NCBI GenBank assembly: GCA_015039365.1
Contig: WION01000259.1
Coordinates: 1 to 64,000 of the forward strand
Length of the DNA: 64,000 nt
Origin: Amanita rubescens
Taxonomy: Eukaryota > Basidiomycota > Agaricomycetes > Agaricales > Amanitaceae
Reading direction: 5' to 3'
Positions 1 through 64,000 of the stretch are shown here, in pieces. A program made the position numbers and the translations under genes. The notes beneath the pieces were generated by a model, which had not been told where the DNA came from, searched no databases, and saw only the letters and a list, made by a program, of their open reading frames with translations. The number at the start of each line of letters is the position of its first letter. Positions within the stretch are counted from its first letter, which is position 1.

Positions 1-783
1 ATCAAGTTGCGAGCCATACAGATCTTCCGTGTGGGTGGCAGGCTTCAATTTCATGAATCCTTCTCATGACAGCATTATGATCCAGTGATGGTTGTTCCAC
101 GTCCGACCGTTCCAGGGTGCGTATCATCACGAGCCTAACCCTCCCTGACGCCAGGGATTTTTGACGTTTATGTGCGTTATTGTCGAGATGCGTCGGACAC
201 GGCTCACCATTTTCTCGATCAGCGGACGGGTCAGTAACTGAAGATACGACTCGCTGACTGGGAGAAATAATTTGATGTGTTTCGGTTCGCTTCATGATAA
301 GCACACGTTGTGAATTCACTATTCAAGGCGGCCCTGAAATCAGTTTAGAACTCGCGGGGTTATTGCTATATAGAAGGCAATGGTGCTTTATCCCCGAATG
401 TACTGGGGACGGGAGCCTGGCAGCCTGGCGTTTAAGTTGGTTTCCGGACTGGCGAGGCTTGTAACAAAAATAATTCAACCCTCCCACATGTTGTCAGCAA
501 ACCATGCTGGCGGTTGATCCACGAATTGACATGTCCATTCCTGTCTGGGTGTGACATTGTGTACGTTACTTTCGTTAATATCCCGTCACGCTTAATTCAA
601 CAGCCAAAAAGAAAAGAAGTCGAAAGATTCCTGCGCCCAGCCCTTCCGTGAACTATAACTGATTTGATTCGTTTGCTCTTCCAAAATGGGATCCTAGCCC
701 CTACCGTGGTCGGCACTGATCTTGATCGTACAAACTAGATCTGTGTGGTTACTTAATGACATCGGGGGCACTTAAGGACCAGG
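1..783. other. Intergenic stretch, no supported gene
   Basis: The only reading frame of note is a 105-codon minus-strand frame at the left edge. It has no recognisable motif and runs off the window, so I do not call it. The rest is presumably upstream DNA of the Zn2Cys6 factor. Confidence 0.5.
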
Positions 784-2385
784 ATGAATCTGCTTAAGCC
801 TGTTCCCTTTCCGCACCTGACCATGATACCTTCCGAGTCCTTTCAACCTCTGCAACTCAAGGGCGAAATTATGGACTTGGAGTTCACTCTTGATACTGAC
901 CACAGGTACGCGAGCGTTTAATGCGCCCATCGCTGCATAATGATTTTACTTACCGACTTAATAACCGTTGCTCCCCTCTACACCCGAAAACTCGACCAAA
1001 AATAGGAAGAGAAGGAGAAATCGGACTACCCAAAGCTGCCTCAATTGCCATACATCCAAGCGAAAGGTGAGCAGCATTATGCTCAATTATGCGGTGTGCA
1101 GAGTGATAACGGCGTTAAAAGTGCGATCGAAAACGTCCATGTCAAAGATGCATTCAACTGGGGCTGGTGAGACGACCATTCAGATGTCGCGGGAAGCAGT
1201 TTCATAACCTATTCCTATGTTGGGCAGACTGGCCTCTGTGTCTACGAAATCGACGATCCTGCACTGAGGTAGGCAACTGTATCGTCTGTTTTAGGCGCTT
1301 ATTCAAATGAAACCGTAGAGACGACCCCTCTATTGATGAAAATACACGATTGCGGAATCGGATAGCCGAGCTCGAGAGCTTGGTACGTGAACTAAGAGGC
1401 GAGTGCGAAGTTGTGGTTTGTTACGCGTTTTACTAACTGTCCGTAGGAAAACCTCACCCCAAGTGGGCTGAGAGCAATTTCCGGGACGCAGATCCCAACG
1501 AAAAATGGCATTCCAGGGCCGCAAAATGTGCCCCGTTATCCAAGCGTGCTAATGGGCACACAGTTGATGGCGCTCAGAATGGCTCACGCGGCGTCTCAAA
1601 CCTATTGAGTCCCATAAAGACGGAACCAAGTTCGGATAGTCCGACGCAATTGTATCGTTTCACACCCTCACCGGCCCCTTATCATGGATTTCACGCGGAT
1701 GGCCGTGGGTCTTCTGCGTCATCGTATGAAAATGGCCACCGCCATTCCTACGCTGTTAATTCAACAGCACCCGTACAATATCACGGGCAAATGCAAAATG
1801 GCCAACTTAACGACCAAACGTCCAACTCGGTCCAGCCTGCTACCCCGCATGAGAACGGGAACAATTACTCCATCCCGAGGAATCATGAAGACGGGCGCCC
1901 ATATGACGACCAGTATACAAGCAACGGTCATTGTTATTGCCCGTGTCGCACTAGTCCGGGGACTGCTGTTGCTTATCTTTCTCTGCAGCAACAGCTGCGG
2001 TCCTCTCTAAGCACCATTCGGCAATACGTCCCTCATTCATCGAATACATCATGTGTGATGTACCGACGAGTGCTCGAGCTATATAATCTCATCCAGTAAG
2101 TAGTTGTACCGTTCACTTTATTGGAATTTCACATGACTCACTACCCTATCTGACAACTTTAGAGGCAGTGATCCGAACGACTCGGGGCAAAGCTATGACA
2201 GTCGCACCCCGTCAGAAATCATGTCGCCCATCTCTGCTTCGAGTGGGCAGACGTCTTCATTCCAAACTAATTCTCCACAAGCGGTGTCTCCTCAGGAATG
2301 GAGCAACCTCACTACCGGAGGCTATAATCCCTACTTCCCTATATCGTCGGGGGAGCATAATATGTATTCTCACGTTATTACTTGA
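784..2385 (+). CDS. Zn2Cys6 (GAL4-type) fungal transcription factor
   Basis: Predicted sequence-specific nuclear transcription factor. Seven exons: 784-905, 1006-1066, 1122-1166, 1228-1268, 1319-1398, 1447-2095 and 2163-2385. They join in phase to 406 aa. A basic run (KRRRNR) leads into a binuclear zinc cluster spaced C-x2-C-x6-C-x5-C-x2-C-x8-C. It is assembled from exons 2 to 4, so the cluster is invisible in any single frame. A short acidic linker and a probable dimerisation helix (RLRNRIAELESL) follow, then a long Ser/Gln/Asn-rich tail without the usual fungal-specific middle homology domain. Intron 5 (1399-1446) appears to be GC-AG. Two later in-frame ATGs (823 and 871) could be the true start. 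The zinc cluster is clear; the regulated genes are unknown. Confidence 0.86.
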
Positions 2386-2546
2386 TTTCTTGGTTCCCTG
2401 ATATTCTGAATTTGCGATGATATCTAACGAAGAACGATCTTGTGGACGTTATCTTGTATTATGCTCTGACCGTCAGCATACTATCGTTTACTATTTTCTG
2501 AAAGGATAGTTGTATGTTTAGGCGTACTGTACAATTATGAATTAGA

Positions 2547-3619
2547 TTACGGTCTATTATCTACTTTGAAATGGAAAATGCGTGTCGATGACTCAGGTTG
2601 TGCTAGTACGGGTTTTCCCTCGACTGATCCCCATATATCTCGTTCCGCAAAGCATACCTCTCCAGTCCTGTGAACTAGAATAACGGTGGAGACGCGGGTA
2701 CCGTAGAACGTGGAAGATATGCCATCCGACAATTTGAGTGGAGGAACCCGGATCGTTTTGCGAAGGTGAGAACGCTCTGTGATAGGTTCTGGGCACACCC
2801 AGCTGCGGAGTCGTGAGACTCGAAATACGTTTCGCGGTCAGAGGGATGATACCCACGCAAAGATATCCATGAGACGATCCACAAGCTCAGTCTCAGCATG
2901 GTCCGGGGATAAACTTTGGAAGACGGCATCAAAGTCATTCGTCGCACGTTTTACTTTGGGCCAGTCACTCCCTCCTGCTTCGTCTATACCATTGGATACA
3001 CCTCCGCAACAGCGCTCATCTTCAGATAGGGGTCTGGAAGTGAGAACTCCGCCAGCACCGTGGTTCGTGGCCAACAGACTCTCGTAGGATATGGTGCCAT
3101 CCGATTTCATAAGAGGCGCAAAGAGCATGAGATTAAAGCCAGAAAATTTGGTATCTCTCGTCGCAATTCTGCCCGCCTCTTGCTCTAACGGCAGAGATCC
3201 ATCTGATAGAAGGAATGAAGAGACTAGCACGCCTCGAGAAGTGCCGAAATTCGATGCTGCTTCTGTAATGTTCGTCCTATTGTGCACATCAATATATCTC
3301 GCATACCTCGAATTTGGGATTCGCGCTTACAGCAGAGCGACTCTGCCGGCCCGGTTAATACCAACCCAAGTCCCCCCGGCCCTTTCATCGAGACCAGATA
3401 GAACTAGGCCAGGACTATCTGAAGATTCTTTAGCGAAGGAATGAAAGTGGGCACTCTGGGTCGGTCTATCCAGGGACTCATCACGGTTGCTGCACAGGAT
3501 GCTGAAGCAAAGATGCTTCTTCAGTTAATTGTAGAAGCTTGAAAGAATCAGCTATCGCGCCGGATCAGAACTCACAGTGCATACTCCGGATGCTCGAGAG
3601 TCCAAGTGCCGATGCACAT
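2547..3619 (-). CDS. TANGO2/NRDE family protein
   Basis: Member of the TANGO2 (NRDE, formerly DUF833) family, linked in animals to Golgi organisation and to mitochondrial lipid or haem handling; the biochemical role in fungi is not settled. Four exons, from high to low coordinate: 3576-3619, 3331-3501, 2857-3276 and 2547-2802, giving 296 aa. Visible hallmarks are the N-terminal MCIGTWTLEHPEYAL, which places the family's near-terminal Cys at residue 2, the NRDE signature, GGTWVGINRAGRVALLTNITE, and a C-terminal YGTRVSTVILVHRTGEV block with ERDIW. The last intron fits only with donor GTGGGT and acceptor CCGCAG. The gene converges on the Zn2Cys6 factor (161-bp gap) and diverges from ARP6. Confidence 0.9.
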
Positions 3620-3833
3620 TGCGCCACTAAGGAGTAGTAGGGATGATCTAGGATGGTCCGAGGGATGAACGGAAGTCAGGGGTTCTTGGAATGAAATCCG
3701 TGGATTTACAGTCAATAAGGTATGCGACGAACCGTAAGCAGAAGCCACGTCGCAGCAACTAGACACAGGGGCTGGGACTAGTGATTCCCACGCTGATCGT
3801 CTACTTGTGTCGCACCGCAAACATCCACATTAC
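3620..3833. promoter_or_regulatory. Shared divergent promoter, TANGO2/ARP6
   Basis: Only 214 bp separate the two start codons, which point away from each other, so this segment must contain both core promoters. I see no convincing TATA box. The call rests on geometry alone. Confidence 0.6.
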
Positions 3834-5625
3834 ATGACCATTCCCATCATTGTCCTCGACAACGGCGCATCCGCGGTCAAGGCCGGCATTGCGGGAACCC
3901 AAGACGACCATCTTAGGTTTTGCTCTTTGCCACACACCCTCTTTCTTTGTTTTTATTCACGGACTTGCCAGAATAGTACCCAACGCTGTGATACGCTCAA
4001 AAGGTGACAAGGCATCCTATTTTGGACACGAGTTTGAGGGCTGCAAGGACTATTCATCGTTGCATTACCGTCTGCCGTTTGAGAAGGTAATCACATCAAC
4101 CCAGCTCGCTTAAATGCGTCAAATCCCTGATAAATGTAGGGTTATCTCGTCGATTGGGATGCCCAGAAGGCAATATGGGACGGGATTTTCTCAGATGAAG
4201 TTCTTGGGGTAAATTTGGAAATCATATCACTGTGTTTCTTGAGTTTTCATGTTCTGAAAAAAAAAAGGTTGATACCACAAACTCTTCCCTCTTGATCACC
4301 GAGCCCTACTTTGACCTTCCAAATATCCAAGAAGTATATGATCAGTTCGTGTTCGAGGAATACGAGTTTCAATCGTATCATCGATGCACACGTACGTTAC
4401 GGCCTACCTCGTGATTACGCCTCATTGACGGGTCTCCAGCGGCATCTTTGATACCATATGGGAATCTTTTTCCAGGCGTGCCAGAGCCAGAATGTATGCT
4501 AATAGTCGATTCCGGATTTAGCTTTACACATGTTGTCCCTATTCTTAATCGGCGAATTTTTTGGAGTGCCGTGAAAAGGTTTGCTTATCTGCTACACACG
4601 GTCCCTAAAAACCTTTTGAAACTGCCCAGGCTCGACGTAGGTGGGAAGCTGTTGACAAATCAGCTTAAAGAACTCACTTCATTCCGCCAATGGAATATGA
4701 TGGACGAGACACATATTATGAACCACGTGAAGGAATCTTGCTGTTTCGTTTCTCTAGATTTCAATAAGGATCTAGAGACTTGCCGGTGCGCATTCTCATC
4801 AATTCTTCTCCGTCAATTATAACTCCAGTAGGCCTAAATCGAATGAGATCGTTCGAGAATACATCTTGCCTGACCTGACGAGAAATAAGCATGGCCGCGT
4901 TCGAGAACATAACGAGATGCCCACAAATAACGATCAAATTCTTGTAATGAATAACGAACGGTTCACCGTCCCAGAACTCATCTTCCGTCCAGACGATCTA
5001 GGTTAGTCTTCCGACAAGAAAAAAAAATTCATTAACCGCTTGTCAGGGCTTGACCAAATGGGACTGGCGGCAGCGATCGCTTTCTCAATCGGACTCTTGG
5101 CGGAAGAGCTGCAAGGCTTGTTCTGGGCAAACATAGCCTTAATTGGAGGCAACACCAAGTTCCCCAATTTCCGCGCGCGTTTGTGAGACAAACACTAGTC
5201 AATTGGGTATTGGACCTGATTGAGACGTAGATTGAATGAATTGCGATCTCTGGCTCCGGTCGACTGTGAAGTCACAATATACGAAAGTGCCGAGTGCGCG
5301 CAATTTCCTTTGAATGCCCAGGGGTGAAACGTGATGATCCACAAACAGACCAATAACAGAAGCTTATAGGGCCGCACTTAACTTTGCGAGCCTACCTGAG
5401 TTCACACATCAGCTGGTTACACGGTCCGAATACGCAGAGTTTGGAAGTAACGCTTCCCGTAGGAAATTCCGTGACTGGAGCTCCAAAGACATTGAAAATG
5501 AATCTTCGGAAGTCGGGAAAACTATCAAAGGCAAACAGAGGGAGGATGACCATCCTCAGTCCCCAAGTAGGTTGACGAGGACGAGGAGTAAAACGGCAGG
5601 TTCCTCATTCTCCAAAAGGCGTTAA
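3834..5625 (+). CDS. ARP6: Actin-related protein 6 (SWR1/H2A.Z remodeller subunit)
   Basis: Actin-fold subunit of the SWR1 complex, which exchanges H2A for H2A.Z; nuclear. Ten phase-consistent exons (3834-3916, 3972-4086, 4140-4208, 4268-4391, 4440-4578, 4630-4785, 4829-5001, 5047-5182, 5231-5293, 5349-5625) give 444 aa. The N-terminus [17 protein letters not shown] is the actin phosphate-1 loop in its ARP form. Other family-typical blocks are [68 protein letters not shown] and [10 protein letters not shown]. Unlike yeast ARP6, the end carries a basic, Ser/Arg-rich tail of about 60 residues after the [10 protein letters not shown] helix. The start is the first ATG in frame with the conserved N-terminus. 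Confidence 0.94.
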
Positions 5626-7285
5626 GCCACCGCTCCCTTCATCTTGCGGGCTCCTGTCCTTACGGTTCGGGCCATCTTACAATGGGAGCTGCTGTAAAAT
5701 TTTCAAACTGCGTAGCATGTCCTCCAAATAAACTATTCCCTTCTCAAGACATCGATATGCGGATCTGAGACTATTATTATTGTCGGTATCAGTTATCTTT
5801 TTCAGGTAAAGAGGCGGTGAGTGGTTCTTCTGACGACGAGTTCACCGCTGTCATGGGGCTATTATTATTCTTCCTGGACTGTTTTATAGAACATGAAGTT
5901 TTCAATAGGGAGAGAACTCGACTGTCAAAGAATGATAGCTTCCCGCGCCGCTTTGCAAAGATCTTATCTTATCTAATCACCGAGTCTATCTGGACAGCCA
6001 CCGTCCCGACATCCCTCTGGGCAACTATCGGATGAACTTTGATTTGCCCATATGAGCGACAATCAGTAGTCAAAGAAATGATATTTGTTCATTGCTTTAT
6101 AGGTAACGTAAACACCGCCAGAACGAAGAGGCGGACGCAAGACTAGCGCATATGGGACCTAGGTGCACAGGATGATTTGGTTTCCATCCGAAACTGCTCA
6201 CGGCCTTTCCAAATCCCGATTGGCTCTCCCGTCGGAGATCCCCTGGGCGGTAAGGATGTTGAAAACAGTATCCAAGATGTTGAGTAGGAAAGTGGTCACA
6301 ATGTAAAAAAAAATTATACAGTGAACGCAAGTCTTGCATTCTGCGTGGAAGTGAGTCCCAGCCTCTAGCCTAAATACCTCGAGTTGGCTGGAATCAACAC
6401 GCGCTGCAAAAGATTGTATGATGATATCGATCCTGCAAAGCCTGGGAACCGATAGCCCGTTATTCCCTTAAGAGTACCGCGTGCGGAGGTGACGGCGTTC
6501 GACTTCTGACTTTGAACTCGCCGTTCGCCTGTGTCCAGGACGACACAATGACATGGCTATTCAAGAATGACTTTACGTGAGGCAGGGACAAGCGAGGGAG
6601 GCTTTACTTAACGTTACATGGAACAGCCGACATGAAAGATGTATACTGATATGCATCAACCGAGGCGTCATGAGTGAGGCAACGTAGAATCATATATGTG
6701 GTTCGGAGTTTTCCGACCCTTCTTTTTTCCCAAAGAAAGTCAGTATACGCTCACACGAATCATAGAAGCTGAGAAGGATCTTCCGACAGGCTGGATTGCG
6801 TATCCGCCTTATTTCGGAATTTCCTCATTCAGTATAAGCCACACACCGATCACCGGCCCGAGCGAGAGATATGGATCATGTTTCTATATTCGGCGTTGGG
6901 TGTATGGGCTATTGTCAGATGGGAAATGCCATGAAATACTCAGTGAAGACCGGGAGCGAAGAAAGCTGCTGTGATACTAACGTGATATAACTACTAAAAG
7001 GATTTGCGGCGCTCGGCCAAACCTCAATTGAATCCAGATCGTGGGAAATAACAAACATCTCATTGAATAGAATAGCACAATCGGGGCAGAGACTACACTA
7101 TAATGCTAGTTATAATGGTATGAACTCGTCAAACAATAACAACACAATGATAATGACAAAATAGAAATGGAATGTTCAAAATAACACTCAGTTAAGGCAA
7201 TGAGAGAATGATCATAACTGTTTTACACAACGTCATTGTAGAGTCATCATACTCACCATCATTTGCTTATGCATCGTAAGACATC
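5626..7285. other. Gene-free stretch between ARP6 and importin 3' ends
   Basis: Convergent 3' ends flank 1.66 kb with only short frames, the longest 92 codons at 6696-6974 on the plus strand. None has motifs, convincing splice structure or low-complexity bias. I see nothing functional here beyond presumed 3' UTRs. Confidence 0.5.
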
Positions 7286-10200
7286 TTAGGCAGCTATAGG
7301 CCCCGATTGAGTTTCAGCTATCCGCATAATTTCCATAAGGGTGGTTTGCTCTTCCACACTAAGTGAAGTGGTGGCGGCCTGATATATAGGACCGTTTTGC
7401 ATTTGGAAAGCTACGTTGTTTGCGGCGTTAGTAATGCGAGGATCATCGGCAAAACGTAATGCGTACTTGTGAGCGCAGCCTTGAACGTAACGTAGGGGTC
7501 AACCACGTCAAGAGGACTGATGTATCCCAATTCCTCTTCAATGTCTTCCTCGTCTGAAGAGCCATCTGCGCTATCATCCCCACCCTGTGACTTCCCAGCA
7601 GCCTCGCGAAGGCGTGCACTCTGCGAAAAAGATGGTTAATATACATACCAGCAATTTATGCATCAAAGACGTTACCTCTTCCGCGAGCATCTCAAGGTAC
7701 GTGTCTTCTTCGTCCCAGACATCCTCTTAACGCCAGTTAGAGTAAGTCAATTTTAATTTGTTAAATAATTAATGCTTACCGTCATCTTCTTTCATATTCA
7801 ATAATTTATCATCGGTATCATCTTCATCGTCTAGTTCGGTCTCTAAAGCCTCTTCCAATTTCAGGCGATCTGTGTATGCGCGTTCAGATACAACGACGTT
7901 ACCGAATACGAGTCGCTTACATTCGACTGCCTTGGGCAGATCGTGGAATATTCTAATGATTCCACCAACGATAGCAGGCCAGCCATCCTTCACGTTGTCA
8001 GGGATAGCGCCGGGCGCAAGCTCGAGTAATGCACAAAGCGCGACGATGCTCAATTTCTTATCATGGACCCTCGGCAGCTTCGTCTCAGCGGACTTGATAA
8101 ATCCGAACCAGCTGTCGAAGAAGGTACGCGCCATGCCAGGGCGGAAGTTCTCAACAAAATGAAGTGTAGCCGAAGGATTGTACAATACGGCGTTGATGAG
8201 TACTTCGAGGTTGGCAAGTTTCGACGCCTTCGTTTGGGATTTATCAAAGTGATTTAATGCAGTGACAATAATATTTTGCAAGAACTATGGTGTATCGTTA
8301 TGTTGGCAGGTACAGAGCGGAAGAACTGGCACTCACTTCGTCAAGGTTGCCGCGCAGGTTCAATAACAGAGACTCTGCTAATTTGCATCCATTGACATGG
8401 TCGTTTTCGCCAAGCTGATTACTAGTCATAGCAGTTGTATAGATGTCAACCAACATCTGTTTATAATCTGTCCGAGTCTTAATTACGTCGTTGCCATATG
8501 ACACAAAGTTGTCAAGAGATGGCAGCATTTCTGAATGACAATTGGATTATCTACTACTTTGCAATGATCTAGATATGCGACTCACCGTCTAAAAAGTCAA
8601 CTGCATCTGATTTAAACAGCTTGTAAGTGTGCTCGAGGACAGGCCACATGTTCGGCGATATCGCCCGCATGCGGAAAGTAAGACTATCCACGAGATCGTA
8701 CATGTTGTCCAACAGCTCTGTTACGATCGAGGTATGGTTAAAGCTGTATAATGTACAAATTTCAACGAGAAGAAAAGGCTCACCTAATTGCTTGCTCTCA
8801 AGAGTAAAAACGATAATTGGAATTATAACTTCTTGAACTTGTGCAAGAATTTCCGGGGCATTGTCAATAGAGGAAACGACCTGATATCATGTATAAATTA
8901 AAGCTACTCAGAAGGTCCAGTGCGATGCATACTGTGCCAATAGTCTTTGCAATGTTCATAGCCGCATAGGTCTTGTCATCGTCGCCGTCGCCGACCTCGT
9001 AGTCGGTGGCGCTTGCAGCTTCCTCTTGGGCAATACTTTCCTTTGCAAGGCGCATATAGGACTCACACTACACGAATCCCCAATCAGTTTAGCGGATCTC
9101 GCTATATTCAGAAAAGCGAACGAACCAAGCGAGCCGCAAGTTGAGTAGCAACGGGCAATAGCTCAGTCTGGAAGCATTCGACCATCACTTCCATGCTGTG
9201 GTTCAAGATCTCCAGATCAGTTTCATCCGATAGTTTGAGGAGGTCTATGACAGGTGGAATGGTTGGCGGCGCTAATTCTGGGGGGGGAAGAGAAGCGCGT
9301 ACCTTGGATAACTTTGCCTACTTGGGGTGCAACAGCTGTCTTGACCGATTCATTATTAACCACTAGTTCAGTAACGGCTAACGCTGCGTGCACCCGAACG
9401 GGCAGTTGAGCATCATCCAGTAGAGTGATAACTGCCCTGTACTGGATCGCAAGATTCTAAGACCCGGACAGGACAGTTAGGTAAACGGTATCAAACAGGT
9501 AAAGAACCTGAGTCACCTCCTCAGTTGACCAGTTTAGACCAGCTTTCGTAACTGTTGCGAGAATCTCACACGCCTAAAAGTAAATTCATATATCTTGTGA
9601 CCGCGTATAGGTTGATAGGTGTGAGACTCACTACTGCACGAAGATAGGGTTCACTGCTCATGTACTCGGGAACGACAAACTGCATGACAAATTGCTCCAT
9701 TTTGTTCTTGACGTCGGGATGTGCTAACATCCAAGGTCCGAGCGCCGCAGTCATATTCAAGGCACCAAATCTCTGAGGAGGGGAAGCGTTCCTAAAAGGA
9801 TTAGTCCATTGGACGGGACGGAAAATAGAAAAGGGTACTCACGAGCCTAGGACATTGTTGATGAAGGTGAGAGTCGGCAGGAACGTTGCCTTGGTGCGAT
9901 TCGTGGCAAGAGAGTAAAGGAATGTTGTAGCCGCAGAGACAGGAGAGTTAAAGCTTTCGTACTCATCTGTACCGAAAGAATTGCTCATTATTCATTTGAC
10001 TTATAAAAAGAACTTTGACGTACCGATTGAAGCACGAAGGTATTCCACTGGATCGCTCTCCCATGATGATTGTTTTGAGGCGTTGAATGCAAGTTGGGGG
10101 AAGACAAAGGCCGAAACGAGATGCTCGACGTGAGGTTTGAGAAGAGTCCAAGTTGATTTTGGTTTAATGCTGACAATGATATCATCGGTGATTGTCTCAA

Positions 10201-11464
10201 GATTGAACTTATATGCACATGCCATTGCGTGAAATATGTGAATATGTAATATTGGCACTTCTTTGATAGCCACGCTTGGCCTGAGATGTAAAGCTCAACT
10301 TGGCGCAGATACATGTTTAGTATTTCGGGCGCAAACGCGGTCACGAAGTGCTGAGCGAAAGCTAAGTAATTCTTTTTCAACGCGTTGGGTAGTTGGGAGG
10401 GGTTTCCGTAACTGAACGGAAAAGGTCAACTCTAGGTGTATATGCGCGTATATGACACGCACCGATGGAAGAGGGCGCCAAGAACAGCATATGACCATTT
10501 TTTGACTTTCCACCATTCACAGTCCTCCCGCTCTTCTTCATCCTCGGGTACAGCTTCACGGGGCAGCGATAAGTTAACCACATTGAACAAGAGTTGTCCC
10601 CAGGGTACGATACTCTCGGCACTTTGCTGGTGAGGGCTGAGCTCCGAGCTAATACTTGTTTTATATGCCTTGATGATGAGATGCAACATGGTTGGAATTT
10701 CTTGAGCTGAGCTTGGAGGGGTTTGTATCATTCGGGATGCGATACTGACAAGGGTTGGGAAGAGTTCAGAAACGATGTGGGGTCTGATTTCAGTGTTTTG
10801 GCGGAATCTATCGGATGCAAGCGTGAATACGGATATGCCACTCATAAAGCAAAAGAAAACGAACCGAAACGCCCTGACCGTTTCCACTGTGGCAACGCAG
10901 CCAGCATGAACTTCACGAATGTCATTACTGTTCAACTTGCGCTTGATCTCGGTCAAGAGATTGGGCCACTGGTCTGGAAAATCATGGGAGATGATGGTTT
11001 TAAGGGTGGCAGCGAGTTGAACTGTGATGTTACGAGAGGGCGCTGCAGCGAGAAGTGGCAAGACCTTCGCGCGAAGCTCTACCCGGTCCGTATCCGGAAC
11101 AGGAGAGAGATCTGACCGTCTAGTGGCGCCATCGGGAACATAACACGACTGGACGCGGTTTTTGAGCCATACAGAGCAGGATTGGCGCGTCGCGCTTGAT
11201 AAAAGAAGAAGATAAGGAGGTGGCAACATGTGCAATTGGCGGTTACGCACGGATCGATGTGATCTGCGGCAATAATCTGCAAAAGGGCTGAGATCATGCC
11301 TGGTTCACCAGCAATCTAAAACATAGTTCTTTGTTCAGTCGAACTAATCGTGAAACCGAATAGATGTTGATTACCTTTCGAATCTGCAACTCGGATGATT
11401 TTCGAACATTTGGGTCTGGATTCAAGGTGGTGGTAAAGAGATTAGAGAGTGTTTGGAGATCCAT
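7286..11464 (-). CDS. Importin-7/8 family karyopherin (Nmd5/Sxm1-like)
   Basis: Beta-karyopherin that binds Ran-GTP and imports ribosomal proteins, histones or stress kinases through the nuclear pore. Twenty exons, high to low: 11375-11464, 11251-11315, 10865-11194, 10463-10807, 10223-10411, 10024-10169, 9843-9966, 9632-9791, 9517-9573, 9303-9456, 9126-9244, 8933-9067, 8784-8880, 8586-8717, 8337-8530, 7921-8284, 7780-7869, 7676-7725, 7467-7620, 7286-7410. All phases agree, giving 1039 aa, the usual family length. The N-terminal importin-beta domain (LNPDPNVRKSSELQIRK), HEAT repeats (FRQNTEIRPHIV, QRFGALNMTAALGPW), an Asp/Glu-rich loop (LDDEDDTDDK) and a C-terminal ELGYISPLDVVDPYVTFK block are visible. 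The intron at 10170-10222 has a GC donor. Nmd5, Sxm1 and importin-7 cannot be told apart here. Confidence 0.93.
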
Positions 11465-11619
11465 TAAGCGTGGTGTAGGACGAGGAGGATACTTATCGAA
11501 CACACTAGTACTGGGAGCGAACACAAACAACAATGATTTTTTCTCAGCTTCTCACGCGTCTAGATATGAGTGACCCTGCACATGTACGTTATTTTTATGT
11601 CTACACGTATACATCGCGG

Positions 11620-12850
11620 ACGCGCCCATATTATACCTGCGAGCGCAGACGAAGCACAATCGAATCTGTTATCCTGTCAACACATCGCATCTTGTGTGTA
11701 CACTTGTGAGCACTTGGGAGCGATACGGCGCCCACGGTTTTGCTTATGGGTCTATGGGACCTGTGTGCACTGGAGCATGACATCGCGATGGATCTTATGA
11801 CACCCCAGCCTTCTATCACAGCTTTATGTGAAAAATCGTCGCCAATCATGTTGTTCCTGAGCCCATTTCGGAGCAGGTCGAATGGCGCCGGGTAGATATC
11901 GTATCTCAATTGCTGGGCGATGCCATTTTCCTGTCAAAAGGTAATCATTGGAATGTCAAATCATGATGGGGTTGTGAGTACCTTCTGATCCCTGGCAACA
12001 AACATGACACCGACCTCGTTGTTTCCTTTCACTAAACCAGGCAGAATTCGTCTGTTTGACTGATAAACGAGGAGGCACGCGTAAAGTTGTGTACAAAGGG
12101 CAGAAAAGAGGGGCATTCCATTGCCGGGATTGATGATGGTACTGATCCAGTTAACGCATCGTAAGTAAGCCGATTGAGGTAGCGGGGAATAGGCAGCAAG
12201 GCGCAAAGTTGTCGCCAGTTAGGATCTGGGTTGGATCGGAGGCGTACGCTCTGCTATGGAGCAAGCACGCGTGCGCGTGTGGTATACCATCGCCGCCACC
12301 GAATAGATGTAGGCGCCAATAAACTGAGATTTGTTGATAACGCAAACGTGGGCTCCAGGGCAATAATAACAGGTTCTGGCGCGGTGAGAGAGGACAAAAA
12401 TAGTCCCACTGATATTTGTCCTTTTTGTCGATTTGGATCATAGCGGGAAGCTTGATGGTCGGAGGGCAACTGCTCCAAAGGCCATGTCATATCAGGTGAA
12501 GAGGAATCACGAGAATTATAGGGATGCGCCTAGTCGGAGGTGAAGGTTTGCGGGCCTGACGGACATAGAGAGGCGAAAAAAATTCCTACATTGGTTGCGG
12601 ACATGATCATCATTCGCCATTATACCCCACGAATTTGATAGGTCGCGAGGGCAGTGTAGGCGAGAACAGGAACGCCAAGAGCGGGGTAGCGACAGTTTTT
12701 CATGAATCGAAGAATCGAGTTGAAAGGATTAGTTTCAGGAAACATTCATGAGACAAGTTTGCAGGACAGTAGATGTAATTGTAGGCGGCAGTGGTAAGGA
12801 GATGCTTTGGGCGGAGACGAATCGGGGTTTTTCCTGTGCGCGCGGCGCTC
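11620..12850 (-). pseudogene. Unrecognised coding remnant, possibly decayed
   Basis: Minus-strand stretch with protein-like segments spread over several frames. A clean GT-AG intron (GTACTC...TGACAG, about 11938-11978) joins VGVMFVARDQK to ENGIAQQLRYDIYPAPFDLL in an open frame. Upstream, LGVPVLAYTALATYQIRG lies near 12640-12700 but meets TAA two codons later (unless 12596-12635 is a short intron). Further up, AYNYIYCPANLSHECF is in yet another frame. I could not assemble an open model with a start codon. It could be a multi-intron gene that I failed to splice or a gene broken by frameshifts. I do not recognise the family. Confidence 0.3.
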
Positions 12851-13124
12851 ACCGCCGATCTCGAATGATCATTGATCACCTTCTTGCTTTGAACTCAGGC
12901 TCTTCCTCAGCCGAGCTCGCCACTTAAGTTCTTGGTGTCAATTCGTGCCAAGTTCCTAGTGACTGGTGACTTCCCATCCTTGGAATCAATCGTCGATCGA
13001 GCCTTACCTCGCACTGCTGTTGTCTCTGCTGTCAAAAGATTACCCGGATACCTCGCCTCGGATTGTCATATCTTCAGTATCATTTTGCTACAGGGAGCCT
13101 CTACTGTTAGCACAGCTATCACAA

Positions 13125-16100
13125 ATGACAGATTCCCTCAATATGGATGAATCAAGTAAGCAAAAAATCATGTCCCAACTCCCAAATTGACTTGCAAGCA
13201 GATGTCAGGATGCTCATGGATCAATATAAATGCCCCCACTTCCGTATTCTTGTCATAGGAAGGGCCAATGCTGGAAAAACAACTATTCTTGAGAAAGTCT
13301 GTGGTGTAGCTCAGGGAACTAAACCCATAATCTATGATCAGAATGGTGATGAGCTCAGTTTTGAGCCTAAGAAGAAACTTTTTGCCAAAGTTAAGCACCT
13401 CCTTGGAGGGAAAATAGAACCTTCATATACACATTTAACACCATCAATTGAGGTGGGTGAATTATACATTGAATGGTGTGCTCCAGCTTATTGGATGCTA
13501 GAGAGGAATACATGACATTGAGCACCAGATTACATACCCTGGAAGCAACTTCATCTTCCATGATTCACAGGGCTTTGAGGCAGGTGCAAGTAAAGAGGTG
13601 GAGATTGTTTGGAATTTCATTGAGAAGAGATCTGCTGCAACTGAGCTGAGTGACCAGTTGCATGCAATTTGGTATCTGTTCATTAATCATACATAAACAT
13701 GACCAGCTGATAAAAAGAATTCTACAGGTATTGCATACCCATGGAGGGTTCTCGTCCTCTTTTGTCTGCAGAACTTGAGTTCTTTAAAAAAGGAGCAGGA
13801 AATGGTAAACACTACAGCCAACCACCCAAATTCTGCTCTTACACAATTTACTCTGTAAATGGCACATCTGCAGTTCCTTTGATCACTATATTCACCAAGT
13901 TTGATGCTCAAATAATCCAAGAATATGCCAAATTGATGGATGTGGAGGGGAGGAGTGAAAGATGGAACAAGGCCAGAGCAAATGCTCAGAACATTTTCAA
14001 GGAGGTTTATCTTTCTAAAGTCTTGAATGCTAACCACCCTCCAAGAGGCTATGTGAAACTGGAAGGTATGCAAGTGATAGAAATTTATGCTGTATGTTTT
14101 AATGAGATAGACCCATTTTAACAGACATGCATATTGCAGAGAGCAATTGCCCTGAATTGACTGAGCAAACTGCCAATGCAATTGATGATACCTTACTACA
14201 GGATCTATTCATCTCAACTCAGAGGAACAACATTAACCTTTGTGTCAAAGCAGCAATTCAGTGAGACTTACCTTTAATCTTCTGACTTTAAACTATAACA
14301 GTCTTCAGACATGTCTTAAATTCAAAAATCAAACTTACATTTATGGATGTTGTTTACATTGTTGCCACCAGGTTTCCACATTATTGGGTGCATTCAACAA
14401 TTGCTTGGTACTAATGTGAAAAGGCTTAATCATGAACAGACTCCTCAAAATGTAGGTTTTGATATGATCACAGAAGCCATTTCTTCTAAAACTGTGTAAT
14501 AGGATGTGAGTGTTGTGTATACCATTGTGCAAAGATATATTTGGTTGAACAACCCAATCAGAATCCTGTAGGTGAAACTCCATTTTTCTGTATGCAATTT
14601 CAAAAACAATTTTGTATTGGGTCAAGGCCATGGTCAGTAATGCCACCAAGGTTTCTGCTACTGAATCTAATGATATGGATAGACTCAGCTTTGGGCAAGT
14701 AATATTGACATAATGTTTGACAAGCTGTAATCCAATAACCAATAGGATGTGAGCAACATTGCACTTTTTTCCTGACTGCCTATCACATTGTGCTATGTAC
14801 AAATGACCAACAGCATGTGAGTGGCATTGCACTTTTCTCTGCCTAATAGTTATACTAAACAATTTTCCCATGACCAATAGAGAGTAAGTAGTTCTGCACT
14901 TCTTTTTCTGGCAAGCAGTTCTAAAACTTATGGCTGTTCCATCAACAACATTAGGATGTGGGTGACACTACTGTATATCTATTTGTCTCAGATCTTATTC
15001 TATGGCTGTAGACTGTGAGTGGCATGGTTTTTGACACACAGTCCCATTGTAATCACCTCTGACCAATAGGCTGTGAGTAAATGGCATTGCCTTCTTGCAC
15101 CAATCCTATAATTATGATCAATAGATTGTGAGGACATATTCTGTCTTGTCCTTACTTCAATAACTCATCCCATGACCTACAGAAAGTGAGTAACACTGCC
15201 ATGATAACCTCATTACTCTTGTCATGATATGTAAATAGAAAGTGAGTGACACTACACTGGCAATTTTATCAAAACATTTCAAACTGTGACCAACAGGGAG
15301 TATGTGATAATGCACTGTACTCTGCGAGACAGTCTCCTTAGGGCTTGCTGCATGACCAATAGAAAGTGAGTGACACTGCAGCCTTTTTTAGTCCCAACAC
15401 ATCTCATCCAATGACTGATAGAAAGTGAGTGACACTGCATTGTTGTTTTTCACTCATAGCATCTCAACTCAGGGAGTGAGTGATACTGCACTGTATTCAT
15501 CCCAGCAATCTCTTCATATCATCAATAGTTTGTAGTAAGTCACATTACAGTGTTTTTTCAGGAATGTTTCAGTACATTGCACAACAGGTTGTGAGTGACA
15601 CTGCATCATCTCTCAGTCCCATCTCACAACCAATAGGAAGTGAGCCTTGACATTGCATTGTCTTTTGCCACTAATCTCAGTACATCATGAATTTCAGGTA
15701 GTCCTATATGATGGCCAACAGAAGGCAAGTAACACTAGATTATCTTATTCCTGGCAATATCATTTTATTTCATAACTAATAGAAAGTCACGAGTGTCATT
15801 GTACTGTCTTTTTTCATGATGTCTCAATGCATCTCACCTCATGACCACTAGTATGTGAGTGATAAGGCACCATTTCCTACAAGATCTCATCCCCTGATCA
15901 ACAGCATGTAAGTGACACTTCCTTGTCTTGTGGACAGTCACCATGTATCTCATACCACCATAACTAACAGTTTGTGAGTGACACTGCATTATTCATCTTT
16001 TGCCAGGCTGTCTCAGCACATATCATTATACCAATGATACCAAGACAACAGTGGGTGAGTCACTGTATTGTCCTTTACCAGGATATCCCAGTGCATCTTA

Positions 16101-16901
16101 TACCATGATCACAGTGTGTGAGTGACACCTCAATAACTGTACATTCCATCACTTCTCATCCCATGTCCAGTGTGTGAGTCATGACACTGCATTTACTGTA
16201 TTTCCAGGTGATCTCATCTGATCAAGACCACTAGTTGGTGAGTGAAGTGCTGCACTGTCTCTTCTGAACATGTCATGACCCATTATCAACAGGCAGTGAG
16301 TCACATTCTCATGGAATTTCAACATTCTTGCATGAACTTTCCATCAGAACGTAAGTCAGCATACAGCCCTCCCTTTTCCATTCATCTGAAATAAATATCA
16401 GTTGGTATTGTACCAAAGTTCTTCAATAGCTGCTACATGATTAAAAATTTCCCAACTTGTCCAAGACTGTATGTGCACTTATCAAGTGTGATTCAAAGTC
16501 TTATTGCTGCTTGTTCTTAGCTAGAGCTTTCAGTGTTTCAAAATGAAGGAACTGAAGGAATGCCAACCAGATTTTCAGTGACTGTAAGCATTATGGTTGT
16601 TCATTGATGTTCAATTAATGCAAATGGCATAACCAGCCTCCAGCTTGCCAAGTATTAGTTGGTAATGATTCATATTCCATTTATTTAAATATGTGGCTAA
16701 CATATCAAAGCAACTATTATCATTTGCAAGCTATCATTTCCCATAACAAAGCATTTTGGAGAAGCAATCACAGATGCTTTTGACCAGTTCAAGGAGCAAG
16801 GCTATATGGAGAAACTGAAGAATCAAATTACCTCTGACTCCTTACCTTCCAATCGTCAGATGTTGACTGCATTCCTGTATGATCAAATCATTCAGATGTA
16901 A
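13125..16901 (+). CDS. P-loop GTPase-like protein with a single-codon exon array
   Basis: Predicted G-domain protein of a type common in Agaricomycetes; cellular role unknown. Exons 13125-13155, 13202-13452, 13502-13671, 13728-13804, 13874-14065 and 14125-14260 join in phase. They show G1 GRANAGKT, G3 DSQG (FHDSQGFEAG) and G4 TKFD (ITIFTKFD). Likely continuing exons are 14372-14407, 14503-14505, 14562-14567 and 14638-14698. Then come about 29 exons of 3 nt (14746-16468), a 63-nt exon at 16521-16583 (LELSVFQNEGTEGMPTRFSV...), another 3-nt exon at 16659-16661, and a last exon 16752-16901 (HFGEAITDAFDQFKEQGYME...) ending in TAA. The total is about 421 aa with no stop. Sure of the G domain; the 3' half is inferred from splice signals and phase. 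An alternative is that the gene ends near 14.5 kb and the array is non-coding. Confidence 0.68.
14746..16468 (+). repeat. Array of ~29 intron-like units with 3-nt exons
   Basis: Diverged tandem units, mostly 46-82 nt. Each starts GTGAGTGACACTGCA or similar and ends near ATGACCAATAG or ATCAACAG. Exactly 3 nt then precede the next GT donor. The 3-nt pieces begin at 14746, 14814, 14881, 14955, 15012, 15070, 15125, 15183, 15239, 15297, 15363, 15422, 15473, 15529, 15588, 15637, 15722, 15783, 15852, 15905, 15971, 16052, 16115, 16171, 16235, 16293, 16348, 16402 and 16466. The piece at 15529 may be 6 nt (TTTGTA). The unit before 15722 is followed by a GC donor (GCAAGT), and that after 15783 by an odd GTCACG. 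CTGAC/CTAAC-like branch sites often sit 5-15 nt before the acceptor. Intron bodies have diverged, whereas the splice ends persist. Confidence 0.75.
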
Positions 16902-18382
16902 TTAACCATGGTGTGTAGTCCATTTATAATTTACACTAATGAATGACTAACCACACTTTAACAGACTTGAAATAACAATTCTACTTACATCAGCATATGT
17001 CAACTCCTTTCCTAGTTGTACTATTCCTCCAATGCCCCTTCTGACTGAATAAGTTCCATTACTTATTCTAACTGTTTGTTTTCTCGTGAAATATTTCCTC
17101 GCATACACATACCTGGCACTACTTGTCGCTGCTATGAATGTATCTTTGAGTGCAGATATCCCATTGTCAAAATGAGATGGGGAAATGTCAAGGGCAGGTT
17201 GGACAAGGTTAAGAAGAATGCTATAATGTAGGTTTTACGTTCAGTCGTCTTTTGTTCGTGTAGCGTGGCAACGCCTAGGTCATTGGCACTACTCGCCAGG
17301 AGCACATCAAATCTTGATAAATAACAGGAGGGGTCTCGCGCTCATTACTTAAGTTGGTTTATGTGCGCGGCTTGGCTAATCTAAACCCGCTGATAGCTTT
17401 TCCTTGTGAGAAGGTAATAAGACAAGCTTCGGATTGTCTATCGCAAACCACGCTGCACGGCCAAGAGGCGAGCGTAGCGGATATTCATAAGCAGTCGGAG
17501 CTATCAAGGCAGTTGAAATCATATGTTTGAAGCGGTTGATTTATAATGCATTCGTCGGCCGTCGAACACTGCCTCTCGCGCCAGTGCCCAATAGAGTTTG
17601 TCTTGACTGCGCAGTTGGCTAGGCCTTGTGCAATCCGTGCGAACGCCCACCATATTTAGGCTGTTATCTTCATCCACAGAAGAACAAAACCTAGACCAAG
17701 CCAAAGTTATCGCAATGAATTGCAGCCAAAACATATTGTTTGTTCCTGAACCAGGAAGCAACCGGATGTGGCGCGCGGGCATGACCTCATGATAGGCGAT
17801 AGACTACTTCCATATAGTCACGATGCTATGATATCGCTTGACTGTCCGATCCATACACCCATTAATGCGACAGAAGGTCAAATTGACATGTCTGCTGTCA
17901 TATGGCTTGCCCGATGCTCAGCGTTTAGAGCTTAGCGCTGCTCCGTCCCTGCGATATAGTAGGCACTACCGTTATTGTTCAATTCCGAGGTACGAATCCA
18001 AATTTGGCAATTAAATAGCATCGCCCTATCAGCACAGCAGGCGATGGTGTCAGGTACAAGTAATCAAATGAGCAAGCAACTGAAACCTCACCTCAAGCTC
18101 AAGGGCCATGCTTAACAAGAAGTTAATGCACCGTAGTCTGTCAATGTCATGCTTCTCGCATTTTCTGCGCGGCGCTTGGGCGTGACAAGCAAATAGGAAC
18201 AAATAACCGTGTCACTGTGACTCTTGACTGTATTTGTGAGCAAACTACCGCTTTGTCTCTTGCGCTCTTCTATCCTCCGTCCCACGTCCTTGTCAACGGT
18301 GCGTATCGCCCATTTGTAGTAGAACGCTTCTAATTGTATTTAGGGCACTGTTATTACCAGGGCACAGGCTCGGACTTCAAAT
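16902..18382. other. Intergenic; 5' leader of the RING gene at the right end
   Basis: No supported gene. Base composition switches from CpG-poor to normal near 17.1-17.2 kb. A possible 5' UTR intron (GTGCGT at 18300 to TTTAG near 18344) lies just upstream of the RING-protein ATG. A minus-strand frame of 87 codons at 17519-17782 has no recognisable motif. Confidence 0.45.
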
Positions 18383-21300
18383 ATGGACCATGATACAGGC
18401 CATCATCTCCCGTCTGAATATATTACCCCCACAACCGACTATAATACCCCCGCCACTTTGTCAGAAGACGTAGAGATGACACCAGATTCCGCTCATAGCG
18501 AAGAAACCGACTCTGTGCAGGATCTCATGGAATTCTCCGATGCCTCAGACTCGTCAGAATCCGGATCGGTGCAGTCGGCAGCAGACGCTCATGAGATCAT
18601 GATGCAGGCTGATGGCAGCGAGCACGATTCCACACCACCGGGCCCCAGCCATGAGTCATCTTCTGGACCTACCCTAAATTCCACCGTCTTACAATCTCGA
18701 CCTGCTTCGCAGCGCAGCAACAACAGACGTGCTCGCGTAGAAGATGACGAGGATGAAGAGCGCGATAGAAGGCACCCGTCGCAACGTATCAGTAACCCCT
18801 CTCCAGATTCCTCTGTTAACTCACGAACATCGTCATCAGCACCATCGCCTCCACAGTCACAACCTCCCACGCGCCCCCAAACTGCGCGCATACGTACAAC
18901 ATTTACAATACCTTCTTTAACTCGTTTGGGAATCGACCAAACAGGTCCCTTTCGCTTCTTCCAGCACCTGATGCCTCAATCGCAACCACCTCAGAACAAT
19001 ACTCAAAATCCAATGAACGATACACCCACACCTAGTAATGCCAACGCCACCGCTCCACAGGAGCCCCCGCAACCTCCCCAAGTTAATGGTGCTCCAAACT
19101 CTCAGCCCACACAAGCACAACCGCATGGTGGGTTTACACTAATATTTCTGCAATCTGGGCTTGGATTTCTACCGCCTTTACGCATCATTCCCCATCTTGG
19201 AAACGCTCACACCACTCTTTCAGGCAATGAACAATCCGACTTTCAGATGTTTACCGAGATGCTGCTGCGTTTAGGTATGCTTGGGGCCGCCTTCGGTGGT
19301 TTTTCTGGTGAACCCGAGGTTGAGGATCCGGAGCGGGCGAGGAAGCTTATCAATGGCTTAGAGGAAGTGCCACTTGGCCTCGTCCGAAGACTAGAGCGGA
19401 TAGGCGGGACCGATGATGAGGATGGTGGACGGGACACGATGTGTGCTATCTGCTGGGATCAATTACTGGATGACGCTGGATTCAAAGACAATGACTCAAA
19501 AGAGTCCACGTCAGATGGTACAAACATCTCAGATCCCGCAGAGCCATCGCTTCGAGAGTCCACACCATCTCCAGATTCCGCATCACAGGACGCGGCTGCA
19601 AAGCACCCAAAAATCGTCTCCCTTCCTTGTGCACATATTTTTCATGCTGACTGCTTGATTCCGTGGTTTTCTCGCCCGAGGCAAACGACGTGCCCTACAT
19701 GCCGCTTCAATATTGACCCCGAAAACCTTACTCGAAGTCGAAGAAGGCGGTCGTCGCCACGAATGCCTACAGGACCCTCACCTGACGTTCCCGCGCCTGA
19801 CAATCAAACAGAGCAACAACCTACTACTACCGCGACAGATGACGCGAACAACACAGTTCCCACGGCAACCGGTCAAGACAACGAGTCCCCTAACAGGCCT
19901 TCTGGTCAATTCATATTTGATCAGCTTCGCATCCCTATTGTCGTTTCCGGTCAAACTCTGTTTCCATCTGGCTTGGGAGCCAGAAATGCTAGCGATGGCG
20001 GGCCTGGCCGTGACGTGCTAGATCAGCTTCGGGCATCCATGGAAGAGCGGTTAAGAGGACGGGCGGGACAAGGACCCCTAAATGGTAACTACCGATCGCA
20101 AATTCAGTCAGCTAGAATGTTAACATTGGTATTAGGTGGCAATGCGGGATCCAACAATGCCAATGATTCTTCGTTAGCGGATGATCCAACAGCTTCCCAA
20201 ACATCAGTTCCCCCAACGACGCATATAAACCCTCCAACGCAACCAGCGACGCCTACCTCGCTCCCACCCCCATCTCACCCTAATACACAGACTGGGTCCG
20301 AAGATGATCACGGTGTGACGCACAGCATAGTATTTGGGTTTGACGTGCTAGTCGGCGGTGCCATAATGGGGCCTCGCCCTGAAGGGAACACAATGGACGT
20401 TGATGATGGAGTGGGGAATGACGGGGATGATAGGGATTGGATGGGGATGACGTTGCGCGATATTTTTGGTGGCCGTGGGGAGCCTAGAACTGAGGTTCCT
20501 GATGACAATAATGCTCAGCAGAATGGCGGCACGAACTTCAGAAACCAAGAAAATGACGATTCAGGCATGGAAGCAGGTCAAAATAGGACCACCACGGAGG
20601 GGTTGCCGCAATTCCTTAATATGAACCTGGGCAACGGAGAATCATTGCATATTGCAAGCGGAAGTGGGCGTACGATGGGCGAAGCGATGGCCCAGTTGTT
20701 CGGCGGCATGGGACCGACTCCTTTCGGAACAAACGGTGATGGTCGACAAACCCAGAACGTGGCCCCGGGCGCTGGCGCTAATACAAATACTGCAACACCA
20801 GAAAACGATAATGCACCTCAGAACGAATCCAATGATCGGGATAATCAAGGACCCACAAACGGAGGAATGTTTGCAGGGATGGGCATGATGCCATTCCAGT
20901 TCATGGCTCAGATGCTAGGATTCGCAACCCCCGGTCGAGTTCGTCGAAGAAATGGTCAGAATCAGAACCAGGCGTCCGAGACAGCGGATACCCCTCCCTC
21001 TGCTCCCGCTTCTGAGGCTCCTGAAGCGCGCCAAGCTGAGAACACGACAGCTAATGCCAATAGTGCCCAAGGATCCGAGCAAGGTGCTGTGCCCCAGACT
21101 ACAACTGGCGGTAACACCAATGACGATAGTCCATTCACTCGTTTCATGCGTAATTTGGCTGGAAACTTGCCTCCAGGAGCGTCAGGGCCTCAGGAAGAGA
21201 ATGTGCATATGCATTTCCTCCCAGGTGGGTTTACAATCCCTGGATTCCCACTTCGCGGGGATGCTCCTGGCCCAATGCCAACGAATATGCGTCAGTCTGA

Positions 21301-21670
21301 GAAGAAGCAATGGGCGCCACCCCCTGCGCCTGGACCTACGCTACGCCAGCGGATAGAGAAGAGAGAAAGAGAAGCAGGGTTGAGATGTTACGACGTAAGC
21401 TGCGGGGTAGGCCCCTCAGATGAAGACCCGCTGATTTCTGGTACGGCGGACGAGATGAAGCAATTGACACTACGTCCTGCGAATATGGAAGGGTCAACGT
21501 GCAGGCACACGTTCCACCGGTCGTGCCTGGTGAGCACGGAGAGAGTTGCGCTGAGGGGTGCCGATGCGCCAGTTGTAGGTGATGACGTGGAAGTATCTTG
21601 TTCGGTGTGCAGGGCGGTTGGAAGAGTGTCAAAGAATGATTGGGAGGAGGGTGTGCAACAGTTATCATGA
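18383..21670 (+). CDS. RING-H2 E3 ubiquitin ligase, 1095 aa, single exon
   Basis: Predicted E3 ubiquitin ligase recruiting an E2 through a RING-H2 domain around residues 353-450: CAIC...LPCAHIFHADCLIPWF...CPTC. An acidic Ser-rich insert of about 60 residues separates the first Cys pair from the rest. A second cysteine/histidine cluster near the C-terminus (about 1010-1080: CYDVSC...CRHTFHRSCLV...CSVC) looks like another zinc-binding or degenerate RING. The rest is low-complexity, rich in Pro, Gln, Asn, Gly and Thr, with an acidic N-terminus, probably disordered. It has no signal peptide or membrane segment. It is the only long intronless gene in the window, unlike its heavily split neighbours. 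The substrate is unknown. The start is the first ATG of an uninterrupted 3.3-kb frame. Confidence 0.9.
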   Translation: MDHDTGHHLPSEYITPTTDYNTPATLSEDVEMTPDSAHSEETDSVQDLMEFSDASDSSESGSVQSAADAHEIMMQADGSEHDSTPPGPSHESSSGPTLNSTVLQSRPASQRSNNRRARVEDDEDEERDRRHPSQRISNPSPDSSVNSRTSSSAPSPPQSQPPTRPQTARIRTTFTIPSLTRLGIDQTGPFRFFQHLMPQSQPPQNNTQNPMNDTPTPSNANATAPQEPPQPPQVNGAPNSQPTQAQPHGGFTLIFLQSGLGFLPPLRIIPHLGNAHTTLSGNEQSDFQMFTEMLLRLGMLGAAFGGFSGEPEVEDPERARKLINGLEEVPLGLVRRLERIGGTDDEDGGRDTMCAICWDQLLDDAGFKDNDSKESTSDGTNISDPAEPSLRESTPSPDSASQDAAAKHPKIVSLPCAHIFHADCLIPWFSRPRQTTCPTCRFNIDPENLTRSRRRRSSPRMPTGPSPDVPAPDNQTEQQPTTTATDDANNTVPTATGQDNESPNRPSGQFIFDQLRIPIVVSGQTLFPSGLGARNASDGGPGRDVLDQLRASMEERLRGRAGQGPLNGNYRSQIQSARMLTLVLGGNAGSNNANDSSLADDPTASQTSVPPTTHINPPTQPATPTSLPPPSHPNTQTGSEDDHGVTHSIVFGFDVLVGGAIMGPRPEGNTMDVDDGVGNDGDDRDWMGMTLRDIFGGRGEPRTEVPDDNNAQQNGGTNFRNQENDDSGMEAGQNRTTTEGLPQFLNMNLGNGESLHIASGSGRTMGEAMAQLFGGMGPTPFGTNGDGRQTQNVAPGAGANTNTATPENDNAPQNESNDRDNQGPTNGGMFAGMGMMPFQFMAQMLGFATPGRVRRRNGQNQNQASETADTPPSAPASEAPEARQAENTTANANSAQGSEQGAVPQTTTGGNTNDDSPFTRFMRNLAGNLPPGASGPQEENVHMHFLPGGFTIPGFPLRGDAPGPMPTNMRQSEKKQWAPPPAPGPTLRQRIEKREREAGLRCYDVSCGVGPSDEDPLISGTADEMKQLTLRPANMEGSTCRHTFHRSCLVSTERVALRGADAPVVGDDVEVSCSVCRAVGRVSKNDWEEGVQQLS

Positions 21671-24033
21671 TGCATTGATGCACGAGTGGGTCTCATACCA
21701 CTTGATGTATCTGTTACATTTACTGATCATTTTTTCCAGAATTTTCGAAGTCGCGACGAAAACACCACAAAACCATGAAAACAACTGAAAATCGATAATA
21801 TAATACAATACTGTTTCAATATTCCTCCGTCTACTGTATGTTCAGAACGTACGCTTGTCTGTTCTAATGTTCTCAGTTGACATTCATCTCCACTTCATCA
21901 CTGTATTCCAGTTCCATCGTAGCACTTGATCCTGGCCACGCACTTTCTTATAGCTTGATAGTACCCGCTTCTGCAGAACTTAATATTTATTGATGATTCC
22001 CTATCATCATGCCACATGATGGTAATCTACTCTGGTTCTGCTAAGACTGCGACTCGGAGTCTGTCAGTCTTATCTGTTATGTTAACGGTGTTTGGCGCGC
22101 TTAGTCAGCTCGCGCATCAGTGCCGAACTTTTCGGCGGTGCTTGAACAATAGTCTATGACTCGGTCGCTGCGTTATGCAGTGCTACAATTACACCTTTTT
22201 TTAGCGAGCTCTGCGTTTTCACCGCCCATCGTGCACAGCTATGTGCGTGCCCTGTTGCATAAAAACTAGACAAAGACCCACCCGTTAATTCTTCATGAAC
22301 CCACGATTCTTCTTTACTCATTTCCGTCAAGAGCGCAAGTTGGTTGTGGCAATTGAACCCGTAAACGCCGCCAACGCCGCACGGTTACCTCGCGTTATGC
22401 CATAATGCTGGCAGGCACTTCGAGCAAGAGATATACCATTGGGGGTATACCAGGGCGGCGCTTTCTTATATAATGGTTGAAGTACGCGAAGAGCAAGTAC
22501 AATTGAAGCTGCCATTGTTTCTCCTCCCTCCTGCCCGCACCTTCCCCCAGGTCCCTAGCAACTATCATTAACCCGCCGGCGGTGTCCACTCTATCTTGCT
22601 TTGCCTGCCGCTCTAATCATATGGTATCATCTCTTTCAAGCTTTGGCTCGTGGTTTTCTGGTTTTGGCTTGCCACTCGATAAGCACGTTGCGATTGTGAT
22701 TATCCTCTATGAAGATAGCGTGCATCATACGCGTGCTGATAATACTCTGGGCGCTCTCTCCTGCGGGTCTAGGTGGTCCTTGGCCCCATGCGTGTTTGAG
22801 GGTCTGTCTCTTTCTCTCTCCGCTGGCGTCAAAAAAATGGTATCTCCGAATCTGGAAGCTCTGAATATGATATTATTACTTGCAACCGGGCAACCAAGGA
22901 ACTTCGCAATCAAAGCTTGAACGAGAAGTGCGGATAATTGATCATGACGTGCAAGGTGATAACGTCCTATTCATGGAAGCTTACTATTTCCTGTTGCCCT
23001 GTGACGTTTTCCTTGCTAAGCAGCGATGGCCTCGAGCTTCTGGGTGCAGATATTGGAATGAAAACCGTCTTCTCTGGATCCACTGTCATTTTTACCCGAG
23101 GCACGGACCAAACCCCTGGACTCGACCTTCTTATCGCATTGTTGCTAAGAGGAGTTGATTGCGTAAAGCAATCCTCGAGGCACTCCATGATTTCATAATC
23201 TGGCTCTCCGCGTTTCGTCATCCTCACTGGAGCAATCTCTGATAAGCTCAAGCGTAGGCCTTTACTCCGTTTTGCTCCTCGACTTGAAATATATCTCGCG
23301 GGGTTTCAAAGCTATAAACACTTGAACATGTGTTGTTGTTCACATCCTTCTGGATCATGATCAAGCTTCGAAACATCACATTTCCATACTGTCGGTTCCT
23401 ATACCCCTAAGCTGTCCTCGTCAGCTGCCTAAACTCCGTCCTGGTGCTGCGTATCGGCCACCCATGGGATCGCTTCTTCTTGTCCCCCGCTGACATATTT
23501 GCTGCCTCGTTCCCACCCTTCCGTAATGCTGGTCTCGAACTGCGTTATTTGGAAAAGTGCGATATCTGGGGTAATAGCATTCGCCAAATCTTATGCTGCC
23601 GCAGCTCCCCGCCCCGACTTCCAAATTCGGCCCATCCCTCAATACGTACGTTGTCCCTTTCGGTCGACTGTGTCATTTTCTAACTCAAGCTTAAACAGGC
23701 CTCATCTCGTAACTTTGGAGAACGTGACTACATTGTTCATTGATATGTTGCATAAACGTTAAACGGCCCAAGCGCGACTTCAGTGAACGAACAAGTACAG
23801 TAAGTAACCAGACTTGTGCTGTTACAATTACATGGAATGCGGAGGAGATGAGGTACATGGTAGGAGAAGAATAATATGCCAGCAGAATGCGAAGAAATGT
23901 GAAGACGATAACCAGATGCATAAATTGAGCTCGAATGCGAAAGAATCGAAGTGAAGACGAAAGGATGGACGAATCAATGAACCCCACAAGTGTCAATGAA
24001 ACCGGAACCGTGCAACAGTTTGGCGAGTGGCGC
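21671..24033. other. Stretch without a supported gene
   Basis: Short frames on both strands only. On the plus strand, 22621-23280 reads like possible fragments of one protein (SLSSFGSWFSGFGLPLDKHV, later GADIGMKTVFSGSTVIFTRG and APRLEIYLAGFQSYKHL). These lie in different frames, and I could not splice them. They may be a relic. The first ~150 bp after the RING gene is AT-rich and probably 3' UTR. Confidence 0.4.
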
Positions 24034-25418
24034 TTAAGGGTCTGCATAGGATTTGAGATACAGTCGATAATTGATTCCGTCTTGCTCGATCCCGGCGAAG
24101 ACTCTGTGGCTCCGAAGAATATCCACGCGTAGCAGGCATTGTCTCCCGTTGTACTCGTACTGCCTACGTTTCTCGCGGTGGGGCTCAGCGTGTCTCCTGT
24201 CATCGTCTGTTATCCTATCTTCGGCTTTAATGGACCTGTGGAAGGTCTCATAGATGGCAGCAAACACATCCTTGATCCGGATATAATCTTTACTTCGGAC
24301 GCGGACGGGCCACATTGCAAAGTATGAGTCACTGTGATATATTGTCATATCTGTTAGGTGGGCGTGTGTGCAGGCGGACTGTTCCAGGAGATGACGGTCA
24401 ATTGGCAGCATCATGCCTCGGTCATACACACGGATGCTAGCTCCGTTGTTTTCTCGAGGATCAAATGCGATGTCGAAGTATAACGACCTGCTGACACGGC
24501 CTGTCTTGTCCATCCTGGGTGGTCTCAGAAAGTCGTGCAGCGCGTACGCTGCAGGCTTCATCGGTACTATCAGATCGTGGTCATTAATTTCAATCGGAAC
24601 AGTGACCGACAGTTACGACAACCTACCTCGTGTTATGTAGGCAGGTATGTAATTCGATGTCCTGATCTGCGTCAACCGGACCTCGTCCTCGTCGCTAACT
24701 GATAGCTCATCAGCTACGGCACAGTTTGGAAAAGAAGAAAACTAACCAGGCGAATCACTGGCTTGGTGTCGCGCAGTGCTATAGCCGTGCGTATTTGTGC
24801 TCCTTCGTCTTTCCATTGGCGTGGCTGCACAAGAATCAGCTAAAGTGTGCGAAATATATATGCGAGGGGAGACATGCCATAATGATTAGATTGGCGAACC
24901 GATTGTTGGCGAGAAACGCCGTTTTTCACCGACGCATAATGTCCTGTTATGGAAGGATGAATCAGATGATCACCGCTACCGACCTTAACAGTGACGAACC
25001 TGTATGATGCCCCGAATAAATATCTTGCGGCACTGGTGGCCTCGATTGTGGATACCCGCCCGATGCCTGCACGGGAGGTACGCTCTGATCCTTTGGTCGT
25101 TTTAGTATGCCTGATAGATCGATAGATTTGATCAAGAGTTTTTAAAGGATATTAGAGCGGTCGGCACTTACTGCGGGGATGTCCTTGAGAAGTAGTCCTG
25201 CTACGTCTGGGCACCTGAGATGGCGCCTGATAAGGCTGCTGTTGCATCTGCGCCGGTACTGGGATTGGTGCAAAGGTTGGCGGGACTGTAGGTAGCGGCC
25301 GCTGTGCGTAGTCTCGAGAATTGACTGGAAAGAGCCCCTTTTCATTAACAGCGTCAATAGGTAATTCCTTTGGGCGCTGTCGGGGTGCTTTGATTATGTT
25401 CATCAACTTGACCATCAT
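24034..25418 (-). CDS. DUF6699 domain protein
   Basis: Basidiomycete protein with a C-terminal DUF6699-like domain; function unknown. Six exons, high to low: 25172-25418, 25000-25110, 24878-24943, 24747-24824, 24627-24713 and 24034-24566, all in phase, 373 aa. The N-terminal half is Pro/Gln/Ser-rich and likely disordered (PPTFAPIPVPAQMQQQPYQA). The domain shows SRSLYFDIAFDP, then WPVRVRSKDYIRIKDVFAAI, then LLRVDILRSHRVFAGIEQ, matching the order of the family's strands and helix as I remember it. The intron at 24825-24877 needs a GC donor (ATG then GCATGT), and that at 24714-24746 is only 33 nt. Alternatives for the first exon exist because two ATGs are adjacent. Confidence 0.72.
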
Positions 25419-28400
25419 AACGTTTTAGCTGTGCAGAAGAGTGAGGAAGAGGCGTCGATGTTGCGGGAAAGAGAAACGGTTTTGTATAGAATATAAAAGT
25501 CGTAAGCGTGATGTCGTGGCTGCGATGGCGCGATCAAGGGTCGATTGCAGCTGTACAGATTCAAGTCTTTGGTTTTATCCACCACAGAGGGCCTATCGAT
25601 GGTCAAGGCCGCGGCCGGGGAGGGGTTTATGAAGCAAACGCAGTGTGGTAGGGGAGCCCCTTTGGGGGACCCTAAGCCTGCAGTCAATCAGCTTAAGAGC
25701 CGTAAGGAAGGCAGGCGAACACGAGGCATCTCAGTTGCCTTAAAGTGGGACAACTCCGATGACACTTGATCTATGTTCTCTCACGTGAACGTTTTAGCAT
25801 TTTTTCTCGCTTTCTACGGTTGCCCCCACACAGAGTATATCCTAGTAGCTTGAATACATTGGTCGCCTACCCAACTTTTTTCCTTGAATTCACAATCCGA
25901 CAAGCACAGCTTGCTATTATTCTATTATTGTTAAGCCCTTCCCGTTCCGTACCCGGTCAACGCGGGTCAGCATCCGCAGACTCATGTCCTTACGGTGAAA
26001 CACGGTAATCATCATCATCGTGCAGATAGTGAATCCGGTGAGAACACCTGTTTTGAAGCGTGCTTCTCCTCCTATCAAAATCGATCGTTAGACTCTCTGC
26101 GAGTACTAAGACCGTTTTGCAACGTCATCACTTCCCCCCTGGTGGAGACGTCGTGCAGCACTTGACTAAATGGATTCTTTCATTCACACATGTAGACGCT
26201 CGCTGCTGACGCATATGGTGCCTACCGGCAGGCGCTGACTGTGCTTGAAATTCTGCCATGCTATGCTATGTATGTACCTCACGTTCTACACGTGCAGTAC
26301 AGCTGCTAGATCTTGGGTTGTAGACTTGTCCCGTTTTCTATCGACTGATGGAAATTGATGTAGCGAACCACAGTTAAAAGTAATCACTACTACCCGTAGT
26401 TAGACGATGAACTCCGCTCGTCGCTATTTTATTATGAATGTGTTCAATTAGTACGGTCTTCGTTGTATCATAATCCATATGTCGGAGATGAAGATGGGTC
26501 ACATGCATGCTTTTAGCTTATCGGACCTCGGGGCGTGCGTTGCTGCCACGATGCTCTGGACATCTCCAGAACACAGGGAACTACCCGGAGTGACATGCAT
26601 CGACTGTGGGTCCAACAATAATGCTCACAAGTCTTGTACTCACGTATTCGTTCTGCGTTGTTTTACAACTTGCAACTCCGCACCTTGAAGCCCGAGTAAA
26701 AGCAACACAAGACGTTCGATGTTTCAGGACGTAGGCGATGCACAGTTGTATCACAGTATCAATAATGTAATAATAGATACACGCCCACCTTCTTCGTCCG
26801 CTCTAGACACTCGCTGACTATGATTTCAATGATAGGCTGGCTTACTCCGCCATTCAGATTCTTGCTATAGTTACTGTTTGAATCCCCTAACCCTCGGGAC
26901 TAGAAGAATTACAAAGTGACATAGGCGATGTTCCGATTAGTCCGTATCGGCATTCACAGAATTGAAGAGTCGAGTACAGCTCGACAAGCGTGAGCTGCTA
27001 TCCAAAGCTCGCGTCATGGAAGGGAGAAGATCGTTGCGTCAGATTGATGACGTGGTCTACAAACTCATGTTTTTTAAAAGTAACCTCAGCACAGCAGGAA
27101 TATGATCCGTCAAGTAAAGGAGACTTACATCGTTAACGTATGCACCACAGCACTTCTGTTGAACACGCATCGATGTTATTTTTACCCGAGATACCGGATC
27201 GACTTACGTATCGCGCGATCCGCAGAAGATACGGGAACCCATCCGTATTTAGGCTGACAGGTGCCATTCGTGGTAAACCGACTCGCAACGCGAGGAAAAT
27301 GCTAGCAGGAGATATGCGTCGTTGTAAACCCCAGTGGTTTCTGATATGGATAGGGCTCGGTCTGCGGGAAATGGATAAGAACGAGGAAGGTGGCGATGGC
27401 CGAGCGTTTCCTTTTGTAGAGTTGCCGGCAATAGTTCCGAGACCAGGGTGAGCGACAAATCCCAGTTCTGGCATAAATGAGGCAATTTAATGTCCGTCAT
27501 AATGGATAGAGTCGAGAATGTACGGCCTATATGAACAAGCGGGGTCACCCGGTTTTGTTCTTGGTAGGGTCGATTCATCCCGAGGCCAATACCAGCAAGA
27601 CATACGGGGGAATGGTTTCGTAAATCGTCGGCGTCATCAGAACAACAAGGCATCAGAAGGGGAAGCGAGGCAACAACTGTGGTGGCCATCGTTTGTTTCA
27701 TAGACATGGAATTTCCATAAACTCGTGAAGAAGGGATGTCAGGTTCCCGAGTAAATATTTTTCTTCCTGATAGAGATTTATCCTTCGATTTTCGGAGTTG
27801 CCAATCTTGCACCGAGCGCACGGGCTGCGCCAACAGGGTTACGAGATTTCTGATCAATGGAAGGCCGGAAAGACATAGCGCTTGCAATATCATGATAGTG
27901 GAAATAAGCAGGCATGACGCACCGCATGTCTGCTGAATATTTGAGCGCGTCTACTAAGGGAAAAATGACAGCCGTCTCCTTCTTGTTTGGGAGCTCGAAT
28001 GAGCGAGGCGTGCTTGCATCTCACAGCTGCAAATTGAGGCTCAGGGCAGCGGAAGGCTATGATATTTTCCATGTGTCCCGATTCAACATCGTCGGGATTT
28101 GTATATCAGGGAGGGACAAAACCTCCGATGCATCATGGTTCTGACGATTTGGTATGGCAATAGACATTATACAAGTACATGCCACCCTATTTCCTCCGAA
28201 CATATCAGAAAAGTAAGTCAATTAAACTGATACGTACTGGCACGAATGGAGCTCACAGCTGCAATTTGGGCTCAGCATGCTATGCATCGCAAGGCTCGGG
28301 GAAATCGTCAAATAATAATCTGATGTCGAGAAGCGAACTATCGTAAATAAAGCAACGACCATTAAAATCGGAATTGATACTTATGGGTGTTATTGGCTGA

Positions 28401-28531
28401 GTGCGAATTACTGTGGGCGTGACATATCAGCGCCGCGTGACAGTCGGAGTTACGGACCCAATTTGGCAACTCCCGTATTCAGGGCAGAAAAAACCAAAAG
28501 TCAAGGTTAAGACGTTGAGGGAGCCAGTAAC
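25419..28531. other. Long stretch without a supported gene
   Basis: About 3.1 kb. The longest frame is 214 codons on the minus strand (27249-27893). It has no motif I recognise, and its residue composition looks like a chance frame. A TATAAAA-like sequence near 25494 (plus strand) and the leader just left of 25687 may belong to the DUF6699 promoter. I see no repeats or RNA gene. Confidence 0.4.
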
Positions 28532-30401
28532 ATGGCTACTCACGCACTTTTCGAGTCGGCATCCGGATATGCCATATTCGAGGTCAAATTTCTCGAAGAT
28601 ATCGGCGCAAAGTCGTTCGCTGTACAAGAGTCGATAAATGACCTGGCGAAGTTTGGAAAAATGGTTAACCTGTTGAGCTTTTTGCCGTTCAAAAGCGCGG
28701 CTCAGGCGTTGGAGAATGCTAATGACGTTTCCGAAGGTGATTGTCGCTAAAGGGTCGTGTATAGGTCTTGTGCTGATGAAGGTCTTGTTTCGGGTGCTAG
28801 GAATCGTCAATGACCATTTGAAAACATTACTTGAACTGAATCTTGCCAAAGCATCGAAAAAGTCATCCGTTACGCTCGCCGTTTCAGATACTGTGCTCGC
28901 AAGTGGTATCAAAAGTGCACTCAACATCAACTGTGATGTATCAGAGCGGGGTCAAGAGCTAATACGGGGTATTCGGCTACACGCCTCCAAATTGCTCAAG
29001 GGATTGCAGGCAGATGACCTCAAGAAGGCACAACTGGGTCTAGGACACTCCTACTCACGCGCCAAGCTCAAATTCAACGTCAACCGAGTCGACAACATGA
29101 TTATTCAAGCTATCGCTCTCCTCGATCAGCTTGATAAAGATGTTAATCTTTTCTCGATGCGGATGCGCGAATGGTATGGCTACCACTTCCCCGAGCTCGT
29201 CAAACTTGTGCCCGACAACCAAATCTACGCCCGAGTGGTGCAATTCATTGGTGATAAGGAGACATTGAACGAGGACAAGCTACCCGACCTCGCCACCCTC
29301 GTCGAAGACAATTCCATACTTGCGCAAAACATACTGGACGCGGCTCGTGGCTCAATGGGCTCGTCATTATCTGAAATCGATATGCTCAACATCTCGTCCT
29401 TTGCGACTCGTGTCGCATCGTTGAGCGAGTACCGAAAGTCGCTCGTATCCTACCTGACTGAGAAGATGAATCAGGTCGCCCCCAGCTTGACGGCGCTGCT
29501 GGGAGAGCGTATCAGTGCACGATTGATCAGTCATGCGGGAAGCTTAACGAATCTGAGCAAGTATCCTGCTAGCACGGTACAGATACTCGGTGCAGAAAAA
29601 GCATTATTCAGAGCGTTGAAGACGAAGGGTAACACACCCAAGGTATGGTCGATCATTCGTTATTCTATTACCCAAAATTTATCAATTCCACGCAGTATGG
29701 TTTGCTATACCACTCGACCTTCATTGGTCGCGCTGGACCGAAGCATAAAGGGCGGATATCCCGTTTTTTGGCCAATAAATGTTCGATCGCGGCACGTATA
29801 GACTGTTACTCCGGTGAGCTCGCTCATTACCACACGCCATCAGACGGCCCCTAACACACATTTCTATAGACAACCCAACTCCCAAGTTCGGCGAAGCACT
29901 CCGCTCACAGGTAGAACAACGACTGCTGTTCTTTGAAAAGGGCGAGCCACCAACTAAGAATGCGGAAGTAATGCAGAAAGTGCTAGAAGAACTTGCTCTG
30001 GAGCGAGGAGAGGATGGAGATGTAGATATGGATGAAGAACCGGCAGAACCAGCGCTGACAACGTTAGAGCCAAGTCCACCCCCAAAGAAGGAAAAGAAAA
30101 AAAAGCGGAAGGTCGATGATATGGATGTGGATGAGGAGGAGGATGAGGAGCCTAAGTCGAAGAAGGCCAAGCTGTCCAAGGAGGAGAAGAAGGCACTGAA
30201 GAAGGCCAAAAAAGAGAAGGAGAAGGCTGAGGCTGCGGAGGTGAGTAAACGTGATCCTGGTGTCTACTTAAGCTAAGAACGGTATCGTAGGCCGAGTCAC
30301 CCAAGAAGGAAAAGAAAGACAAAAAAGACAAGGACAAAGACAAGAAAGAGAAAAAAGAGAAAAAAGAGAAGAAGGAAAAGAAGGGAAAAAAGGCAGATTG
30401 A
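28532..30401 (+). CDS. NOP56: Nucleolar protein NOP56 (box C/D snoRNP core)
   Basis: Core protein of box C/D snoRNPs, which pairs with NOP58 and fibrillarin to guide 2'-O-methylation of rRNA; nucleolar. Five exons (28532-28736, 28801-29642, 29696-29813, 29870-30240, 30291-30401) give 548 aa. The N-terminus [19 protein letters not shown] and [16 protein letters not shown] are NOP56-type rather than NOP58-type. The NOP domain carries [18 protein letters not shown] and the near-invariant block [20 protein letters not shown] followed by [20 protein letters not shown]. It ends in a KKE/KKD low-complexity tail (about 29960-30398), normal for this family. Introns are 50-64 nt, too short to host snoRNAs. 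It converges on NOP12 with a 145-bp gap. Confidence 0.96.
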
Positions 30402-30546
30402 TCCACCCCTTTTACTGCTAGTATCTTCCTCTCATGATTGTCGCTGGATCCTGTAAACCTTATTCACGCACTCGACTTGGAAATTCCGTTCTGCTCGCAA
30501 GAACTCTCCAAGTCACCTCGAATCCATCCATTATCGTTGTAGTAAT

Positions 30547-32532
30547 CTACTTTTTGGCATTGAGCTTCGCGACGCTCGCCTCGCTCCTCATACGGCCTTT
30601 CTTTTTCTTCGGCTCGCTCTTTGCACTCTTCCTAACCCTAACCCGCTTCTTGCCATCACCGCTTGCCTGATCATTGTCCTTCGTCGTCCCCATCGCCATC
30701 CTCGCCTTCTTTTTCGCCAATCTCCGCGCAACGCGGTCTGCGTCTGCGGCTTTTGCCCGTTTACGCTCATCTTTAGACAAATGGGCCAACTTATCTCCGA
30801 GTTTAGGATTGCCCTTTGGCACGATGATGGGTTTGGGCGGTTGAACTGGTTGACTTTGCTTGTTGGCCTTTGTAGTTTGCTGGGTTGGTTGTGATTTAGA
30901 TTTCGACTGTGACTGCGCTTTTGCCTTGTTAGTCTTGTGGGTCTCCGCAGTGAGCTGCTTTGTGGGTAAAGACGATCCGGGTATCGTTTTGCATCTCTGA
31001 ACCCGTAGCTTGCGCTTGGCAAATTTGAGTTTGCCCGCTTCCAGAGCGAGAATTTCATCCACGCATTCTCGATCCTGTAAAGTGCGTTCAGCTCGAGGAT
31101 CATTGAAAACATCGAAATGGACGAACCGCAAACTGGACGTATGCAAATCCTTTTCCGAGTTGGGTCTCTCGGTCTCTGACAATCCTCACACGAGTGACCC
31201 ACGCCCGCTCCTTCTTTACTGAACGATTCTTTTCTCCTTCCTCATCCCCTTCGTCTTCTTCGTCCTCCGACCTTGGCGGAGCTTCTCCTCTCTCTTTCGA
31301 CACCACACCCTCAAAGAATACTCTTAGATCTTCCTCTTTAGACGCAAAATCCAGGTTTCCGACAAATATGGTCAATTTGGGGTTTGCATCTGGATCTCCT
31401 GTGGATGATTTACTAACAACATCGACGCGAAGAAGACGGTCCATAAAAGTCGTGCCGTCGCACTGGTGCGCAGCAGTTTGGGCCGCTTCATAGGGGTCTA
31501 ATACCTCTTTGCGCAGTTTAGGTTCTGGTGTGGTGGAAGAGGATGGCAGGGAAGGGAAGACCGAAGCAGGATGGGCAAAAACGACGTAAGCGTGTACTGT
31601 GTCGGCTACAGAATGGAATTCTTGGTGGATGAATGCGATTTTCTTCTTTTGGTTTGGAGTGAGGAATCTCTTCTCGTCCTTGTTTTCGTTGGTGTCTTTG
31701 TCGGCTTGGGAATGACGCCATGTAGCTGCGCGGGCTTTGTCATGTTCTCGTCCTTCTTTTCCCTGATGTTTGTTGGAAGACGAGGTTTCGTCGCCCGTTG
31801 TTGTAAGATCAACTGCAGGATCCTTGAATGGGACCGAACGGAACCGAATAGATTCAATTTTTGCGGTGGGCACTGCACAAAGGAGGTGCCTTCGTAGTTG
31901 CTTTTGAAGGGGCTATGAGGACGAGTTAGTGAGGGTTAGCATTGGCAATAATGAATACGCACTCGCTTCTTGACAACTTCAACGCTCAAGTTCCCGACAA
32001 AGATGGTCCGAAGGTCCCTTTGTTCCGACGTCTCGTCCGGAGGAACGTATTTCTTCTTGGAAGAGGCTTTGCGTGATTTCTCTTTAGGTTTCAAGAGAGA
32101 TTCGTGAACAATTTTACTGGGGTCGAATGAATCGTCTTCATCGTCACTGGAAGCGCGTCCATCTTCTTCGTTTTCTGATGAACTCCCCTGCTCTGACTCG
32201 GATTCGTCGCTTTCTGATTCATCTGCTGAACGCGTATCTTCTTCCTCATTTGTCTTCGTCAGAACAGTTTGAGTCTCCTTCTTTGCCTTCTTGCCAGCTA
32301 CGCCTGTTGAACTCTCCTTTGCTTCTGATTCAAGCTTCCGCTTTTTGCTAGTCACATTCTGAGCTTTGACATCTGCCCTGAGCGGCGCAGTGTGCACCTA
32401 TCGGTATCTCATAAGTTTTAAATTGAAAGATTACATATTTTCGCTCGCCTTTGATTTGAAAAGATTGTCCAACTCGGAGTCCACGGCCTGCACATCTTGC
32501 GCTTTTGGTAATAAGAATGAAGAGAGACTCAT
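30547..32532 (-). CDS. NOP12: Nucleolar RNA-binding protein NOP12 (RBM34-like)
   Basis: Two-RRM nucleolar protein needed for pre-25S rRNA processing in yeast; the human relative is RBM34. Four exons, high to low: 32435-32532, 31963-32377, 31127-31912 and 30547-31074, giving 608 aa. The N-terminus MSLSSFLLPKAQDVQAVDSE matches the family start. An acidic Ser/Glu stretch follows, then RRM1 with RNP2 TIFVGNLSVEV, a long Lys-rich insert, and RRM2 with RNP2 LTIFVGNLDF and RNP1 GKGFAYVQF. The C-terminus is basic (RVRVRKSAKSEPKKKKGR). The first intron fits only if the acceptor is CGCTCAG, 20 nt beyond a decoy GATAG. It is adjacent to NOP56, so two ribosome-assembly genes sit tail to tail. Confidence 0.93.
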
Positions 32533-32634
32533 GGGTGGGTATACCGTATAACGCCGTAAATTGCAACTTGGCGTTTTGCAGTGTGTCCCTGGGTGTTGCG
32601 AGATTCGAACGTCGACCCTGCAATGTACAAACAT

Positions 32635-32736
32635 GGGCGTTTAGCGCAGTGGTAGCGCGTATGCTTTGCAGGCCCTGCAGTAAAAGCGCAGATCCTTACT
32701 TGTATAAGGTCCAGGGTTCAATCCCCTGAACGTCCA
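32635..32736 (+). tRNA. tRNA-Ala(UGC) with a 30-nt intron
   Basis: The cloverleaf folds by hand: acceptor GGGCGTT/AACGTCC with discriminator A, including the G3:U70 pair that is the alanine identity element; D arm GCGC/GCGC; anticodon stem TATGC/GTATA; anticodon TGC at 32667-32669; variable loop AGGTC; T arm CAGGG-TTCAATC-CCCTG. The intron 32671-32700 lies at the canonical position between 37 and 38. CCA is not encoded. The gene is 103 bp upstream of the NOP12 start, in the opposite orientation. Confidence 0.95.
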
Positions 32737-32739
32737 ACC

Positions 32740-32747
32740 TTTTTTTT
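32740..32747 (+). terminator. RNA polymerase III poly-T terminator
   Basis: Eight consecutive T residues begin 4 nt after the tRNA discriminator base, as expected for Pol III termination. Confidence 0.85.
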
Positions 32748-33053
32748 CGTCACGCACGTATATTTATAAGGTTGAATCACACAGTCGGCAAGTATGAATG
32801 GAATTGATACCGAGGTAGAATTGTTCGGAGCAGGAGGCCAAGCTTCTCAACTTCTCTTAATCATGTCCCGGTGTTATTAGAAGAGTAATAATTAAAACGA
32901 TTTTCGATATTTAGAACTTCATTCCGTAGTGTACGGATGTAGCGGATTTGCCAGCTATTACTTAAACTTACGCCTGCTGTCAGGCTACACATCCTGCAAT
33001 GTACGTGATCTTCTCAATTGTTTTGTCTTGAATCGCTCATCGATACGCTTCAG

Positions 33054-34573
33054 ATGGCAGAAATTGATAAGCGACATGGAATGGAAAGTACACGTGGCCG
33101 AGTTGGACCTGAAACGGACGACAGCCATGCTGCCTCGTTTATGACACATCCTTTGTCACTTTTGAATGCCTGGATGCCTCTCCATCCTTTTCCCAGTGCT
33201 TCGACAGAACCGTAACGAACGCAGGGAAAAAACCACCTCTCTTACCCAGGATCTTATGCAGCATCATCAAGAACTTCGCCCGGATAATGCCAGTGGTAAT
33301 TTTGATACTTTTCTCCGCAGCTTCATTTACACTTATCTTCCCTTTCAGAGCAAGGTGCACCTTATCCTATTCTTATCAGAGGTCATTCCCTCCGGAAATC
33401 GCGCGTACCCCCAAGTGCTACAAGTCAGTTGGATGAAAACTTTGACGCTATCTCGCAAGACGGCACGACAACCGCGCGCACTCCCCCCCGGCGTCGCGAT
33501 TGGGAAACCGAACGGACTTCCTCCCCTTTGGATGAAGATTTTGATCTAATGACATCCAGTGCTGGAGCAACGACTGCGCGCGGGTCAATATACAGCGATC
33601 CCCGACCACTCCCACCAGAGGGAAGTTATAGATACATGCCCGAACGTTCGCGCGTCTATAGTCCAGACGGAAACAAGATCGGTAACTCCGGGCCCGGGAC
33701 TCAAGGACCAAGTCGTCATAGTACCATAACGCGGTCGACGAGTAAGCACGGGCGCCATGGCTCAGGCTCAGGTCCACAGTTTGAGGTGGTGAAGAGCCAA
33801 GTCGTCGAAGATGGTCCTGAGCGCACAGTCACTGTTTCTCTATGGAAGGAACAGGTTGCAAAATCTATTGGCCCAAACGGCGAGACAATGAGTGTGCACT
33901 ACTACAGCGCAGAGGAGGTTCTTCCGAATACGATGTACACGAATGAAACTCGAGGAAGAAGAGATGAGTACACACCGTCTGAGGTTAGTCACTCATAGCC
34001 AACAGAATTACTGTTCTTTGCTAACATCAAGTCATGCAGGCTGGCGATACTCGACCAGTTCGGGATATCCCGTCGTCTCCTCGAGATATAACGCCCAGTG
34101 AACGAAATTACCGTCACCGCAGTCCTCAGTCTCCTGGACCAAGTTTGACGGGGAACCGAAGTGACATATATTATGGACAGTCGCCTCCTCGAATTTCAAC
34201 TCCTATGAGGCCTATGGGGGGCGCTCAATCTTCTACACCATCCTATTCTCCTCAACCTGCTTCTCCATCATCAAAAGACAATTCTCCTGGCCGGATAGGA
34301 GCCCAACATCATGGTGGGCCAGACAACAGTATAAGCACCATCAAATCGCTTCCAACCATTGAAATGGAGAAAATTCTCGACTCGTGTGAACCTTCTCTGG
34401 TACACATCGCGCCTATTCTTGCTTGTCTTGGTATAACCAGAGAGGAACATTTACGCGCGATTATCAGGTTGTCGGAAGAAACGAGGGACAAGGAAGTCAA
34501 AGAGGAGGCATTAAGACTCGGCATGACAGTGATGGAGTGGGCGATTCTGTTGGATAAACTTCACTCTTTGTGA
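33054..34573 (+). CDS. Conserved basidiomycete-type protein of unknown function
   Basis: Not recognised as a named family. Secure exons are 33197-33295, 33349-33983 and 34040-34573. The first exon is uncertain: ATG at 33054 (MAEIDKRHGMES...) can splice in phase from about 33086 or 33094 to 33197. The middle is rich in Ser, Pro, Arg and Thr (ERSRVYSPDG, SPQSPGPSLT) and probably disordered. It contains a compact conserved-looking block (VEDGPERTVTVSLWKEQVAK). The last ~75 residues are predicted helical (EKILDSCEPSLVHIAPILAC, EEHLRAIIRLSEETRDKEVK, LGMTVMEWAILLDKLHSL) and look like a small folded interaction domain. No membrane or signal segment is seen. It lies head-on behind the tRNA and upstream of the deacetylase gene, same strand, 188 bp apart. 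Confidence 0.65.
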
Positions 34574-34761
34574 AGTAGGTTTATCGTAGTACGCTCGTGC
34601 GGCGTGAATGTACTATACTCATGTTTCTGTCGCGCAATAATACGGACTGAGTTGTGGCTCGCAAATTCACGTGACAGCGCGTCTTTGTCGCGTAGGTCCA
34701 AGTTTGTTCCTTTCAGCATCCTCAAGGTAACAGCAAAGAAGAATTGGAGAAGCTCTCAGAA

Positions 34762-37020
34762 ATGTCTAGCGATCCGGCGTCACCTGAGCGGCAGGCTCAA
34801 GTCAAAACTGCCAGCGGCTCGGATCATAGTACACCAGGTTACGAACGCCGAACGGGTATATTCCTCCAGGACGCGTGCTTCCTGCATCGATTCATCAGGT
34901 CAAGGATAACATCTGGCATAGTCGAGCGTCCAGAACGCTTAAGAGCCGTAATGGTTGGCTTGTCCGCTACGATAGCACGTTTGGAGGATGCGCTGCTTAG
35001 CGGGAATGGCAGTAGCGCGAACAAAGTTAACGTAACCGATGGATCATCCGCCGTCAACCCCTTCGCTTCTCAATCTGATTTCATTGAAGCCAAAATCTGA
35101 CGTCGGGACGGAAGAACTCGAGGCCGCTATGGGTCGCATCACTATAAATCAACCGACGGCTCAACAACTTTCAATAAGCCCAGCTGTTCCTATTACGATC
35201 ATCCAGAGTCAAGCATCTCTTGATCTCTTGAAACATCCAGCTGTCAAATATGTCCATGGGGACATCGACAAGGACGTTTATCTCGAGAATCTCGTTCGAT
35301 GGATGCGAGAAAGCTCTGATAAGATAGCCAACGGAGAGTCTGAAATTCCCAAGGAACTGTCTCAGGGTGATTTATATCGTCAGTTTTATCTCAAGTTGCT
35401 TTCTATGAATGATATTAACATGTAATTCTATTAGTCTGTCCACAATCTTTGGATGCGGTTCAAGGTGCGCTCGGGACAGTGTGCGAGGCTGTTGATCGAG
35501 TCATGACATCCGTTGGGCACACCCGCAAAAGCCAAGCAGAAAGTTCGCCAACTCTGAACATTCAGCGTGCTTTTGTTGCGATCCGCCCGCCGGGCCACCA
35601 TTGCGGCGAGGATACACCCTCGGGATTTTGCTTTGTTAATAATGTTGCAGTCGCGGCTGCTCATGGTTAGTGCAATCTCCTTCATGCGAAATGTGGAGTA
35701 ATTTACTCGTTCCCTTTAGCGCACCAAAAATACGGCGTCCAACGGATCGTGATTTTTGACATTGATCTTCACCATGGTATGTTGCTAGATCTCCCCGAAT
35801 AGTCGCTTGTCTGACGACATACATGTCCAGGAAATGGCACACAGTCCATCATTTGGCAAATAAATGAAGAGACATACCGCCAAACGCTCGAGAAAGAGGC
35901 GGGTGGCATTGTTTCGAAAACAGGACCGCAGATATATTATGGTTCGATTCATGATATATTGTCTTTTCCATGCGAAGTCAGCCTCTTAAGTTCATTAGCG
36001 TGGAAATGCTCATTCACTACATAGGACGGAAAAGTCGAACTCGTCCAAGCAGCCTCTGCTTCAATTCACAAAGCTCACGGGCAGTACATCGAGAATATAC
36101 ATCTGGAGCCTTATTCTTCAGAAGATCAGTTTTGGGAAGTACTGTACAATCATAAATACCGCGGGCTGCTCAAGAAGGCCGAAGAATTCCTCGCTGATAC
36201 CGGCGGACCCGGGAATGATGTGTTGGTTTTCATCAGGTCCGTTTCTTCTCCTGCTCCGTTCTCGGAGGCTAAGTCGGCAGAGTAGTTGTGGAATGGATGC
36301 TTGCGAACACGAATATGAATCCATGTCTCGCCATGGGCGCAAAGTTCCGGTTTCCTTCTACCACCAATTCACACGCGATGCGTGCGCATTTAGCGACCGG
36401 TTCGCCGATGGGAGGATCATCAGCGTACTCGAGGGAGGTTACAGCGATCGAGCATTGATCAGCGGGACGATGGCGCATATATCTGGGCTCGTGACCGCAC
36501 ATAATCACAACATGGATGATAAGGTGAACAGAACTTGGTGGGACGTCGATAATCTGGCAAAGGTCAGTCCAATCTGTCATCATATTGATCACGTCACAAA
36601 TTGCATTACATCACTCGATAGTTGGAAAAGGCGACTAAACAGCGTAAAGGCCCTGGGGGTAGAAAATCTCTGCAGAGCCAGGAAGCAACGGAAAAGTGGC
36701 TGCAGCGCACGGTAGAGATCTTGTCTTTTGTGGATACTGGGGCAGCTATTCGACCGGCAGAGTCTAGAAGGTCTAGTGAACCGCCCTCGATGACATTGCG
36801 CGATCGAGGTAAGAAGGGGAAAGACACGACGGCTTCGTCTCCCCCTCGCGCGAGCCAGTCTACCTGGGGAAGAAATGGAGGGAAGCAAAGGTCTGCGAAG
36901 ATGCCTGAATCTGTGTCCCTTCCTGCTGGAAATCCGAGGGGAAATGAAGGCGAATTAAATGAGCAAGGACAGGCGAAGAAGCTGCCACGCGTAATTTTGC
37001 GTCTAAAACCTGAGACGTAA
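34762..37020 (+). CDS. HOS3-like histone deacetylase
   Basis: Zn-dependent lysine deacetylase of the class II/HOS3-like fungal group. Eight exons: 34762-35031, 35090-35378, 35435-35665, 35720-35776, 35831-35976, 36025-36236, 36286-36562 and 36622-37020, giving 626 aa. Catalytic signatures are in order: RPPGHHC (His-His dyad), SGFCFVNNVAVAA, IFDIDLHHGNGTQ (zinc-binding Asp and His), YYGSIHD, SCGMDACEHEYESMSRHG (second zinc Asp) and LEGGYSDRAL (GGY near the active site). The N-terminus has HRFIRSR..SGIVERPERL, as in HOS3. The tail after about residue 490 is basic and Ser-rich. The first donor could be 7 nt earlier than given (both in phase). The strongest assignment is to deacetylase; HOS3 rather than another class II member is inferred. 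Confidence 0.92.
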
Positions 37021-37134
37021 TCTCGAGGGCGTCATTCGGTTGATACCCTCATCGTGATACCCACTGAATTATTTGTATATTGGAAAACTTATCAAGCATG
37101 ATAATACATGGAGGAGGACATTGATGTTATGCCC

Positions 37135-38767
37135 TTACTCATCTGCGACTACGATTACAACTTTCGCCTTGTTCTGTCCTTTCTGGAGAGCCAAAAAAGC
37201 GTCTGCTACTTTGTCAAGTCCCCTATGAACCTCTTCGCCATATTTCAGCTCTCCCTTGACAAGGTGAGGGATCACGAAGTCTTGATGATCATTCCTCCAC
37301 TTGGGTCCAAGGTTTGATGCATTGAACCCCGACAAAGTGATTGACTTTGGGATTATTTGGACCAGGTTCTGCAACGAAATAAGCAAAATGCACAACATGT
37401 GAACGACGAGCGACGAATTACCCGAACGGAAAAGTTGCCATTGGCATATCCTAAGGGAGTTGTCTAGTTTACATGTTTTCTTTCTAACGATTTAACATAC
37501 CTGATACCATGCCGCATTCCTTTGCCGCAAGTGAAGATTAGAACTTCATTGATGAGATAACGATCAATGGACAAACGTACAAGGAGTCGAGCACCAACAT
37601 TGGCGTTATCAATTGCCGCTTCCAGAGTTTCGCCGCCTACATTATCCCAGAAGCTGTGTTATCGATATATCAAAGAGTCTTCGTGAAACATCAAGCTATC
37701 ACGCACATATCGATAGGTCCTTCCTTTTTCAGGACTTCTTTTGTGTCCGTTGTCTTGTAATTAAATACAACATCAGCCCCGATCTCTTTCATGAATTGAA
37801 CCTTTTCCTCGGAGCCGGCCGAGGCGATGACCTTCAACCCATCAAGCTTGGCAATTTGAATGACCAATCTGTGGATATACAGTCAAAGTTGAACAGAAAG
37901 GCGACTCGAGAGATGACACAAACGATCCAACAGCACCTTGTAGTCGAAGGGTTAGTCATTTTCGATCGATAGATTGGGCGAGTGGTAAGACTCACTTGCT
38001 CCTGATGACACGAAGACCGTTTCACCCTAATGTCCGGTTTGGTCATTACTTGTTAGGACAAACGGGCAAAAATAAACCTCACCTTTTTGGCGCGAGAGTG
38101 TTCACGCCATCCTGCAAAAGCGGTTAAACCTGAAATGAAACAGTCATCAAAATGCGCAAAAGATCGTAACATGCGTAGATCCCTTACCTGGCATACCGGC
38201 CACTCCGATATAGACACTCCATGGGAGGTTATGAAGATTTTCGATTTTTGATAAACCGTCGATGTTAGGAATGATACTGTATTCTTCATGTGCTTCAGGT
38301 CCATCAGCATGATTCCAGAACTAGGGTTCCATCGCGTACCCAAGGATCGCCCATATAAGTGGTCTCCAGGCTGTACCCCTGGGAACTCGGAGCGAAGGAC
38401 GACACCGACGCTATAGCCCCGAATGCTGTATCGCCATAGTCAAAAGGGCATTCTTATTAATCCGAGGAAAGTAATTACGGTTCACCAAGCTTGAAGGGCT
38501 GGGTTTAATCATCAGGTGAGTTTCTCGATTCAGACGCGGCCATACACCACCTACATTGTAAAAGTGTGGCCCCTCTCGCATCATTCCGCCCATGTAAATA
38601 TCGAGCGAAAGGACAAGTGTCTTGAGTAGTAATCCACCGTTAAGTTGTGCATGTTCGAGATCGATGACAGAGGAGGTGTCGTAAACCAGAGTCTTGCCTG
38701 GTTCTACAAGACCGCTAGCAGGAAGCCAAGAGTTGAGTATGACACGGCTGTTAGAGACGGGAGCCAT
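37135..38767 (-). CDS. NADP-dependent MDR oxidoreductase (alkenal/prostaglandin-reductase type)
   Basis: Medium-chain dehydrogenase/reductase without structural zinc, of the group that reduces alpha,beta-unsaturated carbonyls with NADPH; cytosolic. About eleven short exons were traced. The N-terminus is MAPVSNSRVILNSWLPASGL. Then come RGYSVGVVLRSEFPGVQPGDHL, WSVYIGVAGMPGLTAFAGW, GETVFVSSGA, a coenzyme-binding segment around SLVIQIAKLDGLKVIASAGS, and VVFNYKTTD, FWDNVGGETLEAAIDNA and the C-terminal GPKWRNDHQDFVIPHLVKGE with DKVADAFLALQKGQNKAKVV. The AGMPGLTA loop is the family's signature. The gene converges on the deacetylase gene (114-bp gap). The physiological substrate is unknown. Confidence 0.85.
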
Positions 38768-41533
38768 CGTGAATGTTGTTGTATTCCGAATAGAAATTAG
38801 ACGGTCATATATATACCTGAGCACCAGCCAGCAGAGAATTGTTCATCTTGTCGGATGTCTTCCGTGATGCAGGCTTTGAGTGAAATCTGTTCTCGTAATA
38901 ACTCGCGATCGGTTATTTGTCACAGAATCCAGTTACAAATTCCCGGAGGCACGGATCACTTGCGCGTGCAGTTGTAACTTGTAAGAACTAATTTTGACCT
39001 CGCTGAAAGTTGCTGTCCGCTTCAGCCGCGGGGTTCTGTCTGATTTTTTTACCACCACGCAATCTGGGCAAGTTACTCCCTCAGCTTACTAATATGTAGT
39101 CCAAATGAAACGTATTACGTCGATTTCATGAGTCATCGACCTGTCATTGCAACCGTGTCGAATTCGACACAGCCACCATACCATGCTAGCTACATTAAGC
39201 CTAATCTATCATCAAAATACATTCAACAAGGGGTGGGCGATGGGAGCGAGTTGAATCATTACCAGCTCTTAAAACATCCCGCAGCAGGTTCGCAGGTATT
39301 CTAGAGCAGGCGTAAGGGTCAAAATCGCGTCTATAGGACATACCAGAGCAGTATTTCGATATCAACGACGATGGGGGTAGGGGCCGCAGAAGTGATGCAA
39401 ATCATGCAATTACTAAAATGATGAGGATATTGATCTCACGAAGCGTACGCGTAGCTGATATCACTGGCAAGGGGAATATTAGACAAGAACGACGTGTCAA
39501 ACGGTGTTTGTATTTTGCATTGCTCGAGACCTATACATATGCCTCCCAACTTCCAATGAAACCACGAAAACAACAAGCCAATCACATTAGTTACGTTGAT
39601 GTCGCCAGAGCAGAACTTCCTGCTCGAAAGCATTACGTGCGCAGCCTCAGAGCACTTCAAAATTATCACTGTTGTTTGGCATTAGGCTAAGCGTTTTTCT
39701 GTGATTGAACGAAGGGGTGCACTTTCAGGTACTAAGTCGAACACGGAGACGCTCAGTCTCTGGGGTGTTCATAACATTGAGCGTTTGAGCGCGGAGGGAC
39801 ACATGATGATCGGGATTCGGACGCGTCTTTCGGTTCGGGAAGTTCCGTCAATTGTTCGGAGCCCTCCGAACTTATCCTTAGATCCCCGCAACCATGGGTT
39901 GTGGGTCTTGCGACGCACCTTGCATATGGGAAAATGCAAAGTCACATGCGCGTTCCCATGGTCTCGTGCTCCACGCCGTCCAATGACGATCTGCGTCCAA
40001 TGATTGTCCCCCACGCCAAACATCTGTAATTTCCGGCAACGTTCGATGTATCTCATCCTTTCGTCCACATTGATCGCTTCCTCACCCTGTAATCTGATAT
40101 AGGTGGTGCAATCTACGCATCGACGGCCCAAATGTAATCTCGCATTTGAACGGGCGTATCGGCTGAAAACCGTTCGCGGTTCACTTAAATGAGTATGCCC
40201 TTCCGACAACCAAGCTACATTCACAGCTACGGCTTTCCACTCTGTCCAATAATTTCCTCCTGTTACAAAAGACTAGGCAACATTCGAAGCATCTCATGCA
40301 CTTCCCCTCCATCCTTGTTGACTGCTTCCCCACACATCACAATGCGTATCTGCTGATTATGCGCAACTTCCATGTTTCATCCGTGTCTTAAGCCATTCAT
40401 TGGTGTACGCATTATCCCCTCAACAAATGTTGGCTGCTCAATGCCTCTCCGTGCCGACAGGCCTTCACTTTCTTTATGCCGAAACGTGTCCACGTTCACG
40501 TCAACATCTCAGACATGGATGCTACAGAAGGCTAGGCAATCGTCGTATCAACTCCCGTGCAACCGTCATATCATCTCTTACCAGCAGGCGTGTCTGTCTC
40601 CAGGCTACATCTCTTTCTGTCGGCTCCCACACACGCTTAGCACGGCTCAGTTTTGGTGAAATTGATGCTTTTCTCCTCCACTAGACTGCACAGGAGGACA
40701 CCCTCACTCCCAGGCCTCGCTCCTGATCCCAGGCCAAGTGTTGGTTGCTCCTGCCAGTCAGGGCAACAGGCGCTCTCCTGACTTGCTAGTTGGGCTGACC
40801 ACTGGCACAGGGCCCAGGCTTCCTCATCCACCGAGTGGAAAATGTGGCTGGTCATGTCTCAGACACACCTTACTAATCTGTTCTGGATGCCGCACTCAAT
40901 TCTGTGACAAAGAAAGGCTCCGTTCCAAACTGACATTATTGAACCTGTCCTGTTCATCCCATCCGCAAGAGATGCCACCAACCATTCCTACTGGGTTGAT
41001 GGTTCCACACTGTACGCAAATTCACTGCTAACTTGTCGATTCATACATTAAACTCAGTGTGTTCTATGGCCCTCAGCTTCTCCATGATTATGACGCTGCT
41101 GGTCCACTGTTCAATCGGAAACATGCAGAACTGAAGCAACAAACATTGTCGACATAATCAACAAACTTCGCACTGGTCACCCTGATGCGCGTTACCTTAC
41201 ATACATATACCATTCCAATGGAAACAAAAACTAAATCCTCACTCCGTTGTGACAATGCTGAGCTGGTCCCACATTGCCGACGATAATCTGTTGTTGAACT
41301 CTCATATTCATCATCTATCATTATATATTAAGACCATCTGAGTTATTGTGCAAGCGATAAAACAACGTTGCGGGTTCTGCCGCGTATGCGGGCGTAAGGG
41401 CTTAATAATGCTGCGCGTTATCGCGGGTCCGGCCAAGCGCTCACGATCACGTGTACGCCGCACGGACCCATGATTGAATGTCTCTTGATTGAATGTCTCA
41501 TGCGCTCAAGTTTCAACACGAATCAACTCCGCC
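38768..41533. other. Long stretch without a supported gene
   Basis: About 2.8 kb. A 151-codon minus frame (39769-40224) is open but unrecognised. Around 40950-41330 the plus strand reads as broken protein-like pieces in different frames (YGPQLLHDYDAAGPLFNRKH, IINKLRTGHPDARYLTYIYH), possibly a decayed gene or element. No terminal repeats or target-site duplications are seen. Confidence 0.4.
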
Positions 41534-42032
41534 ATGGCCACTACTTCGTCGACCTTCGCATCGTCTCCATCCGTAACAGTCACGGCAGATGGACTAGCCC
41601 ATGCACTCGATAGAATGGGACTTACCGAGTCGGTATCAGCGGCATTGCTATATGACACAATTCTGCAACTTCAGTCCCAAACCACCCCAGGCCCTGGTGA
41701 TGCCATCCCTCAGAGTAAGTCAAATTATGACATTCTTATGCCGATAAATAATATATTCTTCAGCCACTAACGAAGCTTCCCCTGTCGAGCACCGCCGTCC
41801 GTCGTGGTTATTTAACCCCAGGTAGATTCTTGTTTAGGTCGTCGAAACTCAGTCACCAAAACATCTGACGCGTTATCAGGCCGACATCCGATATCCCTCC
41901 AAGTAAGTTATTGTTACAAGTCGATTCGGTGACACGACGAGACCAGTCGGCTTTTTCGACCCAGTTCGTGTCGAGGAACGCCGTAAGATGCGGGAAATGA
42001 TGAAGGCAGCTTACCCCAATGGCCCTCCGTAA
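41534..42032 (+). CDS. Small conserved-looking protein, 115 aa
   Basis: Not recognised. Exons 41534-41714, 41764-41821, 41880-41902 and 41947-42032 join in phase, ending NGPP and TAA. The N-terminal third is Ser/Thr-rich and could be a mitochondrial presequence, but it has few Arg. A helix-like segment follows (GLAHALDRMGLTESVSAALL), then HRRPSWLFNPRPTSDIPPIG and a charged C-terminal helix (VRVEERRKMREMMKAAYP). The tidy phase across four exons, one only 23 nt, argues for a real gene. The second intron (41822-41879) has a near copy downstream at about 42050. Function unknown. Confidence 0.6.
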
Positions 42033-42597
42033 GCGCAGGCAGGGTGCATGTAGGTTCTTATTTAGGTCGTCGGGAGATCAGGCTGATAACCCGCTCTAAG
42101 GATAAGTTCTGAGGGCGCTGATTGATTTCGGCAATTCCTCGATCCCGAAAGGCGGCAAGGTCATCTTCCTTCTCCCAATGCTAATCATGTTTGGAAAGGA
42201 CATCCCATAGCTACTCCTCTTTCCTAGACTACTGTCACTGCCTCAGACCTACACAGAAGTGGGGGATGACGAATCCTGATATTTATACATGGCATCATCA
42301 TAATCACCCTGCTGGCTAAGGAGTGCGACAACGTAGGCTCCTGAAACTTCCAATGAAAATCGACGTCTGCGGGAAAATATAGGCACACACAGATACATCG
42401 CATACAATGCAGGACATCGAGGATAGACTAACTGTTGTAAACGAACGACCTGCATGCAAACGCATGGTTATTCTGCAATGCGTCAGACGCGTTGCTATCT
42501 AGAATTGACTGGACTATCACCCTAGATGGTTTTATTTTGTAAGGTCCAGTATGCCGCTTCTATACCTTTCGTACATCATATCATGTTAAAAAGAACA
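42033..42597. other. 3' flank between small gene and kinase gene
   Basis: Contains the copy of an intron-like sequence at 42050-42081 and otherwise only short frames. Both flanking genes end here, so it probably carries two 3' UTRs. Confidence 0.4.
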
Positions 42598-44819
42598 TTA
42601 CGTTAACAGAAACGATATCATATCAATGTCATGCTGTTCGGTGATTGGCCCGCCACCCTTCACACCATCTGGACGCCTCACAGTTATCTTGTTGACATCA
42701 GCCGGGTACTTGGCCTCTCCAATAGGCCCGGCCCAATCGAAGTCGATTAGGTGAATCATCACGTCATCAGATGTAAGCGACTCAACGTCGATAAGAATAT
42801 TAGATTCTCGAATGTCTCCATGAACAAACCCTGCTTGATGTAGTGTTCGCACCATGCTCGTCACTTTGTGACGCACCTTCTCCTTGTCTTCGTCAGAGAG
42901 GTTTAGACCATAGAGCACTCGGTACTTCGATTTGTCCATGATGACTGCGATCCAATCCGCGGATATTCGAACGTGTCCCCTAAGTCTCGGTGCTAAATCG
43001 TGGGATGCCAGACAGTTATGCGCGTCCTCGGAATACCGCGACGTGAACTTGACGAGGAATTCGTCAGAGTCAGGCTGGTTGACGATGGCAGCGCAGAAGA
43101 CAAGCTTTTCGTCATGGAGCCGCTCATTGTACATGAAATTTATTTCCTGCCCGTTGTCTCCGTAGGATGTCAAGAACGGATATCCGCGAGCTTTCTGAAG
43201 GTCAGGATCGTACACCTGTGGTGGGGTTGGATTCACCCTGGCCTCGGCTTCAATTGAATTATAATGTGCTTCAATACTGTCAACAGCAGCCGGGAGCGCA
43301 TCAAAGGCGGCTGCCATCGCGCATCTGGCTTTGGCTTCCCTCCAATGGGTCGACAGATCGAGGAGAGGCGTGAGAGGTTCGACCCTTACGCGCTTCCCAT
43401 CCCATACAGCGCCGTAAAACCCCAAATACGAACCTGTATATACCATAACAAGTGAAAGGACGATAAACGAGCAGACGTGCCCATATCTATCATGAGAATG
43501 CTGGGAAAACATGTGTTGAAGTTGTAGAAGCGGCGGGGATGGTTAAGTGCTTTGCTCAGAAAGTTTGCATAGTGTAGAATGGCTTGGTTGAGAGCATCTC
43601 CGTGCTCGTTCTTGCATTCTCGGAGAGCTGCCGGAATGACGGTGAAGGCAAGGTTTCCACCGGTCACGAATTCGGTTACCCGGAACCTTCTGCTCGCAGA
43701 ACCGGAGACCCATGTGCTGCTCGAGTATGGACTGAATTTCTGTCCTCCGGGTGAGCTCGTGATCGTGCCATTTGCATGCGACAGGGACGAGTTCACTGAG
43801 ACAAACGAGTGCTCGCGCCGAAGGGGCCTTTTCACACCTATCTTTGAAGATCGCAAAAGCTTCGTGAAGTGGCACGAGAGGGATCGTAAAGGGTTCAAAC
43901 GGACGATTAAAGGCAATTACATGATCTGGTCCCGCGATTTTTTTGAATTGGGAAGCATTAGCCAGGACCGACGGCGCGTCCGCAATTTTCATCCTCAGAC
44001 GCTTGACTTCTGATGGCGGATCGTCATTTTCGTCATGTTTGCGCTTGTCCTTCCGGTTATCTACGACGGCAAATCACTTGCATATAGCAGTATTGAAAGA
44101 GAGTACATACGGGGCAACTGTACCAGTAGTATCTCATCCGGTGGCACCTCGAGTTCTAACACATTACTCGCTTCAAGGAGCCTCGCGGCGTGCTGATTGT
44201 TAGAAAGGTCAAAGGTGCGGACACGTGCCTTGAATGCTTGGCCATCTTCTTCCTTTCCTTGTAACTTCAGACCAAGGCATCTCCACACCGAGAGTTCGGT
44301 GACGCCAATTTCGATACCGGCGATCGCTAAGACCATCTCCATCACGTTCAAGACATTGGTCCCAGGATGTACCGCGACAGAGATGATGTTGCTAACAGGC
44401 TTCTGATGAAGATCGACGATGAGGCACCAGAGGGGACCTGACGGCGGTGAATCACTTGAATATAGCAGGGGTAAAGGAGAGTAAATACTGGGCAACCGTA
44501 CCAGTAGCGTCTCATTCTCTTGCATACCGAGGCTTGACACATTTAGACGATTATGAAGTATCCGGGCAGTCTGGTTGTTGGAAAAGTCGATCCTGCGGAG
44601 ACGTTCTTGGCGTTCTTTAAAGTCTTCATTGACGACATTCAGGGCAGTGCATCTCCACACCTCGAGCATCTGGATGTGGACGTCACCAAAGATCATTGGG
44701 TCCATCTCCTTGAGCAGCTGCTTCAGTTCGAGGATACTCGTTTGAGGGGATACGGGTACAGCCGTCTCGCCAAGAAAATGTTTCATAGAATCGGTAACGA
44801 GGCACCAGACGGATGACAT
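42598..44819 (-). CDS. Crinkler-like N-domain (x2) fused to FunK1-type kinase
   Basis: Five exons, high to low: 44489-44819, 44111-44437, 43680-44060, 43469-43627 and 42598-43433, all in phase, 677 aa. Residues 1-110 and about 112-218 are two copies of a ubiquitin-like module starting VWCLV or LWCLI, with VSPQTSILELKQLLKE or VHPGTNVLNVMEMVLA, VWRC, FSNNQ or LSNNQ, and ending VRLP or VQLP. This fits the N-terminal module of Crinkler (CRN) proteins. A basic linker (HNRKDKRKHDEND) follows, which could act as a nuclear localisation signal. The C-terminal kinase-like domain has HGDIRESNIL (catalytic loop with HGD instead of HRD) and IDFDWAG (metal-binding DFD), as in fungal-type kinases. There is no signal peptide. 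CRN identity is by pattern memory; the kinase is firmer. Confidence 0.75.
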
Positions 44820-45356
44820 GATGGTGTTGAATGGTACTTGCTAGTTGACGGTAACGCAAAGCGGTTTGCGTCGTGTGACGTCGACGCTCACAATGTCTTT
44901 GTTTGAAGGAGTAAGTTGAAGCAGATCTACTAGTAGGCCACCAGTTTATTTGCTTTGCTTGTTTACGATGCTGGGGCTGGGATGAATGGCTCTTGTATGT
45001 TCTCAAGTGACAACCGCGCCTTGACTCTAAATTTTCACCTGCCACACGACGCGAGCGGGACAAAACCCTCGGACTCGACCTGTATTGTTGAAGAGGAGTC
45101 GGTTGCGTAAAGCAAGGCTCGAAGCATTGACAAGGAATAGGCGTTTTGAAGTTAAAGTCAAGATATACGGTAAAAGTTTAGTCACAGCGTGCGAAACATA
45201 TAAGCCAACTAATGCTACGACGACGATCATATCCATTACGACACGTCAAAATACGAAAGCAAGCCCACATAACTGGCGAAATTGAATAATGTTACAAACC
45301 AGGGCCATACGAACACCAAAAAAAAAAGGCATAGCGGCAGACGCATCGTTAAGCCA

Positions 45357-47615
45357 TCAATCGATCCAATGAGGCTCAACGTCGAGATTTGCCTGGGGTT
45401 CATACTTGTCTTCTTTTCTTTTATACTTAGCCTCCATTCTGAGTTTGACCGATCGGTGGACTTTGACACCGCGACTGCGCTGCCTCGGAATGTCTCTACC
45501 TTGTCCCAAGTTGAATCTGTCAAAAAGCTTCGGATTAAGATCAACCTGTACTGTTGCTTCACGTACCCAACTTCCGACACCCATTGATTATTCTCCTTCT
45601 GATGTCTGATCGAAATCGGTAATATTTCCAAGATCCACCAAATCCAGCTGATATCGAGCTGATCATACTTGGGCGATAACGCGTCCCTTAGTTCCTCGTC
45701 TTCCTCATTAATAAATGGCTGCTGCGAGATCTTCTGTGCATCCGCCTGTACAGAATTTCCCGTTGCCTGAGAGCTTCGGAACAAGAAGCTGCCAATCCAA
45801 GACAAAAGTGATGTGGACGGCGGTTGTTCAACGAATTGGGTTTTGGCACGGTCAAATAGAGCCGGAGGGCGTGGAAGTACAGAAGGATAGATCGTGCTGG
45901 GATCTATCCCGATCTCGCGTAACGAATCGGTCCTGAAAATGATCCCCGAGTTTGTTTTAAAGCATTCCCTAACCATCCATCGGAGAGGAATCCGTGCGAG
46001 GCAGTATCGGGTCCCGTTTTCGACGGAACCACCACCGATGTCTGTTAGTAATGTGTCAGTGAAAGACGTAAAGGCAACACATAATATCGCGTACCGCAAT
46101 GGCATCCTGCAAACCAAACCTCTTCCACATCCGTCTCCTCTTTCTCTGGGTCGGCATACATCACTTCAAAGCGATCCAATGTCTCATCGGCACCGGAATT
46201 TTTTATAGTCAAAAAATTCCCGAAGTGCTTGGGGCGATGGGAACTACCACCATTACCGTGACTTCCCTCCTTCAATACTGACGTGCCGGAACCTTGCTCA
46301 AGGTGTGCCCCTTCATCACGCAGTTGAGGGTCTTGAGGCTGGCTTGGGCTAACGTCCAGCCCAAGATTTTTCTCTTTTTCTGTTGGTCGATTCCAGAGGT
46401 TCTCCTTAAACCTGACGCGCCGCTCATCAAGGGATACGGCATGTCTGAAGGTGCGAATAATGGTGTTTGAAGTGGTAAAAGGAAGACGTTTGGGAATGAC
46501 CCCAACGGAATCGACGGTATCCCTAGTGGTCGGTGAGCTCGCTGCACTAGACCCTGCAATAACGAGTGATGTGCATACCATACACCAACAAAATGGATCG
46601 GAACGTCTACCGAAAACGCCTTTTTAAATCCGTTCGATTGATCCCACCCTACGGAATCTGTCCTGGTGTACATCTTATAGGCAAAAGGAACTTGCTGTCG
46701 ATTGTCCGCCGGTAGCAGTCCAACTTTATGAACCATTCCTGCGAGACTGGACGAAGCATAAGTAGGTCAGGTTGAGATTTGAACCAGTAGGGGCTACCTC
46801 CGTGCCGTATAAGATCCTCGAGAGAACCCTGAATGTCGATATGGATGTAAATATATGCTGCCGTAATTCGATAGGAGGACGAACCGAATATACATATCCT
46901 GTCCCCCGCAATATCTGCCGTTAAAGCATCGATAAGACCTTATCCCGCATCGGACCTACGAAAGTACGTACAGTTCTGCATCAAGAACTCGTAACCACCT
47001 GTAAACTTGATCAGAGCAGGTTCACCGCTGAATGATGAGAATAAACACCCATAACGTGTGCATCAAGATTCCATGCCAGCATTTCGTCCAAGATCTTGGG
47101 TTCACGGGTATAAGTAAGCTACGGTGGGAATGGATATGCGAGGGGCTCACTTTGGAAACGTTGGACATGAAAGGTGTAGCTATCTCAGGTGTGGTGTACG
47201 TCCCAATGCCAGCCTACAAGAGCGTTACATCGATATAAAGAAAAGAACGAGTGTGACGCCTAACCTGATAATAAACCATCTGCTTCGTCTTATCGTCCTT
47301 CTTCAACATCGACACGAGCTGTACAATGTTCGAATTATCGGAATCGAATTGATCTCCCGTTCCATCGAAGCATAGAACTAGCGTTTTCCCCGTAAACGGC
47401 GCGGCATCAGGAATATAAGCTGGGAGGGAGAAATTTGGGCCATTGTGTTCGCCAGGAGGCGTTGTCTGCTGGCCTGCCTCAAGCTCTTTGTCTTTGTCCG
47501 GGAAACGAGTGGTGGCGGCCTGCCCAGATTCCCTATTCGGGTGATCAAAGTTATTGGTATTGACCACGGTCGAAGCCGTAGGTAATGTGGAAGGCTGTTG
47601 TACGCGTGCCATCAT
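45357..47615 (-). CDS. DUF2235 alpha/beta-hydrolase (Tle1-like phospholipase fold)
   Basis: Fungal member of the DUF2235 family, whose bacterial relatives include type VI phospholipase effectors; activity in fungi is untested. Many short exons were traced, beginning 47265-47615 and 47151-47213. The oxyanion motif LVLCFDGTGDQ is followed by the nucleophile elbow GFSRGSYTARS, split across two introns, then WDTVDSVGV (catalytic Asp candidate) and FAGCHCDIGGG (catalytic His), so the catalytic set looks intact. Ends after RSVKLRMEAKYKRKEDKYEP at TGA 45357-45359; a longer unspliced frame running to 45236 encodes an artefactual hydrophobic tail and is rejected. The N-terminal ~70 residues are low-complexity. 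No signal peptide. Confidence 0.87.
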
Positions 47616-48047
47616 TGCGTACTACGGGTTCGTCTTAGGATTAGCTGGTGGCTGGACCTAGGACGTTGGTAGAGGCGGGGTAGACGACCCCATGAGGCAG
47701 CGGAGATATTTATTGGTTACACGACTGAACATTTCGGGTGTCAGACGGAGCTGATTACAATCATGATGCATGCATGAATGCATGATACCTCGAATCCCAC
47801 ACGTGTCTTCATAGGCTTGCGGTGGGACTGGATCCGGATCAGGAAGTATGTTGGATTCGGATAATGAGCTACTAGTTGCCAATTTTAGCAGGGCCAGGGC
47901 CAGGACATTGGCGCTAGCCCCGGGGGATTAGATACCCGAGCCGGATGCCATATGCGGCGCTGTCAAACCCCCTATTTACCCAGCTTACGCACGATTGAAT
48001 TCTAGAACACATATACAGCTAAGTTCACCGGCTACAAGAATTGTCAG

Positions 48048-49861
48048 CTACGACTCTACCAATGGAACCCCTGGAATTAAGACCGGAAGAATGTAAGCCC
48101 ACTCCGACTTCACGAAGCCGTCCAACAACCCAAAAACAATTGCATCGTACAAGACATTGTCAATTTCAGGATCACCATACTCCTGCACGTCCTCAGAAAC
48201 TAACTCCTTTAGTGGAGCCATCACTTTCATTGACTGTTCTGCTGGTAACGTCTCCACCAACGTTCCGAATGGGTTGATCTGTATGATTTCCTTGCGAGGC
48301 CGAATCATCTCAATTATATCGGATGCTCCCGCTACGAGCAAAGGCAAGACCTTTTCTACCATGCCAAGCACATACAGGCCCGCTTTTTCGTCCTTTGATG
48401 CGATCTGATAAACCTGTCGTGCGCGATCGTAGTTTGACTTGCAGGATACCTTGCCTGCACTGATGTCATCTAGAAGTGCATTTATTCGCTTATTCTTCTT
48501 GAAATCTGTGCGGAGGAAAACATTGGGAGGAGGACTGTTGCGCAAAGAATCTGATGCACCATTTGATTGTGCAGACTGACCAGATGGTGTTGAAACGGCC
48601 CCCACGACTCCGTTGATCAACTGGTCCATTAGCGATACAAAAAGGCTTCTGTTTTCCGCAACTAAAGGGCCGCTAAGACCCACGTATTTCTCGACTGTCT
48701 TGTGCATAGCATCCTTCGACAAGAACGTGATAGATCCACTTGTATTTGCATTAAGCAAGGTGGTAGCGTTCACGTTTTGTGTTTGACGTTCGGTCAACTT
48801 TGTGATCTCGAAGTGAACCTCATCGCGCTGACTAGCGGCTGATGCTTGATGACGAAGCAGCTCATCTACGCTCATATCCACGCGTCCGTTTGAAAAATGG
48901 ATTTCTACCCGCTTGATCGGGATATCAATGAGCGCACTGTGGACAATGATGGAGCTGGAACGAGGAGCATCTTCGGCGATCAAGTTGGACAGAAGGATGA
49001 GTGCCACGCGAGGGCTGACGATGAAGAGACGATGTGCGTCTGGAAATCCGTCCATCTTGCCCTCCCACAGACCGAAACTATTGTTGCTCATAACAAACTC
49101 CGTGCCGTCTGCCGCCTCTACGACACCGAGATGGAAATCACTGGCTAAATGATTGTAACTGTTAGCAATGAAGTCTTATGCGGTCACATTGCTGGGCCAG
49201 CAAAAACCGAAGATGCTCCGAAACATCATGTTGAGGTCGACCTTGTGCTCAAAGCGGTGCGCTCGATCCACAAGATCTTGGTGAGGTGTCCTGAGAAAAT
49301 AAGCCAGGAAGTGCAGCCAGACTTCGATCCCGTTATTGAGACCTTCGCCCTCTCGCGGATTGTTCAAAAACTCTGCGCTCATGGAATTATCAGGATGAGT
49401 ATCGTCGAAATATAATGTCTGTTTTCGACAGCGCATGATCTGTATGAATTTTCGCAGAGCGTGAAGGTCTCTGCGTTCGATTTGGAACCGACCGCGGGGC
49501 AGAGAGTCGTGCATTTTCCCGATGATACCTGCTGCCTGGTTTTCCAAGACGGACAACTTATCCTCTAAGTAACGAGCGTTGCCGGGGTTCTTCACATCCT
49601 TGTACAAGTTAACGATCCCGTACGTCCCGGCAATGGGACGTATCTCCAATTTTCCAGTGCCAAGATCAAAGCAATGAACCACGCCTTGCTTATCGAGATG
49701 TGCCTTTTGATCGCCTTTTTTCTTCCGTTTGGGTCTAAAGGACTATCAGCGAAATGCAGAAGGAACGTCTTCCGAACGCACATAGGAACGTTTTGTAGTT
49801 TGAAATTACTAAGGATAAACCTCGGGATATAATGGTGGTATTGGTCCTGGGCAGGCGGCAT
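48048..49861 (-). CDS. DUF4238 domain protein
   Basis: Starts MPPAQDQYHHYIPRFILSNF, the signature N-terminus of DUF4238 proteins, a family of unknown function found in bacteria and fungi. Three exons are supported: a short first exon to about 49788, a second beginning SFRPKRKKKGDQKAHLDKQG and ending near 49211, and a long last exon from about 49147. The last junction uses a donor within FRSIF and acceptor CATTTAG, giving FASDFHLGVVEAADG in phase. The middle has IERRDLHALRKFIQIMRCR, the family's helical region. A C-terminal extension of about 230 residues (KYVGLSGPLVAENRSLFVSL onward) is Ser/Asn-rich, then helical. It has no neighbours suggesting a job beyond other orphan accessory genes. Confidence 0.8.
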
Positions 49862-50874
49862 AGTATGTGCGTACGATGGTCACGAGCGCTGGGGACGAAA
49901 GTCGTTCTCCTCACTTATAAGTGTTTTCCGTGGCCCGCTTCGTCCTGCATTTGAGCCTATCAGTGGAAGGGTAACTTAATTTGACAGACGGTACATTACC
50001 GACTATGTTGACACTGTTGTCCTCTGGACACTTTACGTAGATTTCTGACCGGCCTTACACTACTTCTTCCGTCTTTGTCACTGAAGACGGAACCCGGTGG
50101 CCTGGTGTTCTGAAATGAACCAAGCGTGTATGCCGCAGCACATCACGTTGAGGCCTTCCGTGGATCCAACATTCGGAGGCTATTACTGAAAAAAAAATCA
50201 ATTTATTTAAATAGAGTACGGCCGCAGCAGCAACTTGTTGCGCGGCGCGGCGCTGAAATGTGCGAGCTGTAGCCTGTAGGTATCAAGCGCTTAATTCAGA
50301 AAGAAATTCGGTGAGCGAGAAAGGGGAAGGCTCCAACTGAGATCTACTCACCTTACGGTATAGTCTGTCCGTCGCGAAAAGAGGAGCGGCGTACTCAATA
50401 GAACGTAAAGCTCGGATATGACCGGCGTGGAATGGTACAAAGTCCGTACGGATCACCGTAGGGATGATCGTTCCCGTATTGTCGACGTTTCTTCTAGGTT
50501 GCCCGTTGTTACCGGTACTATCTGGCAGAGGTAGCGCTCAACGTCAACGATGGGGTCCCGACTGAAAATGGGGTTCGACAACTCTGCAGGACCTCTTAAC
50601 ACCGTCAACGATAGATGGTCCGAGTTTCTGTTGCGTAGAAAGATATTCCGCAGTGAGGGATTCTCTGACCAAATGGGGAAATGACAATAACTATTAGCGG
50701 TGGCAGTGCCAGGCCATGATAATCATACATTACTGATACATTCTCTTTGTGCTACGGGTGCGACGAAAGCGTACAGATATCTATGCAAGTATATACATAT
50801 AGTGCGGTGGGACGGGATGTAATGTGTAGGGTATACCGTATGATGCGGCGCCACTTGGTGCCTGGAGGGCAAGT

Positions 50875-52543
50875 CTACGAACGATTGTCTGGTAGCGCAA
50901 TCGAGGCAGCTGGGGGACTTGACACGTTTATATTAGGGGCTGGCCCAATCAGCCGCAGCAACAACTCCATCCGTCGCTGCTGGTCAAGGACTTGCTGTTT
51001 CAACTCGTCTTGTTCTTCCTTCATCCTGCGCTCTTTCTCGTCTTGTGCTTTCTTCATCCTGCGCTCTTTCTCGTCTTGTTCTTTCTTCATCCTGCGCTCT
51101 TTCTCGTCTTGTTCTTCCTTCATCCTGCGTTCTTTCTCCTCTTGTTCTTTCTTCATCACGCGCTCTTTCTCTTCTTGTTCTTTCTTCATCCTGCGCTCTT
51201 TCTCCTCTTGTTCTTTCCTTAGCTGACTCCTCAACCGCTGTTCATTCACCTCTTGCTCTTTCTTCAGCTCCTTCCTAAGCCGCCGTTCCCTCTCCTCCTG
51301 CTCCCTCCTGAGCCGTCGCTCTCTCTCCTCCTGATCCTTCTTCAACTGCTGCTCTTTCTCCTCCTGCTCCTTCCTCATTCGTCGCTCCCTCTCCTCCTGA
51401 TCCTTCTTCATTTGACTCGTCAGCTGTCGTTCCCTATCGTCTTGCTCCTTGGAAAACCTTTTTCGAATTTCCTCTTTACTTCTCCACTCATACTCCGCAC
51501 GCTAGCGATCTCTGTCAACGCCGCGGAAAAGATGATACGAGAATTCGAACCTTTTCCTCCATCAAGCGCCTCCCCTTCATAAAATTGTCCCATATTCTCT
51601 GCACTTGATTTGGATCCCTCCGGTAAACTGGAAAGATTTTAAAGCTCCCCGTCGAAGCCTGGCGCCATTTCCTATCTCCTATTGTAGAAAGGGTGCCGTT
51701 ATCATGCTCTTGAGCCCACATTTCCAGGGTCGCAAAAACGGTGTCTGCATGCCAGTAGCATTGACTGGCGAGTATCGAGTATATGTCACTTTCATTATAC
51801 AGGACGTCAACCAAGACCATGAGGTCGCAAAGGTTCGGACGCCGGGTAGGATCGCCACTGAGCGTAAGGGTTTTGAGAAGCAGAGCATTCTTCGGGTGGC
51901 TCTCTATTCTGGTTACGGCATCCGCTGCGAGGTGCTGTTGCAAACTAATGCCAGAAGAGCGAGGTAGGGAGCTCTGCGATAAGCGGTGTGTCTTGTGCTC
52001 GAGGGAAGCGGAACTTTTAGTCATGCGCGCCTTCAACGACGAAACGGATTTTGCTAATAGCGAACCACGGGGAGAACTGCGAGAGGAACCGCCAGAAGAA
52101 CCGATATGCGACTGGGCCACAGAAGATCGGGTAGCACTGGTACTCGCCGTCCCTGTCGACGACGGTACTGAGCTCATCGAATCGCTATCCTTGCGTTCGC
52201 CTGCTGATCGATCAAATCTCAGCTCTAGTTTGCCGTTCTCCTTGCTGGAGAACTCGCAGATAACGTATTCGTGCTCGTTCATGGTACCCTTCTCTTTGAC
52301 ATGATGCGCCTTGTCCAGTCGATAACCATTGAGTTCCTCCCATATCTCGACGCTTTCTGAATCCCAGGGTCGTATGCCCATATGGACGAGTCGGATCCAC
52401 GACCTGACCGACATTTCTTCGCCAAGGGGAGGGAGGGATTTGGTACCGGCTGCGGTACCCAGAGAATTCATGATGGAAGCTGGGAGAACGGACGACATGA
52501 GGGCACGGAGGCGCTTCCGCTTGTTCTTGAAGATAGGCGGCAT
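50875..52543 (-). CDS. Charged coiled-coil protein of unknown function
   Basis: Two exons joined at MEEK/RAEYEWRSKEE across a 48-nt intron near 51505-51552. The N-terminal ~330 residues have a globular segment (SVRSWIRLVHMGIRPWDSES, TMNEHEYVICEF), a Ser/Thr-rich linker, and a second folded segment (DLMVLVDVLYNESDIYSILA, CYWHADTVFATLEMWAQEH) near RKWRQASTGSFKIFPVYRRD. The C-terminal ~190 residues are a highly charged coiled coil of 11-residue repeats around KKEQEEKERRM, ending QQRRMELLLRLIG and a short tail. I recall similar proteins from Rhizoctonia-like fungi but know no function. The repeats make exact length polymorphism likely. Confidence 0.75.
51000..51420 (-). repeat. 33-bp coding minisatellite (hendecad repeats)
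   Basis: Plus-strand unit beginning CATCCTGCGCTCTTTCTC recurs every 33 bp from about 51022, cleanest up to 51220, degenerating towards 51420. 33 bp equals 11 codons, so each unit adds one hendecad of the coiled coil without shifting the frame. Confidence 0.85.
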
Positions 52544-54133
52544 GCCGAGCTTGACTCTGATTTATATGGCGGAGGACAAGTCGTTGTAGTTGTTTAATGT
52601 CCTCAAGGCGTCCACGGTTGCCAATGCCATAACCCTTGTTTAACCTTGTTGGGCTACATGCTTCCTTCCAGAAATGGCAAGTCTCTCATCCTTGTGCTAT
52701 GTCAGACGACATAATTGTGTTAATTGTGTTTGCACCTCGAGGCTGACAACTTAAAAGTCGAGTCAAAAATCGAATCACGCCCTCTTTTGACTGCAGGAAG
52801 TCGTACGCCTTTAATTTAGTAGGTCTCTCGGAGATTCAAGTTGCTTTCAAAGTCACCGTCCACCCCGCACTCCGAGTCTGCCACCCTTGAAACAATCTCC
52901 AATCATCGCAATTGAACAATGGTCACCTCATTATCCCAAGCTTAAGCCATTTAGGGATTCAAACACAGGATCCGGATGACTGTTCCTTGCTACCCACCTC
53001 TTATTGTTTCGATAAAACAGGCTAGCTCGGCCCTCGGTCGAGAGTCGGCAGTTCAAACGCGAAAATCCCGCAAAGCGACGAGAATGAACAAATGTCTTCG
53101 AAGGGTTTGTCGCAATTCTCGTATTACGGTTCTCCGAGGAATTGCAAGCGCGCAACCCTGATTTGCGTCAGTCTCTTTCGCCCGTTATATGGTAATCCGC
53201 GCGCAGGCGAGGTCCACAGGAACCCGTTTAGGGATGACTCGATATGGTATAACCACTCAAAATCCTCACACCACGCACGTGTCGAATTGTGGGTCCAACT
53301 GATACGTGCAAAAGTACAAACCGGAGTCGACAACCACAGCCTTTAACGTACACGCGTTCAACTCGAGTCGTGGGTCCATGTGAAAGTCCAAGACTCACTG
53401 ACTGTTATCGAGACATAGCCCGCTGATGGCGCAGACAAAGACTCGAAAACCCGTCAACTTGAAGAACACCACAATGGCTATTGTATATACCCCTCCTGTG
53501 CTTCACTCGGGTTCACTCCCTTTCCGAATCCAAGGTCTTACCGGACTATTTCAGTTATGCTGATACCACGCTGACACGCTCTACGGGGCTTAATCGATGG
53601 TCAGTACGGTCAGTAGTTGACTGGTCCATCGATACCTGCGAAAAACAGGAGATCAGTCAACCTGCACGGAAGCTACGTCGCCAATAGCAGATCGAGTCTG
53701 CGTCTGTGACGCTACATGAATTTGCAGGTGGTCGCCACCTCCTCCTCGCGGCATCGGAAATGGCTCTCTTTACTGTCCTTCGTATTGGTAGGTCCGGAAG
53801 ATTATGCAGTACTTATTAGGATTGGGTTTAGCTCATCACAGACCCGAAACTTTGCCACACCATAACAGCAGCGATCATATAACGGTAAAAGATCCCAAGC
53901 CTGCCAGGGTTCGTGACCGCATCATTTTAGATAGCGCGGGCTAAGCGTCAATGACATCGGTGGCTAGTAATCCATTCGTTTTTTTTTTGTTTTATGCTGT
54001 ACGATTTGAGGGTTAGGTCCCTATAAAAATATCATATTGCTCTACATTACAGTAAAAATTACAAACGTTACAAAGAGGCTCCAATTGGGCAGCTCTACCA
54101 AATTTAATCCACCGTCATCTACACGTCTCTACC
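52544..54133. other. Stretch without a supported gene
   Basis: About 1.6 kb with short frames only, none over 86 codons and none with motifs. It contains the promoter of the coiled-coil gene and the 3' flank of the acyl-CoA ligase gene, plus an A/T-rich run near 53980. Confidence 0.45.
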
Positions 54134-56383
54134 TTAAAGCTTACTCCTGACATTCTCCCGAGATATGCTTTTTTCATATCTTTCCTGTAACTCCCTCCTC
54201 AAAACCTTTCCAGTTGGTGATTTAGGTATCTGCATCACAACGTCAATCCACCCACCAACCAAAGAACGAGCGAAACCACTTGCCTGTGTCACGACCTCGA
54301 TGCCGCCTCTCAGCCACTTGTACTTGCTTAGATTCTCCCGCTGCCAACCGTCTAACGCGTTCACCACCTTGCCCGCGCCCAGATTCTTCCCCTCAGGACT
54401 AAGAACAATCCACGCTCTTGGAACCTTCTCGTCTGACGTGCGGCCTCCAGAAACACCCGCAACTGCGATATCTTGTATAAGCTTTTGCGGATGTGCAAGG
54501 AGCACGTTTTCGATTTCAACAGGGGAAACCTGAACTCCAGAAACTTTGAGGGTATCCTGATTTCGAAAGGTACTTTTAGACTTTGAAGAAGGAGAAAGGG
54601 AGACGGAGAGCGTACCTTTGCTCGATCTGCAAAACTGCGTAATATAAAAGTCCAATGGTCAGCCATTTTGCTCTAACCAAGGAAAAAACGAACTCCTCAC
54701 TAAAAATATCCGTCCTCGTCCACCCAAAATTTATCACCCGTCTTCAACCATCCATCGACGAACGTTTCTTTCGTCGCTTGCTCATTATTCCAGTACCCCA
54801 GGGCGACGTTGCCTCCTCTAAGCCACAAATTCCCAACTTGGTTTAGGACGGCGGGTGTCCCGTGGGGCGTTCCGCCGTCTTCCACGATTATGCGTGCTTC
54901 CATCCCTGGTGTGAGGGTGCCTATCGTCCCACGTTTAGGTCTACCTTCTCCCGTGAGCACCTCGTTAACAGGTCGACGCAGCGCGCTTAAAGTCTGCGAA
55001 AGTAGACAAGGCGACTTAAGTAGGCGCGAAAATGTTGAAGGACGACGGACTTACGCATTCTGACATTCCGTAACCTAAGTACGTTGAGAGAGGAGTGTTG
55101 TCAATGATTAACGGCGAACGCACCTTCGTTAAACCTAGCTTGTACAGGAGTGAGAGCGGTCAGTTGGTCTTTAAGTTCTGGAGGGAGGTAGGCTGCGCCG
55201 CTGATTAGTTCAGCGACAGAGCTCAAATCTGTGCTTGAGGTCTTCGGGTCATGCACAAGTTGATGTACGATGGAAGGTACAAGTGTAAGATGAGTTATTC
55301 TGTATCTGATTATATTTGTGTAAGTAACTCTGAGGTTGTGGCTATAGCGTGGAACGTACTTGGGAATAAGAGATAAAGCCATATCCAGGTCCCATGATGG
55401 CATAACGATCAGAGTCGCAGGTATCAGGAGCGATCTGAAGCAGTAGTAAAAGAGGCCATAGCAGTGGTGTATCGGGAGAAATGCTAGGCATCGCGTCATG
55501 CCGTCCGGGGCCTTTTTCTAGGCCCAGTTAATTACAGGCCAGGCCTTGGTTGACCCAAAAATACTCACTGTGTAAATATTATTTGCCAATGCAGCCTTCG
55601 CTACTATAATAAACTGATTAATAACAAAATTAATATTTCCATGTGATATCATCACGGCTTTCAACAAACGCGTCAGTAAATAGGGCCTAGGGTTTTATTT
55701 ATAAGTACCTTTCGGCAAGCCGGTCGTGCCGCTGGAAAAGACAAGATACGCTAACGTATCTTTACGAGCGGGCCGCACCGGGATGATATCAGCATTTCTC
55801 GTCCGCGTTTCGTCGATCAGCTGGGAAAAGCTCCGTCTGTTCGATAGTATGGGACTGGACAAGATAAATATTTTTTGGGGGGAGATCCCGAGTTCTTTCG
55901 CCACAGGAAGCAGGCTGGAGAGAAGTTTTTCATCGACGAAGAGGCAAGTTGCGTTTGATAACCTGAGTGCATTTTTGAGTTCAAAAGGTTTCGGGAGTGC
56001 TGAGATCAGAGCGAAAGGGGTGGTGATGTACAGGCAAGCGTGGATCAGGGTGATGTAGTCCTGTTCGTGCGCGACTAAGCTACGAGTTCCATGGAAAAAT
56101 AACACTGATTGCTCACCAAGCAATTGTGACTTATAATTCCGACAATATCCCCATTTTCTGGGGAAAGTCCCAGCCCTCCTTGAGAGACTGGTGCTCCCAG
56201 AGCTGTAGCGGCGTATTGAACGCGTTCCGCAAATTCGTGGAATGTGCGTGTCTTTCCGGTCGGGGCGTCAATGTGAAGTGTGAAGTCGGGCCATTCCGCT
56301 TGGTCTGGTCGATGCAGGAGGGCGTAGTGGGCATTGGTTTCCGACAGAGGTGGAATTTCCGGATACACGGATTGGATATGCAT
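54134..56383 (-). CDS. AMP-forming acyl-CoA synthetase / 4-coumarate-CoA-ligase-like
   Basis: ANL-superfamily enzyme that activates a carboxylate to an acyl-adenylate and then to a CoA thioester. Start MHIQSVYPEIPPLSETNAHY; about nine exons. The AMP-binding P-loop YLVFSSGTTGLPK is interrupted by an intron right after the lysine. AVMISHGNINF, LPIHHCYGLFYY, LVPSIVHQLVHDP and SGAAYLPPELKDQL follow. The GYGMSE motif is recovered only after splicing (TTAG then GTTACGGAATGTCAG). Then come NLWLRGGNVALGYWNN, WLKTGDKFWVDEDGYF and the C-terminal hinge and lid KVSGVQVSPVEIENVLLAHP, ending with catalytic-lysine context IPKSPTGKVLRREL. No obvious peroxisomal SKL; the last residues are RSKL, which resembles a PTS1 (SKL) and may target it to peroxisomes. 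Substrate unknown. Confidence 0.9.
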
Positions 56384-57610
56384 GGCGTGGTTAGTTGAAG
56401 CTGACGAGGGAGGGACGTAAGCTGCCAGAAAAATCCTTAGCGATAGGCTTTAAATATCAAAATTTCGAGTGCAAAGGTTTAACAAGCCATTGTGGAACGC
56501 TCTGGCTCCTGGGAGCAAAAGAAGGATACCGGCTACTCTGAATGCCGGTGATTAGCGTTTTTCGACAGATTATGATCCTGATCCTTGTGGTGGGGTGAGG
56601 TAATAGACGCGCGAGTACCTGTAAGCGGTCCGAGTTTCTCCAAGGCTTTAAACGATTGTGAAGATACAATTATGTGGTGAATACAGTTACGATTTCATCG
56701 ACTTGTCCATGTGACAAAATGTTGCGACTAGTCACATGCCACTGGGCGTGACGCGTGAGAACTGGACCGTCCACATGCTAGGACTCCGTTCCTGTTCTCT
56801 CGTTCTTAGCTGCATTAATATGCGACCTATGCTGTACGTGCGAAAGTCGATGCGGACGCCCCCTCTTCCTCTCCAACATTCTGCGCTCCTCCCTAGCTGT
56901 GTTCATACCCCGGAATCCTAATGGTAGATAGCAAGTTGTCAACGCGCGTAGAGTGTATTGAATACACAAGGGAACAGAAGCAAAGCTTACTTTCATGTCT
57001 CAGAATAAAAGAGATGACAATCCCGTTCAGGCAGTACAAGTAGCGTGCCAGGAGCCATACGGGCTCATGAATCATATTACCTGAGACCTGCCCAATCGCG
57101 AAGCTGATGGACAGTAACCGTAACTTGCCCTGCATATAAACGAAGCCATGGAGAGCACTTGGGAGAAGAGGGTTGTGATAGACTCTGTTTCGCGGACCGA
57201 GGAAGAATAAGCGATGAAAGAGTTGGGTCACGCGCATGGACCCACATCGACTCCTGATGAGGGATGGCGGTAAAGCTTGAAGCGTGAAGGAAGGGATGGC
57301 GATGAGGGATAAGATTATAAGCAATAAGCAAGCTAAGCGCGGCGCGTGGATCTGGAAGTGGTAAAGCGCGTCCGATCTCCATCATCCCAGGCACGGCGCG
57401 TTCCCGGAGTTTCCCGGTCCCGCAACATGATTCTCGGTACCAACGCTCCGCATCACACCACCGCTGCGCTGCCATCATGCTCAATAAAAAGTATAAATCC
57501 GCGCTTTCCTCCCCCACACCCCAGAGCTGGTCTCTGTTCTGCCTATTGTCCACCTTGCGAGTAATTCAATGTGCATTCTGCCCCCAACTAACGTGTCAAG
57601 GATATAAATC
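56384..57610. other. Intergenic with promoter of the relic secreted gene
   Basis: No gene supported. The right end carries a TATA-like TATAAATC at 57491 and a leader (CACACCCCAGAGCTGGTCTC, from about 57515) nearly identical to that upstream of the secreted gene at 62641. Confidence 0.5.
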
Positions 57611-57724
57611 ATGTTCCTGCACGTGTTACTTTTCCTCAGCGCTCCTGTGTTGGCGGCCTCCGTTGATTTTTCCAAGCGTGATTACCGGCCGCCAAAAACA
57701 ACTTTCGCTTCCCGAGAGTGGTGA
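57611..57724 (+). pseudogene. Truncated secreted paralogue or 37-aa secreted peptide
   Basis: Begins MFLHVLLFLSAPVLA, a signal peptide like those of the two tandem secreted genes at 61194 and 62641, and shares their promoter and leader. The frame stops after 37 residues. A KR dibasic site (FSKR/DYRPPKTTFASREW) follows the signal peptide. No homology to the rest of the paralogues is visible downstream, so the 3' part seems lost or replaced. It may be a dead copy or encode a short secreted peptide. Confidence 0.5.
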
Positions 57725-58955
57725 CATCTCGGAGGCTAGTACTTCCGTTTCCAACTGTCAGTTGATGGCGTCGAAGCGTTTCTTTGAATCCGTTTCCGGG
57801 CCGTATTTTGACGTAATCCATTTTTTACAATCCAAGTGGGCGCTGTAATCCAGTGAAGTCGGCGGTACGCGTGAGTCCTTTGAAAGATTAAAAATTGCAG
57901 TGGGTAACATCGCGTTAAAGCCAAAAAACAAAAACTGAACTGGTAGAGGTGTCCAAGCTATCTGAGATTAATGGCTTCTGGTACAATCTAATCGGTCCCT
58001 TGTCTGGTTTGAACGGGGCTTCGTCGTCGTTGTTGCCTGTCCTGAGCACGCCACCTGACCTGAACAGTTTGAAGCCATATGCCTGGCACCTGCCATTACT
58101 TAAGCGAGTGAAATTAGTTCAAAAGGGACAATGCCGTTTCCTGACTTGCCGAAAATAGTAATTCGGCTATCCACCCCCTGTTCCGGACGATGTCCCCCCC
58201 CCCGAAAACAATCCCAAACACGTCAGCTTTCCGGTGTGAAAGGATTTGTTTTGTTGGTCACTGTCCAATTTCGGTGGTGACTAAATGTCGTACCACCACT
58301 ATCATGCACCAGTGTTACAAATTTTTGTCCCTTAATAATGGGGGCCTGGTAAGTCGTCCTCCGGAATATCCGAGATGTTTAGACGGCCAAAAAATACCCC
58401 CAGGCGAAAAGAGCCTACATTTATTCATGAACCCGTTCTCCCGCAACACTGGCCACAACAAAAGTCACCTAGAGTTGCAAAATTTGATCTGCCTTAGTTT
58501 CGACAGGGTCAACGGGCAAACTTGCGCGAAATTGCATCACTAGGTCCATAATAGTACCGACATAAATTTTCGGATGCGCTCAAGAAGCTGATGCACCATC
58601 TGCCACCTTTCATATGCCGGGGCGGCCGTGCTTCATGAAACCCAAACGCCAGTCCCAAATTTTCAAAGAGGTCCCAGGGCCAACGAGATATTGATATTAG
58701 GAGGCTAACTTACGTGCCAGGTGACGATGCCGCTCGTCTTGGCAAGAGTTCTTTGCGCATTAGAACGGGTTCCTAGAGCGTTTTTCTTTTCAAGAGCGCT
58801 CCGCAAATTCTCGCGAACTCGAATCCGCTAAGCCAATTTTGGCATTATTCCACGTCGATCCGGCATATCTCACCGGTGGATCCGAACCATTTCTCTATAA
58901 AAGCTTGGATAAAATCTTAACATATGGTCGACTCTCCACTTCAGTCTGTATCACG
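57725..58955. other. Intergenic; lectin promoter at the right end
   Basis: No supported gene. A TATA-like CTATAAAAGC at about 58897 lies some 60 bp before the lectin ATG. Confidence 0.5.
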
Positions 58956-59543
58956 ATGCGCTTTACCCTCATTGTCACCGCCCTCGCTGGCATCGCCGCG
59001 TTTGCCAACGCTCAACGTCAACAGTCACCTATTCCTGGAACGCACTTCATCGTCAACAGTGTTCCCTCTCCGGCTGGAGATAGACTGGCCGCTACCTTTC
59101 AGGATGGACAAAAAGATGTAACAGTTACCCCTTTGACCGGTTCAGAAGCTCAACGTGTATGTTTTTGATTTTCAATATCTTTTAGGGTATATCTGAACCG
59201 TCGCATTTGCAGTGGATCATATCGGATGCCGACACGAATGGCGCACAGTTTATAATTTCCGTTACCGCTCAGAGCGAGGCTGCTGCTGCGGGTGACAACG
59301 CTGTCATTGTTCTCCCCAAGAACACCTTCGCCTGGACTATTCGCAACCTTACCAGTGAATATTTTACGTAAGTTTACTGGCGTGGTAGAACACAACCCCA
59401 ATCTGATGACGACCTTCCGCATTGAGAGTTCCAATTCACAGTTCTGGGGTCTTGATAATCCAGATGATAATGCAAATGTCGACCTTGGACCTAGTACTGG
59501 GAGCCAGACACAGAACTGGGTTCTCGACCTGCTAGAGTACTAG
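58956..59543 (+). CDS. Secreted CCL2-like beta-trefoil lectin
   Basis: Small secreted protein. The signal peptide MRFTLIVTALAGIAAFANA is followed by a domain resembling the CCL2-like beta-trefoil lectins of basidiomycetes: GTHFIVNSV, DVTVTPLTGSEAQRWIISDA, FAWTIRNL, FWGLDNP and QNWVLDLLEY. The regularly spaced W or F near QxW-like motifs support a trefoil. Exon 1 ends at the Arg of AQR (donor GTATGT near 59157) and exon 2 starts TGGATC at 59212. A second intron is needed to reach the last frame: the best phase-correct choice is GTGAAT to GGTAG (about 59354-59390, 37 nt). That junction is uncertain. Such lectins bind glycans and often act in defence against animals; that role is inferred. Confidence 0.7.
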
Positions 59544-61193
59544 ATAGATAATATAAACTTGTGAGTAAGATAACCCGACATTGTTGCTGAGCTTCGCTGA
59601 TGTATTCAACTTTCGATGATACTGAAAGATTGTCCCTGCGATTATCATTATCACAACCAGTGGGCAAGGTTTTCGTCAGGATAACGCGACAACTCCAAGA
59701 TAGACAGCCCGAGATCACCGTTCCATCAATGGGTGTATTCTAAATAAGTACGATGAATAAGTCGACCCGTCCGTGCGACGAACGACTTTTAAAGATACAA
59801 CCCACCACCCAAAACTTCCCCAGCTCAAAGCTTGCTTTTTCTTAACCTTCTTCCGCCCCAAGCTACTTCATACTTGTCTAGCCGAACTGGAATAACGTCG
59901 CGTTCTTAAATCTGCGTTTCGTCGACGAGCCGGAGATGCTCTGCCGGCCTGATACGTTGCCTGACATGATGAGTACCTGTTTGGAGAAGATCCCGAGGAG
60001 AGGAGTTTTTCATCGACGGAAAGCCAATGTGCTTTTGAAAGAATGTTTGAAGTTGAAAAAGGGAACGCACCGAGCGGAAAAAAACTCGAAACTCGCGTCG
60101 CGCCTTCATGTCATCGATCTCGTGTCCTTTTCCCGAGCATAACACCTAGTTTACATCTGCCATGCTCTCCCCAGGGTGTTGCTCCCTCAGGCTGTCTAGA
60201 GTGCGAGGAAAACAAGATGGAGTACTGGCCAACTAATCACGCTGCTGTGCCCTAAGATTGCCGTCCCATCAAGGAGAAAACTCCACCTTGCGTTGGCCGG
60301 GCACTCCAGATTGGTAAAAGCTAGGGTAGCAAATGCCTAGCCCTTGTAGTAGAGTGAACAAAGCGCTCCTGCACTCATAACTGGTCTTGGTACATTTCGC
60401 AGAGCTTCCAGTGATTGCAGTCGTATGTTGCCAGACCTGTAGAGCGTTGATACAGCATTGCGGCCCCTACCACTATACGTGACTTGTCTACTGACTTCAT
60501 GCTGTGATACGGACGGTCTCCCGCATAAAGGAGGCGGCGGTGGCGCGGCTGCGCTATTCGACTGGGATGAAGTGGGTGACTGTGGACGTGGATCCGTCAG
60601 TTGGTTTATTGCTATATCGGGAAAGGGCGCTTAGCAAGCAAACCTGTCTCAGGTTCATCATCACATAATAGCACGCAGCAACACACAGCTCTAGCACGTA
60701 GACAGCCGTTCCGTCAAAGGGTTAATGGGCCAAATGTGCGACTATGGTGCGGATGCAAGCGCTAGGTGCGCTAGGTATGTAAATGGTTTGGATTATATTG
60801 TTTTTACGTGCCGAAGAAGGACGCGGTAACTGAGCAATAGGCAAATCGTGCTCAACGTTTATCAGCGATCAAAAGTAGGCAGGTACGGGAGGGTACGGGC
60901 CTACGATCTCCTATGATGCATTGATATCGGCAATTACTCGTCTGATTCAGAATACCAAAATGGGATGGAAGCTGAAGCGCTGATGGAAGATTGTTTTATC
61001 GCGCGCCGGAAACGCCGACCAGGGACAGGATCCATCGTTAGGCTGCGGCACGTGCTGAACAGACAACATATATATCTGCGATCATTTCCCCCCACATCCT
61101 AGAGCCGGTCTCTCTTGTCTAAACGCCTGTGGTGAGTAATTTAGTATATATCCCACCTTCAATAGCCGACGCTATCTTTCAAGGTCATTAATT
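59544..61193. other. Intergenic; orphan promoter and duplicated leader
   Basis: No gene. At 59800-59880 a leader-like sequence (CTCAAAGCTTGCTTTTTCTTAACC) resembles one at the extreme right of the window but has no gene after it. From about 60858 the sequence matches 62365 onward, the left part of the tandem duplication. TATA-like ATATATATC at about 61069 precedes the next gene. Confidence 0.55.
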
Positions 61194-62276
61194 ATGTTGT
61201 TCTTCCAATTACATGCTCTGCTTTTCCTCATATTATCCATCACCCCTGTGTTCGCGACCCCCATTCCTGCTCTGCACGAGGACCGTAATCAAGCGTTGGT
61301 TCCCTACTACCCGGGCATCAAATTTTCCATAGCTAGAGGTATAGATCCCATCACCTTGTACCGCGTAATCGATTCCCATACAGACGTAAGCAAATAACTT
61401 CCGAACCGAATTTGTGCGCGTCCAACTCATGTCACATATATAGCCAAAGTTAGCAAACAATGTTTTGCAACTTGATGACATTCATGGATCCCAACCCGTA
61501 CTGGTTGCGGAATTGCCCCGAGACCGGCCTTATTCTCTCAAGTGGAGCCGCCGGGCTGTCAAGTTCTCTGTCCCCGATCAAGTAAGACTCGTCGAAGGCT
61601 GGTGGCTTGCGTTTCCGACTGTCAGTGATCAATTGGACAATCTTTCACAGGTCTAACATATATTGGCAACATCTGCAGTCTCTCCACGCTGATTTTGATT
61701 GTCAAATATTGGTGAACGTTCAATTCAAACAGAATCATTTTGTGGCGAACTTTATCGACTTTAAACCACATATAGACGGTAAACTACAAGAAGTGTCAAG
61801 ACTATCCGATATCAAGGGCTATTGGTATCCCCCAACCACAGGCTTCTCTGGGGTAGAGTTCGTAAGTGATACTCTTACTGCCAAACACCGATGATAGCAT
61901 CGTACTCAGGTCACGAAGGCGCCAGTAGCCCATCCCGGTAGGGTTGTACAAGTTGTAGACGATGAAACGATACATGTATGGGGCACAACTTTAGAGCCTG
62001 GCGCTCTGCACTACGATCCGCTTGTCGTGACCATTAAAGAACCTGCTTATCTTGTCCAATTCAGCGGCTGTTGGATTCGGTATCCACTTGTCAGTGATCT
62101 ACTGCAATTTGGAAATCCTAAAAGTATCTCACAATTACTGGTAAATCTTTCAGAGGAACATCGGGATTGAGCAGCGTAGAGAAGTAGTTTGCGTCATACA
62201 AGACCACGATAAAGAGTGGAAGGCGTTCCGTGGGACTTGGGAAGTTGATACAAGCAAACCGCCAACTCCAAACTAG
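61194..62276 (+). CDS. Secreted two-repeat protein, copy 1
   Basis: Not a family I recognise. Exons 61194-61385, 61444-61620, 61679-61861, 61910-62089 and 62154-62276 are in phase, 284 aa. Signal peptide LHALLFLILSITPVFATPI, then two related halves. Each contains an aromatic motif (EGWWLAFPT in the first, SGCWIRYPL in the second) placed exactly before an intron starting GTCAGTGAT, and each ends in a WY or TWEV block (IKGYWYPPT; FRGTWEVDTS). Both halves are predicted beta-rich (VVQVVDDETIHVWGTTLE). The internal duplication therefore included the intron. No membrane anchor; three Cys only. A paralogue follows directly 365 bp downstream, same strand. Confidence 0.78.
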
Positions 62277-62640
62277 TACAATCCTATTGTCCGTGTAAGG
62301 TGAGAAAGAATAGAGAAAGTAGTATTGGTCCTTGTGGTAGAGCAAATCGGGCCAGTCTGGGGTTTTTCATCAGCGATCAAAAGTCATGGATGTGGGCCTA
62401 TGATGCATTGATATCGGCAATTACTCGTTTGATTCGGAATACCAAGCTCGAAACCATTCGAACTCGGCGTTAATTCCATCAATCAATTCGGCGGCGCGTG
62501 CCGAACAGAATAAACATATAAATCTGTGATCATTTACCCCACACCCCAGAGCTGGTCTCCTTGCCTAAGCGCCCGTTGTGAGTAATTCGGTATACATCCC
62601 GCCCTCAATCGCTGACGTTGTCTCCCAAGGTTATTCATTT

Positions 62641-63727
62641 ATGTTGTTCTTCCAGTTACAAGCTCTGCTTTTCCTCATCTCTAGCATTCCTGTGTTCGCG
62701 ACCCCCATTCCTGTTGCACCCCATGGTGACAGTCTTTCACACCAGCAGAACATCATCTTTTCCATAGCTGAGGGATTAAGTTCTATTACATTGCACCGCC
62801 TAATCGATTCCCATACAGACGTAAGCAAACAACTTTCTGGAACCGAATTTGCGCGCATCTAACTCATGTCACATAGCCAAAGTTAGCTGACGACGTTTTG
62901 GAACTTGAGGAGAAGGGTGGAACTCAATCTGTATGGCTTGCGAAAGTGCCCTTTGACCAACCTCATTCTCTCGGGTGGAGTCGCCGGGCTGTTAACTTCA
63001 GAGTCCCCGCTCAAGTAAGACGCGTCGAAGGCTGGTGGCTTGCGTTCCCAACCGTCAGTGATTCAATGCAATTGGGCAATCTTTCAAAAGTCTAACGTAT
63101 ATCTGTCAAATTTACAGTTTCCCAATGCTGAGGCTCACAACAAAATCTTGGTTCACGTTCGATTCGATCGGGATCGAAATGTTTTTACGGCGAACTCTAT
63201 CGACTTCAAACCACGCTTAGTAAAAGGTAGTAAATTGGCAGAAGTGGCAAGGCTATCCGATATTCAGGGTTACTGGTATGCCGCAACCACTGCGGACATT
63301 TCTGAGATGCCCGCGGTAAGTGGAACTCTTATTGTCGAACGATGATAGCGCTGTCTTACTCACGCCACATTGAAGGATTCGGATCTAATAGCCGATCACG
63401 ATTCGATTATACAAGTTGTAAATGACAAAACGATAAAGGCATGGGGCATCACTGGGAATCCTGGGGTTCAGCACGGCCATACGGACGTCGTGTCGATTAA
63501 CGAACCCGAATTTCACCGCGTTTTCAGAGGCTGTTGGATTCGGTATCCACTCGTCAGTGATCTACTGCAATTTGGAAATGCTAAAAGTATCTCACAATTA
63601 CCTACTTATCTTGCAGAGGAATATCAACCTTAACCAGCGCAGAGAGGTAGTTTGTGTCAAGTGGGCTGATGCACGGTGGAAGGCATTCCGCGGGACTTGG
63701 GAAGTTGATACAAGCAAGAAAGCCTGA
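62641..63727 (+). CDS. Secreted two-repeat protein, copy 2
   Basis: Paralogue of the preceding gene. Exons 62641-62820, 62877-63053, 63118-63315, 63376-63552 and 63617-63727, 280 aa. Exon 2 is the same length (177 nt) in both copies. Signal peptide LQALLFLISSIPVFATPI. Repeats show EGWWLAFPT and RGCWIRYPL before GTCAGTGAT introns, with IQGYWYAAT and FRGTWEVDTS. Exon 1 and exon 3 have diverged most; promoter, leader, introns and the C-terminal exon are nearly the same. Both copies are open, so both may be functional. Function unknown; small secreted, duplicated proteins in fungi are often effectors or surface proteins, but nothing here proves it. Confidence 0.78.
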
Positions 63728-64000
63728 TCCAATCCCATTGTCGGTGTCAAGTGGGAAAGGCTAGGGAAAATATAGGAATGTTTGGTCTAGTGATAAGCAC
63801 AAATTCATAACCGATCTTGCGTCGGGTCGGTCAGGGAATGTTACTGTAACGCGCATTCCCCGCTCTACAACTGCCTGGGCCGTAGGCGCAGGCATGATGT
63901 CAGCCGAATGTATAGGCGGCCCAATAAAAAGGTACAAGAGTCCACCATCGCCCAAGACCTCCCCGGTTCAAAGCTTACTCTTAACTTCCTTCTTCCACCC
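63728..64000 (+). promoter_or_regulatory. Probable promoter of a gene beyond the right edge
   Basis: AATAAAAAGG near 63924 followed by a pyrimidine-rich leader (GTTCAAAGCTTACTCTTAAC) resembles the leaders of the secreted genes and the orphan copy at about 59800. No start codon is reached before the window ends. Confidence 0.45.

Follow-up and report, generated by a model that had tools for sequence, protein, structure and literature searches.

The window, i.e. the 64,000-nt stretch of the Amanita rubescens contig WION01000259.1 analysed here, contains on its forward strand a gene whose exons and candidate exons are listed in Table 1. The GTPase part of this gene (13125..14260) carries the P-loop GRANAGKT in its translation, and the A. 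rubescens protein P0084 (F5887DRAFT_901914, 252 aa), which is very likely the deposited model of the gene, stops at the end of this part. The exon starting at 14309 has two candidate 3′ ends, 14387 (donor gtgcat) and 14407 (donor gtacta). At the entry to the array (14388-14637), where exons were assigned by eye and against P0007, more than one exon reading is possible; in our gene model, the introns around the triplet at 14503 are 95 and 132 nt long. In the comparison with TRAFAC-type GTPases (MMR_HSR1 and septin/IRG-like folds), a profile search of the host protein gave PF01926 at 20.7 bits, under its cut-off of 21.9. The best Foldseek matches include BDLP, IniA, IIGP1, and septin (best E 2.1e-05), and the matches to GTPase folds are weak, with TM-scores of 0.20-0.34 of the query among the 50 matches listed. 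A single PADLOC match (E 0.014) was left unused. By eye, no obvious signal peptide is present in the N-termini (MAPTIGAPSLNADE... and MTDSLNMDESN...).

Table 1. Exons and candidate exons of the window gene
Feature	Position	Strand	Basis or remark
GTPase-part exons	13125-13155, 13202-13452, 13502-13671, 13728-13804, 13874-14065, 14125-14260	+	translation; tblastn with P0007/P0052
Exon QHVLNSKIKLTFMDVVYIVATRFPHYW...	14309..14407	+	homology to ...KFPHLWV of P0007
Candidate isolated 3-nt exon GAT	14503..14505	+	splice-site pattern; ambiguous phase and use
61-nt exon ending ...DRLSFGQ	14638..14698	+	fixes phase 0 for array; by eye like WFGQ of P0053
Single-codon exon GAT (D)	14746..14748	+	
Single-codon exon CAT (H)	14814..14816	+	
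Single-codon exon AGA (R)	14881..14883	+	
Single-codon exon GAT (D)	14955..14957	+	
Single-codon exon ACT (T)	15012..15014	+	
Single-codon exon GCT (A)	15070..15072	+	
Single-codon exon ATT (I)	15125..15127	+	
Single-codon exon AAA (K)	15183..15185	+	
Single-codon exon AAA (K)	15239..15241	+	
Single-codon exon GGA (G)	15297..15299	+	
Single-codon exon AAA (K)	15363..15365	+	
Single-codon exon AAA (K)	15422..15424	+	
Single-codon exon GGA (G)	15473..15475	+	
Exon TTT (F) or 6-nt TTTGTA	15529..15534	+	two donors possible
Single-codon exon GTT (V)	15588..15590	+	
Single-codon exon GAA (E)	15637..15639	+	
Single-codon exon AAG (K), GC donor	15722..15724	+	
Single-codon exon AAA (K), weak donor gtcacg	15783..15785	+	sequence
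Single-codon exon TAT (Y)	15852..15854	+	
Single-codon exon CAT (H)	15905..15907	+	
Single-codon exon TTT (F)	15971..15973	+	
Single-codon exon TGG (W)	16052..16054	+	
Single-codon exon TGT (C)	16115..16117	+	
Single-codon exon TGT (C)	16171..16173	+	
Single-codon exon TTG (L)	16235..16237	+	
Single-codon exon GCA (A)	16293..16295	+	
Single-codon exon AAC (N)	16348..16350	+	
Final array exon, single-codon TTG (L), donor gtattg	16402..16404	+	
63-nt exon LELSVFQNEGTEGMPTRFSVT	16521..16583	+	by eye like LPELFSVF... of P0052
25-nt exon PPACQVLV(A)	16637..16661	+	by eye like ...TACQVL... of P0052
Terminal exon ATIIICKLSFPI...DQIIQM + stop	16711..16901	+	tblastn with P0052 residues 397-461

When weak donors are allowed, 28 triplets are found in the window array from 14746 to 16404, which, together with the one at 14503, gives the same total of 29 three-nt exon candidates as the original prediction. 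With the strong-site pattern [CT]AG-N(k)-GT[AG][AT]G (k = 0 to 12), the region 14701-16400 contains 23 sites at k = 3 and 0-2 at each other k. The introns between the triplets are 46-82 nt long, and the closing triplet of the array is followed by one of 116 nt. Joined in phase 0, the array reads DHRDTAIKKGKKGFVEKKYHFWCCLANL and stays open, as had been claimed for the phase set by the 61-nt exon; of the two other registers, one contains three stops and the other none inside the array. The unit at 15529, suspected to be of 6 nt, may be of either 3 or 6 nt. At the 3′ end, the proposed 63-nt exon was retained, whereas a proposed 3-nt exon (TTG at 16659) and a 150-nt terminal exon were replaced by the 25-nt and terminal exons of Table 1, assigned by eye and with tblastn, respectively.

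Recurrence of the arrays and their 3-nt spacing

In the assembly (haplotype copies included), strict pairs of consecutive units spaced by exactly 3 nt number 4,512, in contrast to 0 for the reversed pattern; a spacing of 6 nt was found in 10 pairs, compared with 10 in the control. The 3-nt spacing of the units far exceeds chance, and the genome-wide recurrence of the arrays rules out a single odd gene. Twenty loci on contigs C1-C56, the first among the matches listed for the intron-end pattern, were fetched, and placement in a gene family was judged there. Strict consecutive pairs in 19 of the fetched loci have an exon length of 3 nt in 297 cases and any other length from 0 to 15 in none. Arrays of arbitrary short exons are thereby ruled out for these loci; rare 6-nt units occur elsewhere.

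Array introns in the fetched loci have a median length of 61 nt (5-95% range, 50-74), and the longest run in the loci read comprises 76 consecutive single-codon exons. Judged by the consensus, a strict unit comes with a full donor and a full acceptor of its own, set 3 nt apart; besides the letters that the pattern demands, TGACCAA is favoured ahead of the acceptor and TGACA behind the donor. By eye, the intron consensus appears to be common to different loci. GTPase exons are present upstream of the array in 19 of 21 locus-strand rows (one of the other two overlaps L010, and one is cut by a contig end), and the C-terminal exon is present downstream in 18 of the 21. In L015, the C-terminal exon lies about 1.8 kb out of place, and some copies may therefore be broken. 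Matches to P0052 end at residue 293-305 and restart at 393-397 past the array in L010, L012, L018, L024, L025, and the window. The A. rubescens genome apparently holds thousands of correctly phased single-codon exons in head-to-tail series.

Reading phase and intron-free homologues

No stop was found in phase 0 among 774 strict triplets, for which column shuffles expect 46 (minimum of 28 in 5,000), whereas the other two registers contain 96 and 9 stops per 724 junctions. The decoded loci contain 0 stops in 1,257 phase-0 codons (overlapping and haplotype loci included), and TAA or TGA accounts for 2 of the 4,512 triplets genome-wide, compared with about 246 expected from the frequencies in the 774-triplet set; both are TGA. 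Splicing constraint could be part of this deficit because TAA or TGA after AG is a competing donor; TAT triplets, which create GTATGT, are nonetheless common (34 of 939). Of 939 array codons, 859 end in A or T and 5 in C, so that codon choice looks shaped by splicing, linking the splicing code to protein composition. Decay of the arrays into pseudogenes, once a burst of duplication had multiplied the genes, would fit their high copy number (including haplotype copies), the displaced exon of L015, and the two TGA triplets within strict pairs. This reading is very improbable, however, in view of the 1,257 stop-free codons, the favoured letters at the intron ends, and the full-length open frames of P0052, P0053, and P0121.

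A 17-codon motif, WFEQGKKETDREIEYDG, is encoded with one codon per exon in many paralogues and is contiguous in intron-free proteins; for example, WFEQGKKEADREIKHDG is split into 17 separate exons in L015, compared with the contiguous WFEKGKKESDREIEYDG in P0007, and P0043 and P0035 are similar. The WF motif is absent from the window array, for which no close cDNA-like homologue was found, and P0079 has a segment past the GTPase part without the motif. The intron-free proteins are likely from another Amanita, i.e. likely transcripts from a related mushroom, with a 'cDNA' status deduced from intron-free ORFs on contigs of 1-2 kb. Over the GTPase part, their identity to the A. rubescens query and to the Amanita models compared reaches about 87% at most; no same-species cDNA was found among the homologues compared. 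A protein search with array words gave 21 candidates, 0 of which had E <= 10.

P0007 and P0035 run through 58 and 56 codons, respectively, and each then enters an intron of the array type where the junction is expected. The end of P0035, VCDIAQFSECQSH..., corresponds at 10 of 13 residues to an array intron, beginning with the first base of that intron, and scores 46, against 38 for the best of 100 shuffled sets and 39 for the best off-frame reading of real introns. P0007 ends with (I)VRFHFRGSPNPTSC, corresponding to an intron that follows a terminal ATT (score of 41 versus 33 for the best of 300 shuffled sets). Only these two of seven homologue tails stand clear of shuffled introns. Because of the residue match in the intron-free proteins and these two read-throughs, the triplets are very probably exons that are spliced and translated into a disordered, hypervariable linker. 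The splicing of single-codon exons, as originally predicted, is thus supported by paralogues, cDNA-like homologues, the stop-free phase, and the two homologues that read through into an intron. Homologues lacking the segment of about 30 residues had been named as counter-evidence; the homologues found are mostly of the contrary kind, since the full-length open homologues P0052, P0053, and P0121 have a segment of 59-77 residues at the array position, although the deposited P0087 joins the flanks directly with no linker.

Introns in general can contain tandem repeats of such unit length, and the deposited models either end before the array (P0084) or skip past it (P0087), as if the array were an intronic minisatellite, removed as one large intron, in which the triplets are never exons. 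This is extremely improbable: phase 0 is free of stops, similar residues are contiguous in the intron-free homologues, read-through extends into single array introns, the 3-nt spacing is constant while intron lengths vary, and motif codons are conserved above introns (see below). One large intron is ruled out by the stop statistics together with the conservation of codons and the read-throughs.

P0052 and P0053 are 95.2 and 94.6% identical in the GTPase part and C-terminus, respectively, and 43.0% identical in the linker (77 and 60 aa). Since they differ mainly in the linker, and since all units are symmetric in phase 0 and the frame survives any skip, the codons could be cassettes that are mostly skipped in varying combinations, yielding many linker isoforms per gene. 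We consider this unlikely, as the two proteins are also ~5% different outside the linker and hence represent different genes or alleles, and as P0007, with the entire entry motif, and P0035 contain the long codon series described above.

Evolution of codons and introns

Across the motif in eight loci, the codons are 0.906 identical, compared with 0.752 for the intron bodies, and are ahead at 13 of 15 positions; this comparison omits L017, L018, and L026, for each of which the decoding lacks one motif exon, the diverged L023, L033, which lies where L010 does, and paralogues that carry other residues past WF. Of the intron pairs in L015, 330 are at least 95% identical (mean, 97.9%), with a codon identity of 46.7%, versus 44.8% array-wide, and 74 of 92 pairs with identical introns have different codons. 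In the 11 arrays tested, further pairs at this level were found in L023 (13, including 8 with different codons), L017 (one, different codons), and L026 (one, same codon), and none in seven arrays; codon variation between near-identical introns thus rests mainly on L015, a young array. The genome-wide family, the GTPase host gene, and the ability of codons and introns to evolve in opposite ways lie beyond the original prediction.

The block CTT-CAA-AAA occurs three times in L015, and two occurrences share the same distinctive introns, in support of the predicted tandem duplication of intron-plus-codon units. Block duplication is not supported as a full account of the L015 codons: the introns of repeated-block pairs (identity of 0.910, n = 9) are no more alike than those of other same-codon pairs (0.909); pairs with different codons have an identity of 0.885. 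Over about 4.84 kb, the haplotypes C61 and C184 show 4 substitutions, one of them in a triplet, and a single 3-nt indel; they were dropped as a source on diversification since the differences are too few for a test.

Insertion of a mobile, introner-like intron between all codons of one former ordinary exon, which would make the introns young and the codons old, could account for the near-identical introns flanking unrelated codons in L015 and for the consensus that looks, by eye, common to loci. It is nevertheless quite unlikely, because every codon boundary must have been struck, in one phase and with no other spacing, because the three-unit block of L015 occurs twice with the same distinctive introns, and because one gene family hosts the arrays wherever this could be judged in the 20 fetched loci.

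We therefore favour, with high confidence, the reading that the window gene and many sibling members of one expanded GTPase family carry arrays of ~60-nt introns exactly 3 nt apart, in which each triplet is a predicted whole codon spliced into a likely disordered linker. The linker would connect the GTPase domain to a C-terminal domain predicted to be helical; residues 293-356 of P0052 have a pLDDT under 50 in AlphaFold2. Splicing probably proceeds from 5′ to 3′, and each intron removed would add its triplet to the growing upstream exon, the next donor then no longer adjoining a tiny exon. As the unit consists of an intron and one phase-0 codon, unit duplication, loss, or exon skipping keeps the frame, and the linker may be able to lengthen, shorten, and alter one residue at a time. 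Two zones are evident, namely an entry motif (WFEQGKKETDREIEYDG), where in eight loci conservation is higher for the codons than for the introns, and a core where codons vary even if the introns are nearly identical, which is clear in L015. The core likely evolves via tandem duplication of one to several units, combined with diversifying selection on the codons or unusually fast change there. Speculatively, the linker might serve the GTPase as a variable segment for recognition or tethering. We put forward more tentatively, as a possibility that falls somewhat short of even chances, a codon-shuffling architecture in which the tandem homologous introns serve as recombination arms around single codons and a hypervariable segment is rewritten residue by residue, free of frameshifts, across a large GTPase family, with possibly many isoforms per gene by in-frame skipping. 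If this is true, codons diversifying amid similar introns would constitute a dedicated diversity generator, e.g. for self/non-self or partner recognition.

Comparison with known systems

Exons of 1-3 nt were previously known as rare single cases. The arrays offer an extreme natural test for splice-site pairing and splicing order, and indicate that protein sequence can be built by single-residue additions with introns as spacers; they would also explain why a deposited protein, very likely that of the window gene, ends before the array. Neither consecutive single-codon exons nor Amanita GTPase arrays were found in open-licence PMC full text among the matches listed. Spliced isolated exons of 1 nt are described in Arabidopsis (PMC4674806) and in Fusarium CYP621A (PMC12940212), and one of 3 bp in Drosophila hth (PMC7392893), i.e. 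one tiny exon per gene in contrast to the arrays of A. rubescens.

Micro-exon genes (MEGs) of Schistosoma contain 10-20 exons per gene, mostly multiples of three and mostly 15 bp (range, 6-81 bp in the main text and 3-81 bp in the abstract), separated by introns of 0.1-5 kb, and encode variable, hard-to-annotate, secreted proteins (PMC10526429). The A. rubescens arrays likewise consist of many short symmetric exons (phase 0, up to 76 per chain), but their exons are all 3 nt, the introns are about 61 nt, and the hosts belong to a GTPase family. The fast-evolving bicycle and megacycle families of aphids have many small single-phase exons (>100 microexons in megacycle), and the internal exons of bicycle genes, implicated as plant gall effectors, are almost all in phase 2 (PMC9168663). 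The arrays differ in being in phase 0, with one codon per exon and homologous introns in tandem.

Introner-like elements provide many similar introns within one fungal genome (PMC4457414), whereas the near-identical introns in the 20 fetched loci are not scattered over unrelated genes. Proliferating fungal stwintrons also comprise many similar introns, integrated at novel gene positions (PMC8469720); unlike these, the A. rubescens introns are head-to-tail with a fixed 3-nt exon, and none interrupts a splice element of another. Intron gain via tandem genomic duplication is described as one case in one gene (PMC4974935). The A. rubescens unit differs from that case in carrying one codon and in being repeated dozens of times. 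Concerted repeats of the HET-E type are alike except at a few hypervariable codons, and there the repeat itself is coding, whereas in the A. rubescens arrays the homogeneous part is an intron.

Arrays of probable single-codon exons in the window and across the assembly

The original prediction of about 29 candidate single-codon exons in the window was borne out at the sequence level; 28 triplets form the main array and a lone triplet lies outside it.

Candidate single-codon exon features of the window
Feature	Position	Strand	Description
Window array	14746-16404	+	28 triplets, every one flanked by an upstream AG 3' splice end and a downstream GT donor (in one case GC)
Lone triplet	14503	+	Same splice-end pattern, outside the main array

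Between strong sites, the exon spacing in this array is 3 nt in 23 cases, and no other spacing in the 0-12 range occurs more than twice. Its units have diverged from one another (mean intron identity of 0.603 over 19 units), and the array is of the type lacking the WF motif described below. The window gene can be read as a complete 461-aa protein with no internal stop, the 3' end of the model having been corrected by homology to P0052, an intron-free JGI ORF, and more than one model is possible for the gene entry (14388-14637). In this copy itself, use of the single-codon exons is a prediction from the sequence. The deposited 252-aa model P0084, which stops upstream of the array, very likely represents the window gene. 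The 33-bp tandem repeats at 51004-51410 are unrelated to the array.

Single-codon arrays are a genome-wide architecture in the 75.7-Mb assembly to which the window belongs. The unit-end pattern yielded 159 matches versus 1 in the reversed-pattern control, pairs of adjacent units whose donors are perfect GTGAGT yielded 4,512 versus 0, the TGG-intron-TTT pair, which is typical of array starts and occurs only a few times inside arrays, yielded 96 versus 0, and a 6-nt-exon version of the consecutive-unit pattern yielded 10 versus 10; all of these counts include haplotype copies (e.g. contigs C61/C184). Across the 19 loci that were fetched (182,664 bases in total), two consecutive units with exactly the set exon spacing (strict pairs) occur 297 times at 3 nt and never at another length from 0 to 15. 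These loci contain 914 decoded single-codon exons, from which the assembly total may be extrapolated, very roughly, to 14,000. A few 6-nt units (CAATCT, CAATAT, and AAATCT), i.e. tandem two-codon exons, were found at C190:186273-188421 and C229:26233-28449. The near-identical array loci L037 and L038, located on C61 and C184, are probably haplotype copies; they differ by four substitutions, one of which is CGA/CAA in a triplet, and one 3-nt indel. Judging from the match spacing of the unit-end pattern, C1/C170 and C35/C105 are perhaps haplotype pairs too.

Coding properties and evolution of the triplets

Read as codons in phase 0, the 774 strict triplets contain no stop, compared with a mean of 46 expected from column shuffles (minimum of 28 in 5,000 shuffles), and across 724 junctions the other two registers contain 96 and 9 stops. 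When all loci were decoded under relaxed criteria, 1,257 residues (overlapping loci counted twice) and no stop were obtained. Genome-wide, TAA or TGA is the first triplet in 2 of the 4,512 strict pairs, versus approximately 246 expected from the base frequencies of the 774 strict triplets. This deficit may partly reflect splicing, because TAA or TGA after AG creates a competing donor; nevertheless, TAT, which creates GTATGT, is common (34 of 939). The 939 array codons from the 19 loci and the window comprise 47 different codons, with A (474), T (385), G (75), and C (5) at the third base; the corresponding numbers in the window gene's ordinary GTPase exons are T 99, A 73, G 58, and C 55. Each triplet directly follows an acceptor and directly precedes a donor, so that all of its bases adjoin both splice sites, and this double role may explain the restriction of the third base largely to A/T.

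Many paralogue arrays start with TGG TTT GAA CAA GGA AAA AAA GAA ACA GAT AGA GAA ATT GAG TAT GAT GGA, with minor variants, every triplet of this entry motif being a separate exon. Five arrays (L009, L013, L019, L020, and L032) start with WFE or WFR followed by other residues. Over the first 15 motif positions in eight loci (L010, L012, L015, L024, L025, L034, L035, and L036), codon identity was 0.906 and intron-body identity 0.752, codon identity being the higher at 13 of the 15 positions, and the differing codon pairs were synonymous in 7 cases and non-synonymous in 98. This comparison, which is no dN/dS test, shows constraint on the motif codons.

The contrast between codons and introns, tested in 11 arrays, is based mainly on L015, in which 330 intron pairs are ≥95% identical (mean, 97.9%); the codons preceding them are 46.7% identical, versus 44.8% array-wide, and among the 92 pairs whose introns are identical they differ in 74. 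Thirteen such ≥95% pairs were found in L023 (eight with different codons) and one each in L017 (codons different) and L026 (codons the same), and none in the remaining seven tested arrays. A CTT-CAA-AAA block occurs three times in L015, twice with the same distinctive introns, indicating that multi-unit duplication happens; intron identity in L015 was 0.910 for repeated-block pairs (n = 9) versus 0.909 for other same-codon pairs. We infer tandem duplication combined with either diversifying selection or fast codon change, two alternatives between which these data do not distinguish.

Host GTPase gene and intron-free homologues

Upstream of the array, the host gene encodes a GTPase with the P-loop GRANAGKT, which matches PF01926 weakly (20.7 bits, under the cut-off of 21.9) and has at least 361 tblastn matches in the assembly, counted exon by exon. 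Among 21 locus-strand rows from 20 fetched loci, GTPase exons precede the array in 19 and a C-terminal exon follows it in 18; no GTPase is present in two rows, namely the plus strand of L011, which has its array in common with L010, and L016, which lies at the end of a contig. In L015 (~7739-9332), ~1.8 kb of unrelated-looking sequence, possibly an insertion, separates the array end from the C-terminal exon. In the deposited 407-aa A. rubescens model P0087 (F5887DRAFT_1280464), the C-terminus follows the GTPase part directly, without a linker; this is either an array-less copy or a model jumping the array. An AlphaFold2 prediction for P0052 (19 sequences; mean pLDDT, 71; pTM, 0.60) comprises a GTPase domain, a low-confidence segment (293-356) at the place of the array, and a helical C-terminal part. 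Fold matches were weak (BDLP, IniA, IIGP1/Irga6, and septins), with TM-scores of 0.20-0.34 of the query among the 50 rows listed.

Four JGI ORFs without introns (P0007, P0027, P0052, and P0053), carried on contigs of 1-2 kb, cover the full 269-residue GTPase query, and seven such ORFs (P0007, P0035, P0043, P0052, P0053, P0079, and P0121) extend well beyond it; the continuation of P0079 past the GTPase lacks the entry motif. The intron-free ORFs are putative transcripts, because introns are missing, and are not from A. rubescens; their best identity is 87% against the L015 query and 86% against the compared Amanita models. P0007 contains the contiguous sequence ...FPHLWVDRAVTNEQLSETKWFEKGKKESDREIEYDGG..., the L015 counterpart of which, read by eye, is VGRE-E-MARNKDLSETE and then, as single-codon exons, WFEQGKKEADREIKHDG. 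Matches of P0052 to genomic exons end at residue 293 in L010, L012, L018, L024, and L025 (305 in the window) and restart at 393-397 beyond the array. Linker variation is visible at the protein level between P0052 and P0053, which share 95.2% identity in the GTPase part, 94.6% in the C-terminus and 43.0% in the linker, their linkers being 77 and 60 residues long. The more distant JGI homologues P0117 and P0119 carry low-complexity stretches, rich in H/Y/E/L/R or E/R/L/N, at about the array place; their residue set is much like that of the arrays, and similar arrays may exist outside Amanita.

Two of these ORFs appear to read into an array intron. P0035 has 56 residues from WF and then the terminal VCDIAQFSECQSHLNYCVT, the first 13 residues of which match the frame-0 translation of an L014 array intron (VSDIAQFCERQSH) from its first base. 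This match scored 46, versus 38 for the highest-scoring set among 100 with shuffled introns; with a 45-residue tail, the best off-frame translations of real introns scored 38 and 39. In P0007, 58 residues from W to I are followed by VRFHFRGSPNPTSC, which matches an intron after a terminal ATT (score of 41, versus 33 for the best of 300 shuffled intron sets); P0007 is free of a stop that its best-matching A. rubescens introns contain in this stretch. The tails of five other ORFs (P0043, P0027, P0066, P0055, and P0089) were not clear of the shuffled control when compared with array introns. Judging from the two matches, the source species very probably shares these introns, placed at identical codon boundaries, and in these molecules upstream introns were very probably removed while the next one was retained, which fits a 5'-to-3' order of intron removal without proving it.

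Comparison with known exon architectures

Isolated exons of 1-3 nt have reportedly been described previously. Nothing similar to the single-codon exon arrays was found in the open-licence literature among the matches listed. Microexon genes are known in Schistosoma (PMC10526429) and aphids (PMC9168663), and proliferating stwintrons are known in fungi (PMC8469720).
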